Origin: an uncultured Clostridia bacterium
Lineage (GTDB): Bacteria > Bacillota > Clostridia > Oscillospirales > Oscillospiraceae
Direction of reading: 5' to 3'
Assembly: GCA_945948185.1 (NCBI GenBank)
Contig: CAMFAL010000009.1
Location: forward strand, 1 to 38,111
Length of the DNA: 38,111 bases
Every line of letters begins with the position of its first letter. Position 1 is the first letter of the stretch. The notes under the pieces were generated by a model. The model was not told where the DNA came from. It worked only from the letters and a program-made list of their open reading frames with translations, and searched no databases. Made by a program: the position numbers and the translations under genes. Below are positions 1-38,111 of this stretch, piece by piece.

Positions 1-76
1 GTTTTTCGGCAAATCTTTCCGTTTTACTTACTTGACTACATACCACTGGACTTTTACCGGTATCCTATCATACGAA

Positions 77-114
77 TTATCGAAAGTCAATGATAATTTA
101 TTGAAATTCGATAA
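77..114. repeat. AT-rich inverted repeat
   Basis: Outer arms TTATCGAA (77-84) and TTCGATAA (107-114) are perfectly complementary, and inner arms TCAAT (87-91) and ATTGA (100-104) continue the dyad around an AT-rich loop. It could be an operator or an RNA hairpin at the end of a gene outside the window. Function unknown. Confidence 0.45.
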
Positions 115-141
115 ATTACGGAAGAGTGCGGAGACATGCAG

Positions 142-187
142 AAACAGGAGTGCGGGCAGCCCTTTCGGACCGCCCGCACTCCTGTTT
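142..187. terminator. Bidirectional intrinsic terminator
   Basis: A perfect 16-bp stem runs from AAACAGGAGTGCGGGC (142-157) to its complement (172-187) with a 14-nt loop. The arms end in AAA on one side and TTT on the other, so it could work in either direction. It presumably ends a transcript entering from the left and insulates marR. Confidence 0.75.
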
Positions 188-387
188 GATATAGAGAAAG
201 GAGAGGGAAAATGGTGTGTGTCAATCAAGCGTTCCTGCTTGATGGTTTTATCATACAGGGGCGGAAAAAGAATGTCAACGGGCCAGAGGGAACCTTCACA
301 ATTTGTTTACAAGAATATGGGTTTCGGGGATTTTCGTTCATAAATCGTTCAAAATATATCGTGATTTTGCACATTGACGATAAGGCG

Positions 388-429
388 TTGACGTGGTATT
401 ATTTAGCCTGCTAATATTTAGCACACTAA
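388..429 (+). promoter_or_regulatory. marR promoter with tandem operators
   Basis: TTGACG (388-393), an 18-bp spacer and TAATAT (412-417) form a good sigma-A promoter. Two copies of the palindrome TTAG-N4-CTAA lie at 403-414 and 418-429, 15 bp apart; they cover the end of the spacer, the -10 box and the bases just downstream. This is where a MarR dimer would block RNA polymerase, so autoregulation of the marR-exporter operon is the natural reading. The sites are seen; the binding is inferred. Confidence 0.75.
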
Positions 430-451
430 TTATTTTAAGAAGGGGGAGCGT

Positions 452-889
452 ATGGAACATCCAAAGGCGCTGGGCCCCATGCTGGGCTGTTGTGCCCATC
501 TTGTCCGGGAGCGGATGGACGCCCGCATGTCCCGGTTTGGCATGACCCCGGCCCAGACCCACGTTCTGCTGCATCTGCGGCAGAACGGCGGCCAGATGCC
601 CCAGCGGGAACTGCTGGACAGTTTGAAAGTGAAGCCTTCCACCGTCAACGGTATTCTGGACCGGATGGAGGAAAAGGGGCTGGTAGAGCGGACCGTCAGC
701 GGCGCTGACGCCCGCCAGCGGCTGGTGGCGCTGACGCCCGCCGGACTGGAGCGGGAGGAACAGGTAAAGCAGTGCTTTCTGGATGCGGAAACGCTGATTG
801 CCCGCGGCCTGACGAAAGAGGAGGCGGAGACGCTCCGCGGCCTGCTGGAGCGGGTGATACACAATCTGGAGGAGGATCGGACGGTATGA
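452..889 (+). CDS. MarR-family transcriptional regulator
   Basis: A 145-residue protein of typical MarR length. The winged-helix core is visible: a recognition region around residues 50-75 (the PQRELLDSL and KPSTVNGILDRMEEKGLV stretches), then a basic wing (ERTVSGADARQRLVALT). MarR proteins are dimeric repressors that usually release DNA when a small phenolic or drug-like ligand binds. The start at 452 follows an AAGGGGGAG ribosome site. The stop overlaps the start of the next gene by four bases (ATGA), so regulator and exporter are translationally coupled. The tandem TTAG-N4-CTAA palindromes over its own promoter suggest it represses this operon. The ligand cannot be read from sequence. Confidence 0.9.
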   Translation: MEHPKALGPMLGCCAHLVRERMDARMSRFGMTPAQTHVLLHLRQNGGQMPQRELLDSLKVKPSTVNGILDRMEEKGLVERTVSGADARQRLVALTPAGLEREEQVKQCFLDAETLIARGLTKEEAETLRGLLERVIHNLEEDRTV

Positions 890-2649
890 TCAAAAGACTT
901 TGGCCCCACGCCAGACCCTACGCCAGGTGGATCGGTCTTGGTGTGGCGTGCAGCGCGTCGGAGGCAATCTTTGAACTGTTGATCCCGTTGGTGATGAGCG
1001 ACATCGTGGATGTGGGCATTGCCGGCGGCGATCAGACCTATATTATGAAAAAGGGCGTACTGATGGTGGTACTGGCTCTGGTCTCCCTGTTCTTCGGACT
1101 GGGCAGCGCCGTCTGTTCCTCGGTGGCGGGGCAGGGCTTCGGCGCAAACCTGCGCCGGGCGGAGTACGACCACATTCAGGAGTTCGCCTTTTCCAACATC
1201 GAGAAGTTTTCCACGGCGTCCCTGGTGACCCGGCTGACCAACGACGTGAACAACATGCAGATGTCCCTGATGATGGGAATGCGCCTGCTGGTGCGGGCAC
1301 CAGTGATGCTGGTGGCGGCCCTGTTTTTGTCCGTCCGCATCAGCCTGCAGCTGAGCAACGTGTTTCTGGTGGCGCTGCCCCTGCTGATCGTAGTGGTGGC
1401 TGTCATTCTGACCCGGGTGAGCCCGATCTTCCGTTCCCTGCAGGAAAAGACAGACGCCCTGAACCTGGTGGTTCAGGAGAACCTGGCCGGTATCCGGGTG
1501 GTAAAGTCCTTCGTCCGGGAGGCCTATGAGGAGAAGAAGTTCGCCAAGCGCAACCACGATTTGAAAGGCACCTCGGAGAAGGCCTTCGGTGCGGTTGTTA
1601 TCAACATGCCCATCATGATGCTGATCGTCTACGGCACCATCATCGCCGTTATGTGGTTCGGCGGCAAAATGGTCTACGCCGGGACCTTGGAGGCCGGCAA
1701 GCTCATCACCTTCTTCACCTATATCACCCAGATCATGATGTCCCTGATGATGGTCTCCATGATCTTTATGATGCTGACCCGGTCCGTAGCCTGCGCCAAG
1801 CGTATCGTGGAGGTGCTGGACGAGACGCCCGCCATCACGGACGGCGAGGCAGAGACTGTCACCGGCGCGGACGGCAATGAGACTCCCGCCGCCGTGGAGG
1901 ACGGCAGCATCGATTTCGACCATGTGTCTTTCAAGTATGACCCGGAGAGCCCGGAGTGGATTTTGAACGATATCAGCCTCCACATCCGGTCCGGTCAGAC
2001 CGTGGGTATCCTGGGCGGCACCGGCAGCGCCAAGACCACTTTGGTGTCCCTGATTCCCCGGTTGTACGAGGCCACAGAGGGCACGGTCTCCGTGGGAGGC
2101 AGGCCGGTGAAGGCGTACACCATGGAGCACCTGCGGGACGCGGTGTCCGTGGTCCTGCAGAAGAACACCCTGTTTTCCGGTACCATCCGGGAGAACCTGC
2201 TCTGGGGCGACCCCCATGCCTCGGAGGAGGAACTGTGGGCGGCCTGCCGGGCGGCCTGCGCCGATGAATTCCTGGAGCGGATGCCTGATGGCCTGGACAC
2301 CGACCTGGGCCAGGGCGGCGTCAACGTCTCCGGCGGCCAGAAGCAGCGGCTGTGCATTGCCCGGGCCATTTTGAAAAAGCCCAGGGTTCTGATTCTGGAC
2401 GACTCTACCAGCGCCGTGGATACCGCCACGGATGCGAAAATCCGGAGCGCCTTTGCCAATGAACTGAAGGCCACCACCAAGATCATCATTGCCCAGCGAG
2501 TGACCTCTATCTGCGAGGCGGACCTGATCCTTGTGATGGACGGCGGCCGGGTGGTGGCCCAGGGGACCCACGAGGAATTGATGAAGAGCTGTGAGATTTA
2601 CCGGGATGTCTACCAGTCCCAGCAGGAAGGAGTGAGCATCGGTGGCTGA
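886..2649 (+). CDS. ABC exporter half-transporter, degenerate-site subunit
   Basis: A 587-residue type IV ABC exporter half: N-terminal six-helix membrane domain (about 1-310), then a nucleotide-binding domain. It starts at ATG 886, overlapping the marR stop; a longer in-frame start inside marR has no ribosome site. The ATPase motifs depart from consensus: Walker A is GGTGSAKT (377-384, Ala before the Lys), the residue after the Walker B Asp is Asp506 rather than Glu, and the switch His is Gln537. The signature VSGGQ (481-485) is intact. In TM287/288-type heterodimeric exporters one subunit carries the non-catalytic site, and this subunit fits that part. Its partner follows directly. Substrate unknown; a MarR partner suggests drug or toxic-compound efflux. 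Confidence 0.92.
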   Translation: MIKRLWPHARPYARWIGLGVACSASEAIFELLIPLVMSDIVDVGIAGGDQTYIMKKGVLMVVLALVSLFFGLGSAVCSSVAGQGFGANLRRAEYDHIQEFAFSNIEKFSTASLVTRLTNDVNNMQMSLMMGMRLLVRAPVMLVAALFLSVRISLQLSNVFLVALPLLIVVVAVILTRVSPIFRSLQEKTDALNLVVQENLAGIRVVKSFVREAYEEKKFAKRNHDLKGTSEKAFGAVVINMPIMMLIVYGTIIAVMWFGGKMVYAGTLEAGKLITFFTYITQIMMSLMMVSMIFMMLTRSVACAKRIVEVLDETPAITDGEAETVTGADGNETPAAVEDGSIDFDHVSFKYDPESPEWILNDISLHIRSGQTVGILGGTGSAKTTLVSLIPRLYEATEGTVSVGGRPVKAYTMEHLRDAVSVVLQKNTLFSGTIRENLLWGDPHASEEELWAACRAACADEFLERMPDGLDTDLGQGGVNVSGGQKQRLCIARAILKKPRVLILDDSTSAVDTATDAKIRSAFANELKATTKIIIAQRVTSICEADLILVMDGGRVVAQGTHEELMKSCEIYRDVYQSQQEGVSIGG

Positions 2650-4546
2650 AGAGAAGAACATGCCTCCCATGAGACACGGCGGACCGGGTCACGGTCCCGG
2701 CGGCGGTCCCAAGGGCGGCTTCCGCAAGCCCAAGGACCTGCGGGGGACCCTGGGGAAGCTGATGCGCTACCTGGGCCGGTATAAGGCCCACCTGGTCGTG
2801 GTGGTGTTCCTGCTGGTCATCAGCTCCGCCTGCACGGTGGGCGGCTCCTACCTGATCAAGCCACTGATCAACGACTATATCCTGCCCGGTGACTTCCGGG
2901 GCCTTGCCAGGATGCTGTGCGTCATGGCGGCGGTGTATATCGTGGGTGCGGCCTGCTCCTTCGGCTATGCCCGCATCATGGTCCATGTGTCCCAGAACAC
3001 CGTGGCGAAAATTCGCGCCGACCTGTTCGAGAAGATGCAGAAGCTGCCCCTGCAATACTTTGACACCCACACCCACGGCGAGCTTATGAGCCGCTACACC
3101 AACGATATTGAGACGGTCTCCGAGGCACTGAATAACAGCTTTGGCAGCCTGATCTCCTGCACGCTGAATTTCACAGGTACCATTGCCATGATGATCGTGC
3201 TCAGCCCCGTACTGACCCTCATCACTTTCGCCATGCTGGCGGTGATGCTGCTGGTGGTCAAAACCATCGGCGGCCGCAGCCGGCGGTACTTCGCCGCACA
3301 GCAGAAGGCTCTGGGCGAGGTCAACGGCTATATCGAGGAGATGATCGAGGGCCAGAAGGTCATCAAGGTCTTTAACCACGAGAATGCCGCCAAGGAGGGC
3401 TTCTACCAGCGTAACGAGGCTTACCGGAAGGCGGGTGCCCTGGCCCAGAGCTACGGCGGCGCCATGATGCCTGCCATGGGCAACCTCAGCTATATCAACT
3501 ACGCCATTACCTGCTGCGTGGGCGGCCTGCTGGCCATCCGCAGCGGCGACCTGGGCGGTCTGGCCGCGTTTCTACAGTATACCCGGCAGGTCAGCCAGCC
3601 CATCACCCAGATCTCCCAGCAGGTGAACACCATCCTCTCCGCCGTGGCCGGCGCGGAGCGCGTCTTTGAGGTCATGGAGGCCCAGCCGGAGCCGGACCAG
3701 GGTAAAGTGCAGCTGGTGCGGGTCATGGAGGACCGGGAAGGTCATATGACAGAGGCCGGCTTCGACACCGGCACCTGGGCCTGGAAACGCCCGGACGGGG
3801 AACTGGTGCCCCTCCGGGGCGACGTGCGGTTTGACCACGTGGTGTTCGGCTACGATGACCGCAAGATCATTCTGCACGACATTTCCCTGTTTGCCAAACC
3901 GGGTCAGAAGATCGCCTTCGTGGGTTCCACCGGCGCCGGCAAGACCACCATTACCAGCCTCATCAACCGGTTCTACGAGATCCAGTCCGGCACCATCACC
4001 TATGATGGCATCGACGTGTGGGATATCGAAAAGGACTCCCTGCGGCGTTCCCTGAGCGTGGTGCTTCAGGATACCCATCTGTTCACCGGCACGGTGGCGG
4101 ACAACATCCGCTATGGCCGTCTGGACGCCACCGACGAGGAGGTGGAGGCCGCTGCCAAGTTGGCGGGGGCGGACAGCTTCATCCGCCGCCTGCCCAAGGG
4201 CTATCAGACGGTTCTCTCCGGCGACGGAGGCAATCTGAGCCAGGGCGAGCGGCAGCTGCTGAACATCGCCCGTGCGGCCTGCGCCAACCCGCCGGTGCTG
4301 ATTCTGGACGAGGCCACCAGCTCCATCGACACCCGAACGGAGAAGATTATCGAAAAGGGCATGGACCGGCTCATGGCGGGCCGGACGGTGTTCGTCATCG
4401 CCCACCGCCTGTCTACGGTCCGCAATGCCAAGGCCATCATGGTCCTGGAGCAGGGCCAGATCATTGAGAGGGGCGACCACGACGACCTGATCGCCCAGCA
4501 CGGACGGTATTATCAGTTGTATACCGGACAGGCGGAACTGGCCTGA
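2642..4546 (+). CDS. ABC exporter half-transporter, catalytic subunit
   Basis: A 634-residue exporter half beginning at GTG 2642, overlapping the upstream stop by eight bases behind GGAAGGAG. A Gly/Pro-rich cytoplasmic head (about 1-30) precedes the six-helix membrane domain and an ATPase domain with canonical motifs: Walker A GSTGAGKT (428-435), signature LSQGE, Walker B Asp556 with catalytic Glu557, and switch His588. About 40 extra residues lie between membrane and ATPase domains (the MEDREGHMTEAG region). With the preceding subunit it should form an asymmetric heterodimer with one working ATP site. Expected in the cytoplasmic membrane, exporting an unknown amphipathic compound or lipid under MarR control. 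Confidence 0.93.
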   Translation: MAEEKNMPPMRHGGPGHGPGGGPKGGFRKPKDLRGTLGKLMRYLGRYKAHLVVVVFLLVISSACTVGGSYLIKPLINDYILPGDFRGLARMLCVMAAVYIVGAACSFGYARIMVHVSQNTVAKIRADLFEKMQKLPLQYFDTHTHGELMSRYTNDIETVSEALNNSFGSLISCTLNFTGTIAMMIVLSPVLTLITFAMLAVMLLVVKTIGGRSRRYFAAQQKALGEVNGYIEEMIEGQKVIKVFNHENAAKEGFYQRNEAYRKAGALAQSYGGAMMPAMGNLSYINYAITCCVGGLLAIRSGDLGGLAAFLQYTRQVSQPITQISQQVNTILSAVAGAERVFEVMEAQPEPDQGKVQLVRVMEDREGHMTEAGFDTGTWAWKRPDGELVPLRGDVRFDHVVFGYDDRKIILHDISLFAKPGQKIAFVGSTGAGKTTITSLINRFYEIQSGTITYDGIDVWDIEKDSLRRSLSVVLQDTHLFTGTVADNIRYGRLDATDEEVEAAAKLAGADSFIRRLPKGYQTVLSGDGGNLSQGERQLLNIARAACANPPVLILDEATSSIDTRTEKIIEKGMDRLMAGRTVFVIAHRLSTVRNAKAIMVLEQGQIIERGDHDDLIAQHGRYYQLYTGQAELA

Positions 4547-4592
4547 GTGAATGGGCGGATGTGGGCATTCGCTCCGTATACCGCACCCGTAG

Positions 4593-4617
4593 GGCGGGGA
4601 GCCACCGCTCTGCCGCC
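4593..4617. repeat. Small GC-rich hairpin
   Basis: GGCGG (4593-4597) with CCGCC (4613-4617), and inner GAGC/GCTC around a CACC loop, form an imperfect hairpin between the ABC stop and its terminator. It resembles the short palindromic intergenic repeats common in Clostridia, but no second copy is seen in this window. Confidence 0.35.
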
Positions 4618-4628
4618 TAAGGAAACAG

Positions 4629-4660
4629 AGCGCCCGGACGCAAGTCCGGGCGCTTTGCGT
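4629..4660. terminator. Bidirectional terminator of exporter operon and XRE gene
   Basis: AGCGCCCGGAC (4629-4639) pairs perfectly with GTCCGGGCGCT (4644-4654) around a GCAA tetraloop, followed by TTGCGTTT. It lies between two convergent genes and probably serves both. Confidence 0.85.
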
Positions 4661-5902
4661 TTATGAAAATCCCCACTCGGAAGTGGCGGAGTCCAGCTTC
4701 ATTTCACTGGCATGGGTCAGCGTGCCACCGCCCTCGGCCAACGTATAATCTCCACTGATGCGGACAAAGGAGCGGCCATATTCATCGGTGATCATAGCGG
4801 CCACGGAGACAATGTCCCCAACTTTCACAGGAAGTTCCATGTCCGGCAGACGGTAGAAATCGTGGCCTTCAAAGCCGTGGTAATCGTCAGGCTGGTTGCA
4901 GGGCTCCGCCCAAGCCGCCAGCTCGCGGTTTTTGAACAGTCCTACCTGAATCGTCTTCACTTTCGGTGAAGAGATGCCGGGAATCCGCTCATAGGTGTCC
5001 TCCTGTGTTGTGACATAGCAGTTCTTCAGCTGGATGGCGCCATTTTTATAGTACATGGACATGAGGTCGTAGTCATTCACTTCCACGCAGGGCAGGGAAT
5101 TTGTATAAAGGCACTCATAGGTGTCCAGCAACTGGGTCTGGCGAGTGCCGTCGGGGTAGAGGAAAGAGACAGAGAGGGCGATGCTGTCCGTCAGCTGACA
5201 GGCTAATGTGGTGGAGAAGCGCTGGTTGAAGCCCTCCTCGCCCAGGCTGCTCTGGATGCCTCCAGCACCGTTATCGGCGGAGAACTTCACCGTCATACCC
5301 TCTACGTAGGTCTTGGGCACAGCGTAGACGCTGAATACCGCACGGTTCTCACGCAGATTGGTATGGGTGAGTTCCGTACCGTACTCCGCAGTCAGGTTGT
5401 TCTGGGCTTTCAAAATCTCCTCCACCCGGTTGGAAATGCCGCCGATCTGACTGTTGACGGAGTACGTGACATTATTGACGGAGTTCTGGAGGTTGTTGTA
5501 TTGCTGGTCCATCCGGTCCAGGCGCTGGAACAGGCTCCACACGGCAAAGAGCAGTACTGCCGCCGCGATCACCCAGGGCCACCGCCGCCGGGGTTTTGGC
5601 TTGGGCAGGGCAGCGATGTAGCGGCCCACGATCTCCTCCACCATTTTGAGCTGCTGCTCCGTCAGCTCGCCAGGGGCTTCACCGGAGGTTTGCTCCGGGA
5701 CGGCGCCCTCCACCCCCAGCAGCCACCCTACGGATACGCCGAAGAGCTTCGAGAGGGCAATGAGCTTCTCCACCTCCGGCAGGGCGGAATCCGATTCCCA
5801 TTTATAGATGGACTGGCGGGATACCCCCAGCCGGTCCCCCAGGGCCTCCTGAGAGAGACCCAATTCCTTTCGCTTCTGCGAGATGCGCTGACCGATGCTC
5901 AT
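4661..5902 (-). CDS. XRE-type HTH protein with membrane anchor and extracytoplasmic domain
   Basis: A 413-residue one-component regulator. Residues 1-60 are an XRE/Cro helix-turn-helix (GLSQEALGDRLGVSRQSIYKWE). A proline/basic linker leads to one membrane helix near 108-126, then a heptad-like stretch (127-170, RMDQQYNNLQNSVNNV) suggesting a coiled coil, and about 240 residues outside the cell with beta-rich character and no domain I recognise. The topology implies an external signal transmitted to a membrane-tethered DNA-binding head. The promoter faces away from the MATE gene, so control of that exporter is possible. The C-terminal domain is the unknown part; HTH and membrane helix are secure. 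Confidence 0.85.
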   Translation of the reverse strand: MSIGQRISQKRKELGLSQEALGDRLGVSRQSIYKWESDSALPEVEKLIALSKLFGVSVGWLLGVEGAVPEQTSGEAPGELTEQQLKMVEEIVGRYIAALPKPKPRRRWPWVIAAAVLLFAVWSLFQRLDRMDQQYNNLQNSVNNVTYSVNSQIGGISNRVEEILKAQNNLTAEYGTELTHTNLRENRAVFSVYAVPKTYVEGMTVKFSADNGAGGIQSSLGEEGFNQRFSTTLACQLTDSIALSVSFLYPDGTRQTQLLDTYECLYTNSLPCVEVNDYDLMSMYYKNGAIQLKNCYVTTQEDTYERIPGISSPKVKTIQVGLFKNRELAAWAEPCNQPDDYHGFEGHDFYRLPDMELPVKVGDIVSVAAMITDEYGRSFVRISGDYTLAEGGGTLTHASEMKLDSATSEWGFS

Positions 5903-5933
5903 AGACAGGTTCCTTTCTGTGGGAGTTGAGACC

Positions 5934-5962
5934 AGTATAGCGGAAAACGGCTCCTGTTTCCA
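5934..5962 (-). promoter_or_regulatory. Candidate promoter of XRE gene
   Basis: Reading leftward: TGGAAA (5957-5962), 17 bp, TATACT (5934-5939), about 30 bases before the start at 5902. An AAAGGA ribosome site follows. Confidence 0.55.
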
Positions 5963-6037
5963 CCAACCGGGGCCGTTCTTTTTGTCAACCGACGGTTAGC
6001 AGCGGGAAAAAAGCAGGGAATTTGGGGGAAATTACAG

Positions 6038-6066
6038 TTGCCCGGGGGGATGGGGTGTGCTACACT
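6038..6066 (+). promoter_or_regulatory. Candidate promoter of MATE gene
   Basis: TTGCCC (6038-6043), 17-bp spacer, TACACT (6061-6066). The -35 form TTGCCC recurs at several other promoters in this window. The 206-bp divergent gap shows no clear shared operator. Confidence 0.5.
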
Positions 6067-6108
6067 GATGGGCGGCAAAATGGAGAAAAGCAAAGGAGCG
6101 TGAGAGGA

Positions 6109-7455
6109 ATGAAAACGGCGCAGCAGGATCTGACCACAGGCCCTCTGGGAAAGCAGATCATGGTGTTCAGCATCCCGCTGATCCTCTCCAACCTTTTGCA
6201 GGTCCTGTTCAATATGGCGGATGTGGCGGTGGTGGGCCGCTTCGCGGGCTCCGTGGCCCTGGGCGCGGTGGGCTCCACCACCATCCTGGTGTCCCTGTTT
6301 ACCGGATTCCTCATCGGCTTGTCCGGCGGCGTCAATGTGTTGGCGGCCCATCACTTCGGCGCCGGGGACCGGAAGAGACTGTCGGATACCGTCCATTCCG
6401 CCGCCCTGGTGTCCGCGGCGGTGGGCATCCTGCTGCTGGCAGCGGGCTGCGGCTTCGCCCGGGTGATCCTGGTTACCCTGCATACCAAGGCGGAGTTGAT
6501 CGGCGGCGCGGTGCGGTATTTCCGCATCTACTGCCTGGGAATGCCGGCCCTGGCCATGTACAATTTGGGCAACGCCGTATTTTCGGCGGTGGGCAATACC
6601 CGGCGACCTCTGTGCTATCTCTCTATTGCGGGCGTCGTCAACGTGGTGCTGAATCTATTTTTCGTCATCGTCTGCAAGCTGGATGTGGCGGGGGTAGCCA
6701 TTGCCAGTATCATTTCCCAGTATCTCTCCGCTGTCCTGGTGCTGGCGGCGCTGTTTCGCAGCCGGGAGAGCTACGGCCTGCGGCTGAGAGACCTGCGGCT
6801 CCACAGGACGCGCACCAAGGCCATTCTGGCCATCGGAGTTCCCTCCGGGATGCAGAACGGCATTTTTGCCCTGGCCAATCTCTTTATCCAGATGGGCGTC
6901 AACACCTTCAGTGCCACCATGGTGGCGGGCAATTCCGCCGCCACCAACGCGGACGCTCTGGTCTATGACGTGATGGCGGCCTTCTATACCGCCTGCGGCA
7001 GCTTCATCGGCCAGAATTACGGCGCCGGGAAGAAGGACCGCATCCGCCGGAGCTTTTCCGTCAGCATGGCCTATTCCTTCGGCGCCGGACTGCTTCTGGG
7101 CTTGCTGCTCCTGGTGTTCGGCCGCCAGTTCCTGGGTCTCTTTACCACAGACCCGGCGGTGGTAGAGGCAGGCATGCACCGCTTGACCATCATGAGCCTG
7201 TCCTACTGCGTGTCGGCTTTTATGGACTGCACCATTGCCGCCTCCCGTGGCCTGGGCAAGAGCGCGGTGCCTATGGTCATCGTGATTCTGGGGTCCTGCG
7301 TGTTCCGGATCATCTGGGTCTATACCGTATTTGCCTGGTTCCGGACCATTGTTTCCCTGTACCTGCTGTATGTGTTCTCCTGGACGATCACCGCTGTGGC
7401 GGAGATATGGTATTTTGTGAGAGTTTATCGAAAAGAGACCACCGGTATGATGTAA
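6109..7455 (+). CDS. MATE-family multidrug/cation exporter
   Basis: A 448-residue protein with about twelve membrane helices in two related halves, the usual MATE length. It opens with the family's TTGPLGKQIMVFSIPLILSN stretch leading into helix 1, and the second half restarts near IGVPSGMQNGIFALAN. MATE proteins expel cationic or aromatic compounds using a sodium or proton gradient. The start at 6109 follows AAAGGAG; the frame is open 29 codons further upstream but that would include the promoter. It is divergent from the membrane-tethered XRE regulator. Substrate cannot be told from sequence. Confidence 0.92.
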   Translation: MKTAQQDLTTGPLGKQIMVFSIPLILSNLLQVLFNMADVAVVGRFAGSVALGAVGSTTILVSLFTGFLIGLSGGVNVLAAHHFGAGDRKRLSDTVHSAALVSAAVGILLLAAGCGFARVILVTLHTKAELIGGAVRYFRIYCLGMPALAMYNLGNAVFSAVGNTRRPLCYLSIAGVVNVVLNLFFVIVCKLDVAGVAIASIISQYLSAVLVLAALFRSRESYGLRLRDLRLHRTRTKAILAIGVPSGMQNGIFALANLFIQMGVNTFSATMVAGNSAATNADALVYDVMAAFYTACGSFIGQNYGAGKKDRIRRSFSVSMAYSFGAGLLLGLLLLVFGRQFLGLFTTDPAVVEAGMHRLTIMSLSYCVSAFMDCTIAASRGLGKSAVPMVIVILGSCVFRIIWVYTVFAWFRTIVSLYLLYVFSWTITAVAEIWYFVRVYRKETTGMM

Positions 7456-7491
7456 AAGAATGGCTTGGAGCTCCGCTCCAAGCCATTCTTT
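7456..7491. terminator. Bidirectional terminator, MATE / GNAT
   Basis: AAGAATGGCTTGGAG (7456-7470) pairs with CTCCAAGCCATTCTT (7476-7490) around CTCCG: 15 perfect pairs between two convergent genes. It begins right at the MATE stop and ends at the GNAT stop. Confidence 0.85.
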
Positions 7492-8011
7492 ACAGCTTTT
7501 TTTCATAGCAGTTCAGAGTTTCCCGGATAAAACCCTGGAAGAAGAATTCCGCGGCCCCGGCATACCGGTAACCCAGGACGGGATACATTCGATTGGCAGG
7601 CAGATTCCCCTCCCAGGTGTCTAGCCGCATGACGGTTTTGCCCTGGCGGCGGGCTTCCTCCTCACAGAAGGCCACCATTCGCCGGGCAAGGCCACTGCCT
7701 GCCCGGGCAGGGTGGATGCAGAGCGTGTGGATGACAGCCACCCGGTCCTCCTGGGCGGGAATGGACCAGGGGATCTGCCTGTACTCCGGCAGTTGGATGC
7801 CGTTGAGGTTCACCACGCCCCAGAGAAAGCCGTCCCCTTCGCCCACATACAGGGTTCCGGCCTCCAGGGCCTGACGGGCGGTGTCCGTGATGGGGTACTT
7901 ACCCCGCTGCCAGTTGGTGTATACGGGTCCGGCTTCCTCCCGGTCCAGAATGGCGTCATAGATGGCGGTGATAGCCACCAGGTCGGCGGCGGAGGCGGGG
8001 CGGATGTTCAT
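7490..8011 (-). CDS. GNAT N-acetyltransferase
   Basis: A 173-residue single-domain GNAT protein. The acetyl-CoA-binding core is seen as VIHTLCIHPARAGSGLARRM (near 94-113), with the R-x-x-G-x-A pyrophosphate loop as RAGSGLA, preceded by the strand DRVAVIHTLCI and followed by the MRLDTWEGNLPANRMY strand and helix typical of this fold. It would transfer acetyl from acetyl-CoA to an amine; the acceptor is unknown. An AAGGAG site lies 8 bases before the start. A terminator separates it from upstream ftsH, so expression may rely on read-through or an unseen promoter. Confidence 0.88.
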   Translation of the reverse strand: MNIRPASAADLVAITAIYDAILDREEAGPVYTNWQRGKYPITDTARQALEAGTLYVGEGDGFLWGVVNLNGIQLPEYRQIPWSIPAQEDRVAVIHTLCIHPARAGSGLARRMVAFCEEEARRQGKTVMRLDTWEGNLPANRMYPVLGYRYAGAAEFFFQGFIRETLNCYEKKL

Positions 8012-8026
8012 AATCGTATCTCCTTA

Positions 8027-8065
8027 TCAAAACAGGCGTGCCTTGTCCGGGCATGCCTGTTTTGA
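8027..8065 (-). terminator. Terminator downstream of ftsH
   Basis: TCAAAACAGGCGTGCC (8027-8042) pairs with 8050-8065 through one G-U pair. Leftward, the stem ends in TTTTGA just before the GNAT ribosome site, so it probably ends most ftsH transcripts. Confidence 0.75.
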
Positions 8066-8077
8066 TTTATTACTCTT

Positions 8078-10267
8078 TTATTCCTCGGGGGTCTCCGTGA
8101 TATCGTCAGCCGGTTTCACCGGCGCTTCCTCCGCGGGCGTTTCCGAAGGCTCGGAGGGAGCCTCCGGGGCCTCAATCTTCTGGGAGATCATGTGGACCTT
8201 CTTGGCAGGTGCCTCGATGACCTCCGGCTGGGAGGGGCGGAAGCCCTTTTCCTCCCGGGCACGGGTAGAGGCGTAGGCATCCTCCACCAGCTCGGGGTCC
8301 CGGCCCTCGATGATAGCAACCATCTCGGCGCCGGTGATGGTTTCCTTCTCCAACAGGTAGGCCACCACTTTGTCCATGTCCTCCCGGTTCTCCTTCAGAA
8401 TCTCCACAGCGGTCTGGTAGCACTTGTCCAGGATTTCCTTCACCGCCTGGTCCATGCGGGCGGCGGTGTCCTGGGCACAGTCCATGCCGTAGCCGCCGTC
8501 CAGATACTGGTTGCGGCGGGAGGCCAGGGCCATCATACCGAACTCGTCGCTCATACCGAACATGGCCACCATGTTCCGGGCCACGTTGGTGGCGTCCTGG
8601 ATGTCCTGGGAGGCACCGTTGGTCATGGTGTTCATCACCACTTCCTCGGCGGCCCGGCCACCCATGGAGACGGTGATCTTGGCCATCAGCTCGTCCTTCG
8701 TCCGCAGCTCCGTCTTGTCCTCCTCGGGCATCAGCAGGGTGTAGCCCAAAGCGCCCTGAGTGTGGGGAACAATGGTGATCTTCTGGACGGGCTCGCTGTT
8801 CTTCTGCTTGTAGGCCACCATGGCGTGACCCACTTCATGGTAGGCAACCAGCTTCTTCTCGAACTCGGTAAGGACGCTGCCCTTTTTCTCCGTGCCGGCG
8901 ATAACCAGCTCGAAGGCGGCCAGCAGGTCCTCCTGGGTCACCAGTTTGCGGCCCTTGCGGACGGCCCGCAGGGCGGCCTCGTTCACCAGGTTGGCAAGGT
9001 CAGCGCCCACGCAGCCGGCGGTGGCGAGGGCCACCTTCTTGAGGTTCACGTCCTCTGCCAGCTTGATGTTGCGGGTGTGAACCTGAAGGGTGGCGAGGCG
9101 GCCAGCCAGGTTGGGACGGTCGATGATGATGCGGCGGTCAAACCGGCCGGGACGGAGCAATGCCTGGTCCAGCACCTCCGGACGGTTGGTGGCAGCCAGG
9201 AGAATGATGCCCTTGGTGGGGTCAAAGCCGTCCATCTCCGCCAGGAGCTGGTTCAGGGTCTGCTCCCGCTCGTCATTGCCGCCCATGCGGTTATCGCGGG
9301 ACTTACCGATGGTGTCGATCTCGTCGATGAACACGATGCAGGGGGCAACTTTGGAGGCTTCTTTGAACAGGTCGCGGACACGGCTGGCGCCCACGCCTAC
9401 GAACATCTCCACGAAGTCGGAGCCGCTGATGGAGAAGAAGGGCACGTTGGCCTCGCCGGCCACGGCCTTTGCCAGCAGCGTCTTACCGGTGCCCGGAGGG
9501 CCAACCAGCAGGGCACCTTTGGGCAGCTTGGCACCGATCTCGGTGTACTTGCCGGGATTGTGCAGAAAGTCGATGATTTCCGTCAGGGATTCCTTGGCCT
9601 CGTCCTGGCCCGCCACGTCGGCGAAGGTGACGCCGGTGGACTTCTCCATATACACCTTGGCGTTGGCCTTGCCCACGCCGCCGATACCGCCGATGCCGCC
9701 CATGCCGCCTTTCTTGGCGGCGATGTTCATCACCAGCAGCATAACTGCCATGATGATGAAGAAGGGGGCCATATTAATCAGGAGCATCATCATGATGCCC
9801 ATGGGAGCCTTGTAATCCTCGTTGATGTCATAGACACCGTGCTCGTTCAAAAAGGCCACAATGGCGTCATTGGACTGGACCTTCACCGTGAAGAACTGCA
9901 GGGAGACGGGGACGCTGCCCATTTTATCGGAGGTGTAGACGGGATTGCCCTTTTCGTCGGTGCCCTTGGTGTACACAGTGCCGTCCGGCGCGGTGTAGAC
10001 GTAACCGTCCACAGGGGTGATGAGCAGGATTTCCTCCTCGTTGTCGAAGTCCACAGACTGGACGTCGCCGGCAATGACCATCTGCTGGAAGTCGCCGTAC
10101 TCCAGCGTCACGGAGGAGGCCCGGTGCCCGGCACTGTTCATATAGCTGGTGGCGTAGCTGACGATGATGGTCAGCAGCAGCGCCCAGCTGATGAGAGACA
10201 GCAGGCCCCGCCAGTTGCTGTTTTTCCCGCCGTTGGGGCGGGAGTTCTTTTTGTTGTTTTGATCCAT
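8078..10267 (-). CDS. FtsH, membrane-anchored ATP-dependent zinc metalloprotease
   Basis: A 729-residue protein with full FtsH architecture. One membrane helix near 20-42, an extracytoplasmic segment to about 155, a second helix (156-182) and a Gly-rich linker lead to the AAA+ domain with Walker A GPPGTGKT (256-263), Walker B VFIDEID (312-318) and second region of homology ending [10 protein letters not shown]. The protease zinc motif HEVGH is at 477-481. The tail beyond about 660 is acidic, Pro/Glu-rich and probably disordered; it makes the protein longer than the usual 600-650. FtsH forms hexamers that degrade misassembled membrane proteins and short-lived regulators. It is divergent from rlmB and has its own promoter. 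Confidence 0.98.
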
Positions 10268-10308
10268 ATATCAGGAACTCCTTTCGAAGAAGCAAAAAAC
10301 TGAAACAT

Positions 10309-10337
10309 AATATACCATAAACCCGGAAAAGGGGCAA
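10309..10337 (-). promoter_or_regulatory. ftsH promoter
   Basis: Leftward: TTGCCC (10332-10337), 17 bp, TATATT (10309-10314). About 40 bases separate it from the start codon. Confidence 0.6.
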
Positions 10338-10380
10338 GGCGCGGGGGTCCTTTTTTCGTGAAGTTTCTGTAAATTCATAC

Positions 10381-10409
10381 TTTATTGTATCCCGCCGGTA
10401 TGGTATACT
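10381..10409 (+). promoter_or_regulatory. Candidate rlmB promoter
   Basis: A strong TATACT -10 (10404-10409) with a weak TTTATT -35 (10381-10386) at 17 bp. Distance to the rlmB start is 42 bases. Confidence 0.5.
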
Positions 10410-10451
10410 AACTTCTGAATGCAACAATATTCTGTATGAGAGGAAAAAAGT

Positions 10452-11219
10452 ATGGACGAACAGAAGAAAAACGCATTGACCGCCGAGGCTGACGGCGTGA
10501 TCGAAGGCCGCAACGCTGTCATCGAGGCCCTGCGGGCGGGGGAGACCATTGATAAAATTTATATTCTGAAAGGCGAGACCGACAAGACCCTGGGGCATAT
10601 TGCCTCCAAGGCCCGGGCTGCCGGCATCGTGGTGGTGGACGCCGACCGGCGGAAGCTGGACAACATGAGCCGCACCCGCGCTCACCAGGGCGTCATCGCT
10701 CTGGCGGCAGTGCGGGAGTATGTCGCCGTGGAGAGCATCCTGGAGGGCGCTGCCGCCAAGGGGGAGAATCCCCTGCTGGTGATCTGTGACGAAATTTCAG
10801 ACCCCCACAACCTGGGCGCCATCATCCGTACCGCTGAATGCGCCGGCGCCCACGGCGTGGTGATCCCCAAGCGCCGCAGCGCGGGTCTCACCGCCGTGGT
10901 GGCAAAGACCTCCGCCGGCGCGGTGGCCCACATGCCCGTGGCCCGGGTGCCCAATATCCCGGCCCTGCTGAAGGATCTGAAGAAGCAGGGCGTGTGGGTG
11001 TTCGGCACGGCGGCTGACGGCACCACAAACCTGTACGACGCCGATCTGAAGGGCCCTGCCGCCATTGTCATTGGCAGCGAGGGCGACGGCATGACCCGCC
11101 TGGCCGCCGAGAACTGTGATTTCCTGGTCAGTATCCCCATGCGGGGCCGGCTGAATTCCCTGAATGCCTCCGCCGCCGCGGCCATCCTGCTGTACGAGGC
11201 GGTCCGCCAGCGGGGATGA
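10452..11219 (+). CDS. 23S rRNA (guanosine-2'-O-)-methyltransferase, TrmH/SpoU family
   Basis: A 255-residue SPOUT methyltransferase. A small RNA-binding domain (about 14-90, IEGRNAVIEAL to RAHQGVIAL) resembles the L30-like N-terminus of RlmB. The catalytic domain shows the three family motifs: DPHNLGAIIRTAECAGA (118-134) with the conserved Asn and Arg, VIGSEGDGM (206-214), and IPMRGRLNSLNASAAAAI (228-245), which belong to the knotted S-adenosylmethionine site. RlmB methylates a 23S rRNA guanosine in the peptidyl-transferase region; relatives modify other positions, so the exact target is inferred. The downstream membrane protein begins 40 bases later and is probably co-transcribed. Confidence 0.93.
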   Translation: MDEQKKNALTAEADGVIEGRNAVIEALRAGETIDKIYILKGETDKTLGHIASKARAAGIVVVDADRRKLDNMSRTRAHQGVIALAAVREYVAVESILEGAAAKGENPLLVICDEISDPHNLGAIIRTAECAGAHGVVIPKRRSAGLTAVVAKTSAGAVAHMPVARVPNIPALLKDLKKQGVWVFGTAADGTTNLYDADLKGPAAIVIGSEGDGMTRLAAENCDFLVSIPMRGRLNSLNASAAAAILLYEAVRQRG

Positions 11220-11259
11220 TTTGTGAAGGACCGGGTACCGAGCCAAAGAGGAGCTGCGC

Positions 11260-13338
11260 ATGTCTGAACATCAGGAAACAACCAAATATGACGCGCCGCT
11301 GACGGATGTTCCCCCTCTGGTGGAGGACTTCTCTCTGGAGGAGATCCTGGCGGAATACGGCGGCAGCCGGGAGCAGAAGATCATGGAGGACGTGGAGCAG
11401 GCGGTCCGGGAGGCGGAGCCGTCCCTGGAACCGGAGGAGCCTCCTGTCCAGCCGTCCCGGCGAACTTCGCCCAAAAAGCCGGAGAAGGAGCCTGCCCCCC
11501 AGGCGCTGCCCCCGGAACCGAAGCCACAGCCGGAGGCCATTCCCGAATCTCCCCGGCCCATTTCTCTGGAAGAGGTGGTGGGCAGCACCGTGGACGCGGT
11601 GATGGAGGAGAACGCGAAGCCGCTGCTGAAGTCCCGCCGGGGCCTGTTCTCCCGGCGGAAGCTGGAGGAGACGGAGGAACTGTACGAAAGTCCCGCCCCG
11701 GAGCCGGAACCGGAGATCGAACCCATCGGCCCGGAGCTGGAGCCCTTTGAAGCGGCGGAGGACTACCGGGCGGAGTACCGGAGCCGCAAGGGAGGGTTGC
11801 TGCCCGCCTTGCTGACGGCCCTGGTCCCCGTGGTTCTCATGGGAGTGGAGCAGTATGGCCTGGTCATCCCCATGTGGACGGGGGATTTCCGGTTCCAGAG
11901 TATTATTTTGATGGCCTGCCTGGCTGTCACGGCGCTGCTGTGCCGCCAGGTGATTGTCAAGGGTATTATCATGCTGCGTCGGAAGCACTGCGTCAGCGAA
12001 CTGCTGATCTCCCTGTCTGTCCTGTCGGCCCTGGCGGATTGCGGGGCCTGCCTGCTGCTGCCGGACCGGAGTCTGGTGCCGCCCTACGGCGCCGTGGCCT
12101 GCCTGGCCCTCGTGTTTGCCCAGTGGGGCATCAGCCGGGAGAGCCGCGGGCTCTATGACACCTTCCGCACGGCCTCCCTGGACGATGAGCCGCCCTATCT
12201 GGTGACGGACACGGACCAGGGCGCCTGCAAGCAGCGTGGCTCCGTTCCAGGGTTCTACACCACGGCCATGCGGGAGAATGGGGCGGTCCTGTGGCAGACG
12301 GCGCTGCTGCCGGTGGTGCTGGTGGCTTCCATCGTATTCGCGGGTCTCAGCTCACTGGGCCAGGGGCGGGGGAGTGACTTCCTGCTGAACTGGTCCGCCA
12401 TTCTGGCAGCAGGAGCCACCTTCTCACTGCCTCTATGTTGGGGACTTCCCTTCTCTAAACTGGCCCGCCATCTGCAGAAGGCAGGCTGTGCCGTGGCCGG
12501 CTGGTCCGGCGCGGAGAAGATCAGTCGCCGCAGGGCCATGATCGTCACGGACGCGGACCTGTTTCCACCGGGAACCATTCAGCTCAACGGCATCAAGATC
12601 TACGGCGAGGAGCGGCAGAAGGTCATGGCCTACGCCGCCACCATGGCCCGCTATGCGGGCTGCGGTCTGGAGCGGCTGTTCGACGGTCTCCTGCGGAGCG
12701 AGCTGGGCCGGTATGAGGAGGCCGACGATTTCAGCTTTTACGAGGAGGGCGGCTGGTCCGCCAGCATCCACGGGGAGTCTGTACTGCTGGGGACTGTCTC
12801 CTTCATGCGGAAGATGGATGTGCGCATCCCTGGAGATATCAAGCTGAAGACCGGCGTCTTTCTGGCGGTGGACCGCCATCTGGTGGCCGTGTTTGCGGTG
12901 AAGTACAACCCAGCGGAAAATGTGGATTTCGCCCTGCGGATCATGCGCTGCACCCATATCACCCCCATTCTGGCCTCCCGAGACCCCAACATTACCCCGG
13001 CCCTTCTGAAGCGGAAGTTCCACAAGGGTGTGCGGGTGGAGTATCCGGACCTGACCACCCGGGTGGCCCTCAGCGAGGCGGAGCACGACCGGGACCTGCC
13101 CCGGGCTTTGCTGTTCCGGGAGGGTCTGCTGCCCTATGCGGAGATTGTGGTGGGCAGCCGTAGGCTGTGTGCGGCGGTCCGGCGGTCCGCGGTATTCGGA
13201 CTGCTGGGCAGCATCGTAGGGACCCTGCTGGTCTTTTATATGGTGTTCCAGGCGGCCTACGGACTGCTGACGCCTCTGCTGTTGGAGGTGTTTTTGCTGC
13301 TGTGGACCCTGCCGGTGCTGATTCTTTCCGGGAATTAG
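11260..13338 (+). CDS. P1B-type ATPase-like membrane protein lacking catalytic motifs
   Basis: A 692-residue protein. Residues 1-170 are cytoplasmic, acidic and Pro/Glu-rich. Hydrophobic pairs follow near 178-205, 211-238, 245-267, 273-290, then 337-366 and 374-405, a soluble block (about 405-635), and a last pair near 639-690. This 4+2+2 pattern with a soluble block before the final pair is P1B ATPase topology. The soluble part also follows the family order: where CPC...DKTGT is expected there is LCWGLPF and, at 429-439, VTDADLFPPGT; HGESVLLG (504-511) sits like the GxxVLxG of the N domain; LASRDPN (571-577) replaces TGDN. The actuator loop is only about 50 residues and has no TGE. It therefore cannot be a conventional pump. 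Role unknown; sensor, scaffold or regulatory partner are guesses. Confidence 0.8.
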   Translation: MSEHQETTKYDAPLTDVPPLVEDFSLEEILAEYGGSREQKIMEDVEQAVREAEPSLEPEEPPVQPSRRTSPKKPEKEPAPQALPPEPKPQPEAIPESPRPISLEEVVGSTVDAVMEENAKPLLKSRRGLFSRRKLEETEELYESPAPEPEPEIEPIGPELEPFEAAEDYRAEYRSRKGGLLPALLTALVPVVLMGVEQYGLVIPMWTGDFRFQSIILMACLAVTALLCRQVIVKGIIMLRRKHCVSELLISLSVLSALADCGACLLLPDRSLVPPYGAVACLALVFAQWGISRESRGLYDTFRTASLDDEPPYLVTDTDQGACKQRGSVPGFYTTAMRENGAVLWQTALLPVVLVASIVFAGLSSLGQGRGSDFLLNWSAILAAGATFSLPLCWGLPFSKLARHLQKAGCAVAGWSGAEKISRRRAMIVTDADLFPPGTIQLNGIKIYGEERQKVMAYAATMARYAGCGLERLFDGLLRSELGRYEEADDFSFYEEGGWSASIHGESVLLGTVSFMRKMDVRIPGDIKLKTGVFLAVDRHLVAVFAVKYNPAENVDFALRIMRCTHITPILASRDPNITPALLKRKFHKGVRVEYPDLTTRVALSEAEHDRDLPRALLFREGLLPYAEIVVGSRRLCAAVRRSAVFGLLGSIVGTLLVFYMVFQAAYGLLTPLLLEVFLLLWTLPVLILSGN

Positions 13339-13349
13339 AAATCAAAAAT

Positions 13350-13422
13350 CAGGAATCGGAAATCAGGAAACTGAGGTGTGCGGAAGCCTCCTCTATTCAT
13401 GATTTCAGATTCCTGTTTTTTT
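13350..13422 (+). terminator. Terminator after the ATPase-like gene
   Basis: CAGGAATC-G-GAAATCA (13350-13365) pairs with TGATTTC-A-GATTCCTG (13400-13415), one mismatch, followed by seven T residues (13416-13422). Inner GAGG/CCTC arms extend the structure. Confidence 0.8.
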
Positions 13423-13468
13423 GCGTACTTGTTAAAAATTTAAAGAGTTTTTTCTACCTCCTGCCCAA

Positions 13469-13531
13469 AATGTAGAACCTGCCAAAATTTGTGTTGTATT
13501 GCCACTGGAAATGTTGTATACTTTCTACATT
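13469..13531 (+). promoter_or_regulatory. Promoter of EF-G-like gene with flanking inverted repeat
   Basis: TTGTAT (13494-13499), 17 bp, TATACT (13517-13522). The promoter is bracketed by AATGTAGAA (13469-13477) and its complement TTCTACATT (13523-13531); another TTCTAC occurs at 13452-13457. The arms sit upstream of -35 and at the start of the transcript, where operator half-sites could act, but the spacing is unusual. The transcript leader is about 80 bases. Confidence 0.6.
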
Positions 13532-13610
13532 AGGACTTTTGACACCCGTCAATTCCCAATCGCGGCCTCTGTGCCGTGTCGACAGCACAACATAAGGAGT
13601 GGAATAAACA

Positions 13611-15686
13611 ATGAGCTATTCAGTACAGAACATCCGCAACGTCTGCCTGCTGGGCCACAGCGGCAGTGGTAAGACCGCCCTGACGGAGAGCCTGCTTTAT
13701 ATGACCGGCGCCATCGACCGCATGGGCCGTGTGGCGGACGGCAACACCGTCTGCGATTATGATCCCGAGGAGACCAAGCGCCAGATTTCTCTGAGCACCG
13801 CCGTCGCTCCCCTGGAGTTCACAGGCTGCCGCATCAACGTGCTGGATACCCCGGGCGCTTTTGATTTTTCCGGCGAGGTCATGGAGGCTCTGCGTGCCGC
13901 GGACGCCGCCATCATCGTCTGCTCCGCCAAGGACGGCATTTCCGTGGGCCTGGAGAAGGCCTGGAAATACTGCGAGGAGCGGAATATGCCCCGCTTTATC
14001 TATATTTCCAAGACCGACGAGGACAACTCCGACTACAACGCCACCTTCGAGGCCCTGCGTGCCAAGTACGGCAACAAGATCGCTCCCCTGGTGGTCCCCA
14101 TCTGGAACGAGGATAAGAAGGTCACCGGCATCATCGACGTGCTGAACAAGCGCGCCTATGAGATGCAGAACCTGAAGCGGGTGGAGATCGAGGTTCCCGA
14201 CGACAAGATGGACGTCATCACTGAGTTCAACGACGCTCTGAAGGAGTCCGTGGCCGAGACCAGCGAGGAGTTCATGGATAAGTTCTTCGGCGGCGAGGAC
14301 TTCACCTACGCCGAGATGATCCAGGGCCTGCGCCAGGGCGTCCGGGAGCTGAGCATGTTCCCCGTGCTGTGCGGCAGCGCCGTCAACTGCATGGGCAGCC
14401 TGATGCTGATGGACTACATCGTGGACCTGCTGCCCAACCCCATGGAGGGCAATTACCACAAGGCCACCCGTGCTGACGGCGAGACCGAGGAATTCGTGGT
14501 CTCCCCCGGCGGCGTACCTACCGCTTTCGTGTTCAAAACCGTCTCTGACCAGTACGGCAAGTACTCCTTCGTGAAGGTTCTCTCCGGTTCCATCACCCCC
14601 GATCTGTCCATGGTCAACGCCCGTACCGGCAGCACGGAGAAGCTGGGCCGCCTGTACACCATGCGCGGTAAGAAAACCACCGAGGTCAAGGAACTTGGCT
14701 GCGGTGACATCGGCGTCATCGCCAAGATGGACAAGGTCAAGACCGGCGATACCCTGTGCGACCCCCGTAAGGTGGTGGCTCTGAAGAATATCCCCTTCGC
14801 TGAGCCCTGCTACTCCGTGGCCATCGTGCCCAAGACCCGCGGCCAGGAGGATAAGATCGCCCAGGGCCTTGCCCGCCTGAACGAGGAGGATCCCTCCTTC
14901 TCCGTGGTCAACAACGCCGAGACCCACCAGATGGTCCTCTCCGGTGCCGGTGACATGCAGGTGGACGTGCTGGTCAGCAAGCTGAAGAGCCGCTTCAACG
15001 TGGAGGCGGAGCTGAAGCCTACCCGCGTTGCCTACCGTGAGAAGATCCGCAAGACCGTCCAGAAGCAGGGCCGTCATAAGAAGCAGACCGGCGGTTCCGG
15101 CCAGTTCGGTGACGTGTGGATCCGCTTCGAGCCCCAGATGGAGCAGGACGACATGATCTTCGCCGAGGAAGTTTTCGGCGGCTCCGTGCCCAAGAACTTC
15201 TTCCCCGCCGTGGAAAAGGGCCTGCGCGAGGCCTGCGTCCATGGTCCTCTGGCCGGCTACCCCGTAGTGAACCTGAAGGCCGTCCTGTACGATGGCTCCT
15301 ATCACCCCGTGGACTCCTCCGAAATCGCCTTTAAGACCGCCGCTCAGCTGGCTTACAAGGCCGCTCTGCCCGAGGCCAACCCCGTGCTGCTGGAGCCCGT
15401 GGGTGAGCTGAAGGTCACCGTGCCCGACAATTACATGGGCGACGTCATCGGCGATCTGAACAAGCGCCGCGGCCGCGTTATGGGCATGGATCCCACCGGC
15501 ACCGGCGACCAGGTCATCACCGCCGAGGTCCCCATGGGTGAGATGGGTAGCTATGCCATCGACCTGCGGGCTATGACCCAGTCCCGCGGCAGCTTCACCT
15601 TCCACTTCGTCCGCTACGAGGATTGTCCTCCCGCGGCCCAGGAGAAGGCCATTGCCGAGGCCAAGGCCCTGGCTGAGAAGGAATAA
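13611..15686 (+). CDS. EF-G-2-like translational GTPase
   Basis: A 691-residue protein with all five EF-G domains. G motifs: GHSGSGKT (15-22), DTPG (79-82), and SKTD (133-136) where classical EF-G has NKxD. The GHSGSGKT-LTE-LLY-TGA start and the PLEFTGCRINVLDTPGAFDF stretch match the EF-G-like/EF-G-2 subfamily (as in the Thermus EF-G-2) rather than the main elongation factor of the str operon. It stands alone, not beside rpsL, rpsG or tuf, which supports a paralogue. The subfamily role is unsettled: GTP-driven work on ribosomes is expected, a specific function cannot be given. Strong RBS AAGGAG precedes the start; codon use is highly biased, suggesting good expression. Confidence 0.88.
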   Translation: MSYSVQNIRNVCLLGHSGSGKTALTESLLYMTGAIDRMGRVADGNTVCDYDPEETKRQISLSTAVAPLEFTGCRINVLDTPGAFDFSGEVMEALRAADAAIIVCSAKDGISVGLEKAWKYCEERNMPRFIYISKTDEDNSDYNATFEALRAKYGNKIAPLVVPIWNEDKKVTGIIDVLNKRAYEMQNLKRVEIEVPDDKMDVITEFNDALKESVAETSEEFMDKFFGGEDFTYAEMIQGLRQGVRELSMFPVLCGSAVNCMGSLMLMDYIVDLLPNPMEGNYHKATRADGETEEFVVSPGGVPTAFVFKTVSDQYGKYSFVKVLSGSITPDLSMVNARTGSTEKLGRLYTMRGKKTTEVKELGCGDIGVIAKMDKVKTGDTLCDPRKVVALKNIPFAEPCYSVAIVPKTRGQEDKIAQGLARLNEEDPSFSVVNNAETHQMVLSGAGDMQVDVLVSKLKSRFNVEAELKPTRVAYREKIRKTVQKQGRHKKQTGGSGQFGDVWIRFEPQMEQDDMIFAEEVFGGSVPKNFFPAVEKGLREACVHGPLAGYPVVNLKAVLYDGSYHPVDSSEIAFKTAAQLAYKAALPEANPVLLEPVGELKVTVPDNYMGDVIGDLNKRRGRVMGMDPTGTGDQVITAEVPMGEMGSYAIDLRAMTQSRGSFTFHFVRYEDCPPAAQEKAIAEAKALAEKE

Positions 15687-15701
15687 GCCGTCAGATATGT
15701 C

Positions 15702-15734
15702 AGGCCGGGGAGCTTCTGTCTCCCCGGCCTTTTT
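15702..15734 (+). terminator. Terminator after EF-G-like gene
   Basis: AGGCCGGGGAG (15702-15712) pairs perfectly with CTCCCCGGCCT (15720-15730), followed by TTTT. Confidence 0.9.
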
Positions 15735-15767
15735 GAAATAAATTTCTGATATTGTTGCATAAGCAAC

Positions 15768-15796
15768 TGGCGTATATCAGAATATCCTGATATACT
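15768..15796 (+). promoter_or_regulatory. Rubrerythrin promoter overlapped by 9-6-9 palindrome
   Basis: The -10 is TATACT (15791-15796) with a poor -35 (TGGCGT, 15768-15773). A perfect inverted repeat GTATATCAG-N6-CTGATATAC (15772-15780 and 15787-15795) fills the spacer and enters the -10. A further half-site CTGATATTG lies at 15746-15754. The placement suggests a repressor site, plausibly redox- or metal-responsive given the downstream genes. It does not match the PerR box I know. Confidence 0.65.
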
Positions 15797-15871
15797 TATA
15801 CCATCCCAAAGGGGTAAACAAAGAATCAATCAAGATCATGATACATGATAAAAAACGAGGAGGAAATGATT

Positions 15872-16435
15872 ATGAAAAAGTGGGTTTGCCAGGTTTGCGG
15901 TTACGTTTGGGAAGGCGAGACTCCCCCCGAGAAGTGCCCCCAGTGCGGTGTTCCCGCCTCTAAGTTCACCGAGCAGAAGGGCGAGATGAGCTGGGCTGCC
16001 GAGCATGTTCTGGGCGTGGGCAAGTCCTTCGGTGCCGACGTGCCCGAGGAGGTTCAGAAGGAGATCATCGACGGCCTGAACGCCAACTTCATGGGCGAGT
16101 GCACCGAGGTCGGTATGTATCTGGCCATGGCCCGCGTTGCCCATCGTGAGGGCTATCCCGAGATCGGTGAGTACTGGCGCCGCGCCGCTCTGGAAGAGGC
16201 CGAGCACGCTGCCAAGTTCGCTGAGCTGCTGGGTGATGTCCTGACCGACTCCACCAAGAAGAATCTGGAGATGCGCGTCGAGGCCGAGAACGGCGCTACT
16301 CTGGGCAAGTTCGAGCTGGCCAAGCTGGCCAAGAAGTACAACCTGGACGCCATCCATGACACCGTTCACGAGATGGCCCGCGACGAGGCCCGCCACGGCA
16401 AGGCTTTCGCCGGCCTGCTGAAGCGCTACTTCTAA
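15872..16435 (+). CDS. Reverse rubrerythrin (rubredoxin domain first)
   Basis: A 187-residue non-haem iron peroxidase of anaerobes. Unlike classic rubrerythrin, the rubredoxin-like Fe(Cys)4 domain is at the N-terminus: Cys6-x-x-Cys9 and Cys22-x-x-Cys25. The four-helix bundle follows with diiron ligands in [10 protein letters not shown], the [11 protein letters not shown] helix, and the late [13 protein letters not shown] helix. It reduces hydrogen peroxide to water in the cytoplasm with electrons from rubredoxin or NAD(P)H:rubredoxin reductase. The start at 15872 is 8 bases after AGGAGG; ATG 15866, two codons earlier, is too close to the site. The rubredoxin gene follows by 24 bases, an evident redox pair. 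Heavily biased codons suggest high expression. Confidence 0.95.
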
Positions 16436-16459
16436 TTCAAATAACAGGAGGTACCTGCA

Positions 16460-16615
16460 ATGGATAAGTATGTATGCCCCTGCGGCTATGTCTATGATCC
16501 CGCTGTCGGCGATCCCGAGCACGGTGTTGCCCCCGGCACTCCTTGGGAGCAGGTTCCTGAGAGCTGGGTCTGCCCCATCTGCGAGATGGGAAAGGAAGTA
16601 TTTGAAAAAGAGTAA
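16460..16615 (+). CDS. Rubredoxin with shortened first Cys loop
   Basis: A 51-residue rubredoxin, start 16460 behind CAGGAGGTACC. The fold signature is clear: [20 protein letters not shown] in the middle and SWVCPIC near the C-terminus. The first metal loop reads Cys6-Pro-Cys8-Gly instead of Cys-x-x-Cys-Gly, one residue shorter than classic rubredoxin, and the second loop is followed by Glu rather than the usual Gly (CPICEMGK). The four Cys ligands are still present, so it should bind one iron, perhaps with altered geometry. It likely feeds electrons to the adjacent rubrerythrin. The shortened loop may be normal in this lineage; I cannot check. Confidence 0.92.
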
Positions 16616-16638
16616 ACCTGCCTGACTGCAAAATTTTG

Positions 16639-16672
16639 AAGAGGAGATCACGAAAGTGGTCTCCTCTTTTTT
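16639..16672 (+). terminator. Terminator of rubrerythrin operon
   Basis: GAGGAGATCAC (16641-16651), GAAA loop, GTGGTCTCCTC (16656-16666) with one G-U pair, then six T residues. Confidence 0.92.
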
Positions 16673-16742
16673 GCGTCCTTCGCCGGGTGGGGATAGGTAA
16701 AAAAGAAGATGTCTTCTTCACCGCCTGCCTCCTCTTTTGCCG

Positions 16743-16808
16743 TGTCTGCGTTACGCAGACAAAATCCCGGTCTTGGGGATGGCCAGTGTTTCCAGCTTGT
16801 AGTATGAT
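16743..16808 (+). promoter_or_regulatory. Candidate promoter and palindrome upstream of second XRE gene
   Basis: TGTCTGCG-TTA-CGCAGACA (16743-16761) is a perfect 8-3-8 palindrome. About 20 bases downstream TGGCCA (16780-16785), 17 bp and TATGAT (16803-16808) make a plausible promoter. The palindrome could be an autoregulatory operator or, less likely, a small hairpin. Confidence 0.5.
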
Positions 16809-16838
16809 AAGAGCAAGGATCGAGAGGAGCGTGAGGTC

Positions 16839-17846
16839 ATGGATACCATCAGAACTGGGGCCTACCTGTCTATGTTGCGAAAAACGAAAGGGATGACCCA
16901 GCAGGAGGCTGCGGATCGGCTGGGGGTGTCCAACAAGACGGTCAGCAAGTGGGAGTCCGGCGGTGGATTCCCGGACATCACGGTGCTGCCTGCCTTGGCG
17001 GAGTTGTACGGCGTCACCGCCGATGACATTCTGGCGGGAGAGACGCTGTCGGCCAGACGGCGAGCAGAAACGGCTGAGGAGTCGGCGGCACAGAAAAAGC
17101 GGCTGCTGGTTCGGTTACGGACCCGGTTCGATGTGTGCTTTGCCATCGCCCTGGCTCTGGCCGCTGTGGCGTTTTTTGAGATTCCTTATGTCAGGCTGGC
17201 GGCGCTGCCCATATCTGTGGCAGTGGTATGGGTGGGATACGTTTTGGTGGCACATCCTATCCGCTACGGCGGCGTGGAAGGGGATGCGGAGCTGTGGCAG
17301 AATCTCTTTCGCAAACTGCTGGCCGCCACCCTGTTCCAGTGGTGGGACTTGGTGCGGATGGTCTGTCTTGGAAAGCAGGATATCGACTGGTCGTCAGGCG
17401 TTATCCGAGGCACTTATGACAACTGGAAACCGCTGGTGTTCTGCATCGGCTTACTGCTGATCCTGGGGGCACTGGCCTTGGGCCTGAGGCGGACCGCCGG
17501 GGTGGGAGCCCGGCTGCTGCCGAAGGGTTGGCGGAAGCTGGTGCCGTGGCTACTGTGGGGCGTCATTTTCCTGGCCCTCTGGCGGGTGGCGGACGGACGC
17601 TTTAACGAGGCCATGGCCCCCTGGGTGGAGAAATACGGCGAGAATGTGCTGACAGATCCCCGGTTTGACACTATTTGGCCCAAGGCAAAGGCCCAGCGGG
17701 ACGCGGAGCTGCTGCCCTGCCTCCGGGCCCGGTGGGCAGTGCTGGCTGCGGGAGGTGCCAGCGGCCTGGGATTGCTGACCTTCCAGCTTCAATGCCTGTT
17801 TCGCCGGGGGAAGCAACGTAACACGTCTGTGGAGCCGCAGGCGTGA
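16839..17846 (+). CDS. XRE-type HTH protein with polytopic membrane domain
   Basis: A 335-residue protein. Residues 1-65 form an XRE HTH (GMTQQEAADRLGVSNKTVSKWESGGGFPDI), the version common in Firmicutes regulators with C-terminal membrane domains. After a basic linker come several hydrophobic segments near 97-115, 120-138, 198-217, 234-250 and 310-331; the membrane part matches no transporter I recognise. The layout suggests a membrane-bound regulator sensing an envelope or lipid-related cue. The start at 16839 follows GAGAGGAG. It is monocistronic and faces fhs across a shared terminator. Function beyond DNA binding is inferred. Confidence 0.82.
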   Translation: MDTIRTGAYLSMLRKTKGMTQQEAADRLGVSNKTVSKWESGGGFPDITVLPALAELYGVTADDILAGETLSARRRAETAEESAAQKKRLLVRLRTRFDVCFAIALALAAVAFFEIPYVRLAALPISVAVVWVGYVLVAHPIRYGGVEGDAELWQNLFRKLLAATLFQWWDLVRMVCLGKQDIDWSSGVIRGTYDNWKPLVFCIGLLLILGALALGLRRTAGVGARLLPKGWRKLVPWLLWGVIFLALWRVADGRFNEAMAPWVEKYGENVLTDPRFDTIWPKAKAQRDAELLPCLRARWAVLAAGGASGLGLLTFQLQCLFRRGKQRNTSVEPQA

Positions 17847-17857
17847 ACAGAAATGCA

Positions 17858-17890
17858 AAAGGTGGACGGGGATAAACCTCGTCCACCTTT
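17858..17890. terminator. Bidirectional terminator, XRE / fhs
   Basis: AAAGGTGGAC (17858-17867) pairs perfectly with GTCCACCTTT (17881-17890); the inner GGGG/CCTC region extends the stem. It lies between convergent genes. Confidence 0.82.
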
Positions 17891-17903
17891 GATTTATAAA
17901 CGC

Positions 17904-19577
17904 TTAGAACAGGCCGGTGATCTTGCCGTTCTCGTCCACGTCGATCTTCTCGGCGGCAGGCACCTTGGGCAGACCGGGCATGGTCATGATGTCGCCGGTG
18001 AGAGCCACCAGGAAGCCGGCACCGGCGGAGACCTTCAGGTTCCGGACAGTGATGGTGAAGTCCTTGGGGGCACCCAACTTGGTGGCGTCGTCAGAGAAGG
18101 AATACTGAGTCTTGGCCATGCAGATGGGCAGCTTGTCGAAGCCCAGGGCCTCCAGCTCCTTCATCTGCTTCCGAGCACCTGCTGTCAACTCCACGCCGTC
18201 AGCGTGGTAGATCTTGGTGGCAATGTCGTTCAGCTTCTTTTCGATGCTGTCCTCAGTGTCGTAGGCGAAGCGGAAACCGTTGGGCTGCTCGCACAGGCGG
18301 ATGACCTCTTCGGCCAGGGCAATGCCGCCCTCGCCGCCCTTGGCCCAGACCTCGGAAAGGGCCACATTGACACCCAGCTCCCGGCACTTGTCCTCGACGC
18401 GCTTCAGCTCGGCAGCGGTGTCGGTGGGGAAGGCGTTGATAGCCACCACGCAGGGCAGCTGATAGACCTTGGTGATGTTTTCCACGTGCTGCAGCAGGTT
18501 GGGCAGGCCCTTCTCCAGGGCTTCCAGATTCTCGGTGTTCAGGTCGGCCTTGGCCACGCCGCCGTGGTTCTTCAATGCCCGGACGGTGGCAACAACGACC
18601 ACCGCACTGGGAGTCAGGCCCGCCAGACGGCACTTGATATCCAGGAATTTCTCAGCGCCCAGGTCCGCGCCGAAGCCAGCTTCCGTGACGGCGTAGTCCG
18701 CCAGACGCATGGCCATCTTGGTGGCCATGACGGAGTTGCAGCCGTGAGCGATGTTGGCGAAGGGACCCCCGTGAATGAAGGCGGGCGTGCCCTCCAGAGT
18801 CTGGACCAGGTTGGGCTTCAGGGCGTCCTTCAGAAGAGCGGCCATGGCACCCTCGGCTTTCAGGTCGTGGGCGGTGACGGGCTTGCCGTCATAGGTGTAG
18901 GCCACCACCATGCGGCCCAGACGGGCCTTCAGGTCGGGGATGTCGGCGGACAGGCAGAGAACGGCCATGATCTCAGAGGCCACGGTGATGTCGAAGCCAT
19001 CCTCCCGGGGCACACCCTGCATCCGGCCGCCCAGACCATCCACGATGTTCCGCAGCTGGCGGTCGTTCATGTCCACACAGCGCTTCCAGGTGATGCGCTT
19101 GACATCGACACCCAGGGCGTTGCCCTGCTGGATGTGGTTGTCCAGCATGGCGGCACACAGGTTGTTGGCGGCGCCGATGGCATGAAAATCGCCGGTGAAG
19201 TGGAGGTTGATGTCCTCCATGGGCACCACCTGGGCATAGCCGCCGCCGGCGGCACCGCCCTTGACACCGAACACGGGGCCCAGAGAGGGCTCGCGCAGGG
19301 CGACCAGGGTGTTCTTGCCCAGCTTCCGCATGGCGTCGGCCAGACCTACGGTAGTGGTGGTCTTTCCCTCACCGGCGGGGGTGGGGTTGATGGCGGTGAC
19401 CAGGATCAGCTTGCCGTCACGGCGCTTGCTCTCCCGCAGCAGGCGGTAGTCCACCTTGGCCTTGTAGTTGCCGTAGAGCTCCAGGTACTCACGGTCTACA
19501 CCGGCAGTCTCGGCGATCTCGGTGATGGGCTTCATGGCGCAGGACTGGGCGATCTCAATATCGGACAGGATTTTCAT
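17904..19577 (-). CDS. fhs: Formate-tetrahydrofolate ligase
   Basis: A 557-residue enzyme of exactly the usual family length. It makes 10-formyl-tetrahydrofolate from formate, ATP and tetrahydrofolate, feeding one-carbon units to purines or the methyl branch of the Wood-Ljungdahl pathway. The nucleotide loop [11 protein letters not shown] is at 66-76, followed by the conserved [19 protein letters not shown] (94-112) and the [13 protein letters not shown] stretch. RBS GGAGG precedes the start at 19577. A TATATT sequence (19631-19636, leftward) may be its -10, but no good -35 was found. No other one-carbon gene lies nearby, so a dedicated acetogenic cluster is not indicated here. Confidence 0.98.
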
Positions 19578-19721
19578 GCAATGACCTCCATGTATCTTTA
19601 TAAAAAGGTATTACTTTTCCGTGCCTGAAAAATATACCACGAATCCTGCAGAAATGGAAGAGCCTTTTCAGAAGAAGAGAGAATATATTTTCACAACCTT
19701 AACATAAGAGAAGCTAATGGC

Positions 19722-19750
19722 TTGACAGGAAAAAACGGGTCAGCTATAAT
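19722..19750 (+). promoter_or_regulatory. Consensus promoter of ABC-F gene
   Basis: TTGACA (19722-19727), exactly 17 bp, TATAAT (19745-19750): both hexamers are perfect. Transcription should start near 19757, leaving a leader of about 220 bases before the coding start at 19978. The 400-bp gap between fhs and this gene is occupied by this promoter and the attenuator. A full-strength promoter before a gene held off by a terminator is typical of attenuated resistance genes. Confidence 0.85.
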
Positions 19751-19781
19751 GAGTGTGAATTTGAAGAAAAGGAGTGAAAGG

Positions 19782-19802
19782 ATGATTTCTGTTTCCTGCT
19801 GA
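19782..19802 (+). CDS. Leader peptide MISVSC (upstream ORF of attenuator)
   Basis: A six-codon ORF (Met-Ile-Ser-Val-Ser-Cys, stop TGA at 19800-19802) with a strong AAAAGGAG site ending 7 bases upstream. Its last codons and stop (TTTCCTGCT, 19792-19800) are perfectly complementary to AGCAGGAAA at 19853-19861. A ribosome stalled here by a peptidyl-transferase antibiotic would mask this segment and change leader folding. Seen: ORF, ribosome site, complementarity. Inferred: translation and stalling. Confidence 0.65.
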   Translation: MISVSC

Positions 19803-19962
19803 AATCGGATATGACGCTGTGCGATTCCCAGGAGGAGTCTGTCGGCGCCGGAAGCAGGAAAGAAATATATCCTTTTGCGCCGTGCCCGCATCGGCCCCGT
19901 TATAGGGGGACCATGCCGTTTCATGAGCCGTGGGAGCTTTCCTGCGGCTCATTTTGTATGCA
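19792..19962 (+). promoter_or_regulatory. Ribosome-mediated transcription attenuator of ABC-F gene
   Basis: Three segments compete. Segment 1, TTTCCTGCT (19792-19800, inside the leader ORF), pairs with segment 2, AGCAGGAAA (19853-19861). Segment 2 as GCAGGAAAG (19854-19862) pairs equally well with segment 3, CTTTCCTGC (19937-19945), and GCC (19847-19849) can add pairs with GGC (19946-19948). Segment 3 forms the loop and 3' upper arm of the terminator at 19923-19955. With 1:2 formed the terminator is free; with a ribosome stalled on segment 1, pairing 2:3 would break it and allow read-through. Known ABC-F genes such as vmlR and lmo0919 have attenuated leaders. Confidence 0.72.
19923..19956 (+). 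terminator. Attenuator terminator before ABC-F gene
   Basis: ATGAGCCG (19923-19930) pairs with CGGCTCAT (19945-19952); inner TGGGA and TCCTG continue the stem through two G-U pairs to a GCTT tetraloop, 13 pairs in all, followed by TTTTG. It lies before the ribosome site GGGAGGA (19964-19970), so it is a premature terminator and not the end of a gene. Confidence 0.78.
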
Positions 19963-19977
19963 TGGGAGGATGATGGG

Positions 19978-21456
19978 ATGTCTTTGATTCAGGTAGAGCA
20001 CTTGACATTTGCCTATCCGGGCAGCTATGATAACGTATTTGAGGATGTGAGCTTTCAGTTCGACGCAGATTGGAAGCTGGGTTTTCTGGGCCGGAACGGC
20101 CGGGGAAAGACTACCTTTCTGCGGCTGCTGCAAAAGCAGTACCCATACGGCGGCACCATCGCCGGAGTGCCGCCCTGTGCCTGTTTCCCCTATGAAGTGG
20201 AGGACAGGACGCGGGTGACGCTGGATATTCTGGGCGGGATTTGCCCGGCGGTGGAGGAATGGGAGTTGTTGCGGGAGACGGGCCTTCTGGGTGTGGACGT
20301 GGAAGCGCTGTACCGGCCCTTTGACACGCTTTCCAACGGAGAGCGGACCAAATGTCTGCTGGCGGCCCTGTTCTGCGGAGAGGACCGCTATCTTCTGATC
20401 GACGAGCCGACGAACCATCTGGACGACGCCGGACGGCGGGCGGTGGCGTCGTACCTGCGGGGAAAGCGTGGCTTTCTGCTGGTCTCCCACGACCGGGATT
20501 TCCTGAACGGCTGCGTAGAGCACATTCTGGCACTGAACCGGACCGGGGTGGAGGTTCAGAACGGAAATTTCTCCTCCTGGTGGGAGAACAAGGAGCGGCG
20601 AGATGCCTTTGAGCAGGGGAAGAACGACCGGCTCCAAAAGGAAGTCCGCCGTTTGCGGCAGGCAGCGGTCCGGACCTCCGATTGGTCTGACCGAGTGGAG
20701 GCCAGCAAGACCGGCACCCGGAATTCCGGCCTGCGGCCGGACCGGGGCTACATTGGCCACAAGTCCGCCAGGATGATGCAGCGGGCCAAGTCCATCGATG
20801 ACCGGCGGCAAAAGGCCCTGGAGGAAAAGGCGGGCCTGCTGAAGAACCTGGAGAAAACCGAGACCCTGAAGCTCCGGCCTCTGATGGCCCGGGGACGGCT
20901 GCTGGACCTGCGGGAGGTCTGCTTGTTCTATGGGGAAAAACGGGCCTGCGGCCCCCTGACCTTCCGGCTGGAGCCGGGGGAGCGGTTGGCCGTCCATGGC
21001 GGCAACGGCAGCGGAAAATCCTCGTTGCTGAAAATGCTATGCGGAGAGACGGAGATGACTACCACCGGTGTGCTGACAAAACTTTCGGGGCTGACCATTT
21101 CCTATGTGCCCCAGGATACCTCCCGCCTGCGGGGCAATCTGCGGGACTACGCCCGGAAAAGCGGCGTGGACGAGACATTGCTGTTGGCGATTTTGCGGAA
21201 GCTGGATTTTCCGCGGGAGCAGTTTGAAAAGGACATGGCGGACTGGTCCCAGGGACAGAAGAAAAAGGCGCTTATTGCCAGAAGTCTCTGCGAGAGCGCC
21301 CACCTGTATGTCTGGGACGAGCCGCTGAACTATATCGACGTGTGGTCCCGGATGCAAATTGAGAACCTGCTGCTGGAATTCCAGCCCACCATGGTGTTCG
21401 TGGAGCACGATGGGGCCTTCCGACGGAAGATCGCTACCCAGGAGGTGGAGCTGTGA
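19978..21456 (+). CDS. Lsa-type ABC-F ribosomal protection protein
   Basis: A 492-residue soluble protein with two ABC ATPase domains and no membrane segment. First domain: Walker A GRNGRGKT (38-45), signature LSNGE (118-122), IDEPTNHLD (141-149). A basic helical linker (about 200-300) is the antibiotic-resistance domain. Second: GGNGSGKS (341-348), WSQGQ (423-427), WDEPLNYID (446-454). GRNGRGKTTFLRLLQKQ and WDEPLNY-D closely resemble Lsa proteins. Such factors bind the ribosomal E site and displace lincosamide, streptogramin A and pleuromutilin drugs; this spectrum is predicted by family. The start at 19978 follows GGGAGGA; the earlier in-frame ATG at 19930 is inside the terminator. The attenuator leader strongly supports drug-inducible expression. 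Confidence 0.9.
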   Translation: MSLIQVEHLTFAYPGSYDNVFEDVSFQFDADWKLGFLGRNGRGKTTFLRLLQKQYPYGGTIAGVPPCACFPYEVEDRTRVTLDILGGICPAVEEWELLRETGLLGVDVEALYRPFDTLSNGERTKCLLAALFCGEDRYLLIDEPTNHLDDAGRRAVASYLRGKRGFLLVSHDRDFLNGCVEHILALNRTGVEVQNGNFSSWWENKERRDAFEQGKNDRLQKEVRRLRQAAVRTSDWSDRVEASKTGTRNSGLRPDRGYIGHKSARMMQRAKSIDDRRQKALEEKAGLLKNLEKTETLKLRPLMARGRLLDLREVCLFYGEKRACGPLTFRLEPGERLAVHGGNGSGKSSLLKMLCGETEMTTTGVLTKLSGLTISYVPQDTSRLRGNLRDYARKSGVDETLLLAILRKLDFPREQFEKDMADWSQGQKKKALIARSLCESAHLYVWDEPLNYIDVWSRMQIENLLLEFQPTMVFVEHDGAFRRKIATQEVEL

Positions 21457-21496
21457 CGGGGGCACGCTCCAGTCCCCCCCTGTCAAGGGAAAACAA

Positions 21497-21528
21497 AAGG
21501 GCCAGCCCGGTGGGGCCGACCCTCTTTT
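21497..21528. terminator. Terminator, ABC-F / asnS
   Basis: GGG-CCA-GCCC (from 21499) pairs with GGGC-CGA-CCC around a 3-by-3 internal loop, with AAAA before and TTTTT after, between two convergent genes. Confidence 0.65.
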
Positions 21529-21536
21529 TCCATTGA

Positions 21537-22931
<1,395 letters not shown>

Positions 22932-22978
22932 TGAAATTCACCCGTTTTTCTTGTTTTTGGTGGGATATGCACACAATA

Positions 22979-23014
22979 ATGGAGTATTGTACTCCATTTC
23001 AAACTGTTTTACAA
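22979..23014 (-). promoter_or_regulatory. asnS promoter with palindromic operator
   Basis: Leftward: TTGTAA (23009-23014), 17 bp, TACAAT (22986-22991). The palindrome ATGGAGTA-TTG-TACTCCAT (22979-22997) is perfect (8-3-8) and centred on the -10. The leader to the start at 22931 is about 45 bases, too short for a T-box. The palindrome looks like a repressor site; alternatively a short hairpin at the 5' end of the mRNA. Confidence 0.62.
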
Positions 23015-23083
23015 GAGGAAACGAGAGATTTCAGCCGCAATTCTCTTCCAAAATGCCCTGGATGGCATCTGTCTGCTCTGCCG

Positions 23084-23731
23084 TCAGGGCGCGGCCTGAC
23101 CCGATTCACAGCGGGCATAGGACTCCGTCAGATTCACGCCATAGCCGCTTCCGAATTCCGTGTCCACGGTGAACTCCGGCAGGCACCTGCACATCTGGCC
23201 GGGATCATAGGCCAGGTTGATGAGGATGTTCGTCAGGGTCACGGAATCGCCGCCCCAGAAAGAATAGTCCTGACCGTCCAGATGGACGGTGGTGACGGTA
23301 TTTCCGCAGTAGCCGGAGACGGGGACTTCCGCGGTCTGGGGCTCTTCGGCGGGGGCATGGATATGGCCGTAGCCCGCTGCTTCCATGACGGTGAGAGCTT
23401 CCTCTGGAATATCGTCCAGGGTGCCCTTTTCCAGAAGCTCACATTTGTAGACCCAGTCCACACCGGGCCGGGGACCGCCTTCGCCGGGGCTTTCAAAGGT
23501 GATCCGGATGCGGTCACCGCTTTCCAGACCGTCGAATAGATCCTGTTTCTTGCTTTTATCCACCATATATTCCCCGAGGCTCGTGATGTCATCCCGGACG
23601 ATCAGAGGGCCAGCCTCCTCGCTGCCCTCCACCGTTTCCAGATACCAGCCTGTTGTGGTGCTTTTCCTACCGCAGGCGGTCAGGATCAGCGCACACAGCA
23701 GTACACACACTGATAAACAGATCCGTTTCAT
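23084..23731 (-). CDS. Predicted lipoprotein, unknown function
   Basis: A 215-residue protein with a lipoprotein signal: MKRICLSVCVLLCALILTACG, lipobox LTAC with Cys20 as the lipid-modified residue. The mature part is acidic, with the TVTTVHLDGQDYSFWGGDSVTL stretch near 145-166 that looks like a beta-rich binding domain; I do not recognise the family. Expected on the outer face of the membrane. It is the last gene of a leftward run (LytTR, membrane protein, two lipoproteins); the gap to the preceding lipoprotein is 18 bases with a GGGAGA site, so the two are co-transcribed. Confidence 0.75.
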   Translation of the reverse strand: MKRICLSVCVLLCALILTACGRKSTTTGWYLETVEGSEEAGPLIVRDDITSLGEYMVDKSKKQDLFDGLESGDRIRITFESPGEGGPRPGVDWVYKCELLEKGTLDDIPEEALTVMEAAGYGHIHAPAEEPQTAEVPVSGYCGNTVTTVHLDGQDYSFWGGDSVTLTNILINLAYDPGQMCRCLPEFTVDTEFGSGYGVNLTESYARCESGQAAP

Positions 23732-23749
23732 CCAAACATCTCCCGCGTT

Positions 23750-24532
23750 TTATGAAATGGCCTCGCTGCCGATGGAGTAGCCGTTCCAGTGGCCGTCGGC
23801 GGACTGGACGGAGGTGCAGTCGCAGAAGAAATAGGCCCCCAGGCCGCTGCGCCACTTCTCTGCGTCAAAGGTGACAGGCGTCAGGCTGTATACGCCCTCC
23901 GTCTCTTTTTCCGTGATGGAGAACAGGACGCCGTCCTCCCAGTACAGGTTTTCCCGGTCGATGTAGCCCTGCTCCGCCAGCTCCTCCCAGGTGCCGGTGA
24001 CCAGTTCTCCGCCGTGGCGTCCGGCGAAGACCCAGGCCACTGCTGCCTGCTCACTATCGGACAAATTAGTCTGAGAGAGGTCCACGCCGATATAGGTCAG
24101 GTTACCATTGAGCCCTTCGTCCCCTGCCCACAAGTCCTCCAGGACCTGCAAATACAGGGCACAGCGGTCATCGAAGCCGCCCTCTACGGTGTGCACCTCG
24201 GTGACCTCAGAGAACTGGGAGGGCCAGGTCTCCATAATGGTACCGTCGTAAGTGACTCCCACCAGCGTGCCGGCAGCCAAATTCGTGGCATCCTTCGGAT
24301 TGAGGATGTAGATATTAGGGTCACCGTCCGCTCCCGCCAGCAGGAGCGAGCCGTCGTTGGAGACCACCCGGCAGACGGTTGTAACCGACGCGGGCTGGGT
24401 GCTTTCGCCACCAACCTGCTCTTCGTTGGAGGGAGCACCGCCGGGGACCGGCGCTCCGCGCCCTGTCGCCCCACAGGCCGCCAGCAGGCAGAGACAGGCA
24501 TATACGCTTAAAAACAGGTACCATTTTTTCAT
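23750..24532 (-). CDS. Predicted lipoprotein, unknown function
   Basis: A 260-residue protein with a signal peptide ending CLLAACG; Cys20 is the lipidation site. A Gly/Pro/Ser-rich tether (about 21-48) precedes a globular domain that starts with a short beta module (TTVCRVVSNDGSLLLAGADG), a pattern like the DUF3221 or OB-like domains of Firmicutes lipoproteins. Its ribosome site AAAGGAGG lies inside a strong hairpin (24535-24579), so translation may be gated. It is paired with another lipoprotein 18 bases downstream. Function unknown. Confidence 0.75.
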   Translation of the reverse strand: MKKWYLFLSVYACLCLLAACGATGRGAPVPGGAPSNEEQVGGESTQPASVTTVCRVVSNDGSLLLAGADGDPNIYILNPKDATNLAAGTLVGVTYDGTIMETWPSQFSEVTEVHTVEGGFDDRCALYLQVLEDLWAGDEGLNGNLTYIGVDLSQTNLSDSEQAAVAWVFAGRHGGELVTGTWEELAEQGYIDRENLYWEDGVLFSITEKETEGVYSLTPVTFDAEKWRSGLGAYFFCDCTSVQSADGHWNGYSIGSEAIS

Positions 24533-24534
24533 GG

Positions 24535-24579
24535 AAAACCGCCTCCTTTATCCGGTTAGTCGGAAAAGGAGACGGTTTT
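24535..24579 (-). promoter_or_regulatory. Hairpin holding the lipoprotein ribosome site
   Basis: Leftward, AAAACCGTCTCCTTT (24579-24565) pairs with AAAGGAGGCGGTTTT (24549-24535) through one G-U pair, and TCCG/CGGA adds to the stem. It begins 3 bases after the upstream stop and ends 2 bases before the lipoprotein start. The AAAGGAGG ribosome site is fully within the stem and the arm ends in TTTT. It may be a terminator, a translation gate, or both. Confidence 0.7.
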
Positions 24580-24582
24580 GTT

Positions 24583-25416
24583 TCAGGTGTTTTCGCCTTT
24601 TTTCCTGAGAAAGACGCCCAGAATACCTCCTGCCAGAGCGGAAATGGCTGCCACCCAGGCCTGGAACAGAGCACTGGAATTATACAGCAGGAACACGCAG
24701 GGAAGTGTCAGTACCCCGCAAAGGACCGGGTAGGACAGCCATAGCAGGCGGCACCGCTTTGCCAGAGGCCAGCCGCTGAAAAAGCAGAACAGCGGCAGGA
24801 TGAGAAAGGGGTAAAAGATGCCAGTCAGCACCGGCACATCCCGGGCGTCTACCAGCTGCAGCAGCCAGGGCAGCAGCAATTCCACGCCTGCCGCCAGAAG
24901 TCCGTAGGGCAAAGCCCTCTGCCAAACGGGCCGCTCCGGCTCCTCCTGCAGCCCCACACCTTTTCGGATAGCCCGGACGTCCTGCTGCCAGCCCACATAC
25001 CGCACTGCCCACATCAGCAGGTAACACAGCAGGAGCAGTCCCAGCAGGCACAGCCAGGTCTCCTGGTAGGGGAACCACCGGCACTGCCACCCCGCCAGGG
25101 AGAACACCGTCGCCGTCAGCAGAAAGTGGACGCCGGACCAGAGCGCCGTCCGCCGCTCCAGGTGGAAAGGAACCTCTGCCGTTTCCAGGACCGCCCCCAG
25201 CAGGCCGGACCAGACCACCTGCACCAGGGCAGCCGTGACGGGATTCCCCCAGTGCTCCGCCATGGTGGCGGTGACCACCGAAACACCGCTCTCCGGCGCA
25301 GGGAAGGCGAACAGCCCTCCCAGCAGGAACACCAGATACACCAGCGCTACACCCCGGGGAAACCCAATAGCGGCCCGGCGGGCCAGCTCCCGGAAAATCT
25401 CTCTGCGCTCCATCAC
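24583..25416 (-). CDS. DUF3021-like membrane protein with extended C-terminal half
   Basis: A 277-residue polytopic membrane protein. Residues 1-150 (RRAAIGFPRGVALVYLVF, then three further helices and FLLTATVFSLAGW) resemble DUF3021 proteins, four-helix partners of LytTR regulators. The remaining half adds a charged segment (about 150-165) and four more helices, making it about twice the usual length. The start overlaps the LytTR stop by four bases. In such pairs the membrane protein is thought to restrain or tune the LytTR factor; that role is inferred from context. Confidence 0.72.
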   Translation of the reverse strand: MMERREIFRELARRAAIGFPRGVALVYLVFLLGGLFAFPAPESGVSVVTATMAEHWGNPVTAALVQVVWSGLLGAVLETAEVPFHLERRTALWSGVHFLLTATVFSLAGWQCRWFPYQETWLCLLGLLLLCYLLMWAVRYVGWQQDVRAIRKGVGLQEEPERPVWQRALPYGLLAAGVELLLPWLLQLVDARDVPVLTGIFYPFLILPLFCFFSGWPLAKRCRLLWLSYPVLCGVLTLPCVFLLYNSSALFQAWVAAISALAGGILGVFLRKKGENT

Positions 25417-25853
25417 GGGCCCAGCACCTCCTTCATTTTTTTCACATACCGGCGGGAGACATACACCGTCACACCTCCGGTGAGCGTCATGCGGATGGTG
25501 CCCGTCAGGCTCAGGTCCAGGGCTGTCACCCGCTTCAGATTTACGATCTCCGAGTGGGAGACCCGGGCAAAGGGGTGGCCCGCCAACCGCCTCTCCAATT
25601 CGTACAGCCGCTCCCGGACAGTATAGACCGCCTCCACCGTCTGGGCCCGGACGTCCTTGTCCTCACCGTAAAAGCGGAGAACAGCATCCAGTTCCAGCGG
25701 AACCACGGTACCATCGTCCCGAAAGCCCAGCAGAGGCGCATCCCCCGCTGCCAGATGGCTCAGCAGGGCGTCTATCTCTGCCGTCCGGGCCGGGGTGCGG
25801 ACTGTTACCTCCGTTTCCGAAAGAGCTGGCTCGATATACAGCTCGACCTTCAT
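25413..25853 (-). CDS. LytTR-family DNA-binding regulator
   Basis: A 146-residue protein: an N-terminal segment (about 1-45, KVELYIEPALSETEVTVRT) and a C-terminal LytTR beta-fold DNA-binding domain with the family hallmark FARVSHSEIVNLKRV (about 95-109) and TGGVTVYVSRRYVKKMKEVL at the end. There is no receiver domain. The start at 25853 follows GAGGG and leaves a short leader after the promoter; the open frame runs further upstream but through the promoter. The downstream membrane protein overlaps by ATGA, the usual LytTR-DUF3021 arrangement. LytTR repressors often bind their own promoter; no clear direct repeat was seen. Confidence 0.88.
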   Translation of the reverse strand: MKVELYIEPALSETEVTVRTPARTAEIDALLSHLAAGDAPLLGFRDDGTVVPLELDAVLRFYGEDKDVRAQTVEAVYTVRERLYELERRLAGHPFARVSHSEIVNLKRVTALDLSLTGTIRMTLTGGVTVYVSRRYVKKMKEVLGP

Positions 25854-25884
25854 AAGCGGCCCTCCCTTCGTGTGTTTTGTGTTC

Positions 25885-25913
25885 AGTATAGCGGATGAAG
25901 CCGCATCCGTCCA
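25885..25913 (-). promoter_or_regulatory. LytTR promoter
   Basis: Leftward: TGGACG (25908-25913), 17 bp, TATACT (25885-25890), about 32 bases before the start. Confidence 0.55.
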
Positions 25914-25963
25914 GCGATGCGGGACGGACGGTAAAATTTCAGGGATAAACGGCAAAATAACCG

Positions 25964-25991
25964 TTGACATCAGCAAATATTCTGATAGAAT
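25964..25991 (+). promoter_or_regulatory. psuK promoter with dyad in the spacer
   Basis: TTGACA (25964-25969), 16 bp, TAGAAT (25986-25991). The spacer holds ATCAG-N8-CTGAT (25969-25973 and 25982-25986) around a central AATATT, a likely operator, possibly for the HTH domain of PsuK itself. Another ATCAG follows at 25996-26000. Confidence 0.68.
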
Positions 25992-26040
25992 AAGCATCAG
26001 ATTAGAGAATTCGACTTTTGCTTAGAACGGGGGCAGAGCT

Positions 26041-27123
26041 ATGACGCAGCGGGAGCGGCAGATCCTGAACTGGATCGAGGAGAATCCCCTCATCTCCCAG
26101 CAGGAGTTGGCGGACAAGGCGGGGATCACCCGGTCCTCCGTGGCGGTACACATCTCCAACCTGATGAAAAAGGGCTACATCACGGGCAAGGGCTACATTG
26201 TCCACACCGCGCCCTATGTGACCGTGGTGGGCGGCGTGAATGTGGACATCGGCGGGCAGCCCTCCCACGCTCTGATACCGCAGGATTCCAACCCCGGTAC
26301 CGTGGGGATGAGTCTTGGCGGTGTGGGGCGGAACATCGCTCACAACATGAGCCTGCTGGGACTGGACGTGCGGATGGTGACGGCCTTCGGCGACGATACA
26401 AACGCCCAGAAGATCGCGGCCAGCTGCGGCGAACTGGGCATCGATATCTCCCAGTCCCCCGTTATCCCCGGCGGGCGGACCTCCACATACCTTTTTATCA
26501 ATGATGAAAAGGGCGACATGGTGATGGCTGTCAGCGATATGGATATATACCGCCATCTGACGCCGCGGGTGCTTGCCCAGCGGCAGAAGCTGCTCAGCGG
26601 CAGCCAAGTGGTGGTCATCGACACCAACCTCCCGGCCGAGAGCATCGTGTGGCTGGCGGAGAACTGCCAGGTTCCCATCTTTGCCGATCCGGTGTCCACT
26701 GCCAAGGCGGCAAAGCTGAAACCGGTGCTGGGAAAGCTCCACACGCTGAAACCCAACCGTATTGAAGCGGAGCTGCTGTCCGGTGTGGCCATTACGGATG
26801 AGGAGAGCCTGTACAAGGCTGCTGACGCCCTGCTTGCCACCGGCCTTCACCGGGTATTCATCTCCCTGGGCGGCGACGGTGTGTTTGCCGCCGACCGGGC
26901 GGGAGGACGGCTCCACCTGCCGGTGCTGCCCGCCGATATGGTGAACACCACCGGCTGCGGCGATGCCTTCATGGCGGCCATCACCTGGGCCTATCTCCAG
27001 GGCACGGATCTGGAGGGTACCGCCCGGGCGGGCATTGCCGCCAGCGCCATCGCCATGGAGAGTAATGAGACCATTAATTCCGCTCTCTGCGCTGAGAAAC
27101 TGAAAAAACGAGCCGGACTGTAA
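26041..27123 (+). CDS. psuK: Pseudouridine kinase with N-terminal HTH domain
   Basis: A 360-residue PfkB/ribokinase-family kinase. Residues 1-55 are a winged HTH (LISQQELADKAGITRSSVAVHISNL), followed by the kinase domain: VTVVGGVNVDIGG (about 61-73), the GGVGRNIAHNMSLLG substrate region, and the NTTGCGDAF motif near 301-309 holding the catalytic Asp (the usual form is DTxGAGD). It phosphorylates pseudouridine to pseudouridine 5'-phosphate, the substrate of PsuG encoded two genes downstream; this context supports PsuK over other PfkB kinases. The HTH suggests a regulator-enzyme, and the dyad in its promoter is a candidate autoregulatory site. Confidence 0.85.
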   Translation: MTQRERQILNWIEENPLISQQELADKAGITRSSVAVHISNLMKKGYITGKGYIVHTAPYVTVVGGVNVDIGGQPSHALIPQDSNPGTVGMSLGGVGRNIAHNMSLLGLDVRMVTAFGDDTNAQKIAASCGELGIDISQSPVIPGGRTSTYLFINDEKGDMVMAVSDMDIYRHLTPRVLAQRQKLLSGSQVVVIDTNLPAESIVWLAENCQVPIFADPVSTAKAAKLKPVLGKLHTLKPNRIEAELLSGVAITDEESLYKAADALLATGLHRVFISLGGDGVFAADRAGGRLHLPVLPADMVNTTGCGDAFMAAITWAYLQGTDLEGTARAGIAASAIAMESNETINSALCAEKLKKRAGL

Positions 27124-27163
27124 AATCTGCTGCCGGTGAATCATCATAAAAGAGGTTGCTTTC

Positions 27164-27691
27164 ATGTCATCTATTCCTTTTTGGCTTATCCAGCTTATTG
27201 GCCTGACGGGTTCGGTCATTGCTATCACGGCACTCCAAAGCGGCAGCCGGAAGAAAATCTTGTCCCTCCAGGCACTGTGTTGTGTACTCTGGGTGATCCA
27301 TTACGGCCTGCTGGGGGCCTGGACCGGGGCGCTTATCAACTGCCTGGGGCTGGGCCGGGCCGTGGTCTGCTCCTGCAATGACCGCAAGTGGGCAAAAAGC
27401 CCCCTGTGGCTGGTGTTCTTCCTGGTGTGCTACGCTGTGTCCCCGCTGCTGACTTGGGACGGTGCGTACTGCCTGCTGCTGGGCGGCGCCATGATGCTGA
27501 CCACCGTAGCCCTGTGGGTCCACGATATGCGGCTGACCCGTCTGCTGTTTCTGCTGAACTCGCCCCTGGTGCTGCTGTATAACCTGATCGCCCGGTCTTA
27601 TTCCTGCGCCGCCATCGAGGTGGTGGCCCTGGCGTCTTTCGCCCTGGCTGTCTGGCGCTTTGACATTCACAAACAACCCTGTCATTCTTAA
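27164..27691 (+). CDS. YgjV-like membrane protein in pseudouridine operon
   Basis: A 175-residue membrane protein with five or six helices, of the YgjV type (IQLIGLTGSVIAITALQSGSR start, then QALCCVLWVIHYGLLGAWTGA, and HDMRLTRLLFLLNSPLVLLYN). YgjV proteins have no established function. It lies 40 bases after psuK and 15 before psuG, so all three are one transcript. No other transporter is present, which makes pseudouridine or base uptake a reasonable guess but no more. The predicted ribosome site is weak. Confidence 0.75.
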   Translation: MSSIPFWLIQLIGLTGSVIAITALQSGSRKKILSLQALCCVLWVIHYGLLGAWTGALINCLGLGRAVVCSCNDRKWAKSPLWLVFFLVCYAVSPLLTWDGAYCLLLGGAMMLTTVALWVHDMRLTRLLFLLNSPLVLLYNLIARSYSCAAIEVVALASFALAVWRFDIHKQPCHS

Positions 27692-27706
27692 CGGAGGTAT
27701 CATATT

Positions 27707-28630
27707 ATGAATCGTTATCTGGATATTGCCCCTGAGGTGCAGCAGGCCCTGGCCGAGGGCCGTCCCGTCGTTGCTCTGGAGTCCACCATCATCTCCCATG
27801 GTATGCCCTATCCCCAGAACGTGGAGACCGCGCTGAACGTAGAGAAGATCATCCGTGAAAACGGCGCTGTGCCCGCCACCATCGCCGTCATCAAGGGCCG
27901 CCTGAAGGCGGGCCTTTCCCCAGAGGAGATCGACTACCTGGGCAAGACCGGCACCGCCGTGGCCAAGGCCAGCCGCCGGGACCTGCCTGTGCTGGTGGCC
28001 GAGGGCCGGGACGGCGCCACCACCGTCACCACCACCATGATTATTGCCCGCATGGCGGGCATCTCCGTGTTCGCCACCGGCGGCATCGGCGGCGTCCACC
28101 GGGGCGCCGAGACCACCATGGACATCTCTGCCGACCTGGAGGAGCTGGCCCACACTCCCGTGATGGTGGTCTGCGCCGGCGCCAAGAGCATCCTGGACCT
28201 GGGGCTGACCCTGGAGTACCTGGAGACCCACGGCGTCCCCGTTATCGGCTACGGCACCGAGGAGCTGCCTGCCTTTTATACCCGCAAGTCCGGCTTCAAG
28301 GTGGACTACCGCATTGACACACCCGCCGACCTGGCCAAGGCTTTCTTTGTCAAGCAGGACATGGGTCTGGGCGGCGGTATGCTGGTGACCAACCCCATCC
28401 CCGAGGAGTTCTCCATGGATGCCGACGTCATCAACAAGGCCATCGATGAGGCTGTGGCTGAGGCCAACAAGCTGGGTATCCACGGCAAGGAGACCACACC
28501 CTTCCTGCTGGCCAAGATCAAGGATCTGACCGGCGGCGACTCCCTGGCCTCCAACATCCAGCTTGTGTACAACAATGCCCGGCTGGCGGCAAGGACCGCT
28601 GGCGAGCTGTGCAAGCTTGCCAGGGGCTGA
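27707..28630 (+). CDS. psuG: Pseudouridine-5'-phosphate glycosidase
   Basis: A 307-residue enzyme that splits pseudouridine 5'-phosphate into uracil and ribose 5-phosphate, breaking the C-C glycosidic bond. Family signatures: ALESTIISHGMPYP (about 24-37, with the catalytic Glu), TTVTTTMIIARMAGI, ATGGIGGVHRGAETTMDISADL (124-145), CAGAKSILDLGLTLEYLE with the active-site Lys, and the NIQLVYNNARLAARTA tail. Length is standard. Start follows ACGGAGG. With psuK upstream it gives a complete salvage route for pseudouridine released from RNA. Confidence 0.96.
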   Translation: MNRYLDIAPEVQQALAEGRPVVALESTIISHGMPYPQNVETALNVEKIIRENGAVPATIAVIKGRLKAGLSPEEIDYLGKTGTAVAKASRRDLPVLVAEGRDGATTVTTTMIIARMAGISVFATGGIGGVHRGAETTMDISADLEELAHTPVMVVCAGAKSILDLGLTLEYLETHGVPVIGYGTEELPAFYTRKSGFKVDYRIDTPADLAKAFFVKQDMGLGGGMLVTNPIPEEFSMDADVINKAIDEAVAEANKLGIHGKETTPFLLAKIKDLTGGDSLASNIQLVYNNARLAARTAGELCKLARG

Positions 28631-28646
28631 GAAATTTGATAAAATG

Positions 28647-28686
28647 AACTGGACGGAAAGCGATTTTCGTCCAGTTTGATTTTTGG
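28647..28686 (+). terminator. Terminator of psu operon
   Basis: AACTGGACGGAAA (28647-28659) pairs with TTTTCGTCCAGTT (28664-28676) around a GCGA tetraloop, followed by TGATTTTTG. Confidence 0.88.
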
Positions 28687-28696
28687 GAGGCGGCGG

Positions 28697-29056
28697 ATGA
28701 ACAAGAGTATTTTTGCGCCGGAGGGCACCACAGCAACGCTGTTTGCCGTGGTGGGGAACCCCTGGGTGCTGCTGGGATGTTATCTGCTGGCGATGAATCT
28801 CATTGCCTTTTTCGTATTTGGCCTGGACAAGTGGAAGGCAAAATACAAGCAGACCCATGAAAAGACCCGGCGGGTGCCGGAAAAAACGCTGTTCCTGCTG
28901 GCTGCCCTGGGCGGCAGCGTGGGGGCTTTGCTGGGGATGCGGGTGTGGCACCACAAGACGCTGCACAGGAGCTTCCGCTTCGGCATCCCGGCGATTTTGA
29001 TATTGCAGATTATTATTCCTGCAGGACTGTATCTCTGCTGGAACGTGATCCGGTAA
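28697..29056 (+). CDS. DUF1294 small membrane protein
   Basis: A 119-residue protein. After a helix (VLLGCYLLAMNLIAFFVFGLD) comes the hallmark FGLDKWKAK-KRVPEKTLFLLAALGGSVGALLGMRVWHHKT of DUF1294, then a last helix. The start at 28697 was chosen because GGGAGG (28684-28689) precedes it; the upstream ATG at 28676 overlaps the terminator. No function is established. A ZIP transporter begins 16 bases downstream, so the two form an operon. Confidence 0.85.
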   Translation: MNKSIFAPEGTTATLFAVVGNPWVLLGCYLLAMNLIAFFVFGLDKWKAKYKQTHEKTRRVPEKTLFLLAALGGSVGALLGMRVWHHKTLHRSFRFGIPAILILQIIIPAGLYLCWNVIR

Positions 29057-29072
29057 AAGGAGGGGGAAGAAG

Positions 29073-29861
29073 ATGCTGCAGCGTGAACTGCTTTACGCCG
29101 CCCTGGGAACCGGCTTTACCTGTCTGGCCACAGTGCTGGGCGCTGGCATGGTGTTCTTTTTTAAAAAAGAGATGTCCCACACCATGCAGAAGGTGTTTCT
29201 GGGCTTTGCCGCCGGAGTGATGATCGCCGCGTCGGTGTGGTCCCTGCTGATCCCTGCCATGGAGATGGCGGAGGGCCGGGGCCAGAGCGTGGTGCTGCCG
29301 GTGGGCGGCGGCTTTGTGCTGGGAGGACTGTTCCTTATGGCACTGGACAGGCTTCTGCCCCACCTGCATATTGGCAGCGATGAGGCGGAGGGCCTGCCGG
29401 CCCACTGGAAGCGGACCACCATGATCGTGCTGGCGGTGACGCTCCATAACATTCCGGAGGGCATGGCTGTGGGCCTGAGTTTCTCCGTGGCGGCCCGGGA
29501 GGGCGGCGCCCTGGCGGGAGCCGTGGCTCTGGCTTTGGGTATGGGCTTGCAGAACTTTCCGGAGGGGGCGGCGGTGTCCCTGCCCATGAAGTCCCAGGGC
29601 GTGTCCAGGAGAAAAGCTTTCCTCTGCGGAGCAGCCTCCGGTGTGGTGGAGCCTATCTTTGGCCTGCTGACGGTGCTGGTAGCGGGCAGCGTTACGGGCA
29701 TCATGCCTTGGGTGCTGGCCTTTGCCGCGGGCGCCATGATCTACGTGGTGGTGGAGGAGCTGATCCCGGAGGCCCAGCTGGGAGAGCACTCCCACGCGGG
29801 CACCGCCAGCGTCATGGCGGGGTTCCTGGTGATGATGCTGCTGGATGTGCTTTTAGGTTAA
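29073..29861 (+). CDS. ZIP-family divalent metal transporter
   Basis: A 262-residue protein with about eight helices, GufA/ZupT-like. The transmembrane metal-site motifs are present: HNIPEG (125-130) in helix IV and QNFPEGAA (160-167) in helix V, plus GVVEPIFG and VVVEELIPEA in the last helices. The loop at 96-111 is His/Asp/Glu-containing (HLHIGSDEAEG) as in many ZIPs. It should bring zinc or another divalent metal into the cytoplasm. The metal cannot be told from sequence. RBS AAGGAGGGGG precedes the start. Confidence 0.92.
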   Translation: MLQRELLYAALGTGFTCLATVLGAGMVFFFKKEMSHTMQKVFLGFAAGVMIAASVWSLLIPAMEMAEGRGQSVVLPVGGGFVLGGLFLMALDRLLPHLHIGSDEAEGLPAHWKRTTMIVLAVTLHNIPEGMAVGLSFSVAAREGGALAGAVALALGMGLQNFPEGAAVSLPMKSQGVSRRKAFLCGAASGVVEPIFGLLTVLVAGSVTGIMPWVLAFAAGAMIYVVVEELIPEAQLGEHSHAGTASVMAGFLVMMLLDVLLG

Positions 29862-29870
29862 TTCAAGACT

Positions 29871-29898
29871 GGCCCGGGCTTGCCCCCGGGCCGGTTTT
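29871..29898 (+). terminator. Terminator of DUF1294-ZIP operon
   Basis: GGCCCGGG (29871-29878) and CCCGGGCC (29885-29892) form a GC-rich hairpin followed by GGTTTTCC. Its loop and 3' arm overlap the -35 box of the next promoter. Confidence 0.78.
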
Positions 29899-29908
29899 CC
29901 TGTATAAT
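29880..29908 (+). promoter_or_regulatory. Promoter of cysteine desulfidase-like gene
   Basis: TTGCCC (29880-29885), 17 bp, TATAAT (29903-29908). The -35 lies in the terminator hairpin of the upstream operon, so the two elements are physically fused. Confidence 0.7.
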
Positions 29909-29936
29909 AAGGAAAAATAAAGAGGAGGCGCGCGAA

Positions 29937-31214
29937 ATGGAACGGACGTCCCACTATGAAGATTATGTAAAAATTCTGGAAGAGGAATTGATTCCCGCCA
30001 TGGGCTGCACAGAACCCATCGCTATCGCTCTGGCAGCCGCCAAGGCCCGGGAGGCTCTGGGCGCGGAGCCGGAGCAGTGCCGGGTGGAGGTCAGCGGCAA
30101 CATCATCAAAAACGTGAAGGCTGTGACTGTGCCCAACACCGGCGGCCTGAAGGGCATTGAGGCTGCTGCTGCGGCGGGCATGGCCGCCGGTCGTCCGGAG
30201 CTGGAACTGGAGGTGCTGTCCCGGGTCACTCCGGAGGAGATCGAGGCTATGAAGGCTTTGATGGAGCGCTGCGCCATCCGGGTGGTGCCCGCTCTGGGAG
30301 ACCGGGTGTTTTTCATCAACGTCACGGTGGCGGCCGGAGAGCATACCGCCTGCTGTGAGATCGTGGATTTCCACACCAATATTGTCCGCATCCAGAGGGA
30401 TACGGAGGTGCTGTTCCGGGCGGAGGCCGGCGCCGGAGACGGCGAGGAGCAGACAGACCGCTCGGTTCTGAGCGTGGAGGAGATCGTGGCCTTTGCCGAC
30501 TGCCTGGACACCGCCGACGTTGCGGGCCTGCTGGACCGGCAGGTGGCCTATAACACCGCCATCTCCGAGGCGGGCCTGAAGGGCGGCTGGGGCGCCGAAG
30601 TGGGCCGCACCCTGCGGAGCCTCTACGGCGACGATGTGGCGGTCCGCGCCAAGGCGGCTGCCGCCGCGGGCTCCGATGCCCGCATGAGCGGCTGCGAGAT
30701 GCCGGTGGTGATCGTCTCCGGCAGCGGCAACCAGGGTATGACTACCTCCCTGCCTGTCATCGAGTACGCCCGGGACATGGGGGCCAGCCATGAGGAACTG
30801 CTGCGGGCACTGACGGTGGCCAATCTGGTGACCATCCACCAGAAAACCGGCATCGGACGCCTGTCCGCCTTCTGCGGAGCTGTCAGTGCCGGCTGCGGCG
30901 CGGCGGCTGGTATCGCCTATCTGAAGGGCGGCCGTTATAAGGTCATTGCCCACACCATTGCCAATACCCTGGCCATTTGCTCCGGCATGATCTGTGACGG
31001 AGCTAAACCCTCCTGCGCGGCCAAGATCGCCGCCGCGGTGGACGCAGGCCTCATGGGCTACCACATGTATGTCAACGGAGGCCACCAGTTCGTAAGCGGC
31101 GAAGGCATTATCCAGAAGGGCGTGGAGAACACCATCGACAACGTAGGCCGTCTGGCCCGGCTGGGCATGCGGGGCACCGACCAGGAGATCCTGGACATTA
31201 TGGTGGGACGGTAA
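29937..31214 (+). CDS. L-cysteine desulfidase-like protein (UPF0597 / SDH-alpha family)
   Basis: A 425-residue protein of the UPF0597/CdsB family, related to the alpha chain of bacterial L-serine dehydratase. The iron-sulfur Cys residues are visible: MGCTEPIA (Cys24), FCGAVSAGCG (Cys313, Cys320), and ICSGMICDGAKPSC (Cys348, Cys353, Cys360); conserved SGSGNQGMTT near 260. Family members turn L-cysteine into pyruvate, ammonia and sulfide with a [4Fe-4S] cluster; serine is possible. The start at 29937 is 8 bases after GAGGAGG. The gene is monocistronic with promoter and terminator. Sulfide release would matter to a gut anaerobe. Confidence 0.87.
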   Translation: MERTSHYEDYVKILEEELIPAMGCTEPIAIALAAAKAREALGAEPEQCRVEVSGNIIKNVKAVTVPNTGGLKGIEAAAAAGMAAGRPELELEVLSRVTPEEIEAMKALMERCAIRVVPALGDRVFFINVTVAAGEHTACCEIVDFHTNIVRIQRDTEVLFRAEAGAGDGEEQTDRSVLSVEEIVAFADCLDTADVAGLLDRQVAYNTAISEAGLKGGWGAEVGRTLRSLYGDDVAVRAKAAAAAGSDARMSGCEMPVVIVSGSGNQGMTTSLPVIEYARDMGASHEELLRALTVANLVTIHQKTGIGRLSAFCGAVSAGCGAAAGIAYLKGGRYKVIAHTIANTLAICSGMICDGAKPSCAAKIAAAVDAGLMGYHMYVNGGHQFVSGEGIIQKGVENTIDNVGRLARLGMRGTDQEILDIMVGR

Positions 31215-31231
31215 AAGAAGCGGCAGCAGAC

Positions 31232-31263
31232 GCTCCGGGAGTTCACTCCCGGAGCATCTTTTC
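31232..31263 (+). terminator. Terminator of desulfidase-like gene
   Basis: GCTCCGGGAG (31232-31241), TTCA loop, CTCCCGGAGC (31246-31255), then ATCTTTT. Confidence 0.9.
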
Positions 31264-31346
31264 GAAAAATTTCCGAAAGAGGGCACAAAAAGGTCAGAAG
31301 GGATTTGACGAAATAAACAAAAATGGAAAAATAAAACACAAATAGA

Positions 31347-31375
31347 TTGACAAGGTTACATAGAAATGGTAATAG
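31347..31375 (+). promoter_or_regulatory. Promoter of mgtC pair
   Basis: TTGACA (31347-31352), 17 bp, TAATAG (31370-31375). Transcription would start near 31382, leaving a leader of about 145 bases before the first MgtC gene. Except for this promoter and the leader hairpin, the 313-base gap shows nothing else recognisable. Confidence 0.7.
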
Positions 31376-31451
31376 TATAGATTACATAAAGGATCTTCTG
31401 GCTCGCAAACGTTTGAGCTTTTACGCAGGTTTTAAAGTATGCGGCATGGAA

Positions 31452-31486
31452 AAAGGAAGAAGTGGCGGGACGCCAGTTCTTCCTTT
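31452..31486 (+). promoter_or_regulatory. Leader hairpin before mgtC pair
   Basis: AAAGGAAGAAGTGGCG (31452-31467) pairs with 31471-31486 across a GGA loop, 15 of 16 positions pairing (one G-G clash). It ends in CTTTCGAATTT, a mediocre terminator tail, 40 bases before the start. A smaller CAAACGTTTG palindrome lies upstream around 31407-31416. Leaders of mgtC genes elsewhere sense magnesium or ATP; this one matches no riboswitch I know. Confidence 0.5.
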
Positions 31487-31527
31487 CGAATTTATATCGG
31501 CCTGCTGGAGAAGGGAGGAACGCCTGT

Positions 31528-32250
31528 ATGGAATGTCTGAATTTTCTGCGGGAACTGAATATCTGGTCGGTGATGCTGCGGCTGACGGCGGCCATGGCTT
31601 TCGGCGGCCTGATCGGCCTGGAGCGGGGAAGGAAACGGCGGGCCGCCGGCTTCCGCACCTATATGCTGGTATGCCTTGGCGCGGCACTGACCATGCTGCT
31701 GAGCCAGTATGAGTCCGGGATGCTGGCCGGCGCCTGGGCTGAGACCGCCACGGAGCTGGGTATTCGCACGGACGTGTCCCGTTTCGGCGCCCAGGTCATT
31801 AACGGCATCGGCTTCCTGGGTGCTGGTACCATCATTGTCACAGGCCGCCAGGAGGTGAAGGGCCTGACCACAGCGGCAGGCCTGTGGGCCTCTGCCTGCA
31901 TGGGTCTGGCCATCGGCGCCGGATTCTACGAGTGCGTGGTGCTGGCTTTCCTGCTGATCTTCCTGTCCATCCGGCTGCTGCCCTATCTGGAGAACTTCGT
32001 GGTGGAAAACGCCAGGAACATGAACATCTATGTGGAATTTGAATCCCTGGATGACGTGGGCGAAATCATTGGCCGTATCAAGGCCCAGGATGTTCAGATC
32101 TATGAGGTGGACATCGACCACGGCCGGGAGGAGAAGCTGCGCAATCCCAGCGCGGTGTTCTCCATCCGCCTGAACCACAAGCAGATGCACACCCAGGTGC
32201 TGGCGGCCATCTCCGAACTGGAGACCGTCCGTACCATCGACGAGATCTGA
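31528..32250 (+). CDS. MgtC/SapB-family membrane protein (first copy)
   Basis: A 240-residue protein. The membrane domain (about 15-145) shows the MgtC signature: FGGLIGLERGRKRRAAGFRTYMLVC, then GAQVINGIGFLGAGTII and VKGLTTAAGLWASACMGLAIGAGFY. A cytoplasmic ACT-like domain follows (160-240, MNIYVEFESLDDVGEIIGRI). MgtC proteins help cells cope with low magnesium, acid or membrane stress by inhibiting or tuning other membrane ATPases; they are not magnesium pumps. The start at 31528 follows GGGAGG; a start at 31462 would lie within the leader hairpin. The second copy begins 16 bases after the stop. Confidence 0.93.
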   Translation: MECLNFLRELNIWSVMLRLTAAMAFGGLIGLERGRKRRAAGFRTYMLVCLGAALTMLLSQYESGMLAGAWAETATELGIRTDVSRFGAQVINGIGFLGAGTIIVTGRQEVKGLTTAAGLWASACMGLAIGAGFYECVVLAFLLIFLSIRLLPYLENFVVENARNMNIYVEFESLDDVGEIIGRIKAQDVQIYEVDIDHGREEKLRNPSAVFSIRLNHKQMHTQVLAAISELETVRTIDEI

Positions 32251-32266
32251 GAGAGGAGGAGCGGCC

Positions 32267-32959
32267 ATGTTATCTGTTTTTGACAGCCTGCGGGACGTGA
32301 ATATGGTGTCCATAACGGTTCGGATGGTCCTGGCGGTACTGTGCGGCGGCATCATTGGTATCGAACGGGAGTATAAGCGCCGGCCTGCCGGATTTCGCAC
32401 CCACATTCTGATCTGCCTGGGTGCGGCCATGACCACCCTCACCAGTCAGTTCCTGTATCTGGAGCTGCACTATTACACCGATATGGCCCGTCTGGGTGCC
32501 CAGGTGGTAGCGGGCGTGGGTTTCATCGGCGCTGGCACCATCATCGTGACCCAGCGCCAGCGGGTGAAAGGCCTGACCACAGCGGCGGGCCTGTGGGCCT
32601 CTGCTATCATCGGCCTGGCCATTGGCGGCGGTTTTTATGAGGGGGGCCTCTTTGCCACCTTCCTCATCATCCTGGCGGAGCTGCTGTTCTCCAAGCTGGA
32701 ATACCGGATGCTGGAGAATGCCCCGGAAATCAATCTGTACATGGAGTACACCGACAGAAGATGTCTGGAGCAGGTGCTGAAGCTGTACCGGGAGAAGAAC
32801 GTGAAGGTACTGAACATGGAGATTACCCGGGCCACCGGCAGCGAGCACCAAAACGCCTGTGCCATCTTTTCTCTGCGCCTGAACAAGCGGTGCAAGGTGG
32901 AGCTGCTGCTGGACGCCATTCACCGGGTAGAGGGCGTCGCCGCCGTGGAGGAGTTGTAA
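32267..32959 (+). CDS. MgtC/SapB-family membrane protein (second copy)
   Basis: A 230-residue paralogue of the preceding gene with the same layout: GGIIGIEREYKRRPAGFRTHILICLGAAMT, LGAQVVAGVGFIGAGTIIV, VKGLTTAAGLWASAIIGLAIGGGFYE, then an ACT-like domain (NLYMEYTDRRCLEQVLKLYREKNVKV). The two copies are clearly related but have diverged most in the cytoplasmic domains, fitting an old duplication with separate partners or a heteromeric complex. RBS GAGAGGAGG precedes the start. A terminator-like hairpin lies 60 bases after the stop. Confidence 0.93.
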   Translation: MLSVFDSLRDVNMVSITVRMVLAVLCGGIIGIEREYKRRPAGFRTHILICLGAAMTTLTSQFLYLELHYYTDMARLGAQVVAGVGFIGAGTIIVTQRQRVKGLTTAAGLWASAIIGLAIGGGFYEGGLFATFLIILAELLFSKLEYRMLENAPEINLYMEYTDRRCLEQVLKLYREKNVKVLNMEITRATGSEHQNACAIFSLRLNKRCKVELLLDAIHRVEGVAAVEEL

Positions 32960-33017
32960 TCCCTTCACGGACGTAGGAGACATATTTTGAGACAGTTGTC
33001 TGCTGAGTGTGGAAAAC

Positions 33018-33049
33018 ATGTCGGTCCGGGACATCCGGACCGACATTTG
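33018..33049. terminator. Terminator-like hairpin after mgtC pair
   Basis: ATGTCGGTCCGG (33018-33029) pairs perfectly with CCGGACCGACAT (33035-33046) around GACAT. The tail is only TTTGT, so termination may be partial. Confidence 0.65.
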
Positions 33050-33105
33050 TCCATAACGGGAGAATGAGCGTCGCCCATTGGCGGACGATTTGTCGAAAAA
33101 GACGG

Positions 33106-33134
33106 TTGACAACAGACGCCGGACATGGTAAGGT
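33106..33134 (+). promoter_or_regulatory. Promoter of riboswitch-symporter transcript
   Basis: TTGACA (33106-33111), 17 bp, TAAGGT (33129-33134). The start site would be near 33141, just before the first aptamer. This and the riboswitch account for the 470-base gap after the mgtC pair. Confidence 0.72.
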
Positions 33135-33164
33135 GTTACCACAATTTGATAACGGCAAACGAAG

Positions 33165-33324
33165 TTTCTAGGGGAACGGCGAAAGCCTGCCGAAGGAGTG
33201 AAACTCTCAGGCGCCCGGATTCGGGCGGGGACTAGAAATGGATGTGGCTCTGGAGAAGCCCGGCGACGGGTACCGAAGGTGCAAGGCGGCGCAGCCGCTG
33301 AATCTCTCAGGTAAAAGGACAGAG
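33165..33324 (+). ncRNA. Tandem glycine riboswitch
   Basis: Two glycine aptamers in series. The first (33165-33238) is closed by TTTCTAG/CTAGAAA and holds the conserved GCCGAAGGAG...AACTCTCAGGC core. The second (33248-33324) is closed by CTCTG/CAGAG and holds TACCGAAGGTG...AATCTCTCAGGTAAAAGGACAGAG. A short linker joins them as in other glycine riboswitches. The switch lies directly upstream of an amino-acid symporter and is followed by an intrinsic terminator, so control is at transcription termination. Whether glycine turns the gene on or off cannot be settled by eye. Confidence 0.95.
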
Positions 33325-33328
33325 TAGG

Positions 33329-33372
33329 GAGATGCGGACGGGTCCGTCCGCGAATCTCTGTGCTTTCTTTTT
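33329..33372 (+). terminator. Glycine riboswitch expression platform
   Basis: GAGAT (33329-33333) and GCGGACG (33334-33340) pair with CGTCCGC (33345-33351) and ATCTC (33354-33358), followed by TGTGCTTTCTTTTT. CAGAG (33320-33324), the 3' half of the second aptamer's P1, could instead pair with CTCTG (33356-33360) in the terminator 3' arm. Confidence 0.8.
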
Positions 33373-33429
33373 CGGAGCGGCTGAAGCTTTCAGCTGGTCC
33401 GTTTATTTTTTTCAGGAGGGAAAGCAACC

Positions 33430-34836
33430 ATGTTCGCATCTGTGGAATCCGCGCTGCTCGACGTCGTCGTCAAAATCAATACGTATCTGTCCAACTACAT
33501 CCTGGTCTTTCTGCTGATCGCTGTGGGCCTGTGGTACTCCATCAAGACCCGCTTTGTTCAGGTCCGCTGCTTCGGCGAGGGTATGAAGAAGGTATTCGGA
33601 AACCTGTCCCTGAACGGTAAGAAGCACGACAGCGGCATGACCTCCTTCCAGGCCCTGGCGACTGCCATCGCTGCCCAGGTGGGCACCGGCAACATCGTGG
33701 GTGCCTCCGGCGCCATCCTGACCGGCGGACCCGGCGCCATTTTCTGGATGTGGATCATCGCCTTCTTCGGAATGGCCACCATCTACGCGGAGGCCACGTT
33801 GGCCTTAAAGACCCGCGTTGTGGACAAGGACGGCACCATCCACGGCGGCCCCGTGTATTACATTACCACCGCGTTCAAGGGCGGCTTCGGTAAGTTCCTG
33901 GCGGGCTTCTTCGCCGTCGCCATCATCCTGGCCCTGGGCTTCATGGGCTGCATGGTCCAGTCCAACTCCATCGGCTCCACCTTCCAGACCGCCTTTGGCA
34001 TCCCCTCCTGGATTGTGGGTATCGCGCTGGTCATCATCTGCGCCTTTATCTTCCTGGGTGGCATGCAGCGCCTGGCCTCCGTTACTGAGAAGATCGTCCC
34101 CATCATGGCCGCCATCTTCCTGGTGGGCGGTCTGGTGATCCTTGTTGTCCGCATCAAGTATCTCCCCGCTACCTTCGGCATGATCTTCAAGTATGCCTTC
34201 CAGCCCCAGGCCATCATCGGCGGCGGTTTCGGCTATGCCATCAAGACCGCTATCAGCCAGGGCGCAAAGCGCGGCCTGTTCTCCAATGAGGCCGGTATGG
34301 GCTCCACCCCCCACGCACACGCTCAGGCCAATGTGAGCCATCCCCACGACCAGGGTGTGGTGGCCATGATCGGTGTGTTCATCGACACTTTCGTGGTGCT
34401 GACCCTGAACGCCCTGGTGATCATCTCTACCCTGTACACCTCCGATGGCATCCTGGCTGCCGGCGTAATCCCCAAGGGCATTGGCAAGGCCAACCTGGCG
34501 CAGACTGCCTTCGGCACCGTGTTCGGCCAGAGCTTCGGCGCGGCGTTTGTGGCCATCTGCCTGTTCTTCTTCGCCTTCTCCACTGTGCTGAGCTGGAACA
34601 TGTTTGGTAAGATCAACGTGATCTATCTGTTCGGAAAGAAGTCCGCGGCGGTCTATTCCGTCATCGCCCTGGTGTTCATCTTCCTGGGCACCCTGATGAG
34701 CAATGACCTGGTGTGGGAGCTGACCGATATGTTCAACAACCTGATGGTTATTCCCAACGCCATCGCCCTGTTCGCCCTGACTGGCATGGTGGTCAAATCC
34801 TTTGCAGAGCGGGACAACAGCAAGCTGAGCAAGTAA
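33430..34836 (+). CDS. Alanine/glycine:cation (Na+) symporter, AGCS family
   Basis: A 468-residue transporter with about eleven helices, standard for AGCS. Landmarks: TRFVQVRCFGEGMKKVF near the start, ALATAIAAQVGTGNIVGASGAILTGGPGAIFWMW (sodium and substrate region), RGLFSNEAGMGSTPHAHA (about 280-297) and SWNMFGK in a late helix. It takes up alanine or glycine with sodium. The upstream glycine riboswitch points to glycine as the physiological substrate, or at least the regulating one. RBS AGGAGG precedes the start. It is monocistronic with a strong terminator. Confidence 0.96.
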   Translation: MFASVESALLDVVVKINTYLSNYILVFLLIAVGLWYSIKTRFVQVRCFGEGMKKVFGNLSLNGKKHDSGMTSFQALATAIAAQVGTGNIVGASGAILTGGPGAIFWMWIIAFFGMATIYAEATLALKTRVVDKDGTIHGGPVYYITTAFKGGFGKFLAGFFAVAIILALGFMGCMVQSNSIGSTFQTAFGIPSWIVGIALVIICAFIFLGGMQRLASVTEKIVPIMAAIFLVGGLVILVVRIKYLPATFGMIFKYAFQPQAIIGGGFGYAIKTAISQGAKRGLFSNEAGMGSTPHAHAQANVSHPHDQGVVAMIGVFIDTFVVLTLNALVIISTLYTSDGILAAGVIPKGIGKANLAQTAFGTVFGQSFGAAFVAICLFFFAFSTVLSWNMFGKINVIYLFGKKSAAVYSVIALVFIFLGTLMSNDLVWELTDMFNNLMVIPNAIALFALTGMVVKSFAERDNSKLSK

Positions 34837-34853
34837 ATCCACACTCAATCGCA

Positions 34854-34887
34854 GCACGGGAACGGCAACGCCGTTCCCGTGCTTTTT
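34854..34887. terminator. Bidirectional terminator, symporter / DUF3298
   Basis: GCACGGGAACGGC (34854-34866) pairs perfectly with GCCGTTCCCGTGC (34870-34882) around AAC, followed by TTTTT, between convergent genes. Confidence 0.92.
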
Positions 34888-35578
34888 ATGTCTCCGCCGG
34901 GGGGAGGAGACGGGCAAAGGCCTCCTCGCCCAGCTGGGCGTAAGGAATCGTGAAGGCGGGAATGCCCTCCGCGGAGGGGGCGATGGCGTACATGGGGAAA
35001 AAGACCGTCAGGCCCTCCCGGGTCAGATAATAGTTCTGGGAGTTGAACCGGCGGCGCAGGTCCTGGGGCCGGCGGAGGTGGTATTGGGCTATGCCTGCCC
35101 GTTCCTGCCGCTGGATCTCCTCTGCCGCCAGGGCCATCAGCTGTTGCTTCCAGGGGCTGCGGGCGGGGAAGAAGTCGGACAGGGGGATGGGATATCCCGC
35201 AGCCAGGTCCCAGGTGTCGCCCCGCCGGGTCAGGAGGGTCTGACCCGGCAGTGTGACCTCTCGGGACTGGGTGTACAGGCTCAGAAGCTCCCGGTCCTGC
35301 CAGGTGACACGGTACTCCAGCGCGGCGTGAAAACAGGGCAAGGGCGCGCTGACGGCCAGCGCCGTCCGGTATTCTGCCTCCGCCAGGGGAAGCAGCCATT
35401 TTTCACAGTAGTGGAGGAAGGAGCGGCACTGCAGCTGATAGTACCGCCGGATACGGCGGGAGACGTTGTCCGCCGCCGGGACCGGCTCCGGCACGGAGAC
35501 CGCTGCCGTCAGCACGGGGATGCCCTCGATGGTCCATTCCCGCTCCGCTGTAAAGGACTGCAGCTGAATGTTTGACAT
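34886..35578 (-). CDS. DUF3298-like protein without membrane anchor
   Basis: A 230-residue protein. The C-terminal half has the wording of the DUF3298 domain seen in RsiV anti-sigma factors and PdaC (NYYLTREGLTVFFPMYAIAPSAEGIPAFTIPYAQLGE, near 170-210), and the middle fits the preceding DUF4163-like part (VTWQDRELLSLYTQSREV). There is no signal peptide, lipobox or membrane helix, and no sigma-binding N-terminal segment, unlike RsiV. The start at 35578 follows GGAGGGG; the open frame upstream would cross the promoter region. It probably stays in the cytoplasm. Function unknown. Confidence 0.72.
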   Translation of the reverse strand: MSNIQLQSFTAEREWTIEGIPVLTAAVSVPEPVPAADNVSRRIRRYYQLQCRSFLHYCEKWLLPLAEAEYRTALAVSAPLPCFHAALEYRVTWQDRELLSLYTQSREVTLPGQTLLTRRGDTWDLAAGYPIPLSDFFPARSPWKQQLMALAAEEIQRQERAGIAQYHLRRPQDLRRRFNSQNYYLTREGLTVFFPMYAIAPSAEGIPAFTIPYAQLGEEAFARLLPPAET

Positions 35579-35644
35579 AATCCGCCCCTCCTTTTGATCT
35601 GCTCCAGTATACGCCGGAAGAGGGGAAGGGGTGAAAAGCAGCTC

Positions 35645-35658
35645 ATACTTTAAAGTAT
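35645..35658. promoter_or_regulatory. 14-bp palindrome in divergent promoter region
   Basis: ATACTTT-AAAGTAT is a perfect palindrome, about 15 bases upstream of the yerC promoter -35 boxes and between two divergent genes. It is a plausible operator for the TrpR-like YerC or another factor. Confidence 0.45.
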
Positions 35659-35672
35659 CAAAAAATTCACAT

Positions 35673-35709
35673 TTGCCCCCTTTACTTTCACGCAGTACAA
35701 TGCTAAAAT
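35673..35709 (+). promoter_or_regulatory. Overlapping promoters of yerC operon
   Basis: Two arrangements with 17-bp spacers overlap: TTGCCC (35673-35678) with TACAAT (35696-35701), and TTTACT (35681-35686) with TAAAAT (35704-35709). Start sites would be 8 bases apart. Confidence 0.6.
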
Positions 35710-35771
35710 ATAAGAGCTTGCGGCGGAGATGCCGCTGATCACACAGAATCATGCCATGGGAGGCGTTTCAT

Positions 35772-36068
35772 ATGGTGAAGATCGGCAAAAAGGAAAAGAG
35801 CGATCAGCTGTATAAAGCGATCTTGCAGCTGAAGGATGAACAGGAATGTTATGATTTTTTCCAGGACCTTTGTACGGTGTCTGAACTGCGGTCTATGGAG
35901 CAGCGGTTCGAGGTGGCGTCCCTGCTGGATGACGGCATGATCTATAACGATATCTTGGAGCGGACCGGCGCTTCCAGTGCCACCATCAGCCGGGTGAACC
36001 GCTCCCTGAGTTACGGCACCGGGGCCTACGAGAAGATCTTCGGCCGGATGAAGAACAAAAAGAAATGA
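35772..36068 (+). CDS. YerC/YecD-type TrpR-related DNA-binding protein
   Basis: A 98-residue all-helical protein of the TrpR-like YerC/YecD family. The HTH is at about 55-80 (YNDILERTGASSATISRVNRSL), preceded by the ELRSMEQRFEVASLLDDGM helices. YerC proteins resemble the trp repressor but lack its tryptophan pocket, and their ligand is unknown. The start at 35772 is 8 bases after GGGAGG; an ATG at 35751 is in frame but precedes that site. The stop overlaps the next start (ATGA), so the methyltransferase is coupled. A palindrome at 35645-35658 is a candidate target. Confidence 0.88.
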   Translation: MVKIGKKEKSDQLYKAILQLKDEQECYDFFQDLCTVSELRSMEQRFEVASLLDDGMIYNDILERTGASSATISRVNRSLSYGTGAYEKIFGRMKNKKK

Positions 36069-36811
36069 GCAGCTACGATGCGCTGGCGGACAGCTATGAC
36101 GACCTGATGGCGGATGGCAGCTACCGGAAGCGGGCGGACTTCCTGGAAAAGCAGTTCCGGAAGAGCCGCATCCCGGTTCATACGGTGCTGGACCTGGCCT
36201 GCGGCACCGGCACCATCGCGTGCCTGCTGGCGGAGCGGGGGTATCAGGTGACGGCCACGGACGGCTCCGAGGAGATGCTGACCCAGGCCATGAGCAAGGC
36301 GGCGGTCCTGGAGGAACGGGCTCCGCTGTTCCTGCACCAGTCCATGCCCCGGCTGCGGCTCATCGAGCCGGTGGACGCGGTGGTGTCCACCCTGGATTCC
36401 CTGAACTATCTGACCCGGGAAAAGGACCTGCGGGAGACCTTTTGCCGGGTGTTCCGCTGGCTGAAGCCCGGCGGCGCTTTCATCTTTGATGTCAACACGC
36501 CCTATAAGCTGCGGCGTATGGATGGACAGATGTATATGGACGAGACCGAGGAGACCTTCTGCGTCTGGCGGACCTTTTTCAGCCAGCGGACCCAGGCCTG
36601 CACCTATCAGGTGGACCTGTTCCAGCTGAATGCGGACGGAGCCTGGGACCGGAGCTTCGAGGAGCATCGGGAGCGGGCCTGGACAGAGGAGCAGTTGCGG
36701 ACGTTCCTCACCGACGCGGGCTTTGCGGGGATCACCGTCAGCGGAGATCTCACCGCCCGCCCGCCAAAAGCGGAGGAGGACCGCTGGATCATCCGGGCGG
36801 TCCGCCCCTGA
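36065..36811 (+). CDS. Class I SAM-dependent methyltransferase
   Basis: A 248-residue enzyme with the Rossmann methyltransferase fold. Motif I is VLDLACGTGTIACLLAERGYQVTATDGS (about 40-67), the S-adenosylmethionine loop with the acidic end of strand 2 (D65). The post-motif region is DAVVSTLDSLNYLTREKDL and WLKPGGAFIFDVNT. A short N-terminal lid (SYDALADSYDDLMADGSYRKRADFLEKQF) is typical of small-molecule methyltransferases of this group. The acceptor is unknown. It is translationally coupled to yerC and followed 27 bases later by hslO. Confidence 0.9.
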   Translation: MSSYDALADSYDDLMADGSYRKRADFLEKQFRKSRIPVHTVLDLACGTGTIACLLAERGYQVTATDGSEEMLTQAMSKAAVLEERAPLFLHQSMPRLRLIEPVDAVVSTLDSLNYLTREKDLRETFCRVFRWLKPGGAFIFDVNTPYKLRRMDGQMYMDETEETFCVWRTFFSQRTQACTYQVDLFQLNADGAWDRSFEEHRERAWTEEQLRTFLTDAGFAGITVSGDLTARPPKAEEDRWIIRAVRP

Positions 36812-36838
36812 ATGGAAACGGATAAGGAGCATTTTGAC

Positions 36839-37729
36839 ATGAGCGATCAACTGGTACGTGCCATCAGTAAGGATGGCTTTGTGAAGGCGGTGGCAGTGTC
36901 CACCCGGGACCTGACGGAACGGGCTAGGCAGATTCACCACACTCCCCCGGTGGCCACAGCTGCCCTGGGCCGCACCCTGGCGGCGGCGTCCATGCTGGGC
37001 AACGCCCTGAAGGGGGATGGTGCCAGCGTGACATTGCAGATCAAGGGCGACGGTCCCCTGGGCACTATCCTGGCAGTGTCGGACAATGAGGGCAACGTCC
37101 GGGGTAAGGTGGACAATCCCTCTGTGGACCTGCCCCTCCGCCCTGACGGAAAGCTGGATGTGGGCGCGGCTGTGGGCCATGAGGGCATGCTGACGGTGAT
37201 CCGGGACCTGAACATGAAGGACCCCTATGTGGGCAGTGTCAGTCTGCTGGGCGGCGAAATCGCCGAGGACCTGGCAGCCTACTTCGTGGAGTCTGAGCAG
37301 ATTCCCACGGCATGCGGCCTGGGGGTCCTGGTGGACCGGGACCGCAGCGTCCTGACCGCCGGCGGCTATCTGATCCAGCTGCTGCCCGGCGCTGGGGAGG
37401 AGATTGTCAGCCGCGTGGAGCAGGGCATCATGGCCGCCGGGTCCGTGACGGCGCTGCTGAAGGCGGACAGCGACCCGGAGTCCCTGCTGCGGCGGGTCAT
37501 GCCAGACTTTGAACTGGAGATCCTGGAGAAGAGCCCTATCGAGTACCGCTGCTACTGCAGCCGGGAGCGAATGGAAAAGGCCCTCATCAGCCTGGGCCCG
37601 GTGGAGATGCGCAGTTTGATCGACGAGCAGGGCAGTGCGGAGCTGACTTGCCGCTTCTGTGACAGCGTACAGAAGTTCACCAGGGAGGACCTGGAGAGGC
37701 TGTTGGCAGGCATGACGAAAAAAGACTAA
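36839..37729 (+). CDS. hslO: Hsp33 redox-regulated chaperone
   Basis: A 296-residue Hsp33. The N-terminal domain (about 1-180) has DQLVRAISKDGFVKAVAVSTRDLTE and the GPLGTILAVSDNEGNVRG core; the zinc switch is complete: Cys238-x-Cys240 and Cys271-x-x-Cys274. In reducing conditions the four Cys bind zinc; oxidation releases it and unfolds the linker, turning on holdase activity. The start at 36839 is 8 bases after AAGGAG; an in-frame ATG at 36812 lies before that site. It ends the yerC operon. With rubrerythrin upstream, oxygen defence is a recurring theme here. Confidence 0.96.
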   Translation: MSDQLVRAISKDGFVKAVAVSTRDLTERARQIHHTPPVATAALGRTLAAASMLGNALKGDGASVTLQIKGDGPLGTILAVSDNEGNVRGKVDNPSVDLPLRPDGKLDVGAAVGHEGMLTVIRDLNMKDPYVGSVSLLGGEIAEDLAAYFVESEQIPTACGLGVLVDRDRSVLTAGGYLIQLLPGAGEEIVSRVEQGIMAAGSVTALLKADSDPESLLRRVMPDFELEILEKSPIEYRCYCSRERMEKALISLGPVEMRSLIDEQGSAELTCRFCDSVQKFTREDLERLLAGMTKKD

Positions 37730-37747
37730 AAAAATTTGAAAAAAGGG

Positions 37748-37776
37748 TTGACAGGTGAGGAGGTTTTCCGTATAAT
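37748..37776 (+). promoter_or_regulatory. Consensus promoter of tRNA cluster
   Basis: TTGACA (37748-37753), 17 bp, TATAAT (37771-37776): both hexamers perfect, 31 bases before the first tRNA. This is expected for stable RNA genes. No terminator for hslO is seen between. Confidence 0.9.
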
Positions 37777-37807
37777 AACTTTTGCCGTCTGACGAGTGCG
37801 GCAACAG

Positions 37808-37884
37808 GGGAGCATAGCTCAGCTGGTTAGAGCACCTGCCTTACAAGCAGGGGGTCACTGGTTCGAGTCCAGTTGTTCCCACCA
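37808..37884 (+). tRNA. tRNA-Val (anticodon TAC)
   Basis: Cloverleaf: acceptor GGGAGCA/TGTTCCC, D arm GCTC/GAGC, anticodon stem CCTGC/GCAGG with loop CTTACAA (anticodon TAC), T arm ACTGG/CCAGT with TTCGAGT. CCA is encoded. 77 bases. Confidence 0.97.
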
Positions 37885-37896
37885 AAGTTGTTATAT

Positions 37897-37973
37897 GGCC
37901 CGGTAGTTCAGTTGGTTAGAACGCTAGCCTGTCACGCTAGAGGTCGACGGTTCGAGCCCGTTCCGGGTCGCCA
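37897..37973 (+). tRNA. tRNA-Asp (anticodon GTC)
   Basis: Acceptor GGCCCGG/CCGGGTC (one G-U), D arm GTTC/GAAC, anticodon stem CTAGC/GCTAG with loop CTGTCAC, T loop TTCGAGC, discriminator G and encoded CCA. 77 bases. Confidence 0.97.
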
Positions 37974-37978
37974 CATTT

Positions 37979-38054
37979 GCCTCTGTAGCTCAGTTGGTAG
38001 AGCAGGGGACTGAAAATCCCCGTGTCATTGGTTCGATTCCGATCGGAGGCACCA
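37979..38054 (+). tRNA. tRNA-Phe (anticodon GAA)
   Basis: Acceptor GCCTCTG/CGGAGGC (one U-G), D arm GCTC/GAGC, anticodon stem GGGGA/TCCCC with loop CTGAAAA, T loop TTCGATT, encoded CCA. 76 bases. Confidence 0.97.
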
Positions 38055-38057
38055 TCT

Positions 38058-38111
38058 GCGGATTTAGCTCATCTGGTAGAGCGCCACCTTGCCAAGGTGG
38101 AGGTAGCGAGT
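38058..38111 (+). tRNA. tRNA-Gly (anticodon GCC), cut by window end
   Basis: Begins GCGGATT, D arm GCTC/GAGC, anticodon stem CCACC/GGTGG with loop TTGCCAA (anticodon GCC), variable loop AGGTA. The T arm and acceptor 3' strand lie beyond the window. Confidence 0.93.

Follow-up and report, generated by a model that had tools for sequence, protein, structure and literature searches.

A conserved leader RNA ahead of an Lsa-type ABC-F gene of Oscillospiraceae: a probable transcription attenuator, most likely sensing ribosomes arrested at a start codon

In the stretch of 38,111 nucleotides analysed here (the window), a gene for an ABC-F ribosomal protection protein is preceded by a promoter, a tiny upstream open reading frame (uORF) and a series of predicted, mutually incompatible RNA structures, as follows.

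19722 to 19750, forward strand: sigma-A-type promoter (TTGACA at 19722-19727, 17-nt spacer, TATAAT at 19745-19750; 12 of 12 consensus matches)
19769 to 19774, forward strand: Shine-Dalgarno (SD) sequence of the uORF, AAGGAG, read from the sequence (GGAG at 19771-19774, 7 nt ahead of the AUG)
19774 to 19800, forward strand: 5' arm of the anti-antiterminator, predicted by RNAfold, sequestering the uORF codons, their AUG and the final base of the SD (19791-19792 unpaired)
19782 to 19802, forward strand: uORF ATGATTTCTGTTTCCTGCTGA (MISVSC-stop), read from the sequence, the presumed site where a ribosome would be held
19792 to 19800, forward strand: segment 1, TTTCCTGCT, partner of segment 2
19815 to 19847, forward strand: apical hairpin of the anti-antiterminator (RNAfold)
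19853 to 19862, forward strand: segment 2, AGCAGGAAAG, partner of segment 1 or of segment 3, with compensatory changes in both duplexes
19853 to 19878, forward strand: 3' arm of the anti-antiterminator (RNAfold)
19888 to 19916, forward strand: middle hairpin, in the interval from segment 2 to segment 3 (RNAfold)
19922 to 19945, forward strand: 3' side of the antiterminator (RNAfold of 19801-19945), in which segment 3, CTTTCCTGC at 19937-19945, pairs with 19854-19862
19923 to 19952, forward strand: intrinsic terminator stem-loop (13 pairs, 4-nt loop, -21.8 kcal/mol)
19952 to 19957, forward strand: U-tract TTTTGT, short and interrupted, read from the sequence
19964 to 19969, forward strand: SD sequence of the ABC-F gene, GGGAGG, read from the sequence
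19978 to 21456, forward strand: Lsa-type ABC-F ribosomal protection protein, 492 aa, frame intact (NCBIfam profiles, open frame)

The NCBIfam family that scores best with the protein is ABCF_Lsa_all (689.6 bits, residues 1-492 of 492), below its curated cut-off of 750, which is why we write Lsa-type and not Lsa; ribo_prot_ABC_F, at 420.9 bits, passes its cut-off of 380. The parts that the original prediction had listed – a perfect sigma-A promoter, a six-codon ORF with a strong ribosome site, three segments that pair exclusively, the third of them within a 13-pair terminator – are all found where it had placed them. A promoter, a short uORF with its SD and an intrinsic terminator ahead of an ABC-F gene are also what makes up the attenuators of the VmlR and CplR kind. 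The short U-tract is a point against an attenuator.

The predicted helices are larger than the nine-pair duplexes first described. The anti-antiterminator comprises 25 predicted pairs, 19774-19800 with 19853-19878, and in the full-length fold 19771-19772 additionally pair with 19880-19881. The antiterminator extends beyond nine pairs too, parts of 19872-19884 pairing with 19922-19936 and thereby occupying the 5' arm of the terminator. In these predictions the anti-antiterminator, which contains the uORF, the antiterminator and the terminator exclude one another, the antiterminator being only a transient minimum; with this proviso, and together with the conserved pairing described below, the folds are those of the VmlR and CplR kind. 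A ribosome held on the uORF was expected to favour the antiterminator. With the uORF ribosome site masked and RNA 3' ends moved in steps of 2 nt between 19925 and 19971, the antiterminator is the minimum at 19943, 19945 and 19947 only, and the full-length masked leader still folds into the terminator. Since even masking does not make it the equilibrium state of the complete leader, the antiterminator must act kinetically.

Control might instead be exerted mainly on translation, the leader hiding or freeing the ABC-F ribosome site in the full-length mRNA, and the SD region of the gene is indeed predicted to be partly paired. The two levels are combined in CplR and VmlR (PMC10201436, PMC9226507). 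In the window, however, the SD of the ABC-F gene lies outside the terminator stem, and the predicted accessibility of 19962-19981 is nearly equal in the free and in the masked leader; we consider translation attenuation unlikely to be the main control.

How far this leader is conserved was asked of 105 distinct regions upstream of homologous genes. A gapless search for 8-mer triples, which returned unrelated triples in part of these regions and none in others, was replaced by an anchored segment search, with six anchors placed by hand and three regions dropped, and the three-segment layout then proved common to 83 of the 105. The 46 distinct triples give 414 cells per duplex, of which 370 are paired in the duplex of segments 1 and 2, and 397 in that of segments 2 and 3, figures that none of 1000 shuffles attained in either duplex and that are inflated, since the anchors were picked with regard to complementarity and the species are not independent. 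In both duplexes alike, one inner pair is C-G in 22 of the 46 triples and U-A in 17. The minimum-energy folds of the 83 leaders contain the pairs of the anti-antiterminator in 78 cases, those of the antiterminator in 81 and both in 77: neither helix appears in L017, whose leader is 88% identical to that of the window, the first is absent from L019, L022, L029 and L103, and the second from L080. Compared with 40 shuffles per leader, the anti-antiterminator hairpin reaches z < -2 in all 83 (median -5.16).

RNAalifold recovered only 7 pairs from 71 mixed leaders, probably because MAFFT failed to align the variable apex, and pairing was therefore counted on the anchored segments and on a 26-row alignment of our own selection from the 83 leaders. 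In the latter, 91.8% of 572 cells pair; sliding the partners by 1-3 columns lowers the figure to 45.4-61.0%. None of 500 shuffles matches the percentage paired, the number of cells in which both sides have changed, or the covariation score. The counts of pairs changed on both sides (5, matched by 75 of 500 shuffles) and of further pair types (22, matched by 43 of 500) are not outstanding. The leader is thus a deeply conserved RNA, and the covariation anticipated for homologous leaders is found, exclusive pairing being kept with compensatory changes in both duplexes.

It is the RNA which is conserved, and not the peptide. Drug-bound ribosomes might be thought to stall on the nascent MISVSC, with its Ser-Cys before the stop, in the manner of ErmC or MsrD, and Ser-Cys-stop does recur in relatives (MIILSC, MINLSC, MRNFSC, MRDLSC, MKSASC). 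Yet the nucleotides that encode this Ser-Cys, TTTCCTGC, lie past the stop in L091 and L096 (MK), L104 (MR), L105 (MF) and the AUG-stop leaders, and they are read as F-L-A, in another frame, in L102 and L108 (VRKFLA, VRTFLA); L019 (FR) and L034 (SR) alter the peptide together with the pairing partners. Relatives also have a ribosome site ahead of a uORF, 1 to 8 codons long (MRI, ahead of an Lsa-type gene, in seven genus relatives, read by eye), and of the 71 distinct leaders in the Paenibacillaceae, 58 have nothing but AUG-stop and encode the initiator methionine alone. No conserved leader peptide was found of the kind known from ErmC and MsrD: while the RNA segment is kept, the peptide varies, is reduced to AUG-stop or comes from a different frame. 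We therefore reject MISVSC as an arrest peptide, a very unlikely explanation; the peptide, which had been taken for the new part of the system, seems to be a side effect of the pairing.

The start codon behaves differently from the rest of the uORF. The original prediction had named a gene kept with its ORF or pairing lost as the case against it; 22 of the 105 homologue regions have no leader recognisable by the patterns used, some being cut contigs or diverged, and the start codon stays in the 76 Paenibacillaceae leaders counted, even where the ORF is reduced to AUG-stop (a looser pattern gives 2 of 76 Paenibacillaceae anchors without ATG). The stop codon of the AUG-stop leaders may itself be kept by pairing, GUAA, GUAG or GUGA being able to pair with the UUAC that follows segment 2; UUAC also occurs in 10 of the 13 regions that have a codon other than a stop in second place, and among the tails listed the bases that would lie opposite the AUG are variable.

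A covariance model built from 26 of these leaders, that of the window among them, which match by construction, gave 19 matches in 86 genomes of the genus and 15 in 341 genomes of the class (window included), every one of them ahead of an Lsa-type gene (19/19 and 15/15). Within the genus it matches in only 19 of the 39 genomes that carry the gene. The Paenibacillaceae yielded 104 leader copies, 79 ahead of Lsa-type genes and 22 ahead of genes for Cfr-family 23S rRNA methyltransferases, the remaining three having no intact target gene downstream within the stretch examined; 22 of 98 Paenibacillaceae regions have no leader by the patterns used. The drug spectra of the Cfr-family and Lsa-type proteins overlap in lincosamides, pleuromutilins and streptogramin A. 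Searches against Rfam found nothing over the gathering score at the window leader (two weak hits, with E of 3.2 and 4, fall well short of it) and, at the loci of five relatives, a single sub-threshold match outside the leader, which rejects a known Rfam RNA. Searches of plasmids gave no match, either for the leader of the window or for one Cfr-type leader. The DNA match G043 was discarded as a relative of the leader, being merely a ribosome-site-like stretch ahead of another coding region.

One may also imagine a constitutive leader or small RNA, a short transcript with a fixed read-through into the ABC-F gene and segments that merely stabilise it. That the terminator forms in both states at equilibrium, and that the three copies just mentioned stand without an intact target, would fit. 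Such an RNA is nevertheless highly improbable: one segment goes on pairing with two partners, each duplex showing changes on both its sides, the part from SD to AUG remains inside the hairpin across families (26-row alignment), and the leader travels with resistance genes of one drug spectrum. A GC-rich leader might owe its complementarity to chance, for short runs able to pair are frequent and there is nothing unusual in a terminator by itself. But the exact 8-nt triple, in which a single segment is complementary both to a copy upstream of it and to one downstream, is attained by 1 of 2000 dinucleotide shuffles, and the layout recurs in independent lineages, which leaves this explanation practically no credence, as the original prediction had surmised.

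We are thus led, with considerable confidence, to a ribosome-controlled transcription attenuator, most likely one that senses drug arrest at or just after the start codon of the uORF. Sequence elements, exclusive predicted folds, conservation, compensatory changes and independence from the peptide were computed here; translation of the uORF, stalling, read-through, the identity of the drugs and resistance we infer. Without drug, a ribosome would translate the tiny uORF and depart, segments 1 and 2 would shut the long hairpin over it, and segment 3, left free, would allow the terminator to fold and transcription to end near 19955. With drug, a ribosome frozen at or just after the start codon would cover the 5' arm of the hairpin, and segment 2 could then pair with segment 3 during synthesis of the terminator, so that the polymerase would continue into the ABC-F gene, whose product would clear the drug from the ribosome. 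Most likely the leader senses a ribosome arrested at the start codon, as by pleuromutilins, lincosamides and streptogramin A, and not a peptide-specific arrest.

What might be new is of another order. There is perhaps an even chance that the window holds a member of an undescribed, widespread family of leader RNAs in which the sensor is the start codon itself. Because the uORF may shrink to AUG-stop, no peptide bond would be needed, and any drug freezing initiating ribosomes would be reported; in the Paenibacillaceae, the same RNA would control two unrelated defences of overlapping drug spectra, Lsa-type ABC-F and Cfr-family 23S rRNA methyltransferase genes, the latter probably gained when the ABC-F gene was lost from a leader-ABC-F-Cfr operon. 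In open-licence PMC papers we found neither AUG-stop uORFs in bacterial resistance leaders, nor a single leader common to Lsa-type and Cfr-family genes, nor a description of this deep conservation of the RNA with a non-conserved peptide. The default minimum of uORF4u is three codons (PMC10219788), and at that setting it would miss AUG-stop leaders. Such leaders provide a natural test of the length of leader peptide that an antibiotic sensor needs, and suggest that it needs none. If true, one leader before both ABC-F and Cfr-family genes would show a sensor handed over between resistance genes. A probable drug-responsive switch ahead of the Lsa-type ABC-F genes in gut Oscillospiraceae means that their resistance may be hidden as long as no drug is present.

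Compared with known systems, the leader of Listeria monocytogenes lmo0919, with its drug-dependent premature termination ahead of an ABC-F gene, is similar by description. The window leader is, in our judgement, a real transcription attenuator, of an architecture already known. The layout is not new, contrary to what had been proposed, because the mechanism, a uORF-stalled ribosome forcing the antiterminator, was already shown for VmlR (PMC9226507) and CplR (PMC10201436), both with a uORF in an anti-antiterminator, an antiterminator and a terminator in the same order; what stands of the first interpretation is ribosome-controlled transcription attenuation ahead of an Lsa-type ABC-F gene, with conserved exclusive pairing. 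In Bacillus subtilis vmlR (uORF MIN), where the same elements precede an ARE ABC-F gene, experiment shows that induction proceeds via arrest at initiation and that other uORF peptides work too (PMC9226507). That gene belongs to another ABC-F subfamily (ARE2), and its uORF SD is single-stranded ahead of SL-1, whereas the uORF of the window has six codons, the edge of its SD (more in relatives) lies within the hairpin, and one motif is complementary three ways, conserved across families. Clostridioides difficile cplR (uORF MRI; inducers lincomycin and retapamulin) likewise has a 5' hairpin over the uORF and a terminator/antiterminator switch, but there the SD of the gene itself is concealed in the terminator stem (PMC10201436), whereas the ABC-F SD of the window lies beyond the terminator. 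The lsa(A) leader of Enterococcus faecalis, compared by description, precedes a gene of the same protein family (ARE3, Lsa) and has a different uORF, consensus MAGN (PMC10201436). Finally, uORFs have been proposed to control a Cfr-family gene upstream of cfr on pSCFS1, as in the Paenibacillaceae; there, two overlapping uORFs would form a translational switch (PMC8752094), whereas the 22 leaders ahead of Cfr-family genes in the Paenibacillaceae belong to the transcription attenuators with an AUG-stop uORF.

The leader of the Lsa-type ABC-F gene that starts at 19978 is laid out as the original prediction had it: sequence reading and folding located each of its elements where that prediction had placed them.

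19722-19750, + strand: sigma-A-type promoter, 12 of 12 consensus matches, 17-nt spacer
19782-19802, + strand: uORF MISVSC, with AAGGAG at 19769-19774
19774-19800 with 19853-19878, + strand: anti-antiterminator, 25 pairs plus an apical hairpin (RNAfold of 19757-19962)
19888-19916, + strand: middle hairpin (same fold)
19923-19952, + strand: terminator, 13 pairs, -21.8 kcal/mol (same fold)
19952-19957, + strand: short U-tract, TTTTGT

Three segments would compete for pairing: segment 1 (19792-19800) with segment 2 (19853-19862) in the anti-antiterminator, and segment 2 with segment 3 (19937-19945), itself part of the terminator, in the antiterminator. That such complementarity is hard to explain by chance was borne out, an exact 8-nt triple appearing in one of 2000 dinucleotide shuffles of the leader. 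The nine-pair duplex of segments 1 and 2 is present, but its size had been understated: with 25 predicted pairs, it is much longer. It takes in the start codon, nearly all uORF codons and the last base of the uORF ribosome site (RNAfold), two further bases of which are paired in the full-length fold.

A ribosome with AUG in its P site was imitated by masking 19767-19797, and RNA 3' ends were folded every 2 nt. The pairing 19854-19862:19937-19945 then belongs to the minimum-energy state for 3' ends at 19943, 19945 and 19947; for ends from 19949 onward, the terminator is the state favoured at equilibrium. When 19801-19945 is folded, parts of 19872-19884 also pair with 19922-19936. The last RNA bases are held inside the polymerase, and with the enzyme at the U-tract the free RNA end should fall near 19943-19947. 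Since this is the only range where the antiterminator is the minimum, the modelled switch would be kinetic.

The 492-residue ABC-F protein passes ribo_prot_ABC_F (420.9 bits, cut-off 380) and matches ABCF_Lsa_all over its full length at 689.6 bits, under the cut-off of 750, hence the name Lsa-type rather than Lsa. Upstream of the leader lies a divergent gene (17904-19577, minus), from its look a formate-tetrahydrofolate ligase, and downstream of the ABC-F gene a convergent one (21537-22931, minus), presumably an asparaginyl-tRNA synthetase. The region upstream of the former (19578-19660) holds a stretch GGTATTAC...TGAAAA.TATA, with a similar copy at loci L016, L017, L024 and L026. Elsewhere in the window, a glycine riboswitch aptamer (33240-33332, Rfam RF00504, 62.4 bits) stands ahead of the gene at 33430, which we take to be a sodium:alanine/glycine symporter.

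Within the genus, an ABC-F homologue occurs in 39 of 86 genomes (E 1e-60 or better), with a readable upstream region for 38, as G001 begins within the gene. Thirty of these have the canonical leader: 29 with the three-segment layout, and L015, where it is located further upstream. Seven (L036, L037, L040, L042, L127, L129, L130) bear, as judged by eye, a diverged leader with uORF MRI, the tripeptide of the Clostridioides difficile cplR leader, and one of the 38, L038, shows no leader. A covariance model built from 26 leaders, the window's included, was run on the 86 genomes under strict filters; at E 0.01 or better it matched 19 times, in every case ahead of an ABC-F homologue. Of the 19 matched genomes, 5 had contributed sequences to the model. 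Class-wide, 15 of 341 genomes match (E 1e-5 or better), and the 14 matches other than the window all lie ahead of an Lsa-type gene (tblastn). Before the Lsa-type gene the terminator region is found in tandem in L015 (three copies, 700-1500) and L028 (two, 900-1500), each copy with the segment 3 motif.

Genus loci and the best 80 of 536 related loci made 118 upstream regions, 105 after removal of duplicates. The layout is present in 83 (six segment anchors were placed by hand), and reaches Paenibacillus, Cohnella, Sporomusa, Desulforamulus, Desulfosporosinus and Clostridium, as well as Synergistales through one metagenome-assembled genome (L078) that could be a contaminant. The other 22 include cut contigs, MRI leaders, diverged forms and L015. 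With 46 distinct triples there are 414 cells per duplex, of which 370 are paired in 1:2 and 397 in 2:3. None of 1000 shuffles reaches these percentages, though they lean upward because anchors were picked with regard to complementarity. One inner pair, in each duplex, is C-G in 22, U-A in 17 and of G-U form in 7. In an alignment of 26 rows, 91.8% of 572 cells are paired, against 45.4-61.0% in slid versions; this percentage, the two-sided cells (15) and the covariation score were each reached by 0 of 500 shuffles, the pairs with two-sided change (5) by 75 and the pair types (22) by 43. All 83 leaders give a hairpin fold z below -2 (median -5.16), and the minimum-energy fold has both helices in 77; that of L017, a close relative, has neither.

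What is conserved is the RNA, not the peptide. The uORF often ends Ser-Cys-stop because segment 1 reads TTTCyTGC. It stops ahead of segment 1 in L091, L096 (MK), L104 (MR) and L105 (MF), segment 1 is read in a different frame in L102 and L108 (VRKFLA, VRTFLA), and L019 (MISIFR) and L034 (MRISR) have all three segments altered together. In Paenibacillaceae (the family of Paenibacillus psychroresistens), 86 of 104 genomes have the ABC-F gene, in 101 places (E 1e-150 or better); omitting three partial matches, 76 of 98 upstream regions show the layout. An ATG start was assigned in all 76, ATG being tried ahead of GTG and TTG; with a looser pattern, 2 of 76 anchors lack it. Among 71 distinct contexts, 58 uORFs consist of AUG and a stop only (UAA 40, UAG 14, UGA 4) and 13 are longer. 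Typically, 11-12 nt separate the end of GGAG from AUG in these AUG-stop leaders (7 nt in the window). Base-pairing between GUAA, GUAG or GUGA and the UUAC behind segment 2 may be what preserves their stop, and selection for the stop is therefore not proven. However, UUAC is also found in 10 of the 13 regions with a non-stop second codon, and the bases opposite AUG vary.

Yet another family of genes follows this leader. The covariance model matched 112 times in 75 of 103 Paenibacillaceae genomes (E 0.001 or better), or 104 copies without antisense duplicates. With genes sought within 1500 nt, 79 lie directly before an Lsa-type gene, 22 before a gene for a Cfr-family 23S rRNA methyltransferase (L243-L258, L260, L261, L263-L266) and 3 before neither: L259 precedes a short ABC-F fragment, with no intact target in the stretch examined, and L262 and L267 have neither gene there. 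Cfr-family genes above the TIGR04432 cut-off occur in 31 of the 103 genomes (three proteins scanned singly gave 618, 629 and 623 bits, cut-off 550): 22 directly behind a leader, 5 behind a leader-bearing Lsa-type gene, 4 in neither position. All 22 Cfr leaders have the AUG-stop uORF (18 by script, 4 by eye). Between leader and Cfr-family gene, with the leader turned to +, L250 (342-461) and L252 (341-460) encode the last 40 residues of an ABC-F protein, and L255 (351-712) pieces from its first 193; these pieces suggest that ABC-F was lost from a leader-ABC-F-Cfr operon. No ABC-F piece was found there in the other 19 of 22 loci (E 1e-4). In L253, L246, L260 and others, a 36-codon ORF (MFEVVNVHVNRSLSVSTVHDQTKRMPEHYPSIDRCT-like) with an inner hairpin GTGAACCG...CGGTTCAC lies between terminator and Cfr-family gene, and is perhaps a second leader.

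Lincosamides, pleuromutilins and streptogramin A belong to the drug spectra of both Lsa-type and Cfr-family proteins. All three are in the spectrum of a Paenibacillus Cfr orthologue (PMC5155152). On the simplest reading, the leader would sense these drugs through its start codon; for the window's organism we infer every step beyond the sequence. The layout, first thought new, is of a known kind. The uORF start codon is required in the CplR leader of C. difficile (PMC10201436) and in that of VmlR of Bacillus subtilis, where the need was shown experimentally and attributed to arrest at initiation; there, lincomycin also induced with each of three other peptides, though with one of them less well, and induction by linezolid or erythromycin was weak (PMC9226507). 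The uORFs reported earlier are MIN, MK[L/Q], MR[I/M] and MAGN (PMC10201436). Our searches of open-licence papers turned up no AUG-stop uORF ahead of a resistance gene, and no leader common to Lsa-type and Cfr-family genes. A uORF switch has been proposed for plasmid cfr, and its layout is unlike that of the Paenibacillaceae Cfr-family leaders (PMC8752094).
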